From NCBI GenBank assembly GCA_945947905.1, contig CAMEZO010000001.1, forward strand, positions 1 through 64,000: a stretch of DNA of 64,000 nucleotides, given 5' to 3'. Positions 1-64,000 of the stretch are shown in pieces; the first letter of the stretch is position 1; each line of letters starts with the position of its first letter. Source of the DNA: an uncultured bacterium. Lineage in GTDB: Bacteria; Verrucomicrobiota; Verrucomicrobiia; Verrucomicrobiales; Akkermansiaceae. A program made the translations under genes and the position numbers. Under the pieces are notes generated by a model that saw only the letters and a program-made list of their open reading frames with translations, did no database searches and was not told where the DNA came from.

Positions 1-78
1 TCAGGAGCTTACATCAGGAGCTTACATCAGGAGCTTACATCAGGAGCTTACATCAAGAGCTTACATCAAGAGCTTACC
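1..78. repeat. Six tandem copies of a 13-bp repeat
   Basis: The unit TCAGGAGCTTACA is repeated head to tail six times from the window edge. The first four copies are identical. The fifth and sixth carry G-to-A at the same position (TCAAGAGCTTAC), and the sixth ends in C. The array may extend further left, outside the window. It abuts the 3' end of the minus-strand remnant at 74-592, and the stop codon of that remnant lies inside the last unit. There are no spacers, so it is not CRISPR. Confidence 0.95.
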
Positions 79-592
79 GCATCTTCCTTCTGGTTCTGTA
101 GGCCTGCTTGGGGTGTGTTTCGTTTTCCGGGAAACGAAACTCCAACTCCCCCTTTGCCTCGAGCAGCTTCAAAGTAAAGTGGAGGGGATGAGGATGACGA
201 TCCAATGCATTTGCAATCTCTGTCAGAACTAACCATCGATCTCGATAGAGGTCCAGGATGGCCTGCTTCATTTCCTCGGCCTTGGCACGCTTCTTCTTTC
301 GAATGAGGATAACGCTGGACGGCAGATCCTTGATATCGGCATCGGTCTGCTTCTGCCGGAGACCATAGGTTTTGCCGCTGGCACATCCACACGCATGCAG
401 ACCCCCGACTTCTCCAAGTCCTTCAAGATCTCCTGCACCCTATATTTGGGTAAAAACGCCAGTGCTTCTGCAAGCTCAACGGTAGTCGGCTCGCTCCCTA
501 GCGGCGAGGAGATCCCCACTCCACAGGCTATCGTGTTATGGATACCTTGCGAAGCAGATTTACCCTGCGGCGCGGGGGCTTCCTCGTGAGCA
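74..592 (-). pseudogene. Frameshifted winged-helix DNA-binding protein remnant
   Basis: The right-hand part reads as a helix-turn-helix-like segment (LAEALAFLPKYRVQEIL) ending in LEKSG. The left-hand part, in another frame, gives a 65-residue winged-helix-like domain ending in the motif PKQAYRT. That ending resembles the C-terminal winged helix of AlbA_2/RecG-like transcriptional regulators as I recall them. The two frames join at a run of five C (402-406). Adding one C restores one continuous reading of at least 170 codons through SGGLHACGCASGKTYG. No convincing start codon or ribosome site is visible, so the right boundary is approximate. A 5'-truncated pseudogene and a base-calling error in the homopolymer are both possible. 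Confidence 0.45.
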
Positions 593-607
593 AAAGCAGA
601 CAGTTTT

Positions 608-2692
608 CTATAAAATACCGCAGCGGCGGAGCATGGCGGTGGGGTCGGGGTCGCGGTGCATGAAGTCGCGGTAGAGCTCGGCAGCGGGGCGGCTGTTGCC
701 TCGGGAGAGGATGCAGCGGCGGAAGTCGTGGCCGGTAGCGGGGTTGAAGATGCCCTCCGAGGCGAAGCGGGAGAAGGCATCGGCCTCCAGCATTTCGGCC
801 CATTTGTAGGAGTAATAGCCGGACTCGTAGCCGCCGTCGAAAATGTGGGAGAAGGCGCGCAGCATGGAGGAGCCGGTTTCCGTGAGCGGGATGCGGTAGT
901 CTGCCAGCACCTCGCGGTCCACCTCTTCCACATCGCGGTCAACGTAGGCGGCGGTGTGCATGTGCAGCTCCAAGTCGATCTTGCCGAAGGAGAGCTGACG
1001 CATGAAGAATGAGGCGGCACCGTAGTTGCGGGCGGCCATCATCTTGTCCAGCAACGGGGCGGGGATGGGGTCGCCGGTCTGCCCGTGGCGGGCGAAGCGA
1101 TTGAGGGCCTCGCGCTCCCAAGTCCAGTTTTCGTTAATCTGGCTGGGCAGCTCCACGAAATCCCAAGCCACATTACAGCCGCCCAGGGAACTCACCTCCA
1201 CATTGCTGAGAATCTGGTGCAGGAGGTGGCCGAACTCGTGGAAGATGGTCTCCACCTCATCGTGGGTGAGCAGGGCCGGTTTGTCCCCGAGCGGTTTACT
1301 GAGGTTACCGCACATGAGAGCGAGATGCGGACGACGGGGGCACCCCTGCGAGGCGGCCCTACCGTTGATGAGCGCATTCATCCACGCGCCGGCGCGCTTG
1401 CTGTCGCGCGGATACCAGTCCGTGTAGAAGGAGCCCAAGTGCTCGCCCGTCTCCGTGTCGTGCACATCGTAGAAAAGCACCTCCGGGTGCCACACCTCCA
1501 CCTTGCCCTCCGGGCAGGGCTCACCCGGCTGCAGGCAGACGGTGGGTCGCTGCGTAAAGGTGATACCATACAACCCGGCAAAGATGGAGAACATACCGTC
1601 CAGCACCTTGTTCATAGGAAAATAGGGGCGCAGCTCCTCGGTATCGAAGTCGTACAGAGCCTTGCGCTGCTTCTCGTTCCAATACGCAACATCCCACGGC
1701 GCCATGGTGGGAATGTCGGTGCCGGTAGCCTGCTCGGCGAAGCGGCGGATGGATTCCTGCTCCCTCAGGAAGGCGGGCTTGACCTTGTCATGCAGGTCAT
1801 CGATAAACGCGAGAGCACGCGCCCCCGTACCGGCCATGCGGCGGCTGAGCACTGCATCCGAGGCGCAGGAGTAGCCGAGCATGCGGGCGCGCTCGTCCCG
1901 CAAATGCAGAATGCGGTGGATGAGGGGCGCATTATCGTACTTTCCCGTCCCCTTGGTGCCGATAGCGCGCCATACCCGCTCGCGCAGGGCGGCATTGTCG
2001 GCAAAGGTGAGTACGGGCTGTATGCTGGTGAATTGCAGGGTGAAACGCCACTGCGGGGCCTCCTCCGTGCCGTAGCCCTTCGCGAGCGCATCCTGACGAG
2101 CGTTCTCTCGGGCTGACTCCGGCAGACCGGCCAGCTCGGCAGGGTCGGCAGTGACATACTCCCAAGCGTTGGTGGAGTCCAGCACATGCTCGCCGAACTC
2201 CCGGGAGGCCTCGGCCAGCTGCATGGAAACCTCGGTGAAGCGAGCCTTGGCATCCTCCGGCAGGTCGGCCCCCTGCTCGCGGAAATCAGCCAGAGTTTCC
2301 TCGATGAAACGCTGCTGCACCGGGCTGAGCTGCGCCACCCAAGGCATGGCTGCCGCGCGCTTGAGGACGGCATAGAGTCGCGGGTTGAGGGTGACGGAAG
2401 TGGAGTAGCGGATGACCTCCGGCAGCAGCTCATTAAAGGCCTCGCGCAGGGCCGGGGAGTCCATGACGGACATCAGATGCCCCAGGTAGGCCCAAGCCCG
2501 GTTGAGATCAACGGCCGGCTCATCCAGTACCCCGAAGGTATTTTCATAAGTGGGCTCCTGCACGGCACAGATACGCTCCATCTCTTCTCGACAACGCTCA
2601 ATAGCATAGCGGATGTCGATGCGCGCCTGCTCCGGGGTCAAGGCCGACCACGGAATGTTGAAACTGTTGTCTAAGAAAGGATGCTCACTCAT
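608..2692 (-). CDS. M3 family oligopeptidase (oligopeptidase A / dipeptidyl carboxypeptidase type)
   Basis: A 694-residue zinc metallopeptidase of the thimet/oligopeptidase family M3, which degrades short peptides in the cytoplasm. The zinc motif HEFGH is at about residues 485-489, preceded by the typical segment THDEVETIF. Length matches PrlC/Dcp proteins (about 680-700). I chose the ATG at 2692 (MSEHPF) rather than an in-frame ATG six codons upstream, because a good promoter places the transcript start at or next to 2692 and the upstream ATG lies inside the promoter. The M16 peptidase gene upstream has the same orientation but is separated by a hairpin. Which M3 subfamily (PrlC or Dcp) is not settled from sequence alone. 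Confidence 0.93.
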   Translation of the reverse strand: MSEHPFLDNSFNIPWSALTPEQARIDIRYAIERCREEMERICAVQEPTYENTFGVLDEPAVDLNRAWAYLGHLMSVMDSPALREAFNELLPEVIRYSTSVTLNPRLYAVLKRAAAMPWVAQLSPVQQRFIEETLADFREQGADLPEDAKARFTEVSMQLAEASREFGEHVLDSTNAWEYVTADPAELAGLPESARENARQDALAKGYGTEEAPQWRFTLQFTSIQPVLTFADNAALRERVWRAIGTKGTGKYDNAPLIHRILHLRDERARMLGYSCASDAVLSRRMAGTGARALAFIDDLHDKVKPAFLREQESIRRFAEQATGTDIPTMAPWDVAYWNEKQRKALYDFDTEELRPYFPMNKVLDGMFSIFAGLYGITFTQRPTVCLQPGEPCPEGKVEVWHPEVLFYDVHDTETGEHLGSFYTDWYPRDSKRAGAWMNALINGRAASQGCPRRPHLALMCGNLSKPLGDKPALLTHDEVETIFHEFGHLLHQILSNVEVSSLGGCNVAWDFVELPSQINENWTWEREALNRFARHGQTGDPIPAPLLDKMMAARNYGAASFFMRQLSFGKIDLELHMHTAAYVDRDVEEVDREVLADYRIPLTETGSSMLRAFSHIFDGGYESGYYSYKWAEMLEADAFSRFASEGIFNPATGHDFRRCILSRGNSRPAAELYRDFMHRDPDPTAMLRRCGIL

Positions 2693-2700
2693 ATGCCCCC

Positions 2701-2729
2701 ATTGTAGCAAATGAGACCTGCGGCGTCAA
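2701..2729 (-). promoter_or_regulatory. Promoter of the M3 oligopeptidase, leaderless
   Basis: On the minus strand TTGACG (2724-2729), 17-bp spacer, TACAAT (2701-2706), then 8 nt to the ATG at 2692. The expected start of transcription falls at or within two bases of the start codon. Confidence 0.8.
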
Positions 2730-2787
2730 GCTGCCTCCGCGGCTTACTTGCCGATTTCTCCCGTATCATTTCTCGGCCGACACAAAC

Positions 2788-2826
2788 TGAAACCTGTGAA
2801 GTTTCAGGAAAATTTGAAACTTCACA
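2788..2826 (-). terminator. Perfect 12-bp inverted repeat with an overlapping alternative hairpin
   Basis: TGTGAAGTTTCA (2795-2806) pairs perfectly with TGAAACTTCACA (2815-2826) around an 8-nt loop. A second 7-bp hairpin, CTGAAAC (2788-2794) with GTTTCAG (2801-2807), shares bases with the first and is mutually exclusive with it. It lies downstream of the M16 peptidase in its transcription direction and just before the M3 promoter. It probably ends M16 transcription, although only a weak U-rich stretch follows. Confidence 0.55.
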
Positions 2827-2861
2827 AGTTGCGAGACACACCACACCACAATTGTGCCCGC

Positions 2862-5372
2862 CTAACTCCTCTTACCCTCGACGGTCAGGATGGTGCGGAC
2901 GGCGTCGGGGGAGAGGAGGCGGCGAATGTAGGCGTTCATCTGCGGCAGAGTGACGGCGCGGAGCTGCTCGGGAATGAGGAAGGTGTGTTCGGCACCCGTG
3001 CCGATGAGTTCGTCGAGGGCCAGGTCGGAGCAGATGGAAGAGGCGGATTGCAGGGTGGACAGGTGGGTGGCAAGCAGCCCGGAGCGCATGCTCTCCAGGG
3101 CCTCGGCGGGCATGCCATCGCGGTAAATCTGCTCCAGGGTGCGTTGCAGGGCCGCGAGGGCAGCGTCCTGTTGCTCCGGGGAGCAGCCGAGATAGAACAA
3201 GCGATAGCCCGTATCCGTGCCATTGATACCGCTCGCCGCAGCGTAGTAGACCAGCCCCTGTTTCTCGCGAATCTCCTTGTAGAGAGGACCGGCCATATCA
3301 TTGCACCAAGCTCGGAAGATGTCCTGCATCGGCTCCTCCTCGGAGCCAAGCTTCATGTCGGGGAGGGCCATCAGGATAACACTCTGCTCCTTATCGAGTG
3401 AAAGAGACTCCGTCGCCGCCTGTTGAGCCGGAGTGTTGACGCGCCCGGAAAGCCTGCCGGCGGGCATGGCCGCGAAAAGCTCGCTTACCTGTTGCTGCAC
3501 CGCCTCCGGGTCGATGTCGCCGACGACCGCCAGTACGGCATTGCCTCCACAGAACAGGCGAGCATGGTGCGCGGCCAGAGCCTCCGAGGTGAGGCCGCGG
3601 ACGCTCTCCTCCGTGCCGTCCGGGTGGTTTCCGTAGCTGACCGGGCCGAACATGAGCCGGCGAATGCGGCGCATACCGCAGGCGAGAGGATCCTCTTTAT
3701 TCTCTGCTATATCGGCTAACATGGCCTCCTTCTCGGTCTCGACGGCTTTGGCAGGCAGTGTGGGGTGCAGGGCCACATCGGCCAGCAGCTCCAGCAGGGT
3801 GCCGGTGTCCTCCTTCAACCCCCGTACGGAAAGCCTGAGGGTATTGTTACCGCAAGCACTCTGAATGCTGCCTCCCAGGTTTTCCGCCGCAGCGGCCACC
3901 TGCGCCTCGTTTCGGGTCGTCGTGCCCTTCAGCATGCACTCAGCGAGGAGTGTGGAGATACCCGCATCAGCAGCGCTCTCCGTACGACAGCCGGCCTCGA
4001 CAGTCAGCGCGGCGCTCATCAACGGCAGACGACGATCCACGAGGGTGACCAGTCGTAGACCATTAGGCAGCGTATGCACGGTGGGGCGATTCAGTTCGGC
4101 GGCCTGAGCCTCGGTGGCCACTGCCGGATTACTGCCCAAGGGGTCAACACTCACCTCGCACAGACGCTCCGGAAGCAGGTAGGCACGGAGAACGCGTAAC
4201 AGATCCGCCGTTGTCACTCGCGCTAGGGCAGAGTCCCATTCTTCCGCACTCTTCGGATTGCGCCCACGGTGCCACATGAAGGCTAAGTCATCGGTCTGCC
4301 CCTTCACGGTGGCAAGCCTCCGTATGCGCATGGTCGCTATTTGTTTGCGTGCTCGCTCCACCCCCTCGGCCAAGTCCTCCTCCGTCAGCGCGGCGATGTA
4401 GTTCAGCATGGCATCCCGCAGCTCATCGCGTGTGTCTCGATCGGTGTCGGCCTCTATCACAATGGCCCCCTCCTGATCCCCTCCATCGATGACGTAGGCA
4501 TACACACTGTGCGCCATGCTCAGGGTGTCATGGAAACGGCTGTAGAGCAGAGCGCAGCGCCCGACGCCGAGCAGATACGGAAGCAGAACCAAGGGAGCGC
4601 GATCCGGGTGGTCGGCAGAGGGAATGCGCCAAGCGAGCATCAGGGTACTGGTCGGCTGTGCAAATTCGCGGCGGAAGAGGCGCGGCCCCCACTGGCGGGG
4701 TTCGTTCGGCAGAGGAGCACGCAGGGCGGGCATGCCTGCGGGCACATCGGCGGTCTCCTCCGCTACGGCCGCAAAAACAGCCTCCGGGTCCACATCACCG
4801 CCGATGCAAACGAATATGTTACTCGGCACATAGTTGTCGCGGTGATAGCGCACCATATCGCTGTAAGTAACGGCATCGAAGCGTTCCCGATAGCCAATGA
4901 CGGAATAACGGCGGGGATAACAACGATACAAGGTCTGCGACAAGGCTTGGTAGGCGACATCAGACTGAGAGTCGTTATACATGGCCATTTCGCGGCGGAT
5001 CACCTCGCGCTCGCGCTCGAACTCATCCTCCGGGAAAGTGGGATGCAGCACAAGCTGCACCAAGAGATGCAAGAACTCCCGCCAATGCTCAGCCGGGCCG
5101 TCAATATGGAACACGGTGCGGTCATAAGTGGTGTAGGCATTCCATTCCCCGCCCAAGGCAGACACACGCTCATTGAGTTCCGTCCCCGTATACTCCCCCG
5201 CGCCCTTGAAAACCATGTGCTCCAGCAGGTGAGAAACACCTGCCCCCGCATGCACACCCTCATACATCGAACCCGTCTTGACCCACACCTGCACCGATAC
5301 CAGAGGCAGAGCATGCTGCTCCGTCACCACCGTCTCCAACCCATTTGCGCAACACCGAAAAGAATAATTCAT
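2862..5372 (-). CDS. M16 family zinc peptidase (insulinase/PqqL type, two-domain)
   Basis: An 836-residue protein with two tandem M16 halves. The N-terminal half carries the inverted zinc motif HLLEH at residues 48-52 in the context GVSHLLEHMVFKG. The second half begins near the segment RPTVHTLPNGLRLV and lacks the motif, as is normal for the non-catalytic partner domain. The family degrades peptides and misfolded segments, often in the periplasm, but I see no clear signal peptide from the chosen start. The start at 5372 (MNYSF) is supported by a promoter 7 nt upstream; the open frame continues further but reads through that promoter. The length fits two-domain bacterial M16 proteins (about 850-950). 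Confidence 0.92.
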   Translation of the reverse strand: MNYSFRCCANGLETVVTEQHALPLVSVQVWVKTGSMYEGVHAGAGVSHLLEHMVFKGAGEYTGTELNERVSALGGEWNAYTTYDRTVFHIDGPAEHWREFLHLLVQLVLHPTFPEDEFEREREVIRREMAMYNDSQSDVAYQALSQTLYRCYPRRYSVIGYRERFDAVTYSDMVRYHRDNYVPSNIFVCIGGDVDPEAVFAAVAEETADVPAGMPALRAPLPNEPRQWGPRLFRREFAQPTSTLMLAWRIPSADHPDRAPLVLLPYLLGVGRCALLYSRFHDTLSMAHSVYAYVIDGGDQEGAIVIEADTDRDTRDELRDAMLNYIAALTEEDLAEGVERARKQIATMRIRRLATVKGQTDDLAFMWHRGRNPKSAEEWDSALARVTTADLLRVLRAYLLPERLCEVSVDPLGSNPAVATEAQAAELNRPTVHTLPNGLRLVTLVDRRLPLMSAALTVEAGCRTESAADAGISTLLAECMLKGTTTRNEAQVAAAAENLGGSIQSACGNNTLRLSVRGLKEDTGTLLELLADVALHPTLPAKAVETEKEAMLADIAENKEDPLACGMRRIRRLMFGPVSYGNHPDGTEESVRGLTSEALAAHHARLFCGGNAVLAVVGDIDPEAVQQQVSELFAAMPAGRLSGRVNTPAQQAATESLSLDKEQSVILMALPDMKLGSEEEPMQDIFRAWCNDMAGPLYKEIREKQGLVYYAAASGINGTDTGYRLFYLGCSPEQQDAALAALQRTLEQIYRDGMPAEALESMRSGLLATHLSTLQSASSICSDLALDELIGTGAEHTFLIPEQLRAVTLPQMNAYIRRLLSPDAVRTILTVEGKRS

Positions 5373-5379
5373 GTCGGAT

Positions 5380-5408
5380 GTTATAGCACACCTCGCAGCA
5401 TGTCGCAA
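5380..5408 (-). promoter_or_regulatory. Promoter of the M16 peptidase, leaderless
   Basis: TTGCGA (5403-5408), 17-bp spacer ending in TGTGC, TATAAC (5380-5385), then 7 nt to the ATG at 5372, all on the minus strand. Confidence 0.78.
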
Positions 5409-5432
5409 GTATTTTTTGCTGCATACACAACA

Positions 5433-5457
5433 CCGCCCGCTCGGCGGAACCGGGCGG
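5433..5457 (-). terminator. GC-rich hairpin downstream of kbl
   Basis: CCGCCCG (5433-5439) pairs with CGGGCGG (5451-5457). It sits between kbl and the M16 promoter. There is no clean U tract, so termination efficiency is uncertain; the Rho encoded in this window could assist. Confidence 0.4.
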
Positions 5458-5484
5458 ACGGCGGGAAAAGTAGGCGGGTGGCCT

Positions 5485-6684
5485 TTACTTGATGAGACCA
5501 AGCTCGCGGCCGGCCTGGGCGAAAGCCCCGATGGCGCGGTCCAGCTGCTCCGTGGTGTGAGCCGCAGAGATCTGGGTGCGGATGCGGGCCTGGTTCTTGG
5601 GCACCACGGGGTAGAAGAAGCCCATGGCGTACACACCGAGCTCGAGCAGGCGGGCACTCATCTTCTGGGAGAGCGCGGCATCCCCGATCATGACGGGCAC
5701 GATGGCGTGGCCGGCACCGGCGAGGTTGAAGCCGCACTGCTCCATGCCCTTGCGGAAGTAGGCAGCGTTGCTCTGCACGCGCTCGGTCAGCTCGGTGGAG
5801 GCCTCCAGCATGTCCAGCACCTTGATGGTGGTGGCAGCGATGGCGGGCATCACAGAGTTGGAGAACAGGTACGGACGAGCCTTCTGACGCAGCACGTCAA
5901 TAATCTCCTTCTTGGCGGAAACATAGCCACCGGAGGCACCGCCCAGGGCCTTGCCGAAGGTACCGGAGGTGATGTCAATCTTGCCGAAGAGACCGCAGTG
6001 CTCGTGCGTGCCGCGGCCGCGCTTGCCGAGCACACCCGTGGCGTGCGACTCATCGAAGTGCACCAGCGCACCGTACTTCTCGGCCAGAGCGTGAATCTTG
6101 TCCAGCGAGGCAATGATGCCGTCCATGGAGAACACACCGTCCGTGGAAATCATGATGGTGCGGGCACCGGCCGCCTTGGCCTCCTGCAGCTTAGCCTCCA
6201 AGTCCGCCATGTCGTTGTTGGCGTAGCGATAACGGGCAGCCTTGCAGAGACGCACGCCGTCGATGATGGAAGCGTGGTTCAGCGAGTCAGAGATGATGGC
6301 ATCCTCCTTGTCCAGCAGAGCCCCGAAGAGGCCGCCGTTGGCATCGAAGCAGGAACCGAAGAGGATGGTGTCCTCCGTACCGAGGAAGGCGCTGAGGCGC
6401 TCCTCCAGCTGCTGGTGCAGGGTCTGGGTGCCGCAGATGAAACGGACGGAAGCCATACCGAAGCCCCACTTATCGATGGCCTCCTTGGCGGCTTTCTCGA
6501 GCTCGGGGTGGTTGGCGAGGCCCAGGTAGTTGTTGGCGCACATGTTGATGACACGGCTGCCGTCCTTCAGGCCCACCTCAGAGAACTGCGGGGTGGCGAT
6601 GTAGCGCTCCTGCTTGAACAGACCGGCAGCCTTCAGCCCCTCCAGATCCGTTACCAATCGATTCTTGAATTCTTCGTTGTACAT
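5485..6684 (-). CDS. kbl: Glycine C-acetyltransferase (2-amino-3-ketobutyrate CoA ligase)
   Basis: A 399-residue PLP enzyme of the alpha-oxoamine synthase family. It cleaves 2-amino-3-oxobutyrate with CoA to glycine and acetyl-CoA, the second step of threonine catabolism. Visible marks are the substrate/PLP loop [12 protein letters not shown], the cofactor segment [15 protein letters not shown], and the lysine motif [11 protein letters not shown] that holds PLP. Length equals that of Kbl proteins (about 397). Close relatives (8-amino-7-oxononanoate synthase, serine palmitoyltransferase) are less likely, given the overall Kbl-like ends [10 protein letters not shown] and GRELGLI. No threonine dehydrogenase gene lies next to it. 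It is a single gene with its own promoter, leader and downstream hairpin. Confidence 0.95.
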
Positions 6685-6716
6685 AGAAAATCAGGGGGTC
6701 TGCAACACCCCGCCGC

Positions 6717-6745
6717 ATTATACACCCCTGCGAGCGCGGTGTCAA
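6717..6745 (-). promoter_or_regulatory. kbl promoter with a conventional leader
   Basis: Perfect consensus on the minus strand: TTGACA (6740-6745), 17-bp spacer, TATAAT (6717-6722). The leader of about 25-30 nt before the ATG at 6684 contrasts with the leaderless promoters elsewhere in the window. Confidence 0.88.
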
Positions 6746-6770
6746 TCCCGCACCCGCGAATTCCGGGGCA

Positions 6771-6809
6771 TAAAAAGCGGGCAACGGCAGAGAAAGTCCG
6801 TTGCCCGCT
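6771..6809 (-). terminator. Rho-independent terminator of the ilvD-MFS-ankyrin operon
   Basis: A 12-bp perfect stem AGCGGGCAACGG (6776-6787) with CCGTTGCCCGCT (6798-6809), followed on the minus strand by TTTTTA. It lies just after the ankyrin protein stop codon. Confidence 0.93.
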
Positions 6810-6833
6810 GCAAGTGCTGTCAGGAATGGAGGC

Positions 6834-7982
6834 TTACTGCTCTGCCGGGGCAGGCTGAGGTTCGGCAGGGGCAGGCTGAGGCTCGGCGGGGGCAGGCTGA
6901 GGCTCGGCGGGGGCCTGCTTCAGAGCCTCGGTAGCCGCGCGCATATCCGCAGCAGCCTTCTTCATCTCCTCGGTGGCCGTCTTGAGGGCCTCCGTAGCCT
7001 GTTTCATGGCCTCGAGAGCATTATCCTCCTCGGTGGCGGGCTCCTCTTCCTTAGCCGCGTCATCCTTACGCTTCTTCAGGGCCGCGGCCAGAGCGTCCGC
7101 GCGGAGCTTATCCCACGCTGCCACGGTGGCCTCGCGATCAGCCGCAGGGGGAGCGGTAAGCAAACGGACCGTATCAGCATAGCTCTCGGAACGAGCCTCT
7201 GAGTAGATGAGCGCGTAGAGTTTGCTGTTGCGCTTGTTGTAGGCATCCTTCTGTTTGGCAGCCAAGGCAGCGGCCTTGCCATCCGTGTCCTTGCAGCCGT
7301 AGCCCAGCAGCAGGTGCACAACGTAATCGTTACCGCGCATGGCTGCCAATTGCAGCGGAGTGTAACCGTTGCCTTCCGGCTGCTCCGGGTCCAGTCCGGC
7401 CTTGATGAGTTCCAGGCTCACAAAGGGCATACCGCTCCAGGCAGACCAATGCAGCGCCGTCCAGCCGTCTTTGTCCTTGGCCTGTATATCGATACCTTTG
7501 ATAGCCAGCAGCTTCTCCAGGTAGAACAGGCGGTCCACATCCTTCGTGATGACAGGGGCTTCCGCCTCATCATCCTCAACGCGCTTGATGCCGTCCACGG
7601 GGGTCGGATCGTTGAAGTTGCTGTAGGCCGCCCACATCAGCGGGGTGCGCTTATTGTGGTCGGCGCTGTTCACAAAATCCGCCAGTTCCTCGGGCGTGCG
7701 TTTCTTATCCTTGTCGGACTTGGAGGCATCCTCGTACAGCTCCTTGGCGAAGGCTTCGTCCTGCAGGACACCGGATTTGTCCGGCGTGATCTTGCCCTTG
7801 AGAATGAGGGAGTTGAGGGCATCCGTATCGCTGTGCACCTCAAAGGGCTTCATGGCCATCTTGCAGAGCCAGCCCAGGGTTCCCATCACCGCGAGCAGGA
7901 TGATCATGTCGCGGATGATGATATTCCACTGCGGTTTTTGCTCGCTCGTGGCTTCCGTCTCGCTCTTTTGATTTTCAGACAT
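6834..7982 (-). CDS. Membrane-anchored ankyrin-repeat protein with coiled coil and Pro-rich tail
   Basis: A 382-residue protein. After about 25 polar residues there is one membrane segment (MIILLAVMGTLGWLC, about residues 28-45) with no cleavage site, so it is probably an anchored protein. Ankyrin repeats follow in the middle: RTPLMWAAYSN, GWTALHWSAWSG and GYTPLQLAAMRGND. The C-terminal third is a charged alanine-rich coiled coil (EAMKQATEALK...) ending in three copies of PAEPQPA. Ankyrin repeats mediate protein binding; the partner is unknown. It is the last gene of an apparent operon behind ilvD and an MFS transporter (21-bp gaps) and is followed by a strong terminator. Confidence 0.85.
   Translation of the reverse strand: MSENQKSETEATSEQKPQWNIIIRDMIILLAVMGTLGWLCKMAMKPFEVHSDTDALNSLILKGKITPDKSGVLQDEAFAKELYEDASKSDKDKKRTPEELADFVNSADHNKRTPLMWAAYSNFNDPTPVDGIKRVEDDEAEAPVITKDVDRLFYLEKLLAIKGIDIQAKDKDGWTALHWSAWSGMPFVSLELIKAGLDPEQPEGNGYTPLQLAAMRGNDYVVHLLLGYGCKDTDGKAAALAAKQKDAYNKRNSKLYALIYSEARSESYADTVRLLTAPPAADREATVAAWDKLRADALAAALKKRKDDAAKEEEPATEEDNALEAMKQATEALKTATEEMKKAAADMRAATEALKQAPAEPQPAPAEPQPAPAEPQPAPAEQ
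6844..6916. repeat. 21-bp tandem repeat inside the ankyrin protein gene
   Basis: The unit CTCGGCGGGGGCAGGCTGAGG occurs about three and a half times with a few substitutions and encodes the APAEPQP heptapeptides at the protein C-terminus. Such coding repeats can change copy number by slippage without shifting the frame. Confidence 0.85.
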
Positions 7983-8003
7983 GGTGAAAAATAGGGTTCG
8001 GGG

Positions 8004-9467
8004 TTATGCTTGCTCGGTTGTTTCCTTGTTCTCCTCGGCGGGGGCACTGCCGCTGTCTTCCTCCGGGTGGTCGGAGACAAAGCTGTCCTTGGTCAGGATG
8101 ATGGCCAGCGGCGAGATGACGGCGATGACCAGGTAGATGGACCACATGAACTCCGGCGAATCCCAGAAGCCGATATGCCCGGTGTCCATCTTGGCGGCAA
8201 TGCCATCATAGCAGAAATAGGTGACCAGCAGACCGCCGACCACGCCGTTGATGGGCTTGGCGATGAACATCGGCAGGGCGGAAAGAGACATGTACGAGGC
8301 CACCTTATCCTTCGGCGCCACACGAGCCACATATTCCGTGAAGCGCGGGGAGAAGAGCAGCTCGCCGATGCCGAAGACGATGATCTGCAAGGTGATGGCC
8401 ACAAAGTAGGCCTGCGGAAGGGTGCTGATACCCGGCACCACGAAGAACCACTCCGCCGGTATAGCCATGAGCACCAGCGAGAAAGCAGAAATGGACATAC
8501 CGTAAATCATCAACTTAACGGTGGAGTACTTATTGATGATGGGGATGATGAGGATGAGCCCCGACACGATGATGATGGGGTTGATGGAGTTCATGAAACC
8601 CAAGTCGAAGTCCTCGCCCACCGTTCGGGAGTAGTACTGCGGCATCACCAGGAATTGCAGCGTGAACACCAAGCGAACACCGAGGGTAAGCACCAGGAAA
8701 ACGATAAGTTTTTGGAAGGCACGCTCACGGGCAACTTCCAGAATCAGCCCCAGCGGGCTGCGGCGGGCTGCCTGCCCCTTCTGCTGCTTCTCCTCCGGCA
8801 CGGCGTAGAAGTCTTCATCCACAAAGCGGGTGAAAATGAACGCGATGGCGCTGCAGCAGGTGCCGAAGTTGATGATCCAGAACAAGCCCTTCACGGGGTC
8901 GGCCTTCAACAAGGGGCCGATGACTACCAGACCTGCCAGAATGGCACCGATGTTCATGAACAGATAGTAGAAATTGAACCCCGTGGGCCGTGATCGCAGG
9001 GTCGTGAAGCGTCGGATGGAGGTGCTGATACACGGGCTCATGAACGCCGTACCGAAGGACATGATACCGATGCCGAGCATCACGATGAAGCGGGTATTCT
9101 CGTGCGTCATGTTGAACAGAGACGTACCCAAGTCCGTACCGAAGCCCAAGAGCAATCGTCCCGTGATGAGGATGGAGAACCCGATGAGGTAGGTGCGTTT
9201 CAGTCCGATGATGTCGCAGATGGTACCGACTGCAAACACAAACAGGGAGAGGAAGAGGGTGTACATGCCCACCCAGAAGGCAGCGTCCGCATCTTTAAAG
9301 CCGCAGTATTTAATCAGGAACAACACAAAGATGTTGATCATGGAGAAATACGCCAGGCCGTCGAAGAACTGGATGAAGTTGGTCAGCCAAAAGTTCTGCC
9401 CGCAGTCCTTCAGTACGCCGAACTCAGAGAAGTAGCGTACCAGAAAATTCTGTTTCTTGTCGTTCAT
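8004..9467 (-). CDS. Major facilitator superfamily transporter, POT-like
   Basis: A 487-residue polytopic inner-membrane protein with about 12 or more hydrophobic segments. The N-terminal half contains the MFS-type loop GTICDIIGLKRTYLIGF after the second and third helices. The segment RPTGFNFYYLFMNIGAILAG recalls the proton-dependent oligopeptide transporter (POT/PTR) branch. The C-terminus is a short acidic tail (HPEEDSGSAPAEENKE). The substrate cannot be read from sequence. It is 21 bp downstream of ilvD and 21 bp upstream of the ankyrin protein, so the three are probably co-transcribed, but this does not define a shared pathway. Confidence 0.85.
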   Translation of the reverse strand: MNDKKQNFLVRYFSEFGVLKDCGQNFWLTNFIQFFDGLAYFSMINIFVLFLIKYCGFKDADAAFWVGMYTLFLSLFVFAVGTICDIIGLKRTYLIGFSILITGRLLLGFGTDLGTSLFNMTHENTRFIVMLGIGIMSFGTAFMSPCISTSIRRFTTLRSRPTGFNFYYLFMNIGAILAGLVVIGPLLKADPVKGLFWIINFGTCCSAIAFIFTRFVDEDFYAVPEEKQQKGQAARRSPLGLILEVARERAFQKLIVFLVLTLGVRLVFTLQFLVMPQYYSRTVGEDFDLGFMNSINPIIIVSGLILIIPIINKYSTVKLMIYGMSISAFSLVLMAIPAEWFFVVPGISTLPQAYFVAITLQIIVFGIGELLFSPRFTEYVARVAPKDKVASYMSLSALPMFIAKPINGVVGGLLVTYFCYDGIAAKMDTGHIGFWDSPEFMWSIYLVIAVISPLAIILTKDSFVSDHPEEDSGSAPAEENKETTEQA

Positions 9468-9488
9468 GAGCGTGTCTGTGGTCGTGGG

Positions 9489-11156
9489 TTATGAAAGGAT
9501 GGCTCCCTTGGAGGCGTTGGTGGCCAACTTGCGGTAGCGCTTCAGCCACTTGCTGTCAATCTCCTGCATGGTCGGGTGCCACACGGCGCGGCGGGCGGCT
9601 ATTTCTTCGTCACTCAGCTCGGCGTTCATCGTGCGGGCCGGGATGTCGATGGAGATGATGTCCCCATCCTTCAGAAGGCCGATGAGCCCGCCTTCCGCAG
9701 CCTCCGGGGAGACGTGGCCGATGCAGGCTCCGTGCGTGGCGCCGGAGAAGCGGCCGTCCGTGATGAGGGCGACGCTGTTGCCCAAGCCCTTACCCATGAT
9801 GTAGCTGGTGGGGGCGAGCATCTCCTGCATGCCGGGGCCACCCTTCGGGCCTTCGTTGCGGATGACGACGACGTCGCCGGCTTTCACCCTGTCGGCCAGA
9901 ATACCGGCGCAGGCTTCTTCCTGGCTCTCGAAAATAACAGCCGGGCCGCGGTGCACCAACATCTCGGGCAACACGCCGGCCTTCTTGACGATGGCGCCCT
10001 GCTCGGCCAAGTTGCCGAAGAGCACGGCCAGTCCGCCGTCCGAAGCGTAGGCGTCTTCGATCGGGCGAATCACTCGGGCGTCCTGCGTGCGCAGACCTTC
10101 CATCTGCTCGCCCAGGGTTCTACCGCTCACGGTGGGGGTGTCGGTGTGCAGCAGGCCGGGCTTGCGATTCACCTCGGCCAGGATGGTCATAATGCCGCCG
10201 GCGCGCAGCACATCGTGCATGTGCCAGTGGGAGCTGGGGGCCACCTTGCAGATGTTCGGGGTGCGCTTGGAGATCTCGTCGATGCGGCGCAGGTCGTAGT
10301 CCAGCCCGGCTTCTGCGGCGAAGGCCAGCGTGTGCAGCACGGTGTTGGACGAGCCGCCCATGGCCATATCGCAGGTGAAGACGTTATCAATGCTCGCCTC
10401 GGTAATGAGGTCGCGGGGCAGCGGGCCGCCCTGCTTGGCCATCTCCACGGCGCGTCGGGCGGCGGCTTTCCAGAGCTCCTTGCGCTCCGCAGAGAGGGCG
10501 GAGAGGGTGCCGTTGCCCGGCAGGGCCAAGCCCAGCACCTCGCACAGGCAGTTCATGGAGTTAGCGGTGAACATGCCGGAGCAGCTCCCCGCTCCCGGGC
10601 AGGCGTGGCACTCGACGTAGTGCAGCTCCTCGGGGCTGATCTTGCCGGCCGTGCAGGCCGCTACGGCCTCGAACACGCTGTTCAGGTCCAGATCCTCGCC
10701 GTTGCGCCCCTTGCCCACGGCCATCGGGCCGCCGGAGCAGAAAATAGTCGGGATGTTGCAGCGCAGGACACCCATCACCATGCCGGGGACGATTTTGTCA
10801 CAGTTCGGGATGCAGATGCAGGCGTCGAACGCATGGGCGGAGAGCATGGTCTCTACGCTGTCGGCTATCAGTTCGCGGCTTGCCAGGGAGAACTTCATGC
10901 CCCGGTGGGCCATTGCTATCCCATCACACACGCCGATGAGGTTGAACTCGATGGGGGTACCGCCTGCGCGGCGTACTTCTTCTTTGATGAGCTCTGCCAC
11001 CTTGTTCAGGTGAACATGCCCCGGAATCACTTCATTGAACGAGTTGCAGATCGCTATGAAGGGCTTGTTTATATCTTCATCGCTCATGCCCGTCGCCCGC
11101 ATGAGGCTGCGGTGCGGAGCACGTTCGATGCCGGCTTTGGTTCTGTCTGACAGCAT
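9489..11156 (-). CDS. ilvD: Dihydroxy-acid dehydratase
   Basis: A 555-residue iron-sulfur enzyme that converts 2,3-dihydroxy-3-methylvalerate and 2,3-dihydroxyisovalerate to the 2-keto acids in isoleucine, valine and leucine synthesis. Diagnostic segments are CNSFNEVIPGH, CDGIAMAHRGM, the cluster/metal motif CIPNCDKIVPGM, CPGAGSCSGMFTANSMNCL, GGSSNTVLH, and TDGRFSGATHG near the C-terminus. Length is typical for the family (about 555-615). It is the first gene of a probable three-gene operon with an MFS transporter and an ankyrin protein. The next enzyme of the pathway, ilvE, is encoded separately at 22706. Confidence 0.97.
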   Translation of the reverse strand: MLSDRTKAGIERAPHRSLMRATGMSDEDINKPFIAICNSFNEVIPGHVHLNKVAELIKEEVRRAGGTPIEFNLIGVCDGIAMAHRGMKFSLASRELIADSVETMLSAHAFDACICIPNCDKIVPGMVMGVLRCNIPTIFCSGGPMAVGKGRNGEDLDLNSVFEAVAACTAGKISPEELHYVECHACPGAGSCSGMFTANSMNCLCEVLGLALPGNGTLSALSAERKELWKAAARRAVEMAKQGGPLPRDLITEASIDNVFTCDMAMGGSSNTVLHTLAFAAEAGLDYDLRRIDEISKRTPNICKVAPSSHWHMHDVLRAGGIMTILAEVNRKPGLLHTDTPTVSGRTLGEQMEGLRTQDARVIRPIEDAYASDGGLAVLFGNLAEQGAIVKKAGVLPEMLVHRGPAVIFESQEEACAGILADRVKAGDVVVIRNEGPKGGPGMQEMLAPTSYIMGKGLGNSVALITDGRFSGATHGACIGHVSPEAAEGGLIGLLKDGDIISIDIPARTMNAELSDEEIAARRAVWHPTMQEIDSKWLKRYRKLATNASKGAILS

Positions 11157-11165
11157 AGCGCGCGC

Positions 11166-11194
11166 ATTCTAGCACATTCCGCGCCGCATTACCA
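11166..11194 (-). promoter_or_regulatory. ilvD promoter with extended -10, leaderless
   Basis: TAGAAT (11166-11171) preceded by TGTGC, 9 nt before the ATG at 11156. The -35 at 17 bp (TGGTAA, 11189-11194) is poor, so the extended -10 probably carries the promoter. Confidence 0.6.
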
Positions 11195-11242
11195 GCCGAA
11201 AATTCAGGATAGCGAGTCATCAGCCCTCGCTTCGGCCCCCTC

Positions 11243-11836
11243 TCATGCCCGCCCCGCGAATATCTTCTCGACATATTTAGCAATCATATCGACCTCGATG
11301 TTCACCACGGTTCCGGGTTGGTAGGTGTGCATATTTGTGGCTTCCCATGTGTGCGGAATGATCCAGAACTCCAGCACATTATCCGGCAAAATGTTTGCAA
11401 TGGTCAGCGAAATACCGTCGATGGAGATGCTCCCCTTGTCGATGACATAGCGCGCATATTCCTGCGGAATCCGAATCCGCACGCAGTGGTCCTGCCCCAC
11501 CGGCTCCACAGACACCACCTCGGCCGTGGTATCCACATGTCCCATCACGAAATGGCCTCCGAAACGCCCGCTGCCGCCCATTGCGCGCTCAAGGTTGCAC
11601 TCCGCCCCCGGTTCCAGCTTCCCCAGCCCCGTCACCCGCAGCGTCTGCGTCAACAGGTCGAACTCCACAGCCTCTCCCTCAATCTTGTCCGCTGTCAGGC
11701 AGCACCCGTTCACCGCCACCGAATCCCCCCGCTGCAACTCCCCCGCAAACGGCACCCGCACCGTATACCGCGCCCCCTGCGCAATAGGCTCTTTCTTCAT
11801 CACCCGACCCGTGCACTCTACTAATCCCGTGAACAT
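11243..11836 (-). CDS. ribE: Riboflavin synthase, alpha chain
   Basis: A 197-residue enzyme that dismutates two 6,7-dimethyl-8-ribityllumazines to riboflavin and a pyrimidinedione. It begins with the family signature MFTGLVE. The two homologous lumazine-binding halves are visible: the first with NGCCLT, the second with the junction GHVDTT and SIDGISLTIA. Length is normal (about 200-215). It stands alone with its own leaderless promoter; the absence of any leader leaves no room for an FMN riboswitch, so it is not regulated in that way here. Confidence 0.96.
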   Translation of the reverse strand: MFTGLVECTGRVMKKEPIAQGARYTVRVPFAGELQRGDSVAVNGCCLTADKIEGEAVEFDLLTQTLRVTGLGKLEPGAECNLERAMGGSGRFGGHFVMGHVDTTAEVVSVEPVGQDHCVRIRIPQEYARYVIDKGSISIDGISLTIANILPDNVLEFWIIPHTWEATNMHTYQPGTVVNIEVDMIAKYVEKIFAGRA

Positions 11837-11842
11837 GCCCCC

Positions 11843-11872
11843 AGTCTAGCACACCACCCCTCCCCCCCGCAA
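11843..11872 (-). promoter_or_regulatory. ribE promoter, leaderless
   Basis: TTGCGG (11867-11872), 18-bp spacer ending in TGTGC, TAGACT (11843-11848), then 6 nt to the ATG at 11836. Confidence 0.7.
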
Positions 11873-11927
11873 GCCCCTTTTCCGTCACCATTCCACACTG
11901 AGCGGTGAGATCCGGAGTGCCGGAGGC

Positions 11928-11962
11928 AAAGCACCCGGCGCGGTGCGGGGCCGGCCGGGTGC
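11928..11962 (-). terminator. Hairpin downstream of the sialidase gene
   Basis: GCACCCGGC (11931-11939) pairs with GCCGGGTGC (11954-11962). On the minus strand only TTT follows, so this is a plausible but modest terminator. Confidence 0.5.
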
Positions 11963-11987
11963 GAGGAAACGGGGGTATGCAGCCTGA

Positions 11988-14048
11988 TTACTTCTTACCC
12001 TTGGGAGCGGGCTTGGCAGACTCGCCGAGCACCTCGCTGAGCGGGAACTTGAGGAAGCCGATACCGTGCATTCCGGAGGACTCGGAACTGTGGGGAGCCT
12101 CGTAGAAGACACCGACGGTATTCTCGTCTACCATGGTGAGGCAGGAGTAGCCCCAGCAGCCGCGGGTGTCGTATTCCAAGCCCTCATTCCACGTCTTACC
12201 CTCATCACGGGAGGCGCGGATCGTCATGTGGCTGCGGTTGCCGGCCTTGGGGTTCGAGAAGAGGAGGATGCGACCGTACTTCTTGGAGTTGACCGCGATG
12301 AGCGAAGCCTGGCAAGTGGGCTCCTGCAGGGCCTTGAGGTTGGTCTCATGCGGCTCCCAGGTTTGGCCGAGGTCCTTAGTCACATAGACCACACGCTTAC
12401 CGCTGCGCCACTCGTTGCGGCAGTTGAGCATAAGGGAACCGTCCTTCAGCTCCGCCACCTGGCACTCCGAGGTAGCGTGGGGGATACCGGTGCCGTACTG
12501 CCAAGTCTTACCGCCGTCCTTCGAGACGCAGAGGGTGCTCATGCACTGCTGCGGTTTGGCCCCGCGCTGCCAGATCTGAGCGGGGAACACGATGTAACCC
12601 TTGGAGGTCGTGATACCGTTGCCGGGCCCGGCGAGAATCGTGGTCCACTCCTCCTTCTTCACCTCCTTGGTGATGTCCACAAGCTCCTTGCTCCAGGTCT
12701 TGCCGTCGTCATCGGAGTAGGTCATGCACCACCAACCGGTATCCTTGCCGAAACCGGTCTTAGCCGTCCACAGGGAAGCGCCGCCGCCCCAGTGGCAGGT
12801 GAGGGCTTGCAGCCAAATGCGCCCGGTCTTGTCCTGCAGGATGCAGGGGTCACCGCAACCGTTATCAGCGCCTTTACCGGTATCCATCCCCACAGCCGGA
12901 GTGGTCCAGGTCTGGCCGCCGTCGGTAGAGCGCACCACAGCCACATCGATATCCGCGCAGAGGTCGCCGCTGTGATTGTAGCGGGCATCGAAGCAGCCGA
13001 TCAGGGTGCCTTTCTTGGTGCAAATAAGGCCCGGGATACGGAAGGAAACGCATTTGCGGGGCTCGGCACCGTCCGCCTGGTTACCGACGGTTTCATCGGG
13101 CACACACACCAAATAGCCGATACGGCGGGTAACCGGCGCGGTCTCGGGGGTAAAGGTAGCACTGCCGATCGTCACGGCAGGCTTGCTGATGGTCACCTTG
13201 CCACCCACCACGGCAGAATCGGAGGGGGTAACATCCAGCCAAATCCAGTTATCACCGCTCTTCAGAGTACTCCCGGCATCCCCGATAATGGTCACGGTAC
13301 CATCGGCGGAGGGGATACCGGTGCCGAGCACAGAGCTACCCACCCCCGTCGTGAAGTTGCAGCCGCCGGCATCGCTGCTGCGTAGGGTCACCTTCGCCAC
13401 CTGGTTCGGTTTATCCACACGGAACACCACCTTACCCACACCGGGGGCATTATCCAAGCCGGTGGTGGTCACCTTAAACCCGGTCACGGCGTTGATGGGA
13501 GCACGCTTGAGGATGGGGCGGGCATCCTTGTTTCCCACAGCTTCCACGCCCACCACCTTCATCGGACCGCTCGCAATCTGCAGGTCGTCAATCAGCACGC
13601 CGGCATCATCCGGCGTATCGGCGGTCAGCACCAAGCCCGTCGTACCGGCAGGCAACTGAACCTCCACATGGGTCTTGAAACCACCCGTCGGGGTCTTGGC
13701 ATCCAGCTTCTTAAGCTCCTTGAGCCCGCCGTTCACCACAGCGGAAACCTTCAACTCGAACGGCCCGCGCTTCGTCCAGCGCTCCACCCAAAAATCACAC
13801 GGCGCGGGGCTGCTCAACTGCTTATCCAGAGTGAGGGTAACCGTGCGACCGTCGCCCCCCAGCAAGCGGAGACTGTTAGGCGCACTGCGCGTATGCTCGG
13901 TAATCACGGCAGCATGCCCGGCCTCGGCCTGCAGCGTGCCGTACGCCGTACCGGCTTCGCGTAATGCACCGGCCTTCAGCGTGTCAAATCCTTCCGCGGC
14001 CGCGAAGGTGCCGCACGTCATCAGTGTTATGAGAACTGCTCGCGTCAT
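11988..14048 (-). CDS. Secreted exo-alpha-sialidase (GH33) with N-terminal beta-sandwich domains
   Basis: A 686-residue precursor that releases terminal sialic acid from glycans such as mucin. The signal peptide is residues 1 to about 20 (MTRAVLITLMTCGTFAAAEG). Residues about 22-160 look like a carbohydrate-binding beta-sandwich, and about 185-300 like a second one. The catalytic six-bladed propeller starts with FRIP at 336-339 (Arg337 of the carboxylate-binding triad) and an acidic FDAR at 353-356. Five Asp boxes follow: STDGGQTW (374), SDDDGKTW (445), SKDGGKTW (509), TKDLGQTW (557) and SRDEGKTW (613). Candidate nucleophile and partner residues are Tyr in CWGYSC and Glu in SECQVAE. The start at 14048 is fixed by the signal peptide and promoter. 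It is divergent from the ankyrin gene at 14131. Confidence 0.94.
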   Translation of the reverse strand: MTRAVLITLMTCGTFAAAEGFDTLKAGALREAGTAYGTLQAEAGHAAVITEHTRSAPNSLRLLGGDGRTVTLTLDKQLSSPAPCDFWVERWTKRGPFELKVSAVVNGGLKELKKLDAKTPTGGFKTHVEVQLPAGTTGLVLTADTPDDAGVLIDDLQIASGPMKVVGVEAVGNKDARPILKRAPINAVTGFKVTTTGLDNAPGVGKVVFRVDKPNQVAKVTLRSSDAGGCNFTTGVGSSVLGTGIPSADGTVTIIGDAGSTLKSGDNWIWLDVTPSDSAVVGGKVTISKPAVTIGSATFTPETAPVTRRIGYLVCVPDETVGNQADGAEPRKCVSFRIPGLICTKKGTLIGCFDARYNHSGDLCADIDVAVVRSTDGGQTWTTPAVGMDTGKGADNGCGDPCILQDKTGRIWLQALTCHWGGGASLWTAKTGFGKDTGWWCMTYSDDDGKTWSKELVDITKEVKKEEWTTILAGPGNGITTSKGYIVFPAQIWQRGAKPQQCMSTLCVSKDGGKTWQYGTGIPHATSECQVAELKDGSLMLNCRNEWRSGKRVVYVTKDLGQTWEPHETNLKALQEPTCQASLIAVNSKKYGRILLFSNPKAGNRSHMTIRASRDEGKTWNEGLEYDTRGCWGYSCLTMVDENTVGVFYEAPHSSESSGMHGIGFLKFPLSEVLGESAKPAPKGKK

Positions 14049-14056
14049 ACACCTGT

Positions 14057-14086
14057 AGTTTATCACACACTTCCCCGCCTTGGCAA
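14057..14086 (-). promoter_or_regulatory. Sialidase promoter, leaderless
   Basis: TTGCCA (14081-14086), 18-bp spacer, TAAACT (14057-14062), then 8 nt to the ATG at 14048. It is back to back with the promoter of the ankyrin gene at 14131. Confidence 0.6.
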
Positions 14087-14095
14087 GCTTTTTTC

Positions 14096-14124
14096 TCGCC
14101 AACCCTCCCGTTTTTGTGTATAAT
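14096..14124 (+). promoter_or_regulatory. Promoter of the Cys/His-tailed ankyrin gene, leaderless
   Basis: A perfect TATAAT (14119-14124) preceded by TGTG, then exactly 6 nt (ACCCCC) to the ATG at 14131. The -35 position (TCGCCA) is weak. Confidence 0.75.
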
Positions 14125-14130
14125 ACCCCC

Positions 14131-14766
14131 ATGAACGCCGAAACAGAGTGGAACAGCGTGACCATTGACGATGAGCAGCGTCCCCGAGTTTCCCCCGAGG
14201 ATCTGCGGGAAATGCTGAATGATTTGGACCCCGATGACTTTGACGAGGATGTGCAGAACTTCCTCGCGGAGCTGGAGCAATGCACCACCCCCGAGCAGGT
14301 GGACGAGCTGAAACCCGCCGCCACCCTACTTCTGCAGGACGAGGTGGGCCTCTCCCCCGATCTGGCCGCCATGGGGGTGGAACCGGATGAGGCTCTCATC
14401 CGCCTGCTCCTTTCCGCCGGTGCCGACCCGGATGCCACCAATCCCCACGGTCAACCGCCCCTCCACCTCGCTGCTTTCTACGGCTACGAAAACGTCGTTG
14501 ACATGCTCGTGGCCGCCGGCGCCGACCTCCGCCGCAAGAACGCCTCCGGCCTCTACGCCGCCGACGTCGCCGCCACCCACGGCATCGCCGACAAAATCCG
14601 CCCCACTATCTCCGGCAACGAAGACCTTCCCCCGGAAATCGAGGACGCCGACTACATTCCCCCCGACCATGAATGCACCTGCGGCTGCCACGAACACGGC
14701 GACCACGAACACCCCTGCCACTGCCACGAGCACGGCAACTGCGACTGCCGCGAACACAGGGAATAG
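14131..14766 (+). CDS. Ankyrin-repeat protein with Cys/His-rich C-terminal tail
   Basis: A 211-residue soluble protein. The N-terminal 85 residues are very acidic. Two to three ankyrin repeats follow (HGQPPLHLAAFYGYENVVDML and the next repeat ending AADVAATHG). The last 30 residues are packed with Cys and His (CTCGCHEHGDHEHPCHCHEH and on to CDCREH), with seven Cys in CxC or spaced pairs, which should bind metal such as zinc, copper or nickel. I do not recognise this combination as a named family. The start at 14131 follows from the promoter 6 nt upstream. It is divergent from the sialidase and convergent with the phosphopantetheinyl transferase. Confidence 0.85.
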   Translation: MNAETEWNSVTIDDEQRPRVSPEDLREMLNDLDPDDFDEDVQNFLAELEQCTTPEQVDELKPAATLLLQDEVGLSPDLAAMGVEPDEALIRLLLSAGADPDATNPHGQPPLHLAAFYGYENVVDMLVAAGADLRRKNASGLYAADVAATHGIADKIRPTISGNEDLPPEIEDADYIPPDHECTCGCHEHGDHEHPCHCHEHGNCDCREHRE

Positions 14767-14826
14767 TCCCCTACCCTCACCGGACCGTCACCCTTTTTCT
14801 TCCCCCCTCGCCCCACCGAGACGGGG

Positions 14827-15423
14827 TCAGGAATATACAACCGCCCCGGCGAAGGAGGGAGCGGGGGAGAAGAGGTGGATGTGCGGTGGAGTGGGGAAGA
14901 GTGGGCGGATGCGGGGTGTAGGGTCGGGACCGGTCGGGGGGAGATAGAGGAAGGGGTAGTTGCGGGCGTTCCAGAGGGTATCGCCGGCATGCTTAACGAG
15001 GGCTTCGGCGGTGCACCAGCAGGTAAAGAACTCCGCGAGGGAGCAACCGCGTCGGGTGAAAGCCTCGAGCTGCTCCGGGGCCATGATTCGGGAGGCCAAG
15101 GAGAGAAGGCGGGTACGAGGGCGAATGCGCTCAATGTCCACGCCGACGTCGCTGTGGTGAAAAGCGAGGCAAAGAAGGTCGCCGGAGTGGCTGATATTGA
15201 AAGTCTGCGGAGCCCAGGCGGGTTTGCCGTGCGAACCGAGGGAAAAGCGTATCTGCTGCGGCGGCACACCCGTACGGCGAGAGAGTTCCCGCCTAAGGAG
15301 GGCACGGATGAGCGTAAACCTCGGCCCGCGCGCCGAAGCCTGCTCCGACTCCTCATCAGACAGCAGCGCCGCATCCTCCGGGGTAGGCGACAACTCGGCA
15401 AGGTTGTATACCAGATAATCCAT
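14827..15423 (-). CDS. 4'-phosphopantetheinyl transferase, Sfp/AcpT-like
   Basis: A 198-residue protein of the phosphopantetheinyl transferase superfamily, which moves the CoA arm onto a serine of carrier proteins. The magnesium-binding motif VGVDIE and the second motif TCWCTAEALVKHAG (the usual WxxKEAxxK region) are clear, with FNISHSG and GKPAW in the N-terminal half. Its ATG overlaps the stop codon of the phosphodiesterase upstream (TGATG), so the two are translationally coupled. It is the last gene of the operon that starts with the GTPase at 22519. No carrier protein or polyketide gene is in the window, so the target is unknown. Confidence 0.88.
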   Translation of the reverse strand: MDYLVYNLAELSPTPEDAALLSDEESEQASARGPRFTLIRALLRRELSRRTGVPPQQIRFSLGSHGKPAWAPQTFNISHSGDLLCLAFHHSDVGVDIERIRPRTRLLSLASRIMAPEQLEAFTRRGCSLAEFFTCWCTAEALVKHAGDTLWNARNYPFLYLPPTGPDPTPRIRPLFPTPPHIHLFSPAPSFAGAVVYS

Positions 15424-15920
15424 CAGATCCGGATAAACTCGACCGCGTGCGCCTCTGTATCATACACGGCAAACGAAGGATGCTTGTAATAAAAACCGCA
15501 GATTTCCCCGGGATTCACGAGCAAGAGCCCATCCTTCCGCGACTGATCAGCGCGGTGAGTATGTCCGTAAAACAGCACCGTTACCTCCGGATCAAGCTCT
15601 GCGGCCCTCTCTGCCCGCATCTGATAATGAGCCATCGCCACACGGCGATTTCCCAGTGAAAAGATACCGCAGAACTCATGGTGGCAGATTTGGGGATAGA
15701 GCTTTGCAACAGACCGATGCTCCGCCAATTCTTCCTCATTGTTACCGAACACAAGATGCAACGGACCGGACCACCTCCGTCCCAAGAGATGAAGAGTCGA
15801 GACCTCATCAATATCCCCCGCGCAGCAAAGCACCGTGCACCCGGCCTTCTCAGCGGCCTTCAATGCAGCCTGCAGCTTCTCCTCCTCATTATGAATATCA
15901 GAAATTACAGCAACTTTCAT
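15423..15920 (-). CDS. YfcE/MJ0936-family metallophosphoesterase
   Basis: A 165-residue calcineurin-like phosphodiesterase. All the metal-ligand motifs are in order: SDIHN (residues 7-11), GDIDE, GNNEE and GHTHRAD, ending in NPGEIC, typical of small YfcE-type enzymes. These hydrolyse phosphodiesters in vitro; the physiological substrate is usually unknown. It begins 6 bp after the stop of the upstream membrane protein and overlaps the start of the phosphopantetheinyl transferase. In this operon it could act on a nucleotide signal of the GTPase system, which is speculation. Confidence 0.88.
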   Translation of the reverse strand: MKVAVISDIHNEEEKLQAALKAAEKAGCTVLCCAGDIDEVSTLHLLGRRWSGPLHLVFGNNEEELAEHRSVAKLYPQICHHEFCGIFSLGNRRVAMAHYQMRAERAAELDPEVTVLFYGHTHRADQSRKDGLLLVNPGEICGFYYKHPSFAVYDTEAHAVEFIRI

Positions 15921-15926
15921 AACAAA

Positions 15927-18041
15927 TCAGAATGACTTCTTAACGACAAACACCGGAGAATACGGCATCGCATCCCCGAAGGAACTCCCGCGCGGCGCAG
16001 CCGCCACCTCTCCATCCGCCACATACCACAGCATGGCATCCGGCGCAATCTCCGCGCACAACACCGGCACGCCATCCCCGCCGATGAAACCGGCATAGGC
16101 AGGACGCACCCTCATCAGGCTCTCAAAGTTATGCGCTATCTCCCTGTGATACCGGCGCAGCGGAAGCGACGCAAACCACTCTGCGCACATCTCCTCCGCC
16201 TGCTGATACTCCGGCGCATGCTGCAGCCAGGAATCTCCCTCCGGAGAAACAGGAAGCCGCTGCAACAAGGCATCGAACGACGCCGCATCCTCCATCAAGC
16301 TCGGCGAAAAACGCATCCCCACCATGGGAGGGAAAGGATGCCGCCGCATCGTCTCCAGCACGCGCTTGTAGACAAAAGCCTTGGCCAAGGCCGGGCAGAC
16401 AGGGGAGCGAAAAGCAGCCACCCGCGACAACACGGAAGGCAGGTTGGCCAGACGGAAGAAGTCATCCTTCTCCAGCCCGCAGAACTCCACCAATTTCGCC
16501 GCATTAATCGTGCGAATCTTCACCATCGTCGCAGGCCGCCAAACGAGCTCCTGCGACTCTCCCGCCACAAAATCCGGGTCCATGGGATGACGGGAAAAAC
16601 AAGCGGCATCCTCACGAATGGCAGGCTTTTCCCCGGAAAGCACGGGCGCGACCCCATCCATCGACAGCTCATAAAACGGGCGCCGAAGCGTCTGCGCCGT
16701 CAGCGGCTCATCCATCAGCTGAACCTGCTCCGCAGAAGCCGGCACACCCAGCGAGAACGAGGGTCCGCACTTCACCAGCGCACGCTGCACCTCGGCCAAC
16801 ATCTCCGGCGACAGCTCACGGCCGTGTGTCTGCATCAGCGTGCGCAGATTCTCCTCCTTCGGGAGACAAGACATCACCTTCTTGAGCTGCAAGGCCGGCG
16901 GATATGCACGCGGCTTAAACTTCGACAGCAACTCGACGTAGTGCGCATAACTTTTAGCAATAGGCAAATGATTCTGCAACTGCCGCATGGCCGCAAAATC
17001 AGCAAACAAAACCGAGATCTCCTTCAGGCGCACCTGCTCGTCCCTGAGCATATCCCGAGAAAGCGAAAATCGCGCTCCGTCCACCGAGAAAGCATCCACC
17101 CGAGCACGGAGCACCGCCGCCTCCGCACGCAGTGCTGCCTCATCCTCCGCCACATTCCCCGTGAACTCCGCCGGCTGCGGCAAAGGAGCCAACAGCAGGG
17201 CACAGAGAGCATTCTTCTCCTCCATGTAACGCGCAAACTCACCCCGCTCCATGGCCTGCCAACGTGCCGGCATATCCCCCCGGAAACAAACCGGCAGGCG
17301 GTTCAGACGCCGGTCGATACTCCTCTTCTGCTCCGCCGACAGAGAGGCAGCCGCGTCCTCCCTCGCGGCGAGTCGCGACAAGAGTTCCTCCAGCGCACGC
17401 GCCTCTCCGGAGAACGAATCCAGTTTCTGACGTGCCAAGGACAAGGTACTGCTCAGCGCCGGGTAGAACATCTTGTTCGCCGAGGTATCCGCCGCAGCCA
17501 ACACTGCCGGCAGGCGCATCCAATCATTCGCCGCCATGCACGCACGCACCTGCGCCTCCGCCCTGCGAGCCACCGAATGCAGGCGCACCGGCACACACAC
17601 GCCCCCCAGGCAGAGCAACCCTGCGGCACAACAGAGGACCACCCGACGCACCCGCCGAGCGCGTCGCAGGCGCAGAGCATGGCGCAGCGCCCGACGATAA
17701 TCGCGCAGTCCGGGCTCCTCCCCCGACACACGATCCAGCCGCTGACGCAGCTCCTCCTCCGGCACCGTACTCAGGCAGGTAGCATCCTGCCGAAAAGCCG
17801 CCAACTCCTCCGCCAGCAGCCCGGCCGCCTCCCGCTGCAGACGCGCCCGACGCTCGGCGGGGGTCTCCGTGGCCTGCAGCGGCTCCCCGCGCTCCAGGCG
17901 AGCCAACTCCGCAGACGCCTCGGGGTCCCCCGGGAATGCCTGCAAACGCTCCTCGAGCAGGGCCCGCACCCTCTCCCAATCCTCTGCCAGGGCAAAGCGC
18001 TTCAGCTCCCGGCGCCACCTGTTCAACGGCTCGTCCTTCAT
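15927..18041 (-). CDS. Membrane-anchored protein of the GTPase operon, function unknown
   Basis: A 704-residue protein that I do not recognise. The N-terminal part is a charged, TPR-like helical region (AEDWERVRALLEERL, FPGDPEASAELARLE). It is followed by an Arg-rich stretch and a single membrane segment (VVLCCAAGLLCLGGVCVPV, about residues 133-152). The remaining 550 residues are mostly helical with coiled-coil character and lie on the opposite side of the membrane from the N-terminus. The ATG at 18041 overlaps the stop of the GAP1-like gene (ATGA), which both sets the start and shows translational coupling. Its place in the operon suggests a structural or effector partner of the GTPase complex. 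Confidence 0.8.
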   Translation of the reverse strand: MKDEPLNRWRRELKRFALAEDWERVRALLEERLQAFPGDPEASAELARLERGEPLQATETPAERRARLQREAAGLLAEELAAFRQDATCLSTVPEEELRQRLDRVSGEEPGLRDYRRALRHALRLRRARRVRRVVLCCAAGLLCLGGVCVPVRLHSVARRAEAQVRACMAANDWMRLPAVLAAADTSANKMFYPALSSTLSLARQKLDSFSGEARALEELLSRLAAREDAAASLSAEQKRSIDRRLNRLPVCFRGDMPARWQAMERGEFARYMEEKNALCALLLAPLPQPAEFTGNVAEDEAALRAEAAVLRARVDAFSVDGARFSLSRDMLRDEQVRLKEISVLFADFAAMRQLQNHLPIAKSYAHYVELLSKFKPRAYPPALQLKKVMSCLPKEENLRTLMQTHGRELSPEMLAEVQRALVKCGPSFSLGVPASAEQVQLMDEPLTAQTLRRPFYELSMDGVAPVLSGEKPAIREDAACFSRHPMDPDFVAGESQELVWRPATMVKIRTINAAKLVEFCGLEKDDFFRLANLPSVLSRVAAFRSPVCPALAKAFVYKRVLETMRRHPFPPMVGMRFSPSLMEDAASFDALLQRLPVSPEGDSWLQHAPEYQQAEEMCAEWFASLPLRRYHREIAHNFESLMRVRPAYAGFIGGDGVPVLCAEIAPDAMLWYVADGEVAAAPRGSSFGDAMPYSPVFVVKKSF

Positions 18042-20773
18042 TTTTCCTGAAGTGTAAAATACCACCGTAACTCCCCCTCCGCATCAACCTCCAGCCCCGT
18101 CAGCACCAAAACCAAGTGCCGCGGTGCCGGCTGCCGCATACTATCCTGCACCAAACGATTGAAAGTCTGCTGAAGCCCCCGCTGCAACACACCGCAAAGC
18201 TCGGCCCGAATGCGGCGGCGGTTGGCCGGCAAAGCCAAGGCCGCGCAGAGCTTCTCCCGAGCTTCCCGAGCCGAGGGCACATTACCGGAGGCGTCGCGAT
18301 GGTGCAGCGCCAGCTCCGGACAACGCACCAGAATCTTGCCCATCAGCTCCGCGAAACGTACATTGCGGAACAACTTGCAGTACTCCATGGCCAAGCGCTG
18401 ACGTTCCCCGCGCCCGAGGTTTTTACGCTCCAACTCCTGAAGCAGACACCACACACTCGCCAAGCTGTAGCGGGCATCCCCGTGCGGCTCCTCCCCGCAA
18501 CAGCAGGAGTTGGCCAACAGGTTAAACTGCTTGCTGAGCACAGCGGAGAAATCGAACTCCCGACTGACGGAACACACATAACCGACCTCACCGCCGCGTG
18601 CAGCACCGAGCTGCGCCCCCCACGAATAAGGCAGGCGCGGCGCGGCCTCCGGCACCAGCGCGCCCTTGCCGTGCAGCGCAGGAAGGTAGACCACCCCGCT
18701 CTGCGGGCGCAGGCGCAACTCCTGCCGGAAGGGAACCCAGGGGAACGCGTCATCGCGCAACCCCAGGCGGGCGGGGCGGGTTCCCGTGGCCGGAGACGCC
18801 TCCGGATCCGTCTCCGACAAATGGAATTGAAAGCGCTGCACCGCCGACGGCAGGGACGTACTGACCAGCTCGATCGGGATGCGCACGACATCCGCCACCA
18901 GAAGGCGCACGGTACCGCCCTCCGGGGAAGGGATGAGGAAGGAGGCCACCGCCGAACGTCCCCGAGCATCCCGAATGCTCTTAAGGTAGGCACCCTGCAC
19001 CGTAAACACGAGCAGAGGCTCCCGGGCCTCCCCGGCATCCGTAGATGACACACGCTCCAACACATAATCTCCGGCCTCCTCACTGCGAACCAAACGCAGG
19101 CGCTCCCCGGCTGGGGTCATCAAAGGCTTGACCTTGGGCGATTGCAGGGCGCGGGCCGAGAAGAGGCGCAGCTCCCCCGGCGGCAGGTCCACCGGCACGC
19201 GGGCAAACACGTTCAGCAGCTCCGGAGGCACGGCCCGGGTAGACAGGGCTGTCACCGCTCGCGAGGGTGCGGCAATCTCGGGGGGAGTTACCGGGCGCGA
19301 AGGCTCTGCCGGTCGGGGTTCCTCCTGCACCGCCACCGGCAGGGGTTCAATGGGTCTATCCCCTGCCAAGGGTGCCAAATAGGGCATCAACTCCGGCACC
19401 TCCAGCAGGTTTTGGCGCAGCATGGGCAGCTCATCCATCAGGCTCTGCCAGCTTTTCATTTCCTCGTCCTGCCCCATGGTATTCAGCCAATCCTCCACGC
19501 GGCAATGAGCCGTGGCCACATGCAGATAAAGGCGGCAAAGGGCGTCCTCATCCAGGTTCAGACGGCGGCCGCAGCCATCCAGTCGGCGCAGGTTATCCGC
19601 ATGACCGCTCCGCGCCACTGTGGCCAGCTTCAGGATAGTGACCACCTCCAGAACCGGGGCAACCTGCCGCCGGCGGGAGGCCGGGCAGGCGACCAGCCGC
19701 TGCTCCACCCCGGCGAGGGCTTTCTCGGCCGGTTCCGAAGCAAACGGGGAGAACATGAGAGCACGCAAATCATCCAGAGACTGCTGCACGGGATCTGCGG
19801 GGGGAATGGGTTGTGGAATCGCCACGGGCGGCATTTCCGCATAGCGAACACTGTATATCCAAGCCGCACCCAGTCCCAGTAACGCAGCCGATGCCACCCA
19901 CACGGCAGACATACCGCGGCGGCGTGCGGGACGGCAGAACACGTCCTCCTCCGCGCTTTCCTCATAGCGATAATGACCGTGCGGACGGGGGGACGCCGCC
20001 CCCGATTCGGCGGACATTCCGGGCACAACGCGCAGCACCCGCCCCCCCATGCGGGCCACGGCATGCTCTACCTCCGAACCGGCGGCAACCACCATGCGAG
20101 AGGTCACGCGGAAGGAATCCGTGCGGCATCCGTAGGTGGTGAAAGTCCTGCCCCAGCCCCGCTGCTCGGCCAGGGAATCGCTCTCGTGCAGCAACTCCAG
20201 AGCCGTCTCCGCCCGAGTCTCCGGCGGCAGGGTCAGCAGGCATTCTGCATCATACGGCGGTGCCGCGAGCAATCGCGCGCAGGCTGCATTCCCCGTGCAG
20301 GCGACCCAGGTGGGTTGCCCCTCTGCGGAAGGGAACGCAGCCGGGGTGAGGCCCGGCTCGGTCTCGAAATACTGCGGCCGCCCCTCCCAGCGTTCCGCCC
20401 AATAACCGATCTTCCGCAGGGCCAGCACCAGCCCCGCCGGGGTGGGATGCAGCGGGTTGGCGGCCATGGCGGCTGCCTCCTCGGCCGACAGGACGAAGTG
20501 GTGCGACAGGTAACAGGCTCGCCCCGTGTAGTCCGCTCCGGCTCGGCTCGTACAGGTAAACACATGGAAGACATGCGAGCCCATCGACACGAGGCGGTAG
20601 GAGTACTGCGGCCCGATGATACCGCAATCAACGGGTTCCTTCAGCTCACTGAGGGATACCAAGCGATCACACAGCAGCTTGGGCATGGCCACACTGCATG
20701 CCACCACACCGTAGCCGGATGTACCCGGCTCCAGCAATTCGGCGGCACTGGTGTAGACGAGCTGAAAGGACAT
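18038..20773 (-). CDS. GAP1-N2-like GTPase-associated protein with transmembrane segment
   Basis: A 911-residue protein. Residues 1 to about 150 resemble the GAP1-N2 domain (VYTSA, GYGVVACS, SYRLV..GSHVFHVFT, GRACYLSHHFVL). About 160-250 resemble the GAP1 middle domain (GWGRTFTTYGCRT). One transmembrane helix (VWVASAALLGLGAAWIYSV) spans about 288-308, followed by a large C-terminal region ending in a helical domain. GAP1 proteins are known, from comparative genomics, as partners of TRAFAC-type GTPases in bacterial systems proposed to act in conflict or programmed death. The GTPase gene lies 6 bp upstream and the next gene overlaps by 4 bp. The family assignment is from memory of the motifs and is moderately secure for the N-terminus, weaker beyond. 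Confidence 0.72.
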   Translation of the reverse strand: MSFQLVYTSAAELLEPGTSGYGVVACSVAMPKLLCDRLVSLSELKEPVDCGIIGPQYSYRLVSMGSHVFHVFTCTSRAGADYTGRACYLSHHFVLSAEEAAAMAANPLHPTPAGLVLALRKIGYWAERWEGRPQYFETEPGLTPAAFPSAEGQPTWVACTGNAACARLLAAPPYDAECLLTLPPETRAETALELLHESDSLAEQRGWGRTFTTYGCRTDSFRVTSRMVVAAGSEVEHAVARMGGRVLRVVPGMSAESGAASPRPHGHYRYEESAEEDVFCRPARRRGMSAVWVASAALLGLGAAWIYSVRYAEMPPVAIPQPIPPADPVQQSLDDLRALMFSPFASEPAEKALAGVEQRLVACPASRRRQVAPVLEVVTILKLATVARSGHADNLRRLDGCGRRLNLDEDALCRLYLHVATAHCRVEDWLNTMGQDEEMKSWQSLMDELPMLRQNLLEVPELMPYLAPLAGDRPIEPLPVAVQEEPRPAEPSRPVTPPEIAAPSRAVTALSTRAVPPELLNVFARVPVDLPPGELRLFSARALQSPKVKPLMTPAGERLRLVRSEEAGDYVLERVSSTDAGEAREPLLVFTVQGAYLKSIRDARGRSAVASFLIPSPEGGTVRLLVADVVRIPIELVSTSLPSAVQRFQFHLSETDPEASPATGTRPARLGLRDDAFPWVPFRQELRLRPQSGVVYLPALHGKGALVPEAAPRLPYSWGAQLGAARGGEVGYVCSVSREFDFSAVLSKQFNLLANSCCCGEEPHGDARYSLASVWCLLQELERKNLGRGERQRLAMEYCKLFRNVRFAELMGKILVRCPELALHHRDASGNVPSAREAREKLCAALALPANRRRIRAELCGVLQRGLQQTFNRLVQDSMRQPAPRHLVLVLTGLEVDAEGELRWYFTLQEK

Positions 20774-20779
20774 AACAAA

Positions 20780-22519
20780 CTAGGATTGCGCACAGGGGAA
20801 GAGGGACGGCTCCGCACAACTGAGCACCCAGAGTAGCGGGTCCGTCACATGGAAGGGCTGTACCTGCCCGGAGGCGGGACCGATGAGCGTGGCCCCCGTA
20901 TCCGCATCCCGGAACTCCACGGGCGATTCCCCCAGAGCAGACACGGCGAAGTAGCGCACGTTGTTCGAGATCGCCTCGGCGTTGGTGCAGATATTCGGGG
21001 CCACATTGAACACCAGTTGGCGAATGCGAGCCGAGTTGATGTTGACATGCTCCGGCACGAACATACCGTTGTGCACCAAGGGCAGCAAAGGCTCCGGGCC
21101 CAGCAGGCTGCTCCAGGTATCGCATTTGCCCACCAACACGGCCAGTGGCACATCCAGCTTGGCATCCGGACCCAGATTCAGGCGCTTCCGCAAGCGCATC
21201 TCCGCCTCGGCCAGCATGGTGGCCTGGCGGCCGGGCATATGAAGGCAATGGCGAAGCTGGGGGTCCGGGTTGTCTTTCAGCACCGAGCGGAAGCCCGGGT
21301 TGACGGTCGGGTCGAAGAGGAAGAGGATGCCCGAGGAAACCGTGATGTGGCCGGCCGCCGTGTTCTGGGCGGCATCGCGTCCCGGCTCATAATTCTCGCC
21401 GGCATTATCATACAGCACCACCGAGTAACTGAGGCTGCCTTTGTTGATATTGTAGATGAAGGGGCGCGGCATATGGACGAAATGCGTCCCCACCCACACG
21501 CGGCGATAGAGGCTGCCCTGCAGCTTGGTCTTGCCGATGTAGGCCTCCTGCGGTGTGGTGGCGGAGAAGAGGCGCATCCGCATATCATTGAGCGGCGCAT
21601 TCCCTGCCGGGTCGGCGTCGCGGAAGGGCATCCCGAATTCCCGGGGTAGCTCCACTTCCAGTCGTCCGACCAGCGAGGCCATGTAGTAGGATTTTCCCGC
21701 TGCCGGCACCCCCACAATCGAGATAATGTGCTGCTTGGTGAGGTGGAAGAAAGGCGGCAACTTCATGTGGCAGCAGGGACAGGCCCAGTCCGTGCAGCTG
21801 CTGCCGTGCTCATCCAGGGGGAGCCCACGCTCATCGAATCGCTCGGGGACAAAGCGTTTCATGGCATCAAAGCCCAGTACATCATCCCCCACCAGATCCG
21901 GGGAGGACGCAATGGCCAGGGCATTCGCCGGGGCAAAAGTGCGCCAGCAACCGGGGCAGCGATACTCCCCTGCGGCGGCCTCATCCGCTAGGATGTCTTC
22001 CGATTCCTGGGGATACAGTCTGCGGTGGTTAGCCGCGCAGAGCACGTCGGCCACGTAAAATGCGCGGTCCCCCAGGCCCTCGAAGGTCGCCAATGCTCCG
22101 TCAGGGAGTTTATCAGCCAGCTCCGGGAGGTCCTGCAGGCGGATGGGGCCGGTCCATTGTCCCTCCGCCGGGTTGTAAACATACCAGCGATGCGGGTCCA
22201 GCACGGAGAAGTCCGGGCGCGTGGCGGCATCCCCGTACCAGGCCAGGAAGCACCCCCCGCCGAGCACAAACAAGTACATCACCCCCGGGCGTATCAGGAA
22301 GTCGGTTTTCAGGTGCTCGCCGTTCACGGAATAGAGCTCCACCCGGCCGTGCGGAAAGAAGCGGCAGGTCTCATCCCGCTGGGCGAAGGAGCCGGCCTCA
22401 TCCATGTCCATCACCACGCGAAAGGTACTGCTGCGCCCGGCCCCGATGGTCATGAAGTTTCCATCGGAGACGCGCAATTTGCCCACCAGGCAGTCATATA
22501 TGTACAGTTGATTATTCAT
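20780..22519 (-). CDS. TRAFAC-like GTPase with FHA-like, GYF-like and zinc-ribbon domains
   Basis: A 579-residue protein. Residues 1-90 look like an FHA fold (GNFMTIGAGRSSTFRV, YSVNGE). About 110-160 look like a GYF_2-type module (RWYVYNPAEGQWTGPI). A zinc ribbon uses C188-x2-C191 and C247-x2-C250. The GTPase domain has the P-loop GVPAAGKS (270-277), a switch-like DNAGE (371-375) and a GKCD (464-467) in place of NKxD. FHA domains normally read phosphothreonine and GYF domains read proline-rich peptides, so this looks like a signal-gated switch. It heads the operon with GAP1-like and membrane partners. The relation to the double-GTPase families of conflict systems is likely but not proven from sequence alone. 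Confidence 0.78.
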   Translation of the reverse strand: MNNQLYIYDCLVGKLRVSDGNFMTIGAGRSSTFRVVMDMDEAGSFAQRDETCRFFPHGRVELYSVNGEHLKTDFLIRPGVMYLFVLGGGCFLAWYGDAATRPDFSVLDPHRWYVYNPAEGQWTGPIRLQDLPELADKLPDGALATFEGLGDRAFYVADVLCAANHRRLYPQESEDILADEAAAGEYRCPGCWRTFAPANALAIASSPDLVGDDVLGFDAMKRFVPERFDERGLPLDEHGSSCTDWACPCCHMKLPPFFHLTKQHIISIVGVPAAGKSYYMASLVGRLEVELPREFGMPFRDADPAGNAPLNDMRMRLFSATTPQEAYIGKTKLQGSLYRRVWVGTHFVHMPRPFIYNINKGSLSYSVVLYDNAGENYEPGRDAAQNTAAGHITVSSGILFLFDPTVNPGFRSVLKDNPDPQLRHCLHMPGRQATMLAEAEMRLRKRLNLGPDAKLDVPLAVLVGKCDTWSSLLGPEPLLPLVHNGMFVPEHVNINSARIRQLVFNVAPNICTNAEAISNNVRYFAVSALGESPVEFRDADTGATLIGPASGQVQPFHVTDPLLWVLSCAEPSLFPCAQS

Positions 22520-22542
22520 ACCGGCACACAGGCTCCCTTTCC

Positions 22543-22572
22543 GTTATAGCACAGAGGGTCTCCCTGCGTCAA
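22543..22572 (-). promoter_or_regulatory. Promoter of the GTPase operon
   Basis: TTGACG (22567-22572), 18-bp spacer ending in TGTGC, TATAAC (22543-22548). The distance to the ATG at 22519 is 23 nt, so the transcript has a short leader containing GGGAG. It is divergent from ilvE. Confidence 0.75.
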
Positions 22573-22653
22573 GCGAAAACGGCGGGGAGGGGGCGCCCGC
22601 GGGGCCGCTGCGTCATACAAAAGCCCGTTTTTACACTCCGGGCGCATTTTTCG

Positions 22654-22697
22654 CTTTTCTTACGGGCGGGATGGGGTATAATGGGGGCGTTAAGGAG
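22654..22697 (+). promoter_or_regulatory. ilvE promoter and Shine-Dalgarno site
   Basis: A perfect TATAAT (22677-22682) and a strong ribosome site AAGGAG (22692-22697) 8 nt before the ATG at 22706. The -35 region is weak. It is one of the few first-in-operon genes here with a clear Shine-Dalgarno sequence. Confidence 0.75.
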
Positions 22698-22705
22698 CTT
22701 AAACC

Positions 22706-23557
22706 ATGAAAATCTGGCTTGATGGAAAGTTGGTTGACGAAGCGGAGGCGCAGGTTTCCGTTTTCGATCACGGTGTTTTGTACGGCGACGGATGTTTCGA
22801 GGGCATTCGGTTTTATTCCGGCAAGGTGTTCCGTTTGGAGGAGCACATTAAGCGCCTGTTCGACTCCATGCGCTACCTGATGCTCTCGCTGCCGTGGAGC
22901 TTTGAGGAGGTGTGCCGCGCGACGGAGGAGACCGTGGCGGCCAGCGGTCAGCAGGATGGCTACATCCGTCTGGTGGTTACCCGCGGCAAGGGCGACTTGG
23001 GGCTGAACCCGCGCAACTGCCCGCAGCCTTCCATGTTCATCATCGTGCAGAACATCGCCCTGTACCCCAAGGAGATGTACGAGAACGGTCTCAGCATCAT
23101 CACGTCCTCCTACCGCCGTCCGAATCCGGATGTGCTCTGCATGCAGGTGAAGAGCCTGAACTACCTGAACGGCATCTCCGCCAAGATCGAGGCCGTGCAG
23201 CAGGGCGCAGGCGAGGCGCTGCTGCTCAATCAGCAGGGCAATGTGGCAGAGTGCACGGGTGATAACATCTTCATCGTGCGCAACGGCGAGGTCATCACGC
23301 CTCCACTGACGGACGGTGCGCTGGGCGGTATTACCCGCCATGCCGTGATGGATCTGTGCGCCGAGCTGGGTATCCCCTGCCGGGTGTGCAGCATCAACCG
23401 CTTCGATGTACTCTCTGCCGATGAGTGCTTCCTGACGGGCACGGCAGCCGAGGTAATCGCTGTGTCCTCGCTGGACGGTCGCACGATCGGCACCGGGCAC
23501 GCCGGCCCTGTTACCAAGAAGCTGCTGGCTGGCTATCAGGCCATGGTGCGCCGCTGA
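22706..23557 (+). CDS. ilvE: Branched-chain amino acid aminotransferase (class IV)
   Basis: A 283-residue fold-type IV PLP aminotransferase that makes valine, leucine and isoleucine from their 2-keto acids with glutamate. Typical segments are FDHGVLYGDGCFEGIR, the PLP lysine region QVKSLNYLN, EALLLN..GNVAECTGDNIF and ECFLTGTAAEVI. Length and the Ile/Val-type motif match IlvE of the short class; D-amino acid aminotransferase is a close relative and cannot be fully excluded. A Shine-Dalgarno site and promoter fix the start. It complements ilvD in the same window. Confidence 0.93.
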   Translation: MKIWLDGKLVDEAEAQVSVFDHGVLYGDGCFEGIRFYSGKVFRLEEHIKRLFDSMRYLMLSLPWSFEEVCRATEETVAASGQQDGYIRLVVTRGKGDLGLNPRNCPQPSMFIIVQNIALYPKEMYENGLSIITSSYRRPNPDVLCMQVKSLNYLNGISAKIEAVQQGAGEALLLNQQGNVAECTGDNIFIVRNGEVITPPLTDGALGGITRHAVMDLCAELGIPCRVCSINRFDVLSADECFLTGTAAEVIAVSSLDGRTIGTGHAGPVTKKLLAGYQAMVRR

Positions 23558-23577
23558 GGCATCCTCTTTTTTCATTG

Positions 23578-23608
23578 CCCGCAGGCGGTTTAGGCTGTCT
23601 GCGGGTTT
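23578..23608 (+). terminator. Hairpin after ilvE, overlapping the NUDIX promoter
   Basis: CCCGCAG (23578-23584) pairs with CTGCGGG (23599-23605), followed by TTTGT. It probably ends ilvE transcription; its right side runs into the -10 region of the next gene. Confidence 0.6.
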
Positions 23609-23609
23609 G

Positions 23610-23615
23610 TATCAT
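23610..23615 (+). promoter_or_regulatory. Possible -10 of the NUDIX gene, leaderless
   Basis: TATCAT ends 7 nt before the ATG at 23623, the same geometry as the other leaderless promoters. No good -35 is visible. Confidence 0.4.
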
Positions 23616-23622
23616 TCCACCG

Positions 23623-24132
23623 ATGAAGGAGACGCTGTATCAGGGCAAATTCCTGAACATGGTCAAGGAGGGCCGCTGGGAGTTCTGCGAACGGGTGAAC
23701 GATACCTCGGCCGTGATGATATTTGCTGCCACGGAGGATAACCGCGTGCTGCTGGTGGAGGAGATGCGCCCGCCCATCGGCAGGCGCTGCATCTGCTTCC
23801 CGGCAGGGCTGTGCGGGGACGTCGCCCCCGAAAGCAGCGGCTCCGCAGCCATGCGCGAGCTCCTGGAGGAGACGGGCTACACGGCAGCGGACATGCAGTT
23901 TCTCTTCACCGGCCCCTCCTCCCCGGGCCTGACCAGCGAGACCCTGCACTTCTTCCTCGCCCGAGGCCTGCAAAAACGCACTGCCGGCGGCGGTGTCGAC
24001 GGCGAGAACATCACCGTCCACGAGGTTCCCTTGGCCGATATCGACTCCTGGTTACAATCCCGCATGGCCGCCGGCATCGCCATTGACCCGCGCGTGTTCA
24101 CCGGCCTCTACTTCCTGACGAAGAAAGCGTAG
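23623..24132 (+). CDS. NUDIX hydrolase, ADP-ribose pyrophosphatase-like
   Basis: A 169-residue protein that should hydrolyse a nucleoside diphosphate linked to another group, with ADP-ribose the usual substrate of this subgroup. The NUDIX box is ESSGSAAMRELLEETGY, with the invariant REL.EE.G; the spacing to the upstream glycine is one residue short of consensus. Before it, the segment VLLVEEMRPPIGRRCICFPAG resembles ADP-ribose pyrophosphatases. The start MKETLYQGKF is typical of the subgroup. It lies between ilvE and lysS and has no obvious functional link with either. Confidence 0.88.
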   Translation: MKETLYQGKFLNMVKEGRWEFCERVNDTSAVMIFAATEDNRVLLVEEMRPPIGRRCICFPAGLCGDVAPESSGSAAMRELLEETGYTAADMQFLFTGPSSPGLTSETLHFFLARGLQKRTAGGGVDGENITVHEVPLADIDSWLQSRMAAGIAIDPRVFTGLYFLTKKA

Positions 24133-24199
24133 GTCCCTTCCTCTCCGTCATTCTATCCCTTTTCTTGAAAATTAGGCTGGATTTTCTGCGGAAAGCGCG

Positions 24200-24205
24200 T
24201 ATAAT
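24200..24205 (+). promoter_or_regulatory. -10 element of lysS, leaderless
   Basis: A perfect TATAAT (24200-24205) with 9 nt to the ATG at 24215. The -35 is poor (TGGATT at a 16-bp spacing). Confidence 0.7.
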
Positions 24206-24214
24206 AGCCGCGCT

Positions 24215-25699
24215 ATGTCAGAAACACCTGCCAATAACGCACCGGGTTCCTCGGAGGAGGAACTGATTGCCGTACGCCGCGAGAAGGTGGAGAAGATCCG
24301 CGCCCTGGGGGTGAATCCCTACGGTGGCCGCTTCGACACCGACACGACCGCGGCCGAGCTCAAGGCCGACTTTGCCGAGGGTAAGCAGGTGAAATTCATC
24401 GGGCGCATCAATACGCTGCGCGACATGGGACGCACCCAGTTCTTCAACGTGGGCGATGTGTGCGGGTCCATTCAGTGCATGCTCACCAAGAAGAGCTGCA
24501 CGGAGGAGAGCTGGGCCCTCTGGAAGCTGCTGGAGCGCGGCGACTGGGTCGGCATCTCCGGCGAAACCTTCATCACCCGCACCGGGGAGCCCTCCGTACG
24601 CGTGGACAGCTTCAAGGTGCTCTCCAAGGCCGTTCGCCCCATGCCGGACAAGTTCCACGGCTTGGCGGACTCTGAGATGTGCTACCGCCGCCGCCACTTG
24701 GACCTGATGAGCAACAGCGAGAGTGCGACCCGTTTCGTGCAGCGCTCCCGCATCATCCGCGCCATCCGTGACTTCCTGAACGAGCGCGGTTTCCTGGAGG
24801 TGGAGACGCCCATGCTGCAGGACGTGGCAGGCGGTGCCGCAGCCAAGCCCTTCCTCACCCACTACAATGCCCTCAAGAAGGAGATGAGCCTGCGCATCGC
24901 GCCGGAGCTCTTCCTGAAGCGCCTGATGGTGGGCGGTTTCCCCAAGGTGTATGAGCTGAACCGCAACTTCCGCAACGAGGGCACCGACCGACGCCACAAT
25001 CCGGAGTTCACCGTGCTGGAGGTGTACGAAGCAGGCGGGGACTACGAGACCATGGCGGACATGATGGAGGAGCTTATCTGCACGGTGGCGGAGAAGATTT
25101 TCGGCACGCTGACCTTCGACCAGTACGATGAGGACGGCAATGTGCGCTGGACGGTTGACCTCTCCCGCCCTTGGAAGCGCGCTGAGTACGCCGACTTGGT
25201 GAAGGGCGTGGCCGGGCAGGATTGGTTCGACCTCACCCCGGAGCAGCGCCGCAGCCGTGCCATCAATGACTTGGGGCTCATCATTCACGATGAGCTGGAT
25301 GACATCGGCGTGACACAGCAGGTGTACGAGCGCTTGGTGGAGGCCGTGCAGGTGAACCCGCTGTTCGTCTGCCATATGGACCGCGATTTGGTGCCGCTGG
25401 CCAAGGCCAATCCGGAGAATCCGGACGTGGTGGATGTGTTCGAGCTCGTCATCAACGGGCAGGAGATTTGCCCCGGCTACTCCGAGCAGAATGACCCCGT
25501 GGAGCAGCTGGAGCGCCTGAAGCACCAGGCGGGCGAGGAGACGCAGAAGATCGACTACGACTTCGTGGAAACCCTCGAGTCCGGCATGCCCAGCGCAGGC
25601 GGCATCGGCATCGGCATCGATCGCCTTTGCATGCTGCTGACGGGTGTGTGCTCCATCCGCGATATCATCCTCTTCCCGCAGCTCAAGAACCGCTCATAA
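24215..25699 (+). CDS. lysS: Lysyl-tRNA synthetase, class II
   Basis: A 494-residue class IIb synthetase that charges tRNA-Lys. The N-terminal OB-fold anticodon-binding domain covers about residues 60-170 (GRINTLRDMG..QFFNVGD). The catalytic core has motif 1 (FLEVETPMLQ), motif 2 (RNFRNEGTDRRHNPEFT) and motif 3 (GIGIGIDRLCMLL). Length equals that of bacterial LysS (about 500). It is followed 37 bp later by a PP2C phosphatase gene with no visible terminator, so the two may be co-transcribed. Confidence 0.97.
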   Translation: MSETPANNAPGSSEEELIAVRREKVEKIRALGVNPYGGRFDTDTTAAELKADFAEGKQVKFIGRINTLRDMGRTQFFNVGDVCGSIQCMLTKKSCTEESWALWKLLERGDWVGISGETFITRTGEPSVRVDSFKVLSKAVRPMPDKFHGLADSEMCYRRRHLDLMSNSESATRFVQRSRIIRAIRDFLNERGFLEVETPMLQDVAGGAAAKPFLTHYNALKKEMSLRIAPELFLKRLMVGGFPKVYELNRNFRNEGTDRRHNPEFTVLEVYEAGGDYETMADMMEELICTVAEKIFGTLTFDQYDEDGNVRWTVDLSRPWKRAEYADLVKGVAGQDWFDLTPEQRRSRAINDLGLIIHDELDDIGVTQQVYERLVEAVQVNPLFVCHMDRDLVPLAKANPENPDVVDVFELVINGQEICPGYSEQNDPVEQLERLKHQAGEETQKIDYDFVETLESGMPSAGGIGIGIDRLCMLLTGVCSIRDIILFPQLKNRS

Positions 25700-25736
25700 A
25701 CACCCCGACCCCGGCGGCTCCTCCTTTCTCTCTGCC

Positions 25737-26462
25737 ATGAATGCCTGCATCTCCCAGTGGATAGGCCGACGTAGCGAGCAGGAGGATGCCTACGCCGTGC
25801 GGCATTTCCCCACGGGAACGCTGGCCATCGTCTGCGACGGCATGGGTGGGCATTGCCACGGGGGACAAGCCGCCACCCGTGCGGCAGAGGCTTTTGCGGC
25901 GTCGTTCGCGGAGCAGTGCGGTTGTCCCATGGTGGACCGCCTGCGCGGGGCCCTGCATGCCGCTAACAAGTCTGTGGGCGAGCTGTTCCGGCAATGCGAC
26001 AGCTTCGGCGGGTGCACCCTGCTGGCGGCATTTATCGGCGGCAATGTGCTCTGGTGGATCAGCGTGGGGGATTCTCCCCTGCTCCTCTGGCGACGCGGGC
26101 GTCTGACGCGGCTGAATGCGGACCACTCCATGCGCAGCCTTTACGCTGATTTGGTGCGCACCGGCACGATGACTCATCAGGAGATGCTGCGCAGGGGTAA
26201 TATGTTGCGCAGTGCTGTAATGGGCGAGAGCATTCCCCTTGTGGACGCACCGCCTACCCCCTACCCTGTGCTGCCGGGGGACAAAATCATCCTTTGCTCG
26301 GATGGCTTGGATGATTTACTCCTCGGCTCTACCTTGCCCTCCTCCACCCGCAAGCTGCTTGACGCGCGGGGAGGCAATCCCGCGGCCCTGCTCATCGAGG
26401 CGTGCAGAGCCATGAACACGGACTACGCCGACAACGCAACGGCCATTACGCTCGACGTCTAG
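25737..26462 (+). CDS. PP2C-family protein serine/threonine phosphatase
   Basis: A 241-residue metal-dependent phosphatase. The metal-binding motifs appear in order: RSEQEDAY near the N-terminus, VCDGMGGH (about residues 36-43), WISVGDSPLLLW, LCSDGLDD and the closing DNATAI. This domain alone makes up the protein, without a sensor or membrane segment. PP2C enzymes reverse Ser/Thr phosphorylation. No kinase gene is in the window, although the FHA-like domain of the GTPase at 20780-22519 would be a reader of such marks. It probably shares the lysS transcript. Confidence 0.92.
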   Translation: MNACISQWIGRRSEQEDAYAVRHFPTGTLAIVCDGMGGHCHGGQAATRAAEAFAASFAEQCGCPMVDRLRGALHAANKSVGELFRQCDSFGGCTLLAAFIGGNVLWWISVGDSPLLLWRRGRLTRLNADHSMRSLYADLVRTGTMTHQEMLRRGNMLRSAVMGESIPLVDAPPTPYPVLPGDKIILCSDGLDDLLLGSTLPSSTRKLLDARGGNPAALLIEACRAMNTDYADNATAITLDV

Positions 26463-26494
26463 GCCTCTCGGCGCGCAGATTACGCACTTTACAC

Positions 26495-26523
26495 TTGCAA
26501 CACTCCGCCGACCGTGCTACAAT
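26495..26523 (+). promoter_or_regulatory. Promoter of the coaE-rho fusion, leaderless
   Basis: TTGCAA (26495-26500), 17-bp spacer ending in CGTGC, TACAAT (26518-26523), then 7 nt to the ATG at 26531. There is no leader in which Rho autoregulation by attenuation could occur. Confidence 0.8.
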
Positions 26524-26530
26524 GTGCCGG

Positions 26531-28429
26531 ATGAAGTGTATCGTCATTACAGGCGGCATAGCCTCCGGCAAGTCCACCGTAGTTCAGCTGTTGCAGGAGC
26601 TCGGCGGGGAAGATTTGTGCGTTTTTGACAGCGACCGCGCAGTGGCGGAGCTGTTGGACGGCGGCACCCTGTCTGCGACGTTGGCAGAGACCTTCGGACC
26701 GGAGGCCGTAGATGCCGACGGCAAGGTGAACAAGGCTTTTCTGCGGGGGATTGTGGCGCATGATGAGGAGGGGCGCAGCAAACTCAATACGCTCATTCAT
26801 CCGCTTGTGGCCGAGCGCTTCCGTGCAGCGAAAATCCAGGCGAATAACAGCGGCAAATACCATACCCTGCTGGCGGATATTCCCCTGTACTTTGAGACAA
26901 CCGAGACTTTCCGCTGTGATCTTGTGTGCGCTGTCGCGACAACCGAGGAACAGCAGGTGCAGCGCTTGGCGGCCCGTAATGGCTTGCAGGAGGAGGAAGC
27001 CCGGGCTCTCATGGCCGCGCAACTCCCGACGGCGGAGAAGATGGAGCGCGCCGACGTTGTCATCCGAAACACCGGTTCGCAGGAGCTGCTTCGTGAACAG
27101 GTGCAGCTCTTTTACAACGCTGTCTTGGCCGAGGAAGTGACGGCCTTCCGTGCCAGAAACCTGGTTTACAATGCGAACGAACTGCGGGCGCTGCCGCTGA
27201 ATGATCTCCGCAAGCTGGCCGAGGAAATCCCGGGGAAAGACCTTCGGGACCTCACGCGCGCAGGGCTGGTCAACGCGCTCATGCACCATTATCTGGCGCA
27301 GGGCAGCAAGGTCGTCATCAGCGGTGTGCTGGAGTTTGTGCCCATGGGTGATTTCTTCCTGTTAAAAGACCCGGCGCGCAGCTTTAAGGCCGGCTCGGAT
27401 GACGTTTATATACCGGCCGATTTAATCAATAATTTCTCTCTGCGTGCGGGTAACATGCTGAAAGTCATGCTGCGCCGCCCGTCCAGCATCAAGAAGGACC
27501 GCTATCTGGCAGCCGGTCGAGTACTGGAGATTGAGGGGAAACCGGCGGAGGAGTTTTGCCAAGGCAAGGCTTTTGACACACTCACACCGCTCATCCCCAC
27601 ACAGCGGCTGCTGTTGGAGAATCCGGACATCAAGGAGCCGTCCATGCGTGTGCTGGATCTCATCACGCCCGTGGGCATGGGACAGCGGGCGCTCATCGTG
27701 GCTCCTCCGCGCGGGGGCAAGACAGTGTTGCTCAAGAACATCGCCCGCAGCATTCGAGCCAACTACCCGGAGGCTCACCTGCTGATCTTGCTGTTAGACG
27801 AACGCCCGGAGGAGGTCACGGACTTCGCGGAATCGGTGGATGCTCCGGTCTACGCCTCGACCTTTGATGAACCCGCCAAACGCCACGCGCTGCTCAGCGA
27901 CTTGGTGCTGGAGCGCGCAAAACGCCTCGTGGAGCTCGGTAAGGATGTGGTGATCATGCTGGATTCCCTCACACGACTGGCCCGCGGCTACAACGCTACC
28001 CAGAGCGGCGGCCGCACCATGAGCGGCGGCTTGGGCTCCAACGCTCTCGAAAAGCCCCGCAGATTCTTCGGCGCCGCCCGCAAGGTGGAGGAAGGGGGCA
28101 GTCTCACCATCATTGCCACCTGTTTGGTAGAAACGGAGTCCCGCATGGATGAGATTATCTTTGAGGAATTCAAAGGCACCGGCAACATGGAAATCCGCCT
28201 CGACCGCGAGCTTTCCGAACGCCGCATCTACCCCGCCATCTCGATCCCGCAGAGCGGCACCCGTAACGATGACCGCCTCTATCATCCGGACGAGTACTCC
28301 CGCATCCTGCAGCTGCGCCGTCAGCTCGCCTCCCTCCCCGGCTGGGAGGGGCTGGAAACCCTGCTGGCCAACATCGCCCGCACCCAAAACAACGCCGAAC
28401 TCCTGCTGAAGGGACTTACCATTCACTGA
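26531..28429 (+). CDS. coaE/rho: Fusion of dephospho-CoA kinase and transcription termination factor Rho
   Basis: A 632-residue protein that joins two enzymes in one frame. Residues 1 to about 195 are dephospho-CoA kinase, the last step of CoA synthesis, with P-loop GGIASGKST (8-16), FDSDRAV and LIHPLV. About 215-255 is the Rho N-terminal helical domain ([15 protein letters not shown]), then the RNA-binding OB fold ([16 protein letters not shown]). The ATPase core follows with [22 protein letters not shown] (Walker A at about 391-400), [27 protein letters not shown] and SGGRTMSGG. There is no stop or frameshift between them. I recall such fusions being annotated in Akkermansia-type genomes but cannot verify this. 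The start follows from the promoter 7 nt upstream. Confidence 0.95.
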
Positions 28430-28473
28430 CGTGAGGTTCTCTCTCCGGAGCTGATACTCCTTAACTATCATCT

Positions 28474-28515
28474 CATGTTCACGCTCTCTCTTTCGGAACG
28501 CAAGCTTCATCTTGC
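28474..28515 (+). repeat. 42-bp exact repeat at the start of paralog 1
   Basis: These 42 bases, covering the start codon and first 13 codons, are identical to 30030-30071 at the start of the second paralog. Confidence 0.95.
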
Positions 28516-30019
28516 AGCTCTCCTGTATTTGTCGATACCGTGTATTCTTTTCCTGATTGGATGGGTAACCCCTTATCTCACTCTACCGCTTATCGCGGCT
28601 ATCATTTTTACCATTATAAGGTCGCTCCGACACAAAGGTGAGGTCTGGCAGATTCGCCCTCTCCAACTAATTCAACTAGCAGTTATCTTCCTATTCCTAA
28701 GCCTGCCCCTCATTACAGATGGACTAGTTGGTGGATTCCAAACAGATTGGGATATTCGCAGTTTTCGTCAGGCCATGTATCGGAATCTGATTGATGCTCC
28801 TTGGCCCATCATCTTACCGGACGGTCGTGAATTGACTTACTACTTATCCGGATTTCTCCCTGCTGCGCTCATCTCCAGGCTCACAACTTCTCACTTACTC
28901 CAACAGTGGTTTTTCTTGCTTTGGTCTATTCTGGGAGTATTCCTCGCGACTCTGTTTTTTCTGCACAAATGGAAGAAGATTACTTGGCTCTTCATACTCT
29001 TGTTTATCTTCATGGCAGACCCCCTCTGGCACTTTTACAGCAGCACCTACTCCTTCCCCAGTGGTATGCGGTATGTCGTTTTTTTGCTCCAGAAGCACTA
29101 TGATGTACATCTCGCAGTTTTATCAGATGTTCCAATGTTTCAAACACTTACCGGCTACAAGAGTAGCATATGTGCGTGCAACTCTCTCCCTGGAACTCTC
29201 CTAGCGGTGTCCATGATGATTCACGTTAGGCGAATGTCGTATATTTCAGTCCCGCTGATTATGGCATTCCTGATGTTTTTGTCACCACTCGGAGCGATTG
29301 GATGCTTCCTATTTGCAGCTGTAAGTTACTTCAGGGACTTCACCTTCACAAAAGAGTCTTGTCTCAGGAGAATACCCTGGCTCATTACCCCAATATTACT
29401 TGTCCTCGTCTGTACGATTTATACAGCAAGAGGAGAAAATTCGACTGAAATATGCGCACCGTGGACCATGTGGGGTGTTATACCGTTTCTACTTATTTAT
29501 CTTCATATTCTTGCGGTCGCTTTTGTCTTTATCCTTCCACTGGGCAAAAAGATCTTGTTCGGTGACATATGGCTTAGGACCACACTCTTGTCCATTATAC
29601 TTGTGCCTCTATTGTACATTGGTACAGCGAAGGAATTATCTGCAGGGCATTTTAACGAACTCTGGCTTAAGACATATCCGGCCCTAACCATGATTATTGC
29701 TGCATCTCTGGTCCAATACTGGGCAAAGGCCAACGCGTTCAAATACGCATGGCTAGTATGGTGCTCTATTACACTTGTTCTATATCTGTTTTCATCCGGT
29801 TCCTCCTTTAACCCTTCGCTTCGGGTATTTGATGAGTGGAACGGGCATGTCTACCACACCCAGCCGATCATGAAACAGCATATACCTGATACACACTCAC
29901 CCATCATAGACGGCGTCTTAATAAAGGGAAATGGACAATCTGAACGCCTATTCCCCGGTTGTCTTCTGCCAAAAGCTCCGGGATGTGACTATACTCGACC
30001 CCATCAGCCCTACAACTAA
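28475..30019 (+). CDS. Polytopic membrane protein, tandem paralog 1, function unknown
   Basis: A 514-residue protein with about 11-12 hydrophobic segments and no recognised domain. A conserved, probably extracytoplasmic, segment after the second helix pair reads FRQAMYRNLIDAPWP, then LPDGRELTYY and GFLPAA. The C-terminus is a soluble tail ending FPGCLLPKAPGCDY. Layout with a long polar loop after the first helices and a C-terminal tail recalls polyprenol-dependent glycosyltransferases, but no catalytic motif is identified. Base composition is clearly more AT-rich than in the flanking rho and gdhA genes. It starts 45 bp after coaE-rho without a clear promoter, and paralog 2 follows after 11 bp. 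Confidence 0.85.
   Translation: MFTLSLSERKLHLAALLYLSIPCILFLIGWVTPYLTLPLIAAIIFTIIRSLRHKGEVWQIRPLQLIQLAVIFLFLSLPLITDGLVGGFQTDWDIRSFRQAMYRNLIDAPWPIILPDGRELTYYLSGFLPAALISRLTTSHLLQQWFFLLWSILGVFLATLFFLHKWKKITWLFILLFIFMADPLWHFYSSTYSFPSGMRYVVFLLQKHYDVHLAVLSDVPMFQTLTGYKSSICACNSLPGTLLAVSMMIHVRRMSYISVPLIMAFLMFLSPLGAIGCFLFAAVSYFRDFTFTKESCLRRIPWLITPILLVLVCTIYTARGENSTEICAPWTMWGVIPFLLIYLHILAVAFVFILPLGKKILFGDIWLRTTLLSIILVPLLYIGTAKELSAGHFNELWLKTYPALTMIIAASLVQYWAKANAFKYAWLVWCSITLVLYLFSSGSSFNPSLRVFDEWNGHVYHTQPIMKQHIPDTHSPIIDGVLIKGNGQSERLFPGCLLPKAPGCDYTRPHQPYN
29951..29979 (+). repeat. 29-bp exact repeat near the end of paralog 1
   Basis: Identical to 31513-31541 near the 3' end of paralog 2; it encodes FPGCLLPKAP. 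Confidence 0.95.
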
Positions 30020-30029
30020 CATTCTCCAC

Positions 30030-30071
30030 CATGTTCACGCTCTCTCTTTCGGAACGCAAGCTTCATCTTGC
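30030..30071 (+). repeat. 42-bp exact repeat at the start of paralog 2
   Basis: Second copy of the repeat at 28474-28515. Confidence 0.95.
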
Positions 30072-31581
30072 GAGTCTGCTCTACCTTAGTCTTCCCTGTA
30101 TCCTCTTTCTCATCGGTTGGGTTACCCCTTGGCTGACTCTGCCGCTTATCGCAGCCATTGTATTCACAATCATCAGGGGTACCCGACATACGGGAGATAT
30201 ATGGCAGATTCAGCCACATCAAGCACTGCTTTTATTGCTTGTATTTTTCATTGTGGCTCTACCTCTGCTCACAACCGGATTAGCAGGAGGATACAATACA
30301 GCGTGGGATATTACCAGTTTTCGCCAAGCTATGTATCGAAATCTCATCGATGCACCCTGGCCTATCGTCCTTCCGGATGGTCGAGAACTCACATACTATA
30401 TTGCCGGCTTTCTGCCTGCGGCTATGGCAAGCCGCTTGGTATCCAATACAGATATCCAGCAGTGGTTCCTTTTACTCTGGTCCAATGTAGGCATATTTTT
30501 GGCCTTGCTGTATTTTTTTCATAAACGCAAATGTATATCTTGGCTACTCGTCCTCTTTTTCCTCTTCATGTCGGATCCGGCATGGTATTTCTACTGCGGC
30601 ACACACTGGTTTTCCAGCGCACTGAGGTACATAGCCCATTTGGCAGCTCAACCCGAATGGGGTGGTTATGACATTGCCCTAATTGCGGATTGGCCCACAT
30701 TCCAGACGATCAATTCCTATCAGGTAACAGCATGCGCCTTCAACTCGCTGCCTCCGACACTTCTTGTCTTTGCCATAACACAGCATGTGCAGCGCAATGC
30801 CCTGTATATTCTTCCTCTATCCCTTGCCCTATTAACGATGCTCTCACCACTCGGAGCCATAGGCTGCGCACCCTTTGCCGCCATAGCCTATCTTCGAGTA
30901 TTGCTGGCTGAACAAAAGCGTCCATGGTTATGGGCCTCCTTATGGATGATAGCCCCCCTTTCTATAATTTTCATCAATTTCATCTACTTCACACGCAGCA
31001 ACGGCTCAACATCCGTTTGCCTTCCTTATACTGTGTGGGGGCTACTTCCTTTTCTTATTGTGTATGCCCGAATTCTAATGACATCATTCCTCTTTGCCAT
31101 ACCCCTCATACACAGACTTCCCAAGGATAAAACACTGCTTACAACTCTTGTTTGCATAGCGGTATTGCCTTTGATATATATAGGATCCGCAGCAGAATTG
31201 GATACTGTACACTTCAATGAGTTATGGCTGAAGAATTATCCCATATACGCCTTAGCATTTTCTGCCTCTCTTTCTCTCCATTGGAAAGATGCGAACTGCA
31301 CGAAATATTTCTGGCTGCTATGGAGCACTTTTACAGCCTATCTCTTCTTCAGCGGTGCATTGCGTGGATATAACCAAGATTTGAAAGTCATCGACGAATG
31401 GAACGGACTCATAGGCCACCGGGAGCCTATTCTCATGCAGCATGTACCACAGACTCACTCGCCGATCATAGGCGGGATTCTACTGAACAGGGACGGAGAA
31501 TCGGAAGATACGTTCCCCGGTTGTCTTCTGCCAAAAGCTCCCGGGTGTGATTACTCACGTCCGCCCGCTGAGCAGAAGTAA
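30031..31581 (+). CDS. Polytopic membrane protein, tandem paralog 2, function unknown
   Basis: A 516-residue membrane protein, clearly homologous over its whole length to the gene just upstream. The same conserved pieces are present: SFRQAMYRNLIDAPWP, LPDGRELTYY, HFNELWLK, VIDEWNGL and the tail FPGCLLPKAPGCDY. The nucleotide sequence is identical at both ends but diverged in the middle, and it is also AT-rich for this genome. Differences are concentrated in the loops. The function is unknown; surface glycan or lipid modification is a guess from topology only. A separate promoter for the next gene lies just after the stop codon. Confidence 0.85.
   Translation: MFTLSLSERKLHLASLLYLSLPCILFLIGWVTPWLTLPLIAAIVFTIIRGTRHTGDIWQIQPHQALLLLLVFFIVALPLLTTGLAGGYNTAWDITSFRQAMYRNLIDAPWPIVLPDGRELTYYIAGFLPAAMASRLVSNTDIQQWFLLLWSNVGIFLALLYFFHKRKCISWLLVLFFLFMSDPAWYFYCGTHWFSSALRYIAHLAAQPEWGGYDIALIADWPTFQTINSYQVTACAFNSLPPTLLVFAITQHVQRNALYILPLSLALLTMLSPLGAIGCAPFAAIAYLRVLLAEQKRPWLWASLWMIAPLSIIFINFIYFTRSNGSTSVCLPYTVWGLLPFLIVYARILMTSFLFAIPLIHRLPKDKTLLTTLVCIAVLPLIYIGSAAELDTVHFNELWLKNYPIYALAFSASLSLHWKDANCTKYFWLLWSTFTAYLFFSGALRGYNQDLKVIDEWNGLIGHREPILMQHVPQTHSPIIGGILLNRDGESEDTFPGCLLPKAPGCDYSRPPAEQK
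31513..31541 (+). repeat. 29-bp exact repeat near the end of paralog 2
   Basis: Second copy of the repeat at 29951-29979. Confidence 0.95.
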
Positions 31582-31603
31582 GGGTGGGGCTGCGTTTTCT
31601 GCA

Positions 31604-31632
31604 TTGACATCAGCGGTGGAACATGCTAAGCT
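31604..31632 (+). promoter_or_regulatory. Promoter of the small Lys-rich secreted protein
   Basis: Perfect TTGACA (31604-31609), 17-bp spacer ending in ATGC, TAAGCT (31627-31632), then 10 nt (with GAAGG) to the ATG at 31643. Confidence 0.75.
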
Positions 31633-31642
31633 GAAGGCAGTC

Positions 31643-32131
31643 ATGAAGGTTAGGAATACGATCATCCGTTGGGGCGTCTTGCTGTTGGGGGCGGTTCTCT
31701 TGCTGCCGTCGCCGTTGACTGCTGCAACGGAGAAGGACAAGGAGCCGCGGACAGCCAAGAAGGATAAGGAGGCGCAGAAGAAGGAGAAAAAGAAGTCTCG
31801 AAAGGAGGCGGAGCAGGAGAAGCAGGCTACGATTCTCTACCAAAAAGAAATGGAGGCACTGGCGAAGGCGGACGCAATGCTGGAGACGGTTAAATCTGAG
31901 AAAGATGCCAAAGAGGCCGTCAAGAAGCTCACCCCGATGTTTGTTAAGCTACGCCCGCAGTGTTATGCCTCCGACAAGGAGCTGGAATCCCTCGCGGAGG
32001 CCCAGAACAAGGTCTCTGCCCGCATGAACCGCTTGAGCAGGGAGAAGTACTTCGAGAGCGCCGGCTTGCAGAAACTCTGGACCATCATCACGGACCCGCT
32101 GTCACGCCGCAGGGAGACCTATATGAAGTAG
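31643..32131 (+). CDS. Small secreted, highly basic coiled-coil protein, function unknown
   Basis: A 162-residue protein with a signal peptide (IIRWGVLLLGAVLLLPSPLTAATE, cleavage probably after about residue 26). The next 45 residues are almost all Lys, Glu, Arg and Ala (KKDKEAQKKEKKKSRKEAEQ), a strongly charged helix. The C-terminal half is helical and ends RRRETYMK. No family is recognised. The start is set by the promoter 10 nt upstream, although the frame is open further back. A terminator directly follows the stop codon, so it is monocistronic. Confidence 0.8.
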   Translation: MKVRNTIIRWGVLLLGAVLLLPSPLTAATEKDKEPRTAKKDKEAQKKEKKKSRKEAEQEKQATILYQKEMEALAKADAMLETVKSEKDAKEAVKKLTPMFVKLRPQCYASDKELESLAEAQNKVSARMNRLSREKYFESAGLQKLWTIITDPLSRRRETYMK

Positions 32132-32157
32132 GCGCAACCCGGAGGCGCCGTTTTTTT
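32131..32157 (+). terminator. Rho-independent terminator
   Basis: GGCGC (32131-32135) pairs with GCGCC (32145-32149), then G and seven T. It begins at the last base of the stop codon of the small secreted protein gene. Confidence 0.85.
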
Positions 32158-32200
32158 GCATTCATTGCGAAAAAAAACTTTTCTTTTCGCAAATTCGCGC

Positions 32201-32206
32201 TATAAT
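32201..32206 (+). promoter_or_regulatory. -10 element of gdhA
   Basis: A perfect TATAAT in TCGCGCTATAATACGCGCGG. The gdhA leader would be about 85 nt, much longer than others here. It contains the GC-rich alternation CGCGCGGCTGACCGCTCGCG, which can fold and might be regulatory. Confidence 0.7.
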
Positions 32207-32297
32207 ACGCGCGGCTGACCGCTCGCGCGCGTGAATACTTGCTGTGGATTTTTCGTCTTTACCTGCGTCGGGTGAACCCAGCCAAAAGATACAGACA

Positions 32298-33656
32298 ATG
32301 TCCGATTATACATCCCGAGTACTGGAGCAGGTTCGCGCCAAAAACGCCGGCGAGCCTGAGTTCCTGCAGGCCGTTCAGGAGGTCATCTCCACCATTGCTC
32401 CCGTCCTCTCCGCTAACAAGAAGTACGAAGACAACTGCATTCTTGAGCGCATCACCGAACCGGAGCGCACCATCATCTTCCGCGTGCCGTGGCAGGATGA
32501 CAAGGGCAACATCCGCATCAACCGCGGCTTCCGCGTTGAGTTCAACAGCGCGATCGGGCCCTACAAGGGCGGCCTCCGCTTCCACCCCTCCGTCAACTTG
32601 GGCATCCTCAAGTTCCTCGGCTTCGAGCAGGTCTTCAAGAACTCGCTCACCACGCTCGCCATGGGCGGCGGCAAGGGCGGTTCCGACTTCGACCCCAAGG
32701 GTAAGAGCGACATGGAGGTGATGCGTTTCTGCCAGAGCTTCATGACGGAGCTGCAGCGCCACATCGGCCCGGATACCGACGTACCCGCCGGCGACATCGG
32801 CGTGGGCGGTCGCGAGATCGGCTACCTCTTCGGCCAGTACAAGCGTCTGCGCAACGAGTTCACCGGCGTGCTCACCGGCAAGGCCCTCAACTGGGGCGGC
32901 TCGCTCATCCGCCCGGAGGCTACCGGCTACGGCTGCGTCTACTTCGCGCAGGAGATGCTTGCTACCAAGAACGATGACCTGCAGGGCAAAGTCTGCGTGG
33001 TTTCCGGCTCCGGCAACGTGGCCCAGTACCTCGTCGAGAAGCTCAACCAGCTCGGCGCCAAGGTCATGACCATGTCCGACTCCAACGGCTACATCTTCGA
33101 CCCGGAGGGCATCAACGCCGAGAAGCTCGCTTGGGTCATGGAGCTCAAGAACGTGCGCCGCGGCCGCATCCGCGAGTACGCCGAGCACTTCAAGGGTGCT
33201 CAGTACTTCGAGGGTCAGCGCCCCTGGAGCGTCCCCTGCGACTGCGCTTTCCCCTGCGCCACGCAGAACGAGATCAACGGCCAGGAGGCCGCCACCCTCA
33301 TCAAGAACGGCTGCAAACTCGTGGCCGAGGGTGCTAACATGCCCACCGACCTCGACGGTATCAACAATTACCTGGCCGCCAAGATTCTCTACGGGCCGGC
33401 TAAGGCCGCCAACGCCGGCGGTGTTGCTACCTCCGGTCTCGAGATGGCTCAGAACAGCCAGCGCCTCAACTGGACCTCCGAGGAGGTTGACGCCAAGCTC
33501 CACTCCATCATGGTCAACATCCACCGCAACGCCTACGACCACGCTCGCGAGTTCTCCGGCGATTGCACGGCGGACTTCACCAACTACGTCGCCGGTGCCA
33601 ACATCGCCGGCTTCGTCAAGGTGGCCGATGCCATGATTGACCAGGGCTTGGTCTGA
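32298..33656 (+). CDS. gdhA: Glutamate dehydrogenase (NADP-type, hexameric)
   Basis: A 452-residue enzyme that aminates 2-oxoglutarate to glutamate with ammonium. Signature segments are GPYKGGLRFHPSVN, the catalytic lysine loop MGGGKGGSDFDPKGKSD, DVPAGDIGVGGREIGYLFGQYKR, and the dinucleotide fold VVSGSGNVAQY. Length and the MxFCQSFM region match the GdhA class of bacteria (about 447-450). I use the ATG at 32298 (MSDYTSRV); a GTG 18 codons upstream is in frame but unlikely. It is monocistronic, with a strong terminator downstream. Confidence 0.97.
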   Translation: MSDYTSRVLEQVRAKNAGEPEFLQAVQEVISTIAPVLSANKKYEDNCILERITEPERTIIFRVPWQDDKGNIRINRGFRVEFNSAIGPYKGGLRFHPSVNLGILKFLGFEQVFKNSLTTLAMGGGKGGSDFDPKGKSDMEVMRFCQSFMTELQRHIGPDTDVPAGDIGVGGREIGYLFGQYKRLRNEFTGVLTGKALNWGGSLIRPEATGYGCVYFAQEMLATKNDDLQGKVCVVSGSGNVAQYLVEKLNQLGAKVMTMSDSNGYIFDPEGINAEKLAWVMELKNVRRGRIREYAEHFKGAQYFEGQRPWSVPCDCAFPCATQNEINGQEAATLIKNGCKLVAEGANMPTDLDGINNYLAAKILYGPAKAANAGGVATSGLEMAQNSQRLNWTSEEVDAKLHSIMVNIHRNAYDHAREFSGDCTADFTNYVAGANIAGFVKVADAMIDQGLV

Positions 33657-33679
33657 TCCCCCCCACCGTTCCATCCCCA

Positions 33680-33712
33680 CCCGCCGCAGCAAATCCCGCT
33701 GCGGCGGGTTTT
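33680..33712 (+). terminator. Rho-independent terminator of gdhA
   Basis: An 11-bp perfect stem CCCGCCGCAGC (33680-33690) with GCTGCGGCGGG (33698-33708), followed by TTTT. Confidence 0.95.
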
Positions 33713-33759
33713 CAGCACACAGCCGAGCGATAAAAAATATCGCATGGCTCATTTTATGC

Positions 33760-33787
33760 TTCACCTGTACCTTCTGTGTGATATAAT
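33760..33787 (+). promoter_or_regulatory. addB promoter, leaderless
   Basis: TATAAT (33782-33787) with 6 nt (AAGGAC) to the ATG at 33794; -35 TTCACC (33760-33765) at 16 bp. Confidence 0.75.
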
Positions 33788-33793
33788 AAGGAC

Positions 33794-36754
33794 ATGAATA
33801 CAGAGATACGCGAGTTTTTGGGATGGAGTGAGCCGGCGGTGGAGACGACGTCGAGGCGGTTGTTGGGAATGGGAGCGGTAGAAAGAGGGAGGTGCATAGT
33901 GCTGGTGCCGACGCAGGAGAGTGGGCGGAGGCTGCGGGAGAGGATGGCCGAGATGCGAGAGGGAGGGGCGGTGTTGATGCCGAGAATTCGGCTTGTGACG
34001 CAGTTACAGGGGATGGATGAAGAGGTAGCGGATAGCTTGGAGACGGAGGCGTTTTGGCTTGAGGTCTTGCGAGACGGGGTGGAGGCCGGCCGGTGGGGCG
34101 GGCTGTTTCCCGTAGTACCGGAATGGGAGGACAGACGGGCCGAATGGCGGCGCGGGGTGGCGCGACAACTCATGAAGGTTCGCCGTGATTTGGCAGAAGC
34201 CGAGAAGAGTCCGGAAGAGGTCGTACAGGAGTTGAGCCAGCCCGGGGCACCGTGGGGACCGGAGGCCGAGGAACGCTGGACACAGCTCTGCGACCTTTTC
34301 CGATGCGTGGATGATGCCTTGGTTGCTCGGGGCAAAAAGCCGCAGGGGGCCCGGACAGAGCCACATCTTCCCCCGGGGACAGAACAGGTGATTCTGGCAG
34401 GTCTGCCGCAGGTTTCCCCCGCCACGCGCCGGCTCCTGCACCTGCTGATGCAGCAGGGAGTACGCGTGCGGGCATGGGTCATCGCGCCGCAGGAATATGC
34501 CAACCGCTTTGATGCCTTCGGCGAACCGCTGCGCGCCTATTGGCAGACCTGCCCCATTGACATCCGCGATGAGCAGATTCACGTGGCGTCCGATGAATAT
34601 GACGCCGCCGCCAATGCCCTGAATTGCATGGCCGAGGAACGGCAACGAACCGCCGTCCCCGCGACCTATACCACAGCGGACATCGCCCTCGGCACCTGCG
34701 ATGCACGCTTCATCCCCGCCCTGCGGGCCGAGTTCGGGCAACACGGCCTGCGCGTCACGGACCCCGCGGGCAGACTCGCCGCAGGAACGCCCCCCGTATT
34801 GCTCGTTCGGCAGCTACTCGAAGCCACACGAACGCCTAACCGAGCAGCCGGGTACCAAGACCTGCTGCGGAACCCGATTCTTCAGCGCGCATTCGGCCTG
34901 AAATCCCCCCGCAAACTCGACGTGATGCTGGACTGGATCGCCAAAACACTGTATCCCGACAGCAGGGCCAACCTCCATCAATACCTCTGCCACCCGGAAA
35001 CACTTGAGGGACTCTCATGCCCCGTCCGATATACGAACTTCTGTCCCTACGTCGAGCAGGTGGAAGCCATGGTGCGGCAGGCATGCGAAGGCAAGTCCGC
35101 CGAGCCCCTCGAGACCCTCGGCCGGCAAATCACCGAACAAGCGAACGACACCCCCTACGGCAACATGCTGCGGCGGGCAGCAGAGCGCTACACCGACGTA
35201 GCACGACTTGTCGCGGAGCATCCTTCCCTGTCCTCCGCCGAAGAAGCGACGGGGCTGCTACTCGATGGTTTAACAAAACTTCCCGCCCCCGCGGAAGAGC
35301 GCGCCGACACCGTGCTGGACGCCAACGGCTGGTTAGAGCTTATCTTCGCCCCCGGCAGCCACCTGCTGCTCACGGGACTGCACGACGGCTGCGTGCCGGA
35401 GGAATCCTCCCCCAACGCCTACTTACCCGACAGCCTCTGTGAGCACCTGGGCATGAACTGCCGCGCACGCCGCACCGCGCGAGATAGTTATCTGCTTACC
35501 ATGCTGATGAACAGCCACAGGAGAGCAGACATCATCATCGCACGCGGCCTCAGCACCGGCGACAGCGTCTCCGCCTCCGCCCTCCTCATTCGCTGCCGCG
35601 ATCGCGAGCTGCCGCAGCGCGTTAACAAACTCTTCCGCGAGGTGGAGACCCGGCGACTGATGCCTGCCTTCGAGCGCGGCGAATGGTTCATCCGCGACCT
35701 CTCCGGCGTACCCGACTCTAAACGCACCTTGGTCGATGCGGAACACCCCAATCCTTGGAATTCGCAGGACAAGCCCTTCTCCCCCAGCACCCTGAAGGAA
35801 TTTCTTGCAGACCCACTCGTATTCTGGCTCAGCAAGCTCTACGGGTTAGATGCCTACAAAGCATTCGACACTGAATCCACCCTCCTGCGCCCCAACGATG
35901 CGGGCACCCTGCTGCACGACATACTCAAAAAAATCGGTGATCGCTTTCCCACCGCGGACGGTGCCACGGAAGAGACTATACGCGAAGCCTGCCTGGACCT
36001 ACTCGCCGCAGATTGCAAGCGGCTCTTCGGCGAGCAAATAGCCGTTAACCGCATTCCTCAATACGAAAATATGCAGGCTGTCCTCCGGGACTTTGCCGCC
36101 GTCTACTACAAGGATCTGGCGGACGGATGGACCACTTGCGCCACCGAGACCACGGCGGAGTTCAGCCTCCCGGATGAGAAAATGGGCACGGCCTATCCGT
36201 TCTCCATGCGCATCGACCGCCTGGATTATCACCCCGGGAGAAACATCTACCGAGTCATTGACTACAAAACCGGCAAGAGTGAGACACCGTATGAGAAACA
36301 CCTCAGGCAGTTAGATTCGGACGAGATCAACCTCTACAGGAAACACTTACCGGAGTTTCCCCCGGCATATCTCATTCCGCCCACCAAAGGTAACAGAAAA
36401 CCGACGGAGGCCGCACACGCGTGGCAGGAGTTGCAATTACCCCTCTACGCCGAATATGTGCGCTGCTGCGTCGCAGAGGCCGGAGCCAAACTCCCGGAAA
36501 TAGCATACATGGTTCTCTCCCTCAATGAGAAGAAGGCCGAGTTAAGCTCATGGCCGGAATACGACACGGAGGCCCACGACAGCGCCATGGAATGGGCACT
36601 TCTTGCCGCCCGTCACATCCGCAGCGGCACCTGTCTGGTGAGTGCCGAGATGCTCACCCTGAAGAAAGCGGCCCGTTACGGACAAAAATTCGCCGATATT
36701 CACGACCTCGCCCCGGACGGCCTTCGCCGTCTCCTGAACCTTACCAACGACTAA
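33794..36754 (+). CDS. addB: AddB-like PD-(D/E)XK exonuclease subunit
   Basis: A 986-residue protein forming with the next gene an AddAB-type helicase-nuclease that processes double-strand breaks for RecA recombination. The N-terminal half is a degenerate superfamily 1 helicase fold without a good Walker A (VLVPTQESGRRLRERM in that place), as in AddB. The C-terminal nuclease begins with PSTLKEFLADPLVFWL and contains the PD-(D/E)XK core RIDRLDYHPG and VIDYKTG (about 821-827), then a QLPLYAEYV motif. The addA start codon is 14 bp downstream of the stop, so the two are co-transcribed. The length is somewhat below Bacillus AddB (about 1160). Confidence 0.85.
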   Translation: MNTEIREFLGWSEPAVETTSRRLLGMGAVERGRCIVLVPTQESGRRLRERMAEMREGGAVLMPRIRLVTQLQGMDEEVADSLETEAFWLEVLRDGVEAGRWGGLFPVVPEWEDRRAEWRRGVARQLMKVRRDLAEAEKSPEEVVQELSQPGAPWGPEAEERWTQLCDLFRCVDDALVARGKKPQGARTEPHLPPGTEQVILAGLPQVSPATRRLLHLLMQQGVRVRAWVIAPQEYANRFDAFGEPLRAYWQTCPIDIRDEQIHVASDEYDAAANALNCMAEERQRTAVPATYTTADIALGTCDARFIPALRAEFGQHGLRVTDPAGRLAAGTPPVLLVRQLLEATRTPNRAAGYQDLLRNPILQRAFGLKSPRKLDVMLDWIAKTLYPDSRANLHQYLCHPETLEGLSCPVRYTNFCPYVEQVEAMVRQACEGKSAEPLETLGRQITEQANDTPYGNMLRRAAERYTDVARLVAEHPSLSSAEEATGLLLDGLTKLPAPAEERADTVLDANGWLELIFAPGSHLLLTGLHDGCVPEESSPNAYLPDSLCEHLGMNCRARRTARDSYLLTMLMNSHRRADIIIARGLSTGDSVSASALLIRCRDRELPQRVNKLFREVETRRLMPAFERGEWFIRDLSGVPDSKRTLVDAEHPNPWNSQDKPFSPSTLKEFLADPLVFWLSKLYGLDAYKAFDTESTLLRPNDAGTLLHDILKKIGDRFPTADGATEETIREACLDLLAADCKRLFGEQIAVNRIPQYENMQAVLRDFAAVYYKDLADGWTTCATETTAEFSLPDEKMGTAYPFSMRIDRLDYHPGRNIYRVIDYKTGKSETPYEKHLRQLDSDEINLYRKHLPEFPPAYLIPPTKGNRKPTEAAHAWQELQLPLYAEYVRCCVAEAGAKLPEIAYMVLSLNEKKAELSSWPEYDTEAHDSAMEWALLAARHIRSGTCLVSAEMLTLKKAARYGQKFADIHDLAPDGLRRLLNLTND

Positions 36755-36768
36755 GCTCATTATCCGAC

Positions 36769-39700
36769 ATGGAAACATCTTACCGAGTCACCGGCACCCT
36801 CATTTCCGCCTCCGCCGGCACGGGAAAAACCTACCAACTGGCGCTCCGATTCGTCGCCCTCCTCTGCCTCGGGGTTGATGCGGCCTCCATTGTAGCCCTC
36901 ACCTTCACCCGCAAGGCAGCGGGCGAATTCCGAGACCGCATTCTGTCACGTCTGGCAGAGGGGGCGGAGTCCCCGGACAAGGCGAACGCACTGGCAGAAG
37001 CCGTCCGCGGACTCTGGAACGGAGAAAGCGGTCTCCCCGCCCTGCTGCCGGAGGGCACAGACACCGAAGGCACCCCCATGGGACGGGCCGAGAACCTGCA
37101 ACAGTACTTCTGCGGGCTGCTCAAAAAAATGGTCGACCGTTTTTCCCAACTCCGGCTCTGCACCATGGATAGCTTTTTCACGCAACTGGTCAACCTGCAC
37201 GCCGAGGATCTGGGCACGGGAACCCCCTCCGTTATCATGGGAGCTGCGGAACAGGAGGCGCGCGAGCATGCCATCCTGGCCCTTTGCCGGGAAATCGAGG
37301 AGGAAGGGGACGAGTCGGTCCGGCGCTTCCTTGACAACTTCCGTGCCGCTTCCCCCAAATCTCCGGTCGATCCGGTGGGGACCATACGTGAACTCCTCAG
37401 TGAATATCACGACCTCTATCTGAGGAACCGTGACGAACAGCCGTGGAACAATCTCCCCACGGACTTGCCCGAGGAGTCCATACGCCCCCTGACCTCGGAG
37501 GAACTCGATCGCTTTGAAGAGGAAATCGCCGCCCTGTGCGATCGAAAAGAAGAGAGGCTGGGGCTGAAAGAAGCCTCCGTCCGAAACATCACCGCCAAGG
37601 TTCGCGAGCACAAGTTTGATAAAACGCGTGATACTGTCATCAAGACCATCGGCAAACCGGAGAACAGAAAAAAGCCCCTGGCACAAATCGTCAACAAGCT
37701 CTATAAGCGGGAAAGACTCGATGCTCTTTACCACGCACAGCAACAGACACGCGCCATCTTTGCCCTGATAGAACGCTTCGAACAGTGCTACGGACGAGAG
37801 GTACGCTCCCGCGGCCTCTTCACCACAAACGACTACACCCAAAAGGCCATGCAGCTTATCCGCGAAAGCGACAGCCTGAATGACCTCACCTTCCGACTGG
37901 ACAACAAGATCATGCACTGGATGCTCGATGAGTTCCAGGACACAAGCCGCATGCAGTGGATGGCCCTCAGCCCGATTCTCAAGAACATCGTTGACCAGCA
38001 GGAAAACCCGGAGCAGAAGGCGGGCGATCACAGCATCTTCATTGTAGGCGATGACAAACAGAGCATCTATGGCTGGCGCAACGCCACACCCGAGATATTC
38101 CGGCGACTGCGCAGCGGCAATACCCCGCTTTCCTCTTATCTGCAAAAAGCCCAATTGACCATTAACCGACGATCAACGCAGGAGGTCCTGGACTTTGCCA
38201 ACCTCGTCTTTGCAAAGGAAGACCGCCGCTATTGGCCGCAGGCCGAGGCTTATAACAAAAAGCAACACGGTTACGTCTGCATGCGGCGCCTCGCGAAAGG
38301 CAGCACCGGCAAGGAGGCCCTGTGGGAGCGCACCATCGATATCGTCAGCAAACTTCCCATCCGCGAAAAACGCATGAGCGTCGGCATTCTCTGCCGCGGT
38401 AACACCGAGTGCGAGGACATCTACCGCCTCCTCCGCAGCCGCTGCCCGGAGCTGCCCTCCATCCTGATTAACGACATTCTCATCGGCACGGATTCCCCTC
38501 TGGGGCAAACACTCCGGGCATTGTTCAAGTGGCTGGGGCACCCGCTGGACACCTATTGTCAATCCGTGGTGAACGCATCGCCGCTGCATGATTACGCTGA
38601 GGAGGAGCAATACTGCCGCATGCTCGCCCTCGTTGAGGAGCAGGGCTACGCCGCCCTCATGAGTGACATCGCGCGCCACCTGCGCGACAGGAACGTGCAA
38701 CTGAGTACATTCCAGAGCGAACGCCTGCGGGACTGGCTGACCGCAGCCGCACAATTCGATGCCGACGGCGGGGGCACCATTGATGAATGGCTGGACTTTA
38801 TCGAGCAACTGACGCGCAAGGAAAATCCGCCCCGGGCCTGTGTCCAGATCTCCACCATGCACAAGAGCAAGGGGCTGGAGTACGATGTCGTTATCCTCCC
38901 CTTCAAGTCCGGCACAAGAATCGGCTACCCGGAATCAAAGGATGTGTCCCCGGATGACATCAACGTCATCACCGGGCGGGCGGGAAATGATCCGGAAAGC
39001 GGTCTGAGCAACCTCTTCATCCCCCCGGCCGACACGAAACTTCTGTTCTGCAAGGCAAGTCCGGAGCTGGGATTCATGCTACAGGAAGAGATCGAGAAAC
39101 ACGTCACGGACAACAAGAACCTGCTGTATGTTGCCCTCACCCGCGCCCGATACGCAACCTATATTTTCCTGGATGACGCCTACAAGAAGAGCGAAAGTGC
39201 CCTCACCGACGAATCCAACCACAAGCGCCTGCAAATGGCCATCGAGGACCCGGAGGTACAGGAGTCCATGAAGCAGGATGACGAGGTGCTGATGTATGAG
39301 ACCCCGGGCGGGAATCGGGAGTGGTACCGCGACATTGATTTCGAAGACCGAACCGAAGCCGAGGCCGCAGAACGCGGGCCGCTGCCGGTGAGCGTCCCGC
39401 GTCGCAGGCGTCTCAGGCCCTCCTCGCACGAGGAAACACCGGCCGGCACCGAGAACAAAGGGCACGGAGGCGACCGCACGGAGGCCTTGGCCTTCGGCAC
39501 CCGTGTGCATGCCTGCTTGGAGCAGTTGCTGAGCTGGCAGGGGGAGGACGCCGCCCCCGCTTGGTACCGAGAGCCGGGCGATGAGGCAGAGCAAGCCGCG
39601 GCCCGAGCTCTGCGGGTGCCCGCTATCCGCGCCTTCTTCGAGTTGGCCCCCGGCGACTGCGCTTTCAATGAGCAGCCGCTGGAATCCGTGGCCGGACAAG

Positions 39701-39933
39701 AGTGGACATCCGGTGTGATCGACCGCTTTGTTCTGCGAGCAGACGGCCGAGTGCAAATCCTCGACTACAAAACGGATGCCAACCCCGCCGGGCTCGACCG
39801 CTACCGGGAACAGATGAACTGTTACCGCCGCATGTTGGCCGCCGCCCTGGATCGCCCGGAGGAGTCCGTCAGCGTTACCCTCATCTCCATCCCCCGGACG
39901 GGCGAACCGAGCGTTATCACCGCAATCGCCTGA
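36769..39933 (+). CDS. addA: AddA-like UvrD-type helicase/exonuclease
   Basis: A 1054-residue ATP-dependent 3'-5' helicase and nuclease. Helicase motifs in order are SASAGTGKT (motif I, about residues 13-21), ALTFTRKAA (Ia), LDEFQDTSRMQ (II), VGDDKQSIYGWRNA (III), TMHKSKGLEYD (V) and LLYVALTRAR (VI). The C-terminal PD-(D/E)XK nuclease shows GTRVHACLEQ, GVIDRFV and QILDYKTD (about 995-1002). This domain order identifies AddA/RecB-type enzymes; with an AddB-like neighbour and no RecC, AddA is the better name. The ATG at 36769 (METSYRV) is chosen because it precedes motif I by the normal short distance. Confidence 0.93.
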   Translation: METSYRVTGTLISASAGTGKTYQLALRFVALLCLGVDAASIVALTFTRKAAGEFRDRILSRLAEGAESPDKANALAEAVRGLWNGESGLPALLPEGTDTEGTPMGRAENLQQYFCGLLKKMVDRFSQLRLCTMDSFFTQLVNLHAEDLGTGTPSVIMGAAEQEAREHAILALCREIEEEGDESVRRFLDNFRAASPKSPVDPVGTIRELLSEYHDLYLRNRDEQPWNNLPTDLPEESIRPLTSEELDRFEEEIAALCDRKEERLGLKEASVRNITAKVREHKFDKTRDTVIKTIGKPENRKKPLAQIVNKLYKRERLDALYHAQQQTRAIFALIERFEQCYGREVRSRGLFTTNDYTQKAMQLIRESDSLNDLTFRLDNKIMHWMLDEFQDTSRMQWMALSPILKNIVDQQENPEQKAGDHSIFIVGDDKQSIYGWRNATPEIFRRLRSGNTPLSSYLQKAQLTINRRSTQEVLDFANLVFAKEDRRYWPQAEAYNKKQHGYVCMRRLAKGSTGKEALWERTIDIVSKLPIREKRMSVGILCRGNTECEDIYRLLRSRCPELPSILINDILIGTDSPLGQTLRALFKWLGHPLDTYCQSVVNASPLHDYAEEEQYCRMLALVEEQGYAALMSDIARHLRDRNVQLSTFQSERLRDWLTAAAQFDADGGGTIDEWLDFIEQLTRKENPPRACVQISTMHKSKGLEYDVVILPFKSGTRIGYPESKDVSPDDINVITGRAGNDPESGLSNLFIPPADTKLLFCKASPELGFMLQEEIEKHVTDNKNLLYVALTRARYATYIFLDDAYKKSESALTDESNHKRLQMAIEDPEVQESMKQDDEVLMYETPGGNREWYRDIDFEDRTEAEAAERGPLPVSVPRRRRLRPSSHEETPAGTENKGHGGDRTEALAFGTRVHACLEQLLSWQGEDAAPAWYREPGDEAEQAAARALRVPAIRAFFELAPGDCAFNEQPLESVAGQEWTSGVIDRFVLRADGRVQILDYKTDANPAGLDRYREQMNCYRRMLAAALDRPEESVSVTLISIPRTGEPSVITAIA

Positions 39934-39946
39934 CGACATCCGCAAG

Positions 39947-39996
39947 CCCCCCTTGTTGCAGCCCGTTTTTCTGCACAGACGGCTTGACAAGGGGGG
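39947..39996 (+). repeat. Nested inverted repeat between addA and the GT2 gene
   Basis: CCCCCCTTGT (39947-39956) pairs with ACAAGGGGGG (39987-39996), and directly inside it TGCAG (39957-39961) pairs with CTGCA (39971-39975). The right arm overlaps the -35 box of the next promoter. It could end addA transcription, but no U tract follows. Confidence 0.7.
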
Positions 39997-40012
39997 CGCG
40001 GCAGCGTACAAT
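39984..40012 (+). promoter_or_regulatory. Consensus promoter of the GT2 gene, leaderless
   Basis: TTGACA (39984-39989), 17-bp spacer, TACAAT (40007-40012), then 6 nt to the ATG at 40019. This is the clearest example in the window of a promoter that should start transcription on the start codon. Confidence 0.9.
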
Positions 40013-40018
40013 AGTGCC

Positions 40019-40960
40019 ATGACCACCGTTTCGCTGATCGTCCCCTGTTACAACGAGAGTGCGGCACTGCGCCCCTTTATGGCGGAGTTGCGGCGGGTAT
40101 TGGATACCATGACGGATGTGAAGGCGGAGGTGATTTTTGTGAATGACGGCAGCAGGGATGATACATTGGGCATCATTCGCGAGCTGGCGGCGCAGCAGGA
40201 GGGGGTGCGCTATGTGTCTTTCTCCCGCAACTTCGGGAAGGAGGCGGCCATGCTGGCCGGGTTCAGCCGCGCGAGCGGGGATTATGCGGCGGTGATGGAT
40301 GCCGACCTGCAGGACCCGCCGGCTCTGTTGCCCGAGCTGCTGAAGGCCGTGCGGGAGGAGGGCTATGATTGCGCCGGTACCCGCCGCGTGAACCGCAAGG
40401 GCGAGCCGCCTATCCGGTCCTTCTTCGCGCGTTGTTTTTACCGGCTCATCAATATGGTATCCGACACCAAGTTGGTGGATGGTGCTCGGGACTACAAGCT
40501 CCTGTGCCGCCCGGCGGTGGATGCCCTGCTTTCCATGCCGGAGGTCTGCCGTTTCTCCAAGGGCCTGTATGAGTGGATCGGCTTCCGTACCAAGTGGATT
40601 GAGTTCGAGAACGTAGAGCGCATCGCCGGCGAGACAAAGTGGTCCTTCCGCAAGCTCTTCAGCTATTCGCTGGAAGGCATTGTCGCCTTCACCACGGCCC
40701 CGCTTTCGTTAGCCGCTTTTCTCGGGCTCTTCTTCATGGTCGGAGCGGGCGTAGGCATCATCTTCATCATTGTCCGCGAGCTTGTTTACCACTGCTCCGT
40801 GGGGGGCTGGGCCTCCATGGTGTGTATCATCCTGCTGCTCGCGGGGGTGCAGCTCTTCTGCCTCGGCATCTTCGGACGCTACCTCTCCAAGACCTATTTG
40901 GAGGTCAAGCGCCGCCCGCACTTCATCATTGCGGAGGAATCACCCCGCCGCCCGGAATAA
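40019..40960 (+). CDS. GtrB/DPM1-like family 2 glycosyltransferase
   Basis: A 313-residue membrane enzyme that transfers a sugar from a nucleotide donor to undecaprenyl phosphate on the cytoplasmic face. The GT-A fold shows VSLIVPCYNES, VNDGSRDDT, the DxD motif VMDADLQDPP, FARCFYRLIN and RDYKLLCRP. Two C-terminal membrane helices (about residues 230-300) precede a short basic tail, as in GtrB/YfdH and ArnC. The acceptor lipid and sugar cannot be told. It is followed by a convergent lptB after 20 bp. A GtrII-like gene at 51407 could use its product. Confidence 0.92.
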   Translation: MTTVSLIVPCYNESAALRPFMAELRRVLDTMTDVKAEVIFVNDGSRDDTLGIIRELAAQQEGVRYVSFSRNFGKEAAMLAGFSRASGDYAAVMDADLQDPPALLPELLKAVREEGYDCAGTRRVNRKGEPPIRSFFARCFYRLINMVSDTKLVDGARDYKLLCRPAVDALLSMPEVCRFSKGLYEWIGFRTKWIEFENVERIAGETKWSFRKLFSYSLEGIVAFTTAPLSLAAFLGLFFMVGAGVGIIFIIVRELVYHCSVGGWASMVCIILLLAGVQLFCLGIFGRYLSKTYLEVKRRPHFIIAEESPRRPE

Positions 40961-40980
40961 GCGGCAGGGAAATCCGGTGA

Positions 40981-41712
40981 TCACATCTTGAAATCCTCGC
41001 CCAGGTAGATTTTGCGCGTCTTGGGATCGTTGGCGATTTCCTCCGTATTACCGTGCTTAATCACGCGCCCCTCGAAAAGGATATAGGCACGGTCCACAAT
41101 ACCGAGCGTCTCGCGCACATTGTGGTCCGTAATCAGGATGGACAGCCCGTCCGTCTCACGCAGCGAAGCAACAATGTGCTGAATATCCTGCACGGCGATG
41201 GGATCGACGCCCGCGAAGGGCTCATCGAGCATGAGGAGCTTGGGGCTTGTGGTCAGCGCGCGCGCGATGGTCAGACGCCGTTTTTCACCACCGGAAAGCT
41301 GGATGGCCTGGCTCTTGCGCAGCTTGGTGATACCGAAGCGTTCCATGAGCTCCTCGGCCTTGGCCCGCTGCTCCTTGCGCGAGAGGTCGCGACGGGTCTC
41401 CAGAATAGCCATCAGATTCTCCTCCACGGTGAGCTTGCGGAAAATCGACTCCTCCTGGGGGAGGTAACCCATCCCGAGACGCGCACGCAGGTGCATGGGC
41501 CAGCCCGTGATATCGTGCCCGCAGAAACTCACCGTACCCGTATCCGGCCGCACGAGGCCCGCTACCATATAAAACGAGGTCGTTTTACCGGCACCGTTAG
41601 GCCCCAGCAAACCCACAATCTCACCGCTGCCCACCAATAGGTTCACATCATTCACCACCTGACGCGACTTGTAGGACTTGCAGAGCCCACGGGCATCCAG
41701 TAAAGTATTCAT
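40981..41712 (-). CDS. lptB: Lipopolysaccharide export ABC transporter ATPase LptB
   Basis: A 243-residue ABC ATPase that powers extraction of LPS from the inner membrane with LptFG. Walker A is GPNGAGKTT, the Q-loop is YLPQEESIFRKLTVEENL (the LptB-specific form), the ABC signature is LSGGEKRRL, and Walker B is LLMLDEPFAGVDP, followed by ITDHNVRETL. Length equals that of LptB (241). It is the last gene of a kdsA-lptC-ostA-lptB operon. A good ribosome site AAGGAG (41721-41726) lies 8 nt before its ATG, inside the end of the upstream gene. lptF and lptG are not in the window. Confidence 0.96.
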   Translation of the reverse strand: MNTLLDARGLCKSYKSRQVVNDVNLLVGSGEIVGLLGPNGAGKTTSFYMVAGLVRPDTGTVSFCGHDITGWPMHLRARLGMGYLPQEESIFRKLTVEENLMAILETRRDLSRKEQRAKAEELMERFGITKLRKSQAIQLSGGEKRRLTIARALTTSPKLLMLDEPFAGVDPIAVQDIQHIVASLRETDGLSILITDHNVRETLGIVDRAYILFEGRVIKHGNTEEIANDPKTRKIYLGEDFKM

Positions 41713-41714
41713 GT

Positions 41715-44021
41715 CTATTGCTCCTTCTTTTGTTTATTCTTCTCGATTTGCTCATGAATACGGGTGGAAACCGTCTGTTGCACGGCCCCGAACACCCGAG
41801 CGTTATTCTTGTTATCCAACACCACGGCCGCACCGGCGCCGGAAGCCACGTGCGTATTGTTACCATCGCTCAGCGTCACCCGACGGCCGCTGAGGCGCTT
41901 GGTACCGGTCGCCGCATCCGCCACCAGCAGGTCACCCGTGCCGCGCAACAAGCGCCCATCGCCGGAGCGGCCGGCCACAGCCACGCGATCCTCCGCGCGC
42001 AGGGTCAGCAGACCGCCCCACTCATCATCCTTAGCCGGACGCGGATTCAGCGTCATGCGCACCTTGCCCTCGCACTGCATGGAGCCTCGGGACGTGCGGG
42101 CCGTACAGCCCTCATCCGTCGCCACACTCTCCACGCCGACGTAGTTAAAGTTAGCAGCCGCCACTTGTTGTTGGGAGCTAGCCGGTTTCGCCTCCCCCTC
42201 CGCCAAGTGCAGGGTAATCTTCCCCCGGCTCGTCACGATGGCCTGCGGGGCATGCAGCTCCGAGAGCGGGCCGCCCACGAAGGTGCGGTCAGCTCGGGTC
42301 AACACAGCGGACTCCGTGCAGGTGAAGACACTCTCCCCCTGCTCCTGCTGCATGCGCATGGTAATGCGGTCGCCCGTCAGGTGCACATCCCCCGACTGTG
42401 CGCAGTCGATAACAGACTCCGCTGCATCGGAAACAGCCTCGGCACGGGCCCCGCGATACGCCGCCACGGCAGCCTTCCCCGGCAGACTCCGTACACGCAG
42501 CGTGCCGGCCTCCAGATCCGCCGCCATCTCCTCGCCGCGCAGACAACCGGTATCACCCGTCTCCGGGTCCGCGTAGTCCGCCTGCACCTCCTGCACGGCA
42601 TGCAGGCGCACGGGGTCGCCGTAGCCCAGCAGGGCCAGGTTCAGGTTACCCACCTCGGCACGCGGAGGCACCTTCTGCGCACCGGGACGCAGGGTGAGCA
42701 CAGCCGCCCCCAGGCAGCGGAAAGTACCGGCCGCATCTTTCATATAAAAGCCCTCCTCTGCGCGGATGCACCCATCCGCCGCCGTGAAGACCAAGGGCCC
42801 CGCTGCGCGGAAGCTCCCCGGCGCGGGCTGTTGCCCTTCCTTCCCCGGGCGCACATAAGAGCCGTGCACCACCTCGCCTCGCAATAACAGATCGCCGTTC
42901 GGCTGCAAACAAATACTCTCGTCGGCGAACACCGTACTCTCTCCGCCGTAGCAGAGCGAGCAGTTCCTGCGGAGCTCCACCATACCGGGCTCGGCGCGAT
43001 AAACCAGCTCCTGCCCGCGGGCATCCACCGTGCCGCGTTTATCCGTGCCTTGCATGGTGAGCTGCACCTCCCCCCGCGCCACGGCATGCCGCACGCCGTC
43101 CAAGCGGGTTCCCAGCAGTCGGCTCATGAAGCCGTCCCGAGGCGCCTCCTGTTCCTCCGCCGGGGAAAGGAAGACACAGAGGGACTCTGTGCAGTGCAGG
43201 GAGCCATCCGCCGTACGCATCTGCACCTCCCCGCGGCTCGTCACGCAATGCTCCGTCCCGTGGTAATAAAGCGTGCCCTCCGCCAGCAGAGAACCGGGGC
43301 GTCCCTCTTTATCTACCCACGACATGGAAATTTTGCCGCCCGTCACCGTCACATTCCCCGCCTCATCCGCCAGCAGCGCGGCCTGCCCGTCCTTAGGCTC
43401 CACATGCAGTTCCGTGTCCCCGCGCTTCAGGTCGATGCGCTCGGTCGATTGAAGGTAAATTTGGTTTCGCTCCGCACTGACGAAAGCAAACTGCGTCACG
43501 GCCTCGGTCGGCGGCTCTTCGGCGGTCGGCTTCTTCTCCGTCTCCGGCGGTGCTTCCGGAGTCGCCGGAGACTTGGCTGCAGCCTCGTCGGGACGCTGTA
43601 TGCGATCCTGCACACCCTCCTTCGCATTGTCAACCTGCTGCTTGCGGAACTCGACGATCAGGAGCTGCGAGGCATGCAGCTTCAGCCGAGGATCCTGCAC
43701 GCGCACGTTGTCCGAATACGCCACCAATCGGTGTTCCGCATCGAACAGGACCCCGCCGTCGCTCAGCACCACGCTCTCGCCCTCGGCCGGCGGGACCATC
43801 TCGGCGGGGGCGCGATCCCCGGTCGAGTTCTCCACGGGCTCCGGCTTGCCGAGGAACTGCAGCGCGGGGAGCACCAGACTGCGGTCCTGGGCCAGCCCCT
43901 CCATGATACCGAGACTGCGCTGCAGGGCCGACTCCAACCACGGGGCCTCCGGCAGGGGAGCGGGTTCCGCGCCCCAGGCTGCGGCCAATGCCGCAGGAAT
44001 CAGGCAAAGGGCCTTCCTCAT
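41715..44021 (-). CDS. Very large OstA/LptA-like periplasmic LPS-transport protein
   Basis: A 768-residue protein with a signal peptide (MRKALCLIPAALAAAWGAEP). Several segments look like OstA/LptA beta-jellyroll strands, for example GVLFDAEHRLVAYSDNVRV, LKLHASQLLIVEF, GEVQMRTADGSLHC and RSGDGRLLRGTGDLLV. LptA is normally about 185 residues with one jellyroll, and LptD has one jellyroll plus a beta barrel; here there seem to be several jellyroll-like units and a Lys-rich end but no barrel. It lies between lptC-like and lptB genes, overlapping the former by 4 bp, which supports a role as the periplasmic LPS bridge. Domain number is an estimate. Confidence 0.75.
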   Translation of the reverse strand: MRKALCLIPAALAAAWGAEPAPLPEAPWLESALQRSLGIMEGLAQDRSLVLPALQFLGKPEPVENSTGDRAPAEMVPPAEGESVVLSDGGVLFDAEHRLVAYSDNVRVQDPRLKLHASQLLIVEFRKQQVDNAKEGVQDRIQRPDEAAAKSPATPEAPPETEKKPTAEEPPTEAVTQFAFVSAERNQIYLQSTERIDLKRGDTELHVEPKDGQAALLADEAGNVTVTGGKISMSWVDKEGRPGSLLAEGTLYYHGTEHCVTSRGEVQMRTADGSLHCTESLCVFLSPAEEQEAPRDGFMSRLLGTRLDGVRHAVARGEVQLTMQGTDKRGTVDARGQELVYRAEPGMVELRRNCSLCYGGESTVFADESICLQPNGDLLLRGEVVHGSYVRPGKEGQQPAPGSFRAAGPLVFTAADGCIRAEEGFYMKDAAGTFRCLGAAVLTLRPGAQKVPPRAEVGNLNLALLGYGDPVRLHAVQEVQADYADPETGDTGCLRGEEMAADLEAGTLRVRSLPGKAAVAAYRGARAEAVSDAAESVIDCAQSGDVHLTGDRITMRMQQEQGESVFTCTESAVLTRADRTFVGGPLSELHAPQAIVTSRGKITLHLAEGEAKPASSQQQVAAANFNYVGVESVATDEGCTARTSRGSMQCEGKVRMTLNPRPAKDDEWGGLLTLRAEDRVAVAGRSGDGRLLRGTGDLLVADAATGTKRLSGRRVTLSDGNNTHVASGAGAAVVLDNKNNARVFGAVQQTVSTRIHEQIEKNKQKKEQ

Positions 44022-44488
44022 TTTTTCCGTTGCGGGTTAAAAGTTTCCGATGAAATCACGGTGCGTACCGGCCCCGGCACATAACCGATCTTGCGCTCCA
44101 TGCTGAACACAATCCCCTTGCCTTCAACCCGGAAACGCGAGTCCTGCACGGTAACGGGCATATCCGTCATCACCACGCGACGCCGGAAGCAGTACTGAGC
44201 CGCCGGGGCGGAGATGCGGGTCGGGTGTTCGGGGTCGTCCCCGATAAGACGCGCATCGATGACGTGCATGCTCACCCGGGAGCGCGAGTCAACCCGCAGT
44301 CTATCCGCCTTCAGCAGGGAGGTGAGCTTGTGATCACCGTAACGCGGCATGGTGATATTGCGCACCACGGTACCCACCGGCAGCACCTGCAAGCCCGGGA
44401 ACTCGCCCTCCGGCGGCACCCCCACCTTAGACTGCGCACCCACGGGGGCGGCAGCCAAGCAGGCGCACAGGATCAAAGCACATCGCAT
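44018..44488 (-). CDS. LptC-like LPS export protein
   Basis: A 156-residue protein with an N-terminal hydrophobic segment (ALILCACLAAAPVGA) that may be a signal peptide rather than the stable anchor usual for LptC. The rest is beta-rich: ADRLRVDSRSRVSMHVIDARLI, ISAPAAQYCF and VTVQDSRFRVEGKGIVFS fit the LptC/OstA jellyroll pattern. Its stop codon overlaps the start of the large OstA-like gene (ATGA), and kdsA ends 14 bp upstream. Context and pattern make an LPS-transport role likely; whether it corresponds to LptC or a small LptA is open. Confidence 0.7.
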   Translation of the reverse strand: MRCALILCACLAAAPVGAQSKVGVPPEGEFPGLQVLPVGTVVRNITMPRYGDHKLTSLLKADRLRVDSRSRVSMHVIDARLIGDDPEHPTRISAPAAQYCFRRRVVMTDMPVTVQDSRFRVEGKGIVFSMERKIGYVPGPVRTVISSETFNPQRKK

Positions 44489-44502
44489 GAGCGGAAACGG
44501 GC

Positions 44503-45321
44503 TTACACCAACTCGTCGAAGGCCGCGCGCACCCGTTGCAGGTTGGTGAGCACCTTCTCCAAGTCGCGCAGGTAAATCTGGTTCGGGCCGTCGCTCATGG
44601 CGTGGTCCGGGTCCTTGTGCACCTCCATGAACACGCCGTCCACGCCCACGGCCATCGCGGCATTGGCCAGCACGGGGGCCAGCTCGCGGTCCCCGCCGGT
44701 AGCGCCGCCCAACCCACCGGGTCGCTGCACGGAGTGCGTGGCATCGAACACCACGGGGCAGCCGAATTTCTTCATCCAGTACATGCCGCGCATATCCACC
44801 ACCAAGTTGTTATATCCGAAGCTGGTGCCGCGCTCGCAGAGCATGAAATGCTCACAGCCGAAGGCCTCCATCTTCTCGCAGATGTTCATGCAATCCCAAG
44901 GTGCCAGGAACTGCCCTTTCTTGATGTTCACGGGGCGTCCCGTCTTGGCGCAGGCCTCCAGCAGGTCACTCTGGCGGCAGAGGAAAGCCGGAACCTGCAG
45001 CAGGTCCACATAGCGGCCTGCGTACTCCGCCTGGTCCTCGGTGTGCACGTCCGTCACCACGGGGATTTTCAGTTCCTCCCCGATTTCTGCCAAAATGCGG
45101 CAGCCCTCGCGAATTCCCGGGCCGCGGAAGCTCTTCACATTGGTGCGGTTCGCCTTATCGTAGGAGGCCTTGAAAATGAAGGGAACCTGAAGCCGCGTGC
45201 AGATATCCTTAATGCTGCGCGCCATCTCCCAAGCGAATTCCTCACTCTCCAGCGAGCAAGGGCCGAGAATATAAAACGGCTTTTTGCCGCCGATTTCTAC
45301 ATTTTGAATGGTGAAAGACAT
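44503..45321 (-). CDS. kdsA: 2-dehydro-3-deoxyphosphooctonate aldolase (KDO-8-P synthase)
   Basis: A 272-residue enzyme that condenses phosphoenolpyruvate with arabinose 5-phosphate to KDO 8-phosphate, needed for the LPS inner core. Recognisable segments are FYILGPCSLES, FKASYDKANRTN, FRGPGIREG, VVTDVHTEDQAE, LQVPAFLCRQSDLL, NIKKGQFLAPWD, CERGTSFGYNNLVVDMR and VFDATHSVQRPGG. Length is normal (about 275-284). It is the first gene of the operon that continues with the LPS export genes, linking KDO synthesis to LPS transport. Confidence 0.97.
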   Translation of the reverse strand: MSFTIQNVEIGGKKPFYILGPCSLESEEFAWEMARSIKDICTRLQVPFIFKASYDKANRTNVKSFRGPGIREGCRILAEIGEELKIPVVTDVHTEDQAEYAGRYVDLLQVPAFLCRQSDLLEACAKTGRPVNIKKGQFLAPWDCMNICEKMEAFGCEHFMLCERGTSFGYNNLVVDMRGMYWMKKFGCPVVFDATHSVQRPGGLGGATGGDRELAPVLANAAMAVGVDGVFMEVHKDPDHAMSDGPNQIYLRDLEKVLTNLQRVRAAFDELV

Positions 45322-45341
45322 AATATCGGTGGATTGTGCTG

Positions 45342-45372
45342 ATACTATGCCACATCCGACCGCCTATGTCAA
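45342..45372 (-). promoter_or_regulatory. Probable promoter of the kdsA-lpt operon
   Basis: TTGACA (45367-45372) with candidate -10 sequences CATAGT at 17 bp or TAGTAT (45342-45347) at 19 bp. The leader to the ATG at 45321 is about 15 nt. Confidence 0.5.
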
Positions 45373-45783
45373 TGAGATTCCGTACCCCATCGGCAAAATT
45401 TTCGCACCAATCGCCCGGAACTCTACCGCTTCCCCCTGCGACAAGCCCTCGCCCAAAGCGCGAAAATCATGCACGGATACCTCCTTCTTTTTTTGAAAAG
45501 GAATCCAAAGGCCCCTGTTTCACCACGCAAGGATAACAATTCATCCACATAACCAAAACATCGCCCATCCTCTTACCTGGTGTTCTTTTAGGCAGGAAAC
45601 GAAGGATCAGGCGGTTCGCGTTTTCGAAACCGTTTTATCTTTCATCAACAAGATATATTCAGGACGAGTTTGACGTTCCGTGAGAACCGGTAAGACTCCC
45701 TCTGTACCTCGGGGTCCGACGATTGTGTCCATTTCACCTGATTTGACGGATCACCGAAATTACCACCTCCACCGGATCGATGT

Positions 45784-45946
45784 CAGCATTCGCAATGCTG
45801 TAGTCAAGCCATATGTTCGAAAAACGTTGAAGAATCAGGATTCTCCGGTTTCGCTACTAATCGGGCCGAATAATGAGCCTCTTCATAAGACGTTGAGTCT
45901 CAACGTCTTATGCATTAAAACGCCTACAGCATTGCGAATGCTGTAG
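45784..45946. repeat. Cluster of perfect palindromes upstream of the acyltransferase remnant
   Basis: Three elements: CAGCATT-CGC-AATGCTG (45784-45800); a 14-bp-arm palindrome CATAAGACGTTGAG-T-CTCAACGTCTTATG (45884-45912); and CTACAGCATT-GCG-AATGCTGTAG (45924-45946). The first and third are nearly the same sequence with the 3-nt centre inverted (CGC versus GCG). The third overlaps the -10 of the acyltransferase gene. Confidence 0.9.
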
Positions 45947-45949
45947 ACT
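45944..45949 (+). promoter_or_regulatory. -10 element of the acyltransferase remnant
   Basis: TAGACT with 6 nt (CTCCCC) to the ATG at 45956. It overlaps the end of a 10-bp-arm palindrome, which might block or regulate it. Confidence 0.45.
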
Positions 45950-45955
45950 CTCCCC

Positions 45956-46650
45956 ATGAGTCCGTGTATAAAACAGGATAGAGTGGAGTGGATGGATGTA
46001 CTGAAGGGGTTGGCCATTGTGCTGGTCGTGCTGGGGCACATCAGTTACAAATGTCCCCACCTGAAAGAGTTTATTTACTCATTCCATATGCCGCTGTTTT
46101 TTACCCTGGCCGGCTGTGCGGCCCACCTTTCAATGCAGCGCAGCAGTATCGGACAGTTCATACGAAAGCGTATGATCGGGATCATGGTCCCCTATGTTGT
46201 CTGGCTTTTGTGTTCGCCTTTGCTATTCGGTTACGCAGACAGCTGGCGAAACTACAATTTGACGGACTCATTGCACTGCATCATCACCGGTAACGTGGCC
46301 TGCTGGTTCCTCATCTGTCTCTTTACTCTGCAGGTGTACTATGCCCTCTACATATGGCTGAGCAGGAAATTCAGGAACGCGTGGGCCGGGGTACTGTTTG
46401 CCTTCTTCCTCTACGTTGTCTCTTTTATTCTTCACCGCCGGTGGGGCTGGATACTGGGCAGTGCCAGCCTGCAGACCTGCCGATCATCGGCGGTGGGAAC
46501 TCGGTCATGACCGCCCTGGCGTTGGGAACTCTATCTATTCTCATTTGCTATGTGTGCATTCTCCTTGAGAAAATCCTTATGCTCTCCCCTCTGACTGCGC
46601 TCATCTTCTTGGGTAAAATGAACCGCAGGATGACGACAAGTCCGAGATAA
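45956..46650 (+). pseudogene. Broken acyltransferase 3 (OafA/WecH-like) gene
   Basis: The start is intact and typical: EWMDVLKGLAIVLVVLGH, then FIYSFHMPLFFTLAG and RMIGIMVPYVVWLL. This family of about 330-350-residue polytopic enzymes O-acetylates or succinylates sugars. Here the first frame stops at 46510 after 184 residues. A second frame continues plausibly from about 46470 (ADLPIIGGGNSVMTALALGTL, LSPLTALIFLGK) and ends at 46650, without the terminal part and conserved final histidine region. The combined length is about 230 residues, so there is a frameshift and probably also an internal and a 3' deletion. The SNF2 gene promoter begins directly after. Confidence 0.75.
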
Positions 46651-46653
46651 GGC

Positions 46654-46682
46654 TTGGCAAAAGGGGTGTAGGCAGGTAGAAT
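46654..46682 (+). promoter_or_regulatory. SNF2 helicase promoter, leaderless GTG start
   Basis: TTGGCA (46654-46659), 17-bp spacer, TAGAAT (46677-46682), then 6 nt (GGGGGA) to a GTG start at 46689. Confidence 0.8.
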
Positions 46683-46688
46683 GGGGGA

Positions 46689-49364
46689 GTGGAGATCCGG
46701 TTGAGAGTTGAGGAGGACGGGGGGGCAAGTATTGAGCCGAGGGGGTGTGCGCCCCGCTTGGAGCGGGCCTTTGCAGCCTCGGTCGGGGCGGGGATGCTGG
46801 ATTTGCTGAGATTCGGGGTACCGATGGGAGCGGCACCGGTGCTGCAGTGGCTGCGGGATAAGGCAAGAGAGCGCCTGATGCGCTATCTACGCGCAGCCGG
46901 AAGGGGTGAGGAAGCCGCGGCCGTGCTCCCCCCGACGGCCGAGGAGGCGGCAGCCTGGACGGAAGCGATGCCTCCCTTGGCGGGGCAGGAGATGAGCGCA
47001 GGGCTGCTGGTCCGATGGTTCGGGAGCCTGGCCCCGGCTTTGGCACGCGCGGCGGAGAAGGAATGCTGTACCCCCGTGGAATGGCTCGGCAAACTGGGCG
47101 AGGGATGGCAGCAGCTGGGGCGCCTGTGCTTTCACTTGGCAGAAAATGCCGGTGAGGATGCACAGAATCGCCCCTTCGCCTTCTTGGCAACCTTCGTACA
47201 CAAGGTAGGCCCGGACGATAAGCCCCGCCACGCCCCCTTGGGATTGGCCGCGCGCCTTCTTGCCAATGACCATGCCGCCTTGAGCGACCTGCTGCGCCCC
47301 CTGAGACAATTAGCGGCTGAAGATGGATTCTGGTCTCAGGTGATCAACAGCGGGGACGTCTATAAACCCTGTGCTTGGGGACCGCAGCAAGCCTACGCCC
47401 TGCTGGAGGGCATGCCGCGTCTCGAGGCGGCAGGAATCGAGGTGCGCATGGTCAACCTGTGGAAAACCCGCCCACCCAAGGCTGAACTGGTCGTTACCAT
47501 GGACACCGACGACGGGGGCGGAAAACCCGACGGCGCACCATCTGTTAACATCAACTCCCTGGTACGCTTTGTGCCGCAGATTGCCCTGGGAGACCGTTAC
47601 CTGACCGATGAAGAGGTGGAACAGCTCCTGGCCGGAGACGACGGCCTAGTCCGCTTCCGCGGTGAGTGGGTGAGACTGAACCGCGAGCGCCTGGTGTGCC
47701 TGATGGAGAGCTGGCGCCGCGCCACACGCATGGCAGCCGGCGGAATTCCCCTGCTGACGGGTCTGCGCTATCTGCTGGGCAAACGCAGCGAGGCCCTGCC
47801 CCCGTTACCACCCCCGGAAGACGGACTGCGCTTAAAACTCGGAGAGCGCCTGACCCTCGCCCTCAGCAACCTGCACTTCGGCAATATCCGCCCGCTGTTA
47901 CCCGACGCTCTGCACCGCACCCTGCGACACTACCAAGAGGAGGGCGTGCGCTTTCTGCTGAACGTCACGGAAAGCGGCTTCGGGGCCTGCCTGGCCGATG
48001 ACATGGGCTTGGGCAAAACCCTGCAGGTCATCAGCTGGCTGGTGCACCTGCACGGAGCCCGCGAGCTGGACCACGGAGCCGCCTTGGTGGTGGCCCCGGC
48101 CTCCCTGATTACCAACTGGCAGGATGAGCTGAACCGCTTTGCCCCGCAGCTCCGAACCCTGATTCTGCACCCCTATGCCCTGAGCCGCACGGAAGTCGAC
48201 ACCCTACATCGCACCCCGGAGAAGCTCCTGGCCCGGGCACATGTTGCCCTGACAACCTACGGCATGGTGACACGCCTCGAGCGCCTCCCACGCTGCCCCC
48301 TCCCTGCCCTGGTTCTCGACGAAGCACAGGCCATCAAGAACGCCGGCTCACAGCGCACACAAGCGGTACTCCGCCTGCAAGCCTCGGCTCGGCGGCGCGT
48401 GGCCCTGACCGGCACCCCTGTGGAGAACTCTCTGATGGAACTGCACAGCCTCTTCAGCTTTCTGACCCCCGGACTGCTGGGCAACGAGAAGGAATTTGCC
48501 ACCATGGTGCGGGAGATGGGGAGCGACTACACCCCCCTGCGGCGCTTGGTACGCCCCTTCATGCTGCGCAGACTGAAGAGCGACCCCGCACTCCTGCCGG
48601 AGCTTCCCCCCAAAACCGAGCAAGCCGCTTATTGCCTGCTTACCCCTGAACAAACCCGCCTCTACGCCCGCGAAGTCGACAACCTGCGCGCTGTCCTTGC
48701 CGAACCGGACCCGCAAACGCGACTGGCCCTCGTTTTACCCATTCTGGGCAAATTCAAGCAAATCTGCAACCACCCCGCCCAGTACCTGGGGGAAAACTAC
48801 TACGACCCGGAAAAAAGCGGCAAAATGCAACGTCTGGGCCACCTGGCAAAAAACATCGCCGCCGCGGGAGACTGCTGCCTGGTGTTTACCCAATACCGCA
48901 GCATCATCGAGCCCCTGCACGACTACCTGGAAGGCATCTTCGGCTCGCCCGGACTCTGCCTGCACGGCGGCACCGGACTGGAAGAACGACGAGCCATGGT
49001 GGAAGCCTTCCGAGACCCGCGCGGCCCCCGATTCTTCATTCTCTCCCTGCGCGCCGGCGGCACAGGCCTCACCCTCACCCGAGCCCGCCACGTCATCCAC
49101 TTCGACCGCTGGTGGAACCCGGCCGTGGAGAACCAAGCCAGCGACCGCGCCTACCGCATCGGGCAAAAAAATCCCGTCGTTGTTCACCCTCTCATCTGCC
49201 GTGGTACTATCGAGGAAAACATCCACCGCATGATTGAGCGGAAGAAAGCCCTCGCCGACGCCCTGTTATCCGGCGGACTGGAAAAACTGCTGCTGAACCT
49301 CTCGACAGAGGAGATTCTGGGGATGGTAGGCGCCCCCATGAACGGCGCAGAGTGTTCATTTTGA
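46689..49364 (+). CDS. SNF2/Rad54-family DEAD-like helicase
   Basis: An 891-residue Swi2/Snf2 ATPase that translocates on double-stranded DNA or remodels nucleoprotein. An N-terminal region of about 400 residues has no clear domain. The ATPase core follows: RHYQEEGVRFLLN, Walker A LADDMGLGKTLQVISWL, Walker B VLDEAQAIKN, ALTGTPVENSLMELHSLF. The second RecA lobe has FTQYRSII, SLRAGGTGLTLTRA, FDRWWNPAVENQASDRAYRIGQ. This matches bacterial HepA/RapA-like and YwqA-type proteins. The GTG start is chosen because the promoter -10 ends 6 nt before it. A hairpin with a short T run follows the stop. Confidence 0.92.
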   Translation: MEIRLRVEEDGGASIEPRGCAPRLERAFAASVGAGMLDLLRFGVPMGAAPVLQWLRDKARERLMRYLRAAGRGEEAAAVLPPTAEEAAAWTEAMPPLAGQEMSAGLLVRWFGSLAPALARAAEKECCTPVEWLGKLGEGWQQLGRLCFHLAENAGEDAQNRPFAFLATFVHKVGPDDKPRHAPLGLAARLLANDHAALSDLLRPLRQLAAEDGFWSQVINSGDVYKPCAWGPQQAYALLEGMPRLEAAGIEVRMVNLWKTRPPKAELVVTMDTDDGGGKPDGAPSVNINSLVRFVPQIALGDRYLTDEEVEQLLAGDDGLVRFRGEWVRLNRERLVCLMESWRRATRMAAGGIPLLTGLRYLLGKRSEALPPLPPPEDGLRLKLGERLTLALSNLHFGNIRPLLPDALHRTLRHYQEEGVRFLLNVTESGFGACLADDMGLGKTLQVISWLVHLHGARELDHGAALVVAPASLITNWQDELNRFAPQLRTLILHPYALSRTEVDTLHRTPEKLLARAHVALTTYGMVTRLERLPRCPLPALVLDEAQAIKNAGSQRTQAVLRLQASARRRVALTGTPVENSLMELHSLFSFLTPGLLGNEKEFATMVREMGSDYTPLRRLVRPFMLRRLKSDPALLPELPPKTEQAAYCLLTPEQTRLYAREVDNLRAVLAEPDPQTRLALVLPILGKFKQICNHPAQYLGENYYDPEKSGKMQRLGHLAKNIAAAGDCCLVFTQYRSIIEPLHDYLEGIFGSPGLCLHGGTGLEERRAMVEAFRDPRGPRFFILSLRAGGTGLTLTRARHVIHFDRWWNPAVENQASDRAYRIGQKNPVVVHPLICRGTIEENIHRMIERKKALADALLSGGLEKLLLNLSTEEILGMVGAPMNGAECSF

Positions 49365-49397
49365 GACCGGGTGGTCAAATTTTATTAACCACCTCCC

Positions 49398-49416
49398 ATC
49401 CCCGAATGGGGATTTT
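49398..49416 (+). terminator. Short hairpin after the SNF2 gene
   Basis: ATCCCC (49398-49403) pairs with GGGGAT (49408-49413), followed by TTT. It separates the SNF2 gene from the sigma-54 promoter downstream. Confidence 0.55.
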
Positions 49417-49472
49417 CATCCCAAAAGGGACTAAAATCGGCTCTAATCCGCGTTTTTCGGGCTATTTTGGAA

Positions 49473-49490
49473 TTGGCACGGAATTTGCAC
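49473..49490 (+). promoter_or_regulatory. Near-perfect sigma-54 (RpoN) promoter
   Basis: TTGGCACGGAATTTGCAC matches the sigma-54 consensus YTGGCACGrNNNTTGCW at every defined position. The -24 GG is at 49475-49476 and the -12 GC at 49487-49488, the required 12-bp offset. Transcription should start near 49500, about 32 nt before the ATG of the small gene at 49532. Such promoters need an AAA+ enhancer-binding activator, none of which is in the window. Confidence 0.8.
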
Positions 49491-49531
49491 AAAAGGAAGC
49501 AGCGAGGCGAACAAACTCGCGACTCACTATT

Positions 49532-49834
49532 ATGGCTAAGATCTACAAATACGATTTCGAGAAACTGCAGAGGGCCCTTCGCAAGATGAGCGAGGAGGCC
49601 CGCGCGGACCTGCTGATGGACATCATCGACCTGCAGCTTCCTGCCCTGCAGGAATGCAGCGACGTCGACCCGGATGACGAGCCGCTCCTCAACTCACTGT
49701 CCATGGTGATTGAGGAATCATGCATCACCATCCACCTCAACGTTTGCTTCCCCATGTCGGGGCTGCTGAACCTGGAGGCCGATCTGGAGCTGACCCCCGC
49801 AGGGCAAAGCAGATGGTGCAACCTGTCCGCCTAG
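49532..49834 (+). CDS. Small acidic protein behind a sigma-54 promoter, function unknown
   Basis: A 100-residue soluble protein that I do not recognise. The N-terminal half is helical and charged (YDFEKLQRALRKMSEEARADLL), with a Leu-rich helix (MDIIDLQLPALQ) and an acidic turn (DVDPDDEP). The C-terminal half alternates hydrophobic residues (SMVIEESCITIHLNVCFPM, LNLEADLEL) and is probably a beta-sheet. I chose MAKIYKYDF at 49532 as start because the frame before it runs through the terminator and the sigma-54 promoter. It is convergent with the methyltransferase gene. Its regulation by sigma-54 suggests a condition-specific role such as nitrogen or envelope stress, which is inference. Confidence 0.75.
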   Translation: MAKIYKYDFEKLQRALRKMSEEARADLLMDIIDLQLPALQECSDVDPDDEPLLNSLSMVIEESCITIHLNVCFPMSGLLNLEADLELTPAGQSRWCNLSA

Positions 49835-49848
49835 CGAAGCCCGGGGCG

Positions 49849-50466
49849 CTACTTACGAGCGACCAAGCAGACACGTCCGGAGCCCTGCTGCAGGTGGCAC
49901 TGCGCCGCCTGCAGCCCGGCCCCCGTGGCGAAAGCGACCAGCTCCTCCGGCGTATAAACGCGCATTCCCTTGATACGCCGGGCAGCCTCCGGACAGCGAT
50001 CGGGATCGCAGCAATCCAGGCATATCATCAGGCCGGCCCCGGGCTTCATGACCCGAGCGATCTCCTTCAGGTCCTCTGCCGGGCAAGGCCAAAAATACAG
50101 AGACTCACTGCTGGTGACAACATCAAAGGAGTCATCGGCAAAGGGTAAGGCAGAAACGCTACCCTCGACGGCATCCAACATGCCGTCACGCACCGCCCTG
50201 CGGTTCACCCGCAAGGTTTCTGCGACGGATTTGGGAGAATAATCCACGCCGGTGAGGTGCAACTGCGGGGCAAGCTCATGCACCATGCGCATCAGCCCCC
50301 CACCGCCGCACCCCACATCCAGCAAACGCCCGGTACGCGGCAGGTCGATATGCTCCAACCCGAACTGCCAGAGGGGGACGTGCTCGCGGTTCATGTTCAT
50401 GAACACCAAGAAACTCCCGAAAAATACCCCGGGCTTGGCGTAATTCTGCTTCCATTTCCAGTACAT
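49849..50466 (-). CDS. Class I SAM-dependent methyltransferase (UbiE-like)
   Basis: A 205-residue enzyme with the Rossmann-type SAM site LLDVGCGGGGLMRMV (motif I, about residues 48-62), TGVDYSPKSV (motif post-I), ALPFADDSFDVVTSSESLYFWP (motif II region) and VMKPGAGLMICLDC (motif III). The substrate is not predictable; similar proteins methylate small molecules. The C-terminus (GSGRVCLVARK) is typical. It lies downstream of tpiA, separated by a terminator hairpin. Confidence 0.88.
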   Translation of the reverse strand: MYWKWKQNYAKPGVFFGSFLVFMNMNREHVPLWQFGLEHIDLPRTGRLLDVGCGGGGLMRMVHELAPQLHLTGVDYSPKSVAETLRVNRRAVRDGMLDAVEGSVSALPFADDSFDVVTSSESLYFWPCPAEDLKEIARVMKPGAGLMICLDCCDPDRCPEAARRIKGMRVYTPEELVAFATGAGLQAAQCHLQQGSGRVCLVARK

Positions 50467-50480
50467 AAGCCGCCTTCATG

Positions 50481-50514
50481 AAAATACCCCCGGGCTCTCT
50501 GGGAACGCCGGGGG
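50481..50514 (-). terminator. Rho-independent terminator of tpiA
   Basis: CCCCCGG (50487-50493) pairs with CCGGGGG (50508-50514); on the minus strand TATTTTC follows. Confidence 0.8.
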
Positions 50515-50537
50515 CAAGAGATTCAACGTGTGCTGCC

Positions 50538-51302
50538 TTACACGGAAGCGCGGATGATAGCCGCGAAGGAATCAGCCTTCAACGCGGCACCGCCCACCAG
50601 AGCACCATCGATGTCCGGCTGGCCCATCAGCTCCTTGGCATTGCCGGGCTTCACGGAACCGCCGTACTGGATGCGCACCTTAGCGGCAGCCTCGGCACCG
50701 AAGGTGTCAGCCACCACGCTGCGGATGAAGGCATGGGCGGACTGGGCGTCCTCGGCAGAAGCCGTCTTACCCGTGCCGATGGCCCACACCGGCTCGTAAG
50801 CGATCACGAGGCCCGCGACCTGCTCCGGGGTCAGGCCCTCCAGGCCATCGACCACCTGGGTCTTGAGCACGCTCTCCAGCTGACCACCCTCACGCTGCTC
50901 AAGCGTCTCGCCGATGCAGTAGATGGGAACCAAGCCGGCGGCCAAGGCCTTCTTGATCTTCTTATTGATGTAGGCGTTCGTCTCACCATGGTACTGACGG
51001 CGCTCGCTGTGACCGAGCACCACATAGCCGCAGCCCAGCTCCTGCAGCATGGCCGTGGAAATCTCACCGGTGAAGGCACCGTTGTCGCGGTCGCTCACGT
51101 CCTGAGCGCCCACGCCCAAGCACTTGCAGCCGTTCAGCGTTTCCATCACGGCCGGAATCGTTACAAACGGGGGAACGATCACCTTCTCCACGCATTTGCA
51201 ATCGCAAAGTTTCTCCTCCTTGAACGCCGCCAAGAAAGCCTTAGCCTCCTTCGGGCCCATGTTCATCTTCCAGTTCGCTGCAATAATCGGTATACGAGAC
51301 AT
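50538..51302 (-). CDS. tpiA: Triosephosphate isomerase
   Basis: A 254-residue glycolytic TIM-barrel enzyme that interconverts dihydroxyacetone phosphate and glyceraldehyde 3-phosphate. Catalytic residues are visible: Asn/Lys in AANWKMN (residues 9-15), His in VLGHSERR, Glu in VIAYEPVWAIGTGK and the phosphate-binding end IQYGGSVKPGNA. Length is normal (about 250). It is monocistronic with its own promoter and terminator. Confidence 0.98.
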   Translation of the reverse strand: MSRIPIIAANWKMNMGPKEAKAFLAAFKEEKLCDCKCVEKVIVPPFVTIPAVMETLNGCKCLGVGAQDVSDRDNGAFTGEISTAMLQELGCGYVVLGHSERRQYHGETNAYINKKIKKALAAGLVPIYCIGETLEQREGGQLESVLKTQVVDGLEGLTPEQVAGLVIAYEPVWAIGTGKTASAEDAQSAHAFIRSVVADTFGAEAAAKVRIQYGGSVKPGNAKELMGQPDIDGALVGGAALKADSFAAIIRASV

Positions 51303-51329
51303 AGCTTTATCGTCTGTTGTGACACCCCA

Positions 51330-51358
51330 AGGTTACCCTTTCCCGAGCGATTAGTCAA
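51330..51358 (-). promoter_or_regulatory. tpiA promoter
   Basis: TTGACT (51353-51358), 17-bp spacer, TAACCT (51330-51335); leader of about 20-27 nt before the ATG at 51302. Confidence 0.6.
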
Positions 51359-51406
51359 GCATTTTTTACCGCATGAGGGTAAGTTCTTCTGCAAGAAACT
51401 ACGGTA

Positions 51407-52891
51407 TTATAAATTGTCCACTCGCACATAAACATCGCCACCGGCAATCACGAAAGACCCGGGGTTCGGCCATGACGGGGCCCGTCTTATTTCCCGAGGA
51501 AAAATTCCTCGTTTCGGCAAACTGAGATGATCCAGCTTCCACGGTTCAATATACCACATCAGAGTTCCGGCTTTCACCGGATCAATTCCCCGTTCAACGG
51601 GAAGACTCCAGCCTATCTTCTTGGATGGTCTCTTATTAAGGTTGCAACAATAAACTCGGTAATCCTCAAGTCCTGCCTTATGCGCTACCTCCGCCGCCTG
51701 TAACTCTATCGCTCGCAGCGAAGTCATCCATCTTTCAAAATCAAACTTCTCAAAGAAAGCAAAACGAGAGACCGCCACACTCCCCCGAAGCAAGACAATG
51801 CACGAAAAGATTGTCATCAAAACCATTCGAAAGGGAGAAAACCTTATCTTCGATAGGAAAGCACACCACAGGAAAGCACAGGAAAGGGGCTCAGACAGAT
51901 TGGTTCTCGCTCCCTGAACGGTACCCATCAACAAAGTCATACTGAATGGGGCTACCCAAATAAAATAAATCATCCCGACCCGCATCAACGACTCAATTTT
52001 CTTTTGTCCTGAGCGGACCTCCCTAAACACCAGAAAGGCAAGAGGAAACATTGCCGAAGCATACACCCACTGCCCGGCGTATTGGCACCCCACAGCGTGC
52101 AAATGCATGACCTTAAGGTAGTGAAGCACAAACAAAGCCCATACCTTGACTCCTTTGCCGGGAAGTGTATGCCACTGGGTCATCCCTTTTTGGTAATCCA
52201 GGACATACTGTTTAACCTCATCACTCACCCAAACCATCGAAACAGCCCGAACCACATACCAAACACAGCAAGCCCCGGCAAGACAGATGACAGCCTTCAT
52301 CATCCGACGCATCGAAAATTGCTCTCTGAGATGTAAGCACGCAAGGAGGACCAAAAAGTAAATAGTACAAACCTGATAACATGCCACCGCGTATGCCAGC
52401 ATTCCCACGACAGCGGTATATCCTCGCCATCCGGCATTCCCCGATTTCAATATCCGGGCAGAAACCGTCGCACACAATAATCCCAAAGCGACGGGCGCAG
52501 ACTGAAAAGAATACACCAAAACATAGCTGAACTGAATGGTACCCAATGCAAAAATGCCGAAGAAACATTGCAAACCGCCTTTCAATTCGAATAGGCGAGT
52601 CTGAAGCACAAGAGCCACGCATAAAAAAACACCGGCTGTCACTCCATCAGCCCAGGGAGCCATTCCCTCTCCAATCAGAAGGCGATATAATGCCATTCCC
52701 CATCTCCCGGCTGCAACATATGTGGCGGTAGCTCCACCGACGATATCCAAAACCTCATCTTGATGCAAACCGAAGCGAAACACCATCATCCCGTAGATGA
52801 AAATGTAAATAGCAAAGAAAAAAAATCCCAGCATGACATCACCCTTACGGTCGAACAAACTGTGCGAAAATGATAAATCTCTCTGTTCCAT
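51407..52891 (-). CDS. GtrII-like polytopic glucosyltransferase
   Basis: A 494-residue membrane protein with about 10-12 hydrophobic helices and a soluble C-terminal tail. After the first helix the loop FRFGLHQDEVLDI followed by AAGRWGMALYRLL fits the GtrII family, where an acidic residue and an Arg in this loop are characteristic. GtrII proteins transfer glucose from a polyprenol carrier to surface polysaccharide, and the GtrB-like enzyme at 40019 is the kind that charges such a carrier. The gene is more AT-rich than its neighbours. It lies between tpiA and a GT14-type gene. The family call is moderate, as the motifs are few. Confidence 0.65.
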   Translation of the reverse strand: MEQRDLSFSHSLFDRKGDVMLGFFFFAIYIFIYGMMVFRFGLHQDEVLDIVGGATATYVAAGRWGMALYRLLIGEGMAPWADGVTAGVFLCVALVLQTRLFELKGGLQCFFGIFALGTIQFSYVLVYSFQSAPVALGLLCATVSARILKSGNAGWRGYTAVVGMLAYAVACYQVCTIYFLVLLACLHLREQFSMRRMMKAVICLAGACCVWYVVRAVSMVWVSDEVKQYVLDYQKGMTQWHTLPGKGVKVWALFVLHYLKVMHLHAVGCQYAGQWVYASAMFPLAFLVFREVRSGQKKIESLMRVGMIYFIWVAPFSMTLLMGTVQGARTNLSEPLSCAFLWCAFLSKIRFSPFRMVLMTIFSCIVLLRGSVAVSRFAFFEKFDFERWMTSLRAIELQAAEVAHKAGLEDYRVYCCNLNKRPSKKIGWSLPVERGIDPVKAGTLMWYIEPWKLDHLSLPKRGIFPREIRRAPSWPNPGSFVIAGGDVYVRVDNL

Positions 52892-52903
52892 ATCTCCGCT
52901 GTG

Positions 52904-52932
52904 AGGATACCACAGTCACGATGGTAAGTCAA
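52904..52932 (-). promoter_or_regulatory. Promoter of the GtrII-like gene
   Basis: TTGACT (52927-52932), 17-bp spacer, TATCCT (52904-52909), 12 nt to the ATG at 52891 with GGAGAT directly before it. Confidence 0.7.
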
Positions 52933-52952
52933 GGCACTACAAATAAATTCCA

Positions 52953-53825
52953 TCAGCGGCCGAGCGAAGCGAAGTAGGCGTTGCACTGCCGGGAGGAGAG
53001 GGTAAATTTGCGAGCGAAGAGCTTGCCGCTGTTGAAGGCGGCGGGCCAATCCTCGGGGCGGAGGTCGCGGGGCGATTGGTCATTGGTGCGCTGCCACTGG
53101 AGGAAACGCATGTTGTCCCCTGTACAATGAGGAAGGAAACCGACGCGAGCCAGGCAAGTCTGGATGTAGAGTTCGTCGCTGCAGAACGTGTGGTGGAAAA
53201 AGTAGCGGAAGAAGGGATGGGCGTTGCTGAACTGCATGATGCTCGCCACGCAATCCCCCGTCAGGGACCACCACTGAGCTCCACCGTAGAAGGGACGGAA
53301 GAAGTAATACCCCGGGCGGCGCAGGCCCAGGCGTATCCACTTGTTCGTGTACCACCAGAAATAGCGGTGCGAGGCATCATACTTACTCACCATGCAGCGG
53401 GGATACCACGTTCCCACACGAGAGACACCCCCATCCCTCCCCCAACGAGGTAAGGGAAGAGGGAGGCACTCAATTAGCTGGCGCCCCTCGCGCGCGCACA
53501 AATCAAGAGACTCATCCAGCCGAGAGAGCGGCATGCAAGGCAAACACTGCCCGCTGAGCAAATGAACATAACGAAAGCGCTGTCCGGAGGAAAGCGCGGC
53601 CGCCATCAGCTTCAGCGTAGCCTCCACCATACCCCACCCGCCCCACTGAACCGTTGCGGGGTGCTGCAACACCTGAACCGACTCACCCTGCTCAATTTCC
53701 GGCGCGATGCGGCTCTGCGCGTCCACATGTACGAAGACACGATGCCCTCCGCTGCTCACATAGCGAGCCAAGGCATTTACCTGCCACGGCAGGTGGTGGC
53801 AGAGGATGAGATAAGCGTCCGGCAT
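52953..53825 (-). CDS. Core-2/I-branching (GT14)-like beta-glycosyltransferase
   Basis: A 290-residue protein with the layout of bacterial GT14 enzymes, which add beta-1,6-linked GlcNAc or xylose. Segments include YLILCHHLPWQVNALARYV, VFVHVDAQS, VQWGGWGMVEATLKLM, RYVHLLSGQCLPC, the acceptor region YGGAQWWSLTG and the acidic FCSDELYIQT. It has no membrane segment and acts in the cytoplasm on nucleotide-sugar donors. It probably contributes to surface glycan synthesis together with the GtrII-like neighbour, but it has its own promoter. Confidence 0.88.
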   Translation of the reverse strand: MPDAYLILCHHLPWQVNALARYVSSGGHRVFVHVDAQSRIAPEIEQGESVQVLQHPATVQWGGWGMVEATLKLMAAALSSGQRFRYVHLLSGQCLPCMPLSRLDESLDLCAREGRQLIECLPLPLPRWGRDGGVSRVGTWYPRCMVSKYDASHRYFWWYTNKWIRLGLRRPGYYFFRPFYGGAQWWSLTGDCVASIMQFSNAHPFFRYFFHHTFCSDELYIQTCLARVGFLPHCTGDNMRFLQWQRTNDQSPRDLRPEDWPAAFNSGKLFARKFTLSSRQCNAYFASLGR

Positions 53826-53833
53826 GCCTGCTC

Positions 53834-53862
53834 AGCCTAGCACAATCGCCCCGAAGAATCAA
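53834..53862 (-). promoter_or_regulatory. Promoter of the GT14-like gene, leaderless
   Basis: TTGATT (53857-53862), 17-bp spacer ending in TGTGC, TAGGCT (53834-53839), then 8 nt to the ATG at 53825. Confidence 0.75.
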
Positions 53863-53944
53863 CCCAAAAGGGGCATAAGGAACGATTTTTCCTGCATTTC
53901 GAGCAATTCAGAGGGACAAAATTCATCAAAACTCATAGTTTTGC

Positions 53945-53972
53945 TTGACGAATGCCCGAAATCGTGTATAAT
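53945..53972 (+). promoter_or_regulatory. rpmB promoter
   Basis: TTGACG (53945-53950), 16-bp spacer, TATAAT (53967-53972). The leader to the ATG at 54007 is about 27 nt and has no Shine-Dalgarno sequence. Confidence 0.85.
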
Positions 53973-54006
53973 GCCGCACCGCTTAATCTTAACCGCACAC
54001 AATCTT

Positions 54007-54285
54007 ATGTCCAGAATCTGCAATATCACACTTGCCCAGCCGCACAAAGGCCGCCGTATTCATCGTTCCGGTCTTGCCAAGAAGAAGGGCGGTATCGGTC
54101 GTCACGTCACAAAGACCGTCAACCGCACCGTTTACCCCAACCTTCAGGAGAAGCGTATTTGGGTTCCGGAGCTCAACGGCGGACGCGGCGGTTACATCCG
54201 CATGAAGCTTTCCTGCAAGGCTCTGCGCACCATCTCCAAGAACGGTGCCTACAACACCTTGAAGAAGGCGGGCATTCTTTATTGA
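54007..54285 (+). CDS. rpmB: 50S ribosomal protein L28 (bL28)
   Basis: A 92-residue basic ribosomal protein. The pattern MSRICNITLAQP (start), a basic middle, VYPNLQEKRIWVPE, then IRMKLSCKALRTISKNG is that of bL28. An insertion of about 14 residues (GLAKKKGGIGRHVTKTV) makes it longer than E. coli L28 (78). It is not accompanied by rpmG. No Cys pairs of the zinc-binding type are seen. Confidence 0.93.
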   Translation: MSRICNITLAQPHKGRRIHRSGLAKKKGGIGRHVTKTVNRTVYPNLQEKRIWVPELNGGRGGYIRMKLSCKALRTISKNGAYNTLKKAGILY

Positions 54286-54431
54286 TTTCCCACTTTTTTT
54301 GAACGGGGTGGCCCGTTCCGGTGTCTCAACGGAGAAAACCGAACGAATGCCACCGTAAACGGTATCGGCACGAACGCGGAAAGTCCGGGCCCCGGCCCGG
54401 CAAAGCTTCAAAGAAAGATTCAAAACACAAA

Positions 54432-54659
54432 ATGACACCTACACAGACCAAGATCGCGCTTCGTATCAACGATGACAACATCAACCACCATCTCTGGAAC
54501 AACAGGGGTGTTTGGTGGTGTCACGTTACAGTCCATAAGCCGGATGCCACAGCGGAACGCCTGAGATTCTCGTTAAAGACGCGGGACATCGAGAAGGCGC
54601 GCACCCTGCGGGACCGCATTTTTGCGGATATCCAGCGTCACTTCGGCATTGCGACCTAA
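54432..54659 (+). CDS. Small basic protein with integrase-arm-like pattern, function unknown
   Basis: A 75-residue protein: a short start, then NNRGVWWCHVTVHKPDATAERLRFSLKTRD and a final helix IEKARTLRDRIFADIQRHFG. The pattern (aromatic strand, strand, strand ending in SLKTRD, then a helix with A.x.RD) resembles the arm-type DNA-binding domain at the N-terminus of tyrosine integrases, but the catalytic part is absent. The frame is open back to a GTG at 54321, giving an extra Arg/Lys-rich 37 residues. I prefer ATG 54432 because it starts the recognisable part. It is 146 bp after rpmB and ends before a terminator, so it may share the rpmB transcript. Confidence 0.6.
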   Translation: MTPTQTKIALRINDDNINHHLWNNRGVWWCHVTVHKPDATAERLRFSLKTRDIEKARTLRDRIFADIQRHFGIAT

Positions 54660-54689
54660 GACCGCCGATTTACCGAATACTATAGAACG

Positions 54690-54725
54690 ACCGCATGGGA
54701 TTCTCTCGGATTCTGTGCGGTTTTT
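54690..54725 (+). terminator. Rho-independent terminator after the rpmB unit
   Basis: ACCGCA (54690-54695) pairs with TGCGGT (54716-54721), with TTTTT at 54721-54725. Confidence 0.8.
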
Positions 54726-54791
54726 GCATCCGGAGCAGACAAAAAAGGGATACTGGCACAGATTGGACTCGCCAGGGGCGGGGCTTGGGTG

Positions 54792-54797
54792 TATCAT
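54792..54797 (+). promoter_or_regulatory. -10 element of the MBL hydrolase gene, leaderless
   Basis: TATCAT with 6 nt (AGCGGC) to the ATG at 54804. The -35 is not convincing. Confidence 0.5.
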
Positions 54798-54803
54798 AGC
54801 GGC

Positions 54804-55418
54804 ATGTCCGCAATGCTGCAAAAGTATACCGGTGGTCCGGTAGCGTGCAACGCCTATCTCCTCCGAGGACCGGAGGGCTACGTCATGATAGACGCCCCGC
54901 TCGGCGCAGTGGATTGGCTGGAAAAGACACTTCCGCACGGGAAGAAGCTACTTCACCTCCTCATCACGCACCAGCATTTTGACCATGTACAGGGAGCAGC
55001 CGAGGTGCAGCGCCGAACGGGATGCAGCATCCACGCCTACGCAGCACACAGCAAGGAGCTTACCCTGGAACTGCTCTTCGGAAGAGAGGTAGGCGTATCC
55101 CCCTTCACGGTGAACGATGTCTTCGGCGGCCAAACTCGCGCAGATTGGGGCGGCCTCAGGTGGGAGCTCAGCCACATACCCGGGCACTCTGCAGACGGGA
55201 TGGCCTACCTGCTCCCGGAGCTTAAGACCATGTTCGTGGGCGACATCCTCTTTGCCGGCGGCATAGGCCGCACAGATTTCCCCGGCGGCAGCACCTCCAC
55301 CTTGGTACGCGGCATCCGTCAGCAACTCATGAGCAGAGGAGACGGCTGGGCTGTTTACCCCGGGCACGGCCCCCAAACAAGCACGGAGGAAGAGCGGGAC
55401 ACCAACCCCTACCTTTGA
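54804..55418 (+). CDS. MBL-fold metallo-hydrolase, glyoxalase II-like
   Basis: A 204-residue cytoplasmic hydrolase. The metal site THQHFDHVQG (HxHxDH, about residues 55-64), SHIPGHSADGMAYLL, the bridging aspartate FVGDILFAGGIGRTDF and YPGHGPQTSTEEERDTNPYL are all as in the YcbL/GloB-like branch. These split thioesters such as S-lactoylglutathione or related compounds; the exact substrate is open. The start at 54804 rather than an in-frame codon five residues earlier is set by the -10 element. A DEAD-family helicase gene follows after 35 bp. Confidence 0.9.
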   Translation: MSAMLQKYTGGPVACNAYLLRGPEGYVMIDAPLGAVDWLEKTLPHGKKLLHLLITHQHFDHVQGAAEVQRRTGCSIHAYAAHSKELTLELLFGREVGVSPFTVNDVFGGQTRADWGGLRWELSHIPGHSADGMAYLLPELKTMFVGDILFAGGIGRTDFPGGSTSTLVRGIRQQLMSRGDGWAVYPGHGPQTSTEEERDTNPYL

Positions 55419-55453
55419 GAAACAGAACACTTCAAACGGAACAAACGACAACG

Positions 55454-56653
55454 ATGACATTCGAAGAACTGGGGCTCCCCGCCCCGATACTGGAAGCCGT
55501 GAAAGACTGCGGCTATGAAAGCCCCACCCCCATTCAGGAGCAGGCCATCCCCGTCGTCATGGAAGGCAAGGACGTTATCGGCGCCTCACAAACCGGCACC
55601 GGCAAATCCGCCGCATTTGCGCTGCCGCTGCTCAGCAAGACGGAGGCCACCGGCGTGCCGCAGGTGCTGGTATTGGAGCCGACCCGAGAGCTGGCAGACC
55701 AACTGGCCGAGGCCTTCCGCACCTATGCGGCCCACACAAACCACAAGATCGGCCTCCTGTACGGCGGCGTCGGCTACGGAGCACAAACCGAGGAACTGAA
55801 AAAAGGCGTCGATATCGTCGTAGCCACCCCCGGCCGTTTGGTAGACCATTTTTACCGCGGCAACATGAAATTCAAAGCAATCCGCCACCTGGTGCTGGAT
55901 GAAGTAGACCGCATGACGGATATGGGCTTCCTGCCCATCGTCCGCAAGATTGTCAACCTCTGTCCCTGGGAGGGCCGGCAGACGCTTTTCTTCTCCGCCA
56001 CCATGCCGCAGATTCTGCAAGGCTTCGCCAAGTGGTGCCTTACCGACCCCGTGGAGATAGCCATTGCTCGCCGCGAGGTAGCCGCTACTATCTCGCACGC
56101 CTTCTACCCGGTAGGCTTGGACCAACGAGACGAGCTGCTGCTGGCTCTGGTGAAGGCCACGAACTTCAAGAACCTCATGATTTTCACGCGTACCCGCAAG
56201 GAAGCCGATACGGTATCCCGCATGCTGGCCAATGCCGGCTGGGGCAAGGAGGTGGCCGTCATGCACTCGGATATTCCCCAAAAGGAACGCATGGCTGCCC
56301 TGCGCGGCTTCAAGGAGGACAAATACCGCATTCTGGTGGCTACCGACGTGGCAGCGCGCGGCATCGACGTCAACGACGTCACCCATGTTATCAACTATCG
56401 CGTCCCGGAGAATCCGGAAGACTACGTGCACCGCATCGGACGCACGGGACGTGCAGAGGCTACCGGCGATGCTTTCACCCTGTTGACGGCGGACGAGGTC
56501 GACTTTGCCAAGAGCGTGGAGAACTTCATCAACAGCAAGATTGAGCGCCGCAAACTGGAGGGCTTCCCGTATGCCTACACCGCCCTGTTGGATGACAGCC
56601 CGGCGCGCCCGGTCATCCGCAAGCGCCCCACGCCTCCCCGGCGGCGACGATAG
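55454..56653 (+). CDS. DEAD-box-family RNA helicase with a DEVD motif
   Basis: A 399-residue RNA helicase of the RhlE-like size class. Motifs in order: TPIQEQAIP (Q motif), ASQTGTGKSAAFALP (I), PTRELADQ (Ia), TPGRLVDHF (Ib), LDEVDRMTDMGF (II, with Val in place of Ala), FSATMP (III), ATDVAARGIDV (V) and HRIGRTGRA (VI). Val in motif II is seen in some active relatives. The short tail is basic and Pro/Arg-rich (RKRPTPPRRRR), useful for RNA binding. The ruvC gene starts 3 bp after the stop. Confidence 0.95.
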   Translation: MTFEELGLPAPILEAVKDCGYESPTPIQEQAIPVVMEGKDVIGASQTGTGKSAAFALPLLSKTEATGVPQVLVLEPTRELADQLAEAFRTYAAHTNHKIGLLYGGVGYGAQTEELKKGVDIVVATPGRLVDHFYRGNMKFKAIRHLVLDEVDRMTDMGFLPIVRKIVNLCPWEGRQTLFFSATMPQILQGFAKWCLTDPVEIAIARREVAATISHAFYPVGLDQRDELLLALVKATNFKNLMIFTRTRKEADTVSRMLANAGWGKEVAVMHSDIPQKERMAALRGFKEDKYRILVATDVAARGIDVNDVTHVINYRVPENPEDYVHRIGRTGRAEATGDAFTLLTADEVDFAKSVENFINSKIERRKLEGFPYAYTALLDDSPARPVIRKRPTPPRRRR

Positions 56654-56656
56654 ACC

Positions 56657-57163
56657 ATGCGCATCCTGGGCATAGACCCGGCCATCCGCAACACCGGCTA
56701 CGCTGTGCTGGAAGGGGATTACCGACAGGCACGAGCCTTGGAGTACGGTACTCTGTCCCTGCCGAGCAAGCTGACGCAGAGCGAATGCCTCCTGCGGATC
56801 CATGAGCACCTCTGCGAACTCATCGAACGCCACAGGCCCGATGAGCTCGCCATCGAGGGTATCATCTTCGTGCAATCGCATCGGACCGCCATTGCCATGG
56901 GCTCTGCCCGCGGGGCTGCCGTGTTGGCCGCCGCCCGGAGCGGGCTCCGCATCATCGAGTACCCACCCACCTGCGTCAAGCTGGCCACGGTGGGTAAGGG
57001 CGGAGCCCTCAAACAGCAGGTTGCCTTCATGATGCGCGCCCTCCTGCACCTCTGCGAGACCCCGGCCCCCGATGCCGCGGATGCCCTGGCCATTGCCTAC
57101 ACCCACCTCATCGCAGCGGATCCCGCCCGGGCACATCTTTTCCGCGACAGCCGCTACATTTAG
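56657..57163 (+). CDS. ruvC: Crossover junction endodeoxyribonuclease RuvC
   Basis: A 168-residue Holliday-junction resolvase. The catalytic acidic residues sit in ILGIDPAIRNTGYAVLE (Asp7), LAIEGIIFVQSHRTAIAMGSARGAAV (Glu), and the C-terminal PDAADALAIAYTHL (Asp pair). Length is normal (about 160-175). It follows the helicase gene by 3 bp and is thus co-transcribed with it. ruvA and ruvB are not in the window. Confidence 0.96.
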   Translation: MRILGIDPAIRNTGYAVLEGDYRQARALEYGTLSLPSKLTQSECLLRIHEHLCELIERHRPDELAIEGIIFVQSHRTAIAMGSARGAAVLAAARSGLRIIEYPPTCVKLATVGKGGALKQQVAFMMRALLHLCETPAPDAADALAIAYTHLIAADPARAHLFRDSRYI

Positions 57164-57294
57164 CATAACGCATCTCCATTGCTCCGGCGTTTTGCGTTTT
57201 CCCCCGCCGCTTTCACGGAGCATCCTCCCTGCGGAGCCTCGAAGCAGAAAAGGGATTTTTTTCAAAAAAATAGGACGTCTTGCAAAAAATAGGA

Positions 57295-57323
57295 TTGACA
57301 TTTAGGGTGTATTGATGTGTACT
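57295..57323 (+). promoter_or_regulatory. Probable promoter of the division/cell-wall cluster
   Basis: TTGACA (57295-57300), 17-bp spacer, TGTACT (57318-57323), about 24 nt to the ATG at 57348. Repeated A-rich AATAGGA boxes at 57268-57274 and 57288-57294, then TAGGG, overlap it and could be MraZ operator boxes. Confidence 0.5.
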
Positions 57324-57347
57324 AAGGGGAGCGGCAAGTGCATTAAA

Positions 57348-57821
57348 ATGACGAATTCTGCATCAGAGGTTGCCTTTCTCGGCAACGTGAAGCACAAACT
57401 GGACCCGAAAAGCCGGGTTGCAGTGCCTGCTGATTGGCGTACTGCCCAGGGCAGCACGCTGCGGATGCTTGCCGCCACGAGCGAGGGCTACCCCGTGCTG
57501 AAATGCTACACGGAGGAAGGATTCGCCGACAAGATCGCCGGCATCCGTCGGGATGCCAAAGAGCAAGGTGCGACCCCCGTGCAGATCGACCACTACATCG
57601 GAGTCATCACCGGGCAATGCTTTGTGGGTGAAGTGAGCACCCAGGGCAAACTGCTCATACCCAAGGCACAGCGCGAACGCATGCGCCTTGCAGACCAGGC
57701 CTCCATCGTAGGCCGCGGTTCGTATTTCGAGATATGGAATCCGGAGGACTTCGACCTGGCAAGCAGCCCGGAGGCCATGAAGCAGCTGGAACTCGACAAA
57801 ATATTCGGCATACTTTCCTGA
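57348..57821 (+). CDS. mraZ: Transcriptional regulator MraZ
   Basis: A 157-residue AbrB-like DNA-binding protein, first gene of the division/cell-wall cluster and normally its repressor. The two swapped-hairpin repeats are visible: VKHKLDPKSRVAVPADWR and the second VGEVSTQGKLLIPKAQRERM, followed by the closing segment GRGSYFEIWNPEDF. Length is typical (about 145-160). I prefer MTNSASEVAF at 57348; starts at 57312 or 57315 would fall on the -10. Its stop overlaps the rsmH start (TGATG). Confidence 0.92.
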   Translation: MTNSASEVAFLGNVKHKLDPKSRVAVPADWRTAQGSTLRMLAATSEGYPVLKCYTEEGFADKIAGIRRDAKEQGATPVQIDHYIGVITGQCFVGEVSTQGKLLIPKAQRERMRLADQASIVGRGSYFEIWNPEDFDLASSPEAMKQLELDKIFGILS

Positions 57822-59284
57822 TGAGCGCACCCACCATCACCTTCGCCTCCCCCACGGCGGCTGCGGGCATCTGCTACCGCGTGCTGATGTGGGAGAACGA
57901 TGCTTTGCCGGAAGACACCTTGACCGCACTGCGTGCTCAGCGAGCTCGGCTTTTAGAAGCCATGCAGGAGGCCGGGCTCAAGGGCGCACGAGGCAAACTG
58001 GCACAATTAGCTTCCGAGTTAAAGGAGTTGAATGCCCGCGGCATCGAGGCCCCGCTGGCTGCCATCCCCGCACAGGCCGATTTTTTCGCGCGCGCGCAAA
58101 AGGTTGCCGATGTACTGCGCCGAGAGCCTCAGGCACAGGCCTTCTGCATATCCCCGGGGCATGTGGTGATGCTGCTGAGCCCGGTCGGGGAAGAAGGCGT
58201 GGATGCCGCACTTGCACGATTGGTGGCCGCCACCCCGGACATCTCCTGGCACCCCGCACCCCTCATCGAGGCCATCTCCGCAGCAGAGGCAGAACGACTT
58301 GCGGCAGACTACCGCACGAAGGCCGAGCAGGAGGAGGAGGAACGCGGCACGGAGGATGCCGCGGCCGAGCCCTTTAAGCACATCACCGTTCTGCGAGACG
58401 AGGCCGTGGCAGCTCTCCGACCGGCTCCCGGGCGTATTCTGGTAGATGCCACCCTGGGCGGCGGCGGTCACTCCGAGCTGATGCTGGAACAGGGAGCCGA
58501 GGTATGGGGCATCGACCAAGACCCCGCAGCCCGCCGAGCCGCGCGGCAGCGACTGTCCGCGTACAGCGACCGCCTGCATGTCTTGTCCGGCAACTTCCGC
58601 CAAGCGGCACAAATGCTGCGGGAAGCCGGAGCACCGCCGGCGGACGGGCTTCTGGCAGACATCGGCATTTCCTCCCCCCAAGTGGACTGCGCCGAGCGCG
58701 GCTTCTCCTTTTCCGCAGACGGCCCGCTGGACATGCGCATGAACCCGTCCGCCCCGAAGAGTGCGGCCGACTTAGTCAACAACGCCACCGAGGAAGAGCT
58801 GGCTGACATTCTGCACGAGTACGGCGAAGAACGAGCCGCCCGTGCCATTGCGCGGCGCATCGTTCAGGAGCGTAAGAAAGCCCCCCTGACCACCACCAAG
58901 CAGCTCGCCGACCTCATCTGCACCGTGCTTCCCCGCAAGGGCAAGCAGCACCCCGCCACCCGGAGTTTCCAAGCCCTGCGCATAGCCGTCAACGACGAGC
59001 TGGGCGCCTTAGAAGACCTTCTGCACAGTGCCATGAGCATCCTGAAAAGCGGCGGTCGATTCGCCGTCATCACCTTCCACAGTTTGGAGGACCGAGCCGT
59101 CAAGCGCTTCTTCGAGCAAATCACGCGCCCGGAAATCGACCGTCCCGAATGGCCGGCGCCCCGTCCCAACCCGGATTATGTCGCCCGCCTCATCACCCGC
59201 AAACCCATCACCCCCGGTGATGCCGAATTGGCCGCCAACCCCCGTGCCCGCAGTGCCAAGCTGCGCGTAGTAGAAAAACTTTAA
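57821..59284 (+). CDS. rsmH: 16S rRNA m4C1402 methyltransferase RsmH with a 190-residue N-terminal extension
   Basis: The enzyme methylates C1402 of 16S rRNA at N4. The family part starts at about residue 186 with KHITVLRDEAVAAL, then VDATLGGGGHSELML (SAM site), VWGIDQDPAA, GLLADIGISSPQVD, GFSFSADGPLDMRMN and ITFHSLEDRAVKRFF. The protein has 487 residues; usual RsmH has about 310. The N-terminal 185 residues (starting MSAPTITFASPTAAAG, with AGLKGARGKLAQLASEL and FCISPGHVVMLLSPV) are not recognised. The start overlaps the mraZ stop, so the extension is really translated if that start is used; there is no alternative start with a ribosome site near residue 186. Confidence 0.93.
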   Translation: MSAPTITFASPTAAAGICYRVLMWENDALPEDTLTALRAQRARLLEAMQEAGLKGARGKLAQLASELKELNARGIEAPLAAIPAQADFFARAQKVADVLRREPQAQAFCISPGHVVMLLSPVGEEGVDAALARLVAATPDISWHPAPLIEAISAAEAERLAADYRTKAEQEEEERGTEDAAAEPFKHITVLRDEAVAALRPAPGRILVDATLGGGGHSELMLEQGAEVWGIDQDPAARRAARQRLSAYSDRLHVLSGNFRQAAQMLREAGAPPADGLLADIGISSPQVDCAERGFSFSADGPLDMRMNPSAPKSAADLVNNATEEELADILHEYGEERAARAIARRIVQERKKAPLTTTKQLADLICTVLPRKGKQHPATRSFQALRIAVNDELGALEDLLHSAMSILKSGGRFAVITFHSLEDRAVKRFFEQITRPEIDRPEWPAPRPNPDYVARLITRKPITPGDAELAANPRARSAKLRVVEKL

Positions 59285-59298
59285 CACCATACACACAT

Positions 59299-59637
59299 AT
59301 GCCGGTATCAAAAAAGTCCACTCAAGAGATTTCCCTTTCCTTCCTTTGCTGGATGGTGGTTTTCGCCATCGTCATGGCAGGTTGCGGGGTTTGCTTCGCC
59401 ACCCTCAAGAACAAGCATGTGGTCGTTCGCACAGAAATCAACAAGATAGAGCGCGAGATTGCCGAGCGACGCATGAACACCAAGCAATATCAAGCCAAGG
59501 CCACCGGCCTGTGCAACCGCTGGGCCATGCGCGACAGACTTGCCCAGATGGGCTCCGGACTGCAGGACATTGACCGCAACCAGATCGAGGTTGCACGCAG
59601 TGCGGAGCACGCCGACATCCGTACCGCCGCCCGATAA
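59299..59637 (+). CDS. ftsL: FtsL-like cell division protein
   Basis: A 112-residue bitopic membrane protein. A short polar start is followed by one membrane helix (FLCWMVVFAIVMAGCGVCFA, about residues 15-34) and a coiled coil (VVRTEINKIEREIAERRMN). FtsL is poorly conserved, so the call rests on size, topology and position between rsmH and ftsI, where ftsL normally sits. With FtsB and FtsQ it links the divisome to FtsWI. Confidence 0.78.
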   Translation: MPVSKKSTQEISLSFLCWMVVFAIVMAGCGVCFATLKNKHVVVRTEINKIEREIAERRMNTKQYQAKATGLCNRWAMRDRLAQMGSGLQDIDRNQIEVARSAEHADIRTAAR

Positions 59638-59660
59638 TTCCCCCGCCCCCCTTCTCCGTC

Positions 59661-61949
59661 ATGAAGACCAAGATCCCGTTCGCCTCACGTTGCATATGGC
59701 TGTGCGCCCTCGTCTGCACAGCCTCGTGCTACCTGACGTATCGCTTGGTCGCCATGCAGGTAGAGGATGTTGACAACCGGCGGGGCATGGCAGCAGATGA
59801 GCTGATCGAGGTGGAAACGATTCCCGCCCAACGGGGAATCATCATGGATCGCAATGAAGAGATCCTGACGAACAACATCACCGGAGCCGAGCTGCTGGCC
59901 GACCGCACCCACCTGAGAGACTTCTCCCTGGTGGTCGACGGGCTTGCCTACAACCAGGCCCTCCGCGACCCGAGGTGGGCCGCGGCGGCGGATAAATCCG
60001 CCCGTAACAAAATCGTGCGCGAATGGGTCAACAGGCTGACCAAGAACGCCGAGCTCGACATGACCTTGGAAGAAAGGGAGGCGGCACGCGCCAAGATTGA
60101 CCCCAAGGATACCAAGGCCCTGTTCATGATGGACTATGACCCTGCCGTGTGTGAGGAGTACTACAGCCTGCACGACAAACTGGTTGCAGAGGTGCTGTGG
60201 CCCTTCCTGGCCAACGTGGAAGTGCGCGACACCGAGGACGAGGCCGAGGCCCGCCCCGAGCCACAGACTGCCAAGACCAAAGGCAAGGGCAAAGGACGCC
60301 AAGTGCAGGCTCCCCCTCCTGCGCCCAAGCGATACATAACGAAGGAAGACATCATCGAGAAGATAGCCCAGAATAAGACTATCGCGGCCAACAAAGAGGC
60401 CGAAGCAAGGGGCGAAGCACCCAAGCGACTTCAGGTGTCCATCAAGCTGGCTCGCGGTCTCAACATCGATACGGCGGAGAAGATACGCCGAGCCCTGGCC
60501 GACGCCCATATACGCGGTGTGGTCGTGCAGACGACCCAGCGGCGCTCCTATGTCACCCCCAACCTGCTCAGCCACGTCCTCGGTTATGTTGACCACGAGA
60601 ACAAAGGCGTCAGCGGTGTAGAGTCCGTCTTCAACAGCTATCTGGCCGGCTGTGACGGTCTGCGAGAATATCGTCATAACGCCCGCGGGCAGGTGCTCTC
60701 CGACCTCAACGACCGCTACCTGCCGCCCAAGCACGGCCTCAACCTGCGGCTGACCATTGACATGCGCATCCAGTCCATCTTGGAGCAGGAGCTGGACAAC
60801 GGCCTGCGCTTCTTCCATGCCCGCCGCGGCTGCATGATTGCCGTGAACCCCAAAACGGGCGACATTCTCGGGATGGTGAGCCGCCCGGCTTTTGACCTGA
60901 ATACCAAGGAAATCATCACCCATAACGGCAGATTCAAGCGGGGCGAACTGAAAGACCGCGCCGGCAATGTCATCGTCGGCGATTTTAATTTCGCCTGCCA
61001 AGCCCGCTACGAGCCGGGTTCCACCTTCAAATCCATCACCGTCAGCACGGCGGTGGACACCGGTGTTTTCGGCATCAACTCGGTCGTCTCGGCGGCGCCG
61101 TATGTCGTCGCCGGTGCCAAGGCCGTGACGGATTCACCGCGCAACTACGGGGCCCTCAGCCTCGCCGGCGGGCTCAAGAAGTCCAGTAATCCGGTCAATG
61201 CACGCGTGGCCATCACCTGCGGATGGAAGCGTTTCAAGGAGTACATGGATCGTTTCGGTGTTACCCAACCCACCGGCATTCCCCTGCCCAGCGGCGGTGC
61301 CTGCCAGGTGTCGGACGGCACCAACCCGGTCAACCTCTCGCGCATGGCGTATGGTTATGCCATCTCCGTTTCGCCTCTTCATATGGCGATGGTCTACTCC
61401 ACCATCGCCAACAAAGGAGTGCGCATGGCCCCGCGGCTGATTGACAAGATTATCACCGCCGAGGGCGAGGTGTATGACGAATGCCCCCCGCAGGTTGTCT
61501 GCCGCGTGATGAAAGAGAAAACCGCGAGCGATGTACTCGGCGCCCTGGAGAGTGTTACCCAGCGCACCGGCCCCGGCGGCCAAGGCACCGCCACGCGAGC
61601 GGCCATCCCGGGCTTCCGCATCGCAGGCAAAACCGGTACGGCGAAGAAACTCGGTGCGCACCGTCTGTACACGGACAATCTGTACACCGTCTCCTTCGCG
61701 GGGATTCTCCCCGTCAATGACCCGAAGCTGGTCATCATGACAGTCATCGACGAGCCCCACCCCACCAACTGCAACGCAGGCGGCGGCACGGTGGCAGCCC
61801 CTATTTTCCGTGCGGCGGCTCTGCGTATCATCGAACTTCTCAACATCCAGCCGAGTAACGCTGAGGAATACGAAAAATTCCGCAACGAACAGCGCAGTGA
61901 GCAAGCGGCACAAGCAGAACAAACCAAGAAACAAAACAAGCATGCATAA
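59661..61949 (+). CDS. ftsI: Septal peptidoglycan transpeptidase FtsI (PBP3-like)
   Basis: A 762-residue class B penicillin-binding protein that cross-links septal peptidoglycan. The N-terminal membrane helix (WLCALVCTASCYLTYRL) is followed by the pedestal start TIPAQRGIIMDRN. The transpeptidase domain has STFK at 454-457 (active Ser454), SSNPVN for the SxN motif, and KTGTAKK (Lys657). Between the pedestal parts there is a low-complexity insert (about residues 190-225: acidic, then KTKGKGKGRQ, then PPPAPK), which explains a length above the usual 580-660. The C-terminus is a charged Gln/Lys-rich tail. murE overlaps its end by 8 bp. Confidence 0.94.
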   Translation: MKTKIPFASRCIWLCALVCTASCYLTYRLVAMQVEDVDNRRGMAADELIEVETIPAQRGIIMDRNEEILTNNITGAELLADRTHLRDFSLVVDGLAYNQALRDPRWAAAADKSARNKIVREWVNRLTKNAELDMTLEEREAARAKIDPKDTKALFMMDYDPAVCEEYYSLHDKLVAEVLWPFLANVEVRDTEDEAEARPEPQTAKTKGKGKGRQVQAPPPAPKRYITKEDIIEKIAQNKTIAANKEAEARGEAPKRLQVSIKLARGLNIDTAEKIRRALADAHIRGVVVQTTQRRSYVTPNLLSHVLGYVDHENKGVSGVESVFNSYLAGCDGLREYRHNARGQVLSDLNDRYLPPKHGLNLRLTIDMRIQSILEQELDNGLRFFHARRGCMIAVNPKTGDILGMVSRPAFDLNTKEIITHNGRFKRGELKDRAGNVIVGDFNFACQARYEPGSTFKSITVSTAVDTGVFGINSVVSAAPYVVAGAKAVTDSPRNYGALSLAGGLKKSSNPVNARVAITCGWKRFKEYMDRFGVTQPTGIPLPSGGACQVSDGTNPVNLSRMAYGYAISVSPLHMAMVYSTIANKGVRMAPRLIDKIITAEGEVYDECPPQVVCRVMKEKTASDVLGALESVTQRTGPGGQGTATRAAIPGFRIAGKTGTAKKLGAHRLYTDNLYTVSFAGILPVNDPKLVIMTVIDEPHPTNCNAGGGTVAAPIFRAAALRIIELLNIQPSNAEEYEKFRNEQRSEQAAQAEQTKKQNKHA

Positions 61950-63465
61950 CAAGCAACTTTTCAACATTCTTCCCGGGGCCGTATGCACCGGCAAACTGAA
62001 AAAACCGCTGAGCCTGCTGACCGATGACAGCCGGCAGGTGATACCCGGCAGCTGCTATGTTGCCGTGCGGGGAACACAATTCGACGGCCACACCGCCATA
62101 CCGGATGCGATTGCTGCCGGTGCGACAGCCATTGTAGCCGAGCTTCCCTGCCCTCCCGAGATGGCCGAAGCCGGTATCTTCTGGGTGCAGGTACCGGATA
62201 CGCACGAAGCGGACGGCCTGCTGATGAGCGCGTGGCACGACTTCCCCAGCGAGCAACTGGTCATGCTGGGGGTGACAGGTACGAACGGCAAGACAACCAT
62301 CAGCTACCTGACGAACGCCGTGTTCCGCGCCGTATGGCAACGCGCCGGTCTCATCGGCACCATCATCTGCGATGACGGCGCCACCCGCACCGCTTCCCAC
62401 AACACCACCCCCGGCTGCGCGGAGTTGCAGAGTCTCCTGGCCTCCATGGTCAAGAACGGCTGCCGAGCCTGCGCCATGGAGGTCTCCTCCCACGCCTTGG
62501 TGCAGTGCCGCACCGCCGGCACCAACTTCCGCGTCGGCATCTTCACCAACCTCACCCAGGACCACCTGGATTTCCACAAGACCATGGAGGCCTATTACGA
62601 GGCCAAGAAACTCCTCTTCACCCGCATGGCGGAGTGGGATCCGAAGTCCGTGGCCGTCATCAATATCGACGATGCGTACGGTCGCAAACTGGCGGAAGAA
62701 ATGGCCCCGCACATGAAGGTGCGCACCTTCGGCACGGCCAAGGATGCCGACTTCCGGGCCGTTCCCAAGCTCCTCTCCCTGAAAGGCAGCCAGTATGAGC
62801 TGAATTACCGCGGGAAGAGCTACCTGGTGCGCACACCGCTCATCGGGGAGTTCAATGTCTCCAACAGTCTGGCCGCCCTGGCCGGTGTCGTGGCCGCCGG
62901 AGTCAGCATTCGGGATGCCATAAACTGCCTGGCCCAGAGCCCGCAGGTGCCCGGTCGCATGGAGCTGGTGAGCAGCGTGAACAACGTCCAGTCCTTCGTG
63001 GATTATGCCCACACCCCGGACGCCGTGGAGAACGTCTGCCGCACGATGAAGGCCCTCTGCCGCTCCGGTCGGCTCATCACGGTGTTCGGCTGCGGCGGCG
63101 ACCGCGACCGCACCAAGCGCCCCCTGATGGGGGAGGCCGCTGCCAAATACAGCGACATCTGCCTCGTCACGAGTGACAACCCGCGTTCCGAGGATCCCGA
63201 GGCCATCATCGACGAGATCATGCCCGGCATCCCCGCCCCCAAGCAGCACCGAATCACGGACCGCGAACAGGCCATCCGCGCCGCGCTGGAGCTGGCGGTC
63301 CCGGGAGATGTGGTGCTCATCGCCGGCAAGGGGCATGAGAATTATCAGATTTTCAAAGACGAGACCATCAACTTCTCGGATGCCGCCGTTGTGCGTAAGT
63401 ACTACGCCGAGCGCAATCCGGAGGGCCGCTCCGTTCCCTCCCGCAAACCGGATAGCCGAGCCTGA
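61942..63465 (+). CDS. murE: UDP-N-acetylmuramoyl-tripeptide synthetase MurE (meso-diaminopimelate type)
   Basis: A 507-residue Mur ligase that adds the third amino acid to UDP-MurNAc-L-Ala-D-Glu. Segments: LTDDSRQVIPGSCYVAVRG (N-domain), the P-loop GVTGTNGKTTISYL, TTPGCAELQSLLASM, EVSSHALVQCR, FTNLTQDHLDFHKTMEAYY with the carbamoylated-lysine region AKKLLF, and DYAHTPDAVENV. The selectivity motif DNPRSEDP indicates meso-diaminopimelate rather than lysine. The start at 61942 overlaps the ftsI end. murF follows after 10 bp. Confidence 0.96.
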   Translation: MHNKQLFNILPGAVCTGKLKKPLSLLTDDSRQVIPGSCYVAVRGTQFDGHTAIPDAIAAGATAIVAELPCPPEMAEAGIFWVQVPDTHEADGLLMSAWHDFPSEQLVMLGVTGTNGKTTISYLTNAVFRAVWQRAGLIGTIICDDGATRTASHNTTPGCAELQSLLASMVKNGCRACAMEVSSHALVQCRTAGTNFRVGIFTNLTQDHLDFHKTMEAYYEAKKLLFTRMAEWDPKSVAVINIDDAYGRKLAEEMAPHMKVRTFGTAKDADFRAVPKLLSLKGSQYELNYRGKSYLVRTPLIGEFNVSNSLAALAGVVAAGVSIRDAINCLAQSPQVPGRMELVSSVNNVQSFVDYAHTPDAVENVCRTMKALCRSGRLITVFGCGGDRDRTKRPLMGEAAAKYSDICLVTSDNPRSEDPEAIIDEIMPGIPAPKQHRITDREQAIRAALELAVPGDVVLIAGKGHENYQIFKDETINFSDAAVVRKYYAERNPEGRSVPSRKPDSRA

Positions 63466-63475
63466 TTGACCGACC

Positions 63476-64000
63476 ATGACAAGCATTTCCCTCACCGATC
63501 TTATCCGCGCCACCGGCGGCACCGCCGCAGTCATGGGAGAGCGCGCGGTCACCGCTGGACTCACGACGGACAGTCGGCGGGTCGTTCCGGGGTGTGTTTT
63601 CCTGGCCCTGAGCGGTGAGCGCTTTGACGGCAACACCTTCGCCGCAGAGGCAACGCGCAAGGGAGCCGCTGCTGTCGTGGTGTCCCGAACAGAGGGGGAA
63701 TATGCGCCCGGAGCCACTGTCATTCTCGTACAGGATACCCTGAAAGCCCTGCAATCGCTGGCCTCTTGGTGGCGGGAGCAGCTGGAGCCCCTGCATGTGG
63801 TGGGGCTCACCGGCTCCTCCGGCAAGACCAGCACCAAGGACATGACCCAGGCCGTGCTGGCTCAGAGGTACAAGGCCATTGCAACCGCCGGTAACCTCAA
63901 CAACCACATCGGCGTTCCCCTCAGCATTCTCTCCACCGAAAAAGGCACCGAAGCCGCCGTGTGGGAAATGGGTATGAACCACGCAGGCGAGTTGGCCCCG
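63476..64000 (+). CDS. murF: UDP-MurNAc-tripeptide:D-Ala-D-Ala ligase MurF, cut by window end
   Basis: The first 175 residues of a Mur ligase. The N-domain shows GLTTDSRRVVPGCVFLALSG and FAAEATRKGAAAVVVS, the P-loop is VGLTGSSGKTSTKDM, and TAGNLNNHIGVPLSIL plus VWEMGMNHAGEL are typical of MurF (NLNNxIGVPL, ExGxNxxGE). It would add D-Ala-D-Ala to the tripeptide. The C-terminal two thirds lie beyond the window. Confidence 0.94.
   Translation, partial: MTSISLTDLIRATGGTAAVMGERAVTAGLTTDSRRVVPGCVFLALSGERFDGNTFAAEATRKGAAAVVVSRTEGEYAPGATVILVQDTLKALQSLASWWREQLEPLHVVGLTGSSGKTSTKDMTQAVLAQRYKAIATAGNLNNHIGVPLSILSTEKGTEAAVWEMGMNHAGELAP

Follow-up and report, generated by a model that had tools for sequence, protein, structure and literature searches.

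A perfect -24/-12 element, TTGGCACGGAATTTGCA, lies 42 nt ahead of a 100-codon gene in an Akkermansia MAG, and its form, uniqueness and conservation make it very probable that the element is a working sigma-54 promoter from which this orphan gene is conditionally expressed. The window referred to below, i.e. the whole stretch of DNA that was analyzed, is the first 64 kb of a 68-kb contig of this MAG (label G000; 2.19 Mb in 171 contigs), and the genome was queried by pattern search and by family search. The features of the locus are collected in Table 1.

Table 1. Features of the orphan gene locus and its surroundings (positions in the 64-kb window)
Feature	Position	Strand	Remarks
SNF2/DUF3670 helicase gene, upstream neighbor	46689-49364	+	PF00176, PF12419, PF00271
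Dyad GGTGGTCAA-ATTTTA-TTAACCACC, putative site of upstream activation	49370-49393		9-bp arms, 1 mismatch
Terminator-like stem-loop, then T-rich tail	49394-49411	+	1 found vs 0.6 expected in shuffles
Sigma-54 promoter element	49473-49489	+	-24 TTGGCAC 49473-49479, 5-bp spacer, -12 TTGCA 49485-49489
Predicted 5' leader	49500-49531	+	start inferred from -12 spacing (sigma-54 promoter geometry)
Orphan gene, 100 aa	49532-49834	+	ORF from ATG 49532 to stop 49834; dN/dS 0.19
Class I SAM-dependent methyltransferase gene, convergent downstream neighbor	49849-50466	-	PF08241

The sigma-54 element upstream of the orphan gene

Promoters dependent on sigma-54 (RpoN) have the consensus YTGGCACGNNNNTTGCW. 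The element shares with sigma-54 promoters in general the exact -24/-12 elements, the G following TGGCAC and the 5-bp spacer between TTGGCAC and TTGCA, and it differs from them in its target, which here is a clade-specific orphan gene. Searching the window for TTGGCACN5TTGCA with up to one mismatch returned this single match (shuffle mean of 0.40 at the same tolerance), as did the exact form of the shorter pattern TGGCACN5TTGCA. The original prediction of an RpoN-consensus match with exact -24/-12 spacing, some 40-60 bases before a small gene and the only such site in the 64 kb, is therefore borne out. In the whole 2.19-Mb genome there are only two exact matches to TTGGCACN5TTGCA, one before dnaK and one before the orphan gene, and the reversed-pattern control gives 0 matches; a third genomic match, to the shorter pattern only, falls within an ORF.

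The motif had also been expected upstream of orthologs, and before the sole ortholog found it is identical at 17/17 positions, while the remaining intergenic DNA is 49% identical and the leader 63%; these figures, like the conservation argument for both element and gene, come from a single ortholog comparison. The hairpin that had been noted between the SNF2 gene and the small gene corresponds to the terminator-like stem and T-rich tail of Table 1, which probably ends the SNF2 transcript, although its count is weak on its own. A possible weak hairpin in the predicted leader (49502-49506/49516-49520) has a fold z-score of -1.2, which is not significant.

RpoN and its activators

The genome encodes both rpoN and the enhancer-binding proteins for which the original prediction had called, a further likeness to sigma-54 systems in general. 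The rpoN gene was recognized in G000 (Sigma54_DBD, E 5.8e-53) and in 74 of the 76 Akkermansia genomes. Three bona fide sigma-54 activators of the AAA+ class are present in G000, each combining Sigma54_activat with a Fis-type HTH; the N-terminal part is a receiver domain in one, a GAF domain in another and unrecognized in the third, and the activator loops read in the sequences are GSFTGA, GAFTGA and GTFTGA. In one activator (L097:865-2400) the N-terminal part, ~200 residues long, has no counterpart among the Pfam families. Four weaker PF00158 matches were judged to be other AAA+ proteins.

Distribution of the promoter class in Akkermansia

Across 73 Akkermansia genomes the pattern TTGGCACN5TTGCA gave 74 matches vs 10 for the reversed pattern. 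These represent 72 distinct sites, of which 48 are distributed as follows: 29 lie before dnaK, 13 before the type III glutamine synthetase gene (GSIII), 3 before the glutamate synthase gene (gltB), 1 before a purF-like gene and 2 before the orphan gene and its ortholog. The other 24 are elsewhere, in coding or unrelated places; they look like chance matches, and their count is not far above the control. Because of the excess over the reversed pattern and the concentration before dnaK, GSIII and gltB, we take the sigma-54 promoter class to be real in this genus and to span stress and nitrogen genes. The GSIII element occurs in only part of the genus and is present in the sister species G049. 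Although 70/76 genomes encode a type III glutamine synthetase, the search of the G000 MAG yielded none, which may reflect an assembly gap. In one genome, a perfect element (L062, G053:C25:74191-74207) stands before a 106-codon ORF with several cysteines and histidines.

The upstream regions of dnaK carry a sigma-54-type element in all 68 Akkermansia loci compared (L145-L174, L205-L242; the G000 locus is L145/L006). It is perfect in 29, has one mismatch in another 29, two in 9 and three in 1, whereas shuffles of these regions lead one to expect 0.62 elements at two or fewer mismatches, and it sits 65-102 bp 5' of the start codon. Outside the genus but within the same class, 43 of 54 dnaK loci (L284, L293-L345) have YTGGCAYN5TTGCW at no more than two mismatches, vs 3.5 expected from mononucleotide shuffles. 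Given the 68/68 loci within and the 43/54 outside the genus, sigma-54 control of dnaK appears from these sequences to be widespread in the class. The predicted dnaK transcript starts at about GTRA and is followed by a short hairpin of varying sequence (mean z of -2.0 for 68 leaders, mononucleotide shuffles) that changes position within the alignment and is a possible mRNA stabilizer or means of translation control.

A 2025 survey (PMC12316311) reports that the heat-shock genes of Planctomycetota and Bacteroidota are enriched for sigma-54 and that rpoN itself is enriched in Verrucomicrobiia; Verrucomicrobiota go unnamed in its passage on chaperones. In Chlamydia, the hrcA-grpE-dnaK operon has tandem sigma-66/sigma-54 promoters (PMC8762339). 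The chaperone control predicted for Planctomycetota and Bacteroidota and the Chlamydia operon resemble the Akkermansia case in having dnaK behind a sigma-54 element, but in Akkermansia the element stands directly before dnaK at every one of the loci compared. None of the open-licence papers searched mentions dnaK, sigma-54 and Akkermansia together. The dnaK observation extends the known sigma-54 chaperone trend to another phylum.

Upstream dyads and the possible circuit of the orphan gene

The orphan gene was originally suggested to be a stress- or nitrogen-dependent factor. The suggestion is reasonable in view of the company that this class of promoter keeps in the genus, where it also stands before dnaK (stress) and before the genes for glutamine synthetase and glutamate synthase (nitrogen), but the dyads found upstream of both groups are absent here, so that stress and nitrogen are no more than candidate signals for this gene. 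Most dnaK promoters have, close upstream, one to three copies of dyads resembling TGCGRCAAAATGYCGCA (e.g. L006 ~1568-1630 and L146 ~1307-1370), a putative and probable activator binding site, while GSIII genes are preceded by dyads resembling TTTACA-N4-TGTAAA, usually in two copies (L108, L118, L123, L125, L129 and others).

Membership of the orphan gene in the dnaK protein-stress regulon, with an activator site that is degenerate or more distant, is an unlikely reading that draws on two observations: the only two perfect intergenic elements of G000 are those of dnaK and of the orphan gene, and the transcript start region of the ortholog, AAGGGTAGCGAAGC, resembles that of dnaK, AGGGGTAACGAAGC. 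It is opposed by the dyads, none of the TGCGRCAAAATGYCGCA type being found within 260 bp upstream of the orphan gene; the nearest such match has 4 mismatches and lies 658 bp off inside the SNF2 gene, a level of similarity also seen elsewhere in the window. We regard a place in the nitrogen branch, together with GSIII and glutamate synthase, as somewhat more doubtful still. The promoter class is the same at the 13 GSIII and 3 gltB distinct sites, the GSIII gene of G049 included, but no dyad of the TTTACA-N4-TGTAAA type is present upstream of the orphan gene.

What the orphan gene does have is a dyad of the form TGGTCA...TRACCA, GGTGGTCAAATTTTATTAACCACC, 103 bp before the element, and in the sister species there is a perfect dyad, ATGGTCATTTTATGACCAT, 111 bp before the element of the ortholog. 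Its position and form fit an upstream activating sequence, so that it is perhaps a candidate site of another activator. The spacing of the TGGTCA arms differs, however, being 8 bases here vs 5 in the sister species, and the dyad lies in the SNF2 terminator region, to which it could instead belong. With this difference in spacing, and since chance could at a modest level produce either repeat taken alone, we treat the dyad as a lead only. It is unlike the dyads seen upstream of other genes under sigma-54 in Akkermansia.

That the element is a chance match, the gene being transcribed by read-through from SNF2 or from an unrecognized promoter, is very improbable. About one third of the exact matches in the genus (24/72) do lie in coding or unrelated places, but this one is intergenic, with correct distance and orientation, and is kept exactly in the ortholog within DNA that has otherwise diverged; the reversed control leads to an expectation of only ~0.14 exact sites per genome. 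Read-through and another promoter are further opposed by the terminator-like stem upstream and by the finding that no sigma-70-like promoter was seen at 49300-49900.

The orphan gene and its product

The gene is present in 2 of the 76 Akkermansia genomes, which belong to two related gut Akkermansia species (the named relative carrying it is Akkermansia sp. SUG1064), and in both it lies between the SNF2 and methyltransferase genes; the latter has a 90% identical ortholog at the same place in G049. The two orthologous proteins are 77% identical and align gap-free over 100 codons, and the dN/dS of this two-species comparison indicates purifying selection. The dS of the orphan gene (0.73) is similar to those of the SNF2 (0.80) and methyltransferase (0.69) genes, and we therefore conclude that its inheritance has been vertical from the split of the two species onward. 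A relative of the SNF2 gene is present in the other Akkermansia genomes, where different genes follow it wherever the neighborhood is readable, and no diverged copy of the orphan gene was found among these downstream neighbors. A longer ORF starting at GTG 49352 (160 aa) was rejected as the gene because the open frame of the ortholog has 108 codons, the leader contains an indel and conservation starts at the ATG. Least probable of all is that the locus encodes a small RNA or leader with an incidental ORF, a reading that could appeal to the lack of any family or fold match and of a clear Shine-Dalgarno by eye but that is opposed by the dN/dS, the protein identity over 100 gap-free codons and the compact structure predicted with fair confidence.

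Beyond the one ortholog, no homologs were found in GTDB genomes, in the 76 Akkermansia and 195 family genomes, or in viral contigs, phages and plasmids; weak, partial matches such as L273 (E 0.013) were judged to be due to chance. The original view of the gene as unrecognized stands, as searches with the protein in Pfam, PHROG and PDB sequences gave no match, and those in NCBIfam and PADLOC gave only hits that fall short of the curated cut-off, the best of which (SigX at 13 bits, PDC-M20A at E 0.014) are too weak for use. In its length and in having no detectable homolog outside two species the protein is like other orphan (taxonomically restricted) small proteins; it differs from them in that its gene has a strong, conserved and dedicated promoter of a regulated class.

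The protein is acidic (11.3 kDa, computed pI 4.3), and no membrane segment or signal peptide is evident by eye. AlphaFold, run from the two sequences, predicts a compact fold (pLDDT 84, pTM 0.72) with helices at 9-18 and 21-42 followed by a four-stranded antiparallel sheet, and a structure search returned no significant match to solved or viral structures (best E 0.07 and 0.06, respectively). The product is most likely a small, soluble, acidic, clade-specific protein of ~11 kDa that is conditionally expressed. Its size, acidity and predicted fold lead us to guess, tentatively, that it may bind another cellular component as an accessory or adaptor protein and may not be an enzyme; any role is a guess, as the model was built from two sequences and none of the fold matches reaches significance.

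Proposed expression of the orphan gene and its meaning

Under the preferred reading, that of a working sigma-54 promoter, the orphan gene would form a single-gene transcription unit. RpoN-RNA polymerase would bind the element but remain inactive there until the promoter is melted by an AAA+ activator sitting upstream, and from this dependence it follows that expression of the gene would be confined to a particular condition. This activator probably differs from those of dnaK and glutamine synthetase, which we propose because the dyads of both are missing here, and its site may be the TGGTCA...TRACCA dyad. We infer promoter activity from the form and conservation of the element and from the presence of rpoN and activators. 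A broader view, which we hold to be possible but doubtful, is that sigma-54 in Akkermansia serves three or more circuits in parallel, which differ in their activators and dyads: one for dnaK (TGCGRCA/TGYCGCA), one for glutamine synthetase (TTTACA/TGTAAA) and, specific to one clade, a third (TGGTCA/TGACCA) that serves just one orphan protein, with a fold unseen in solved structures.

The analysis assigns a small gene without recognizable function to a class of regulated genes, and the condition of its expression thereby becomes testable. Akkermansia is abundant in the gut, but little is known of how its genes are regulated; the sequence comparisons suggest that dnaK, its main chaperone gene for stress, is preceded by a sigma-54 promoter and that the stress and nitrogen targets of sigma-54 in the genus bear distinct activator dyads.
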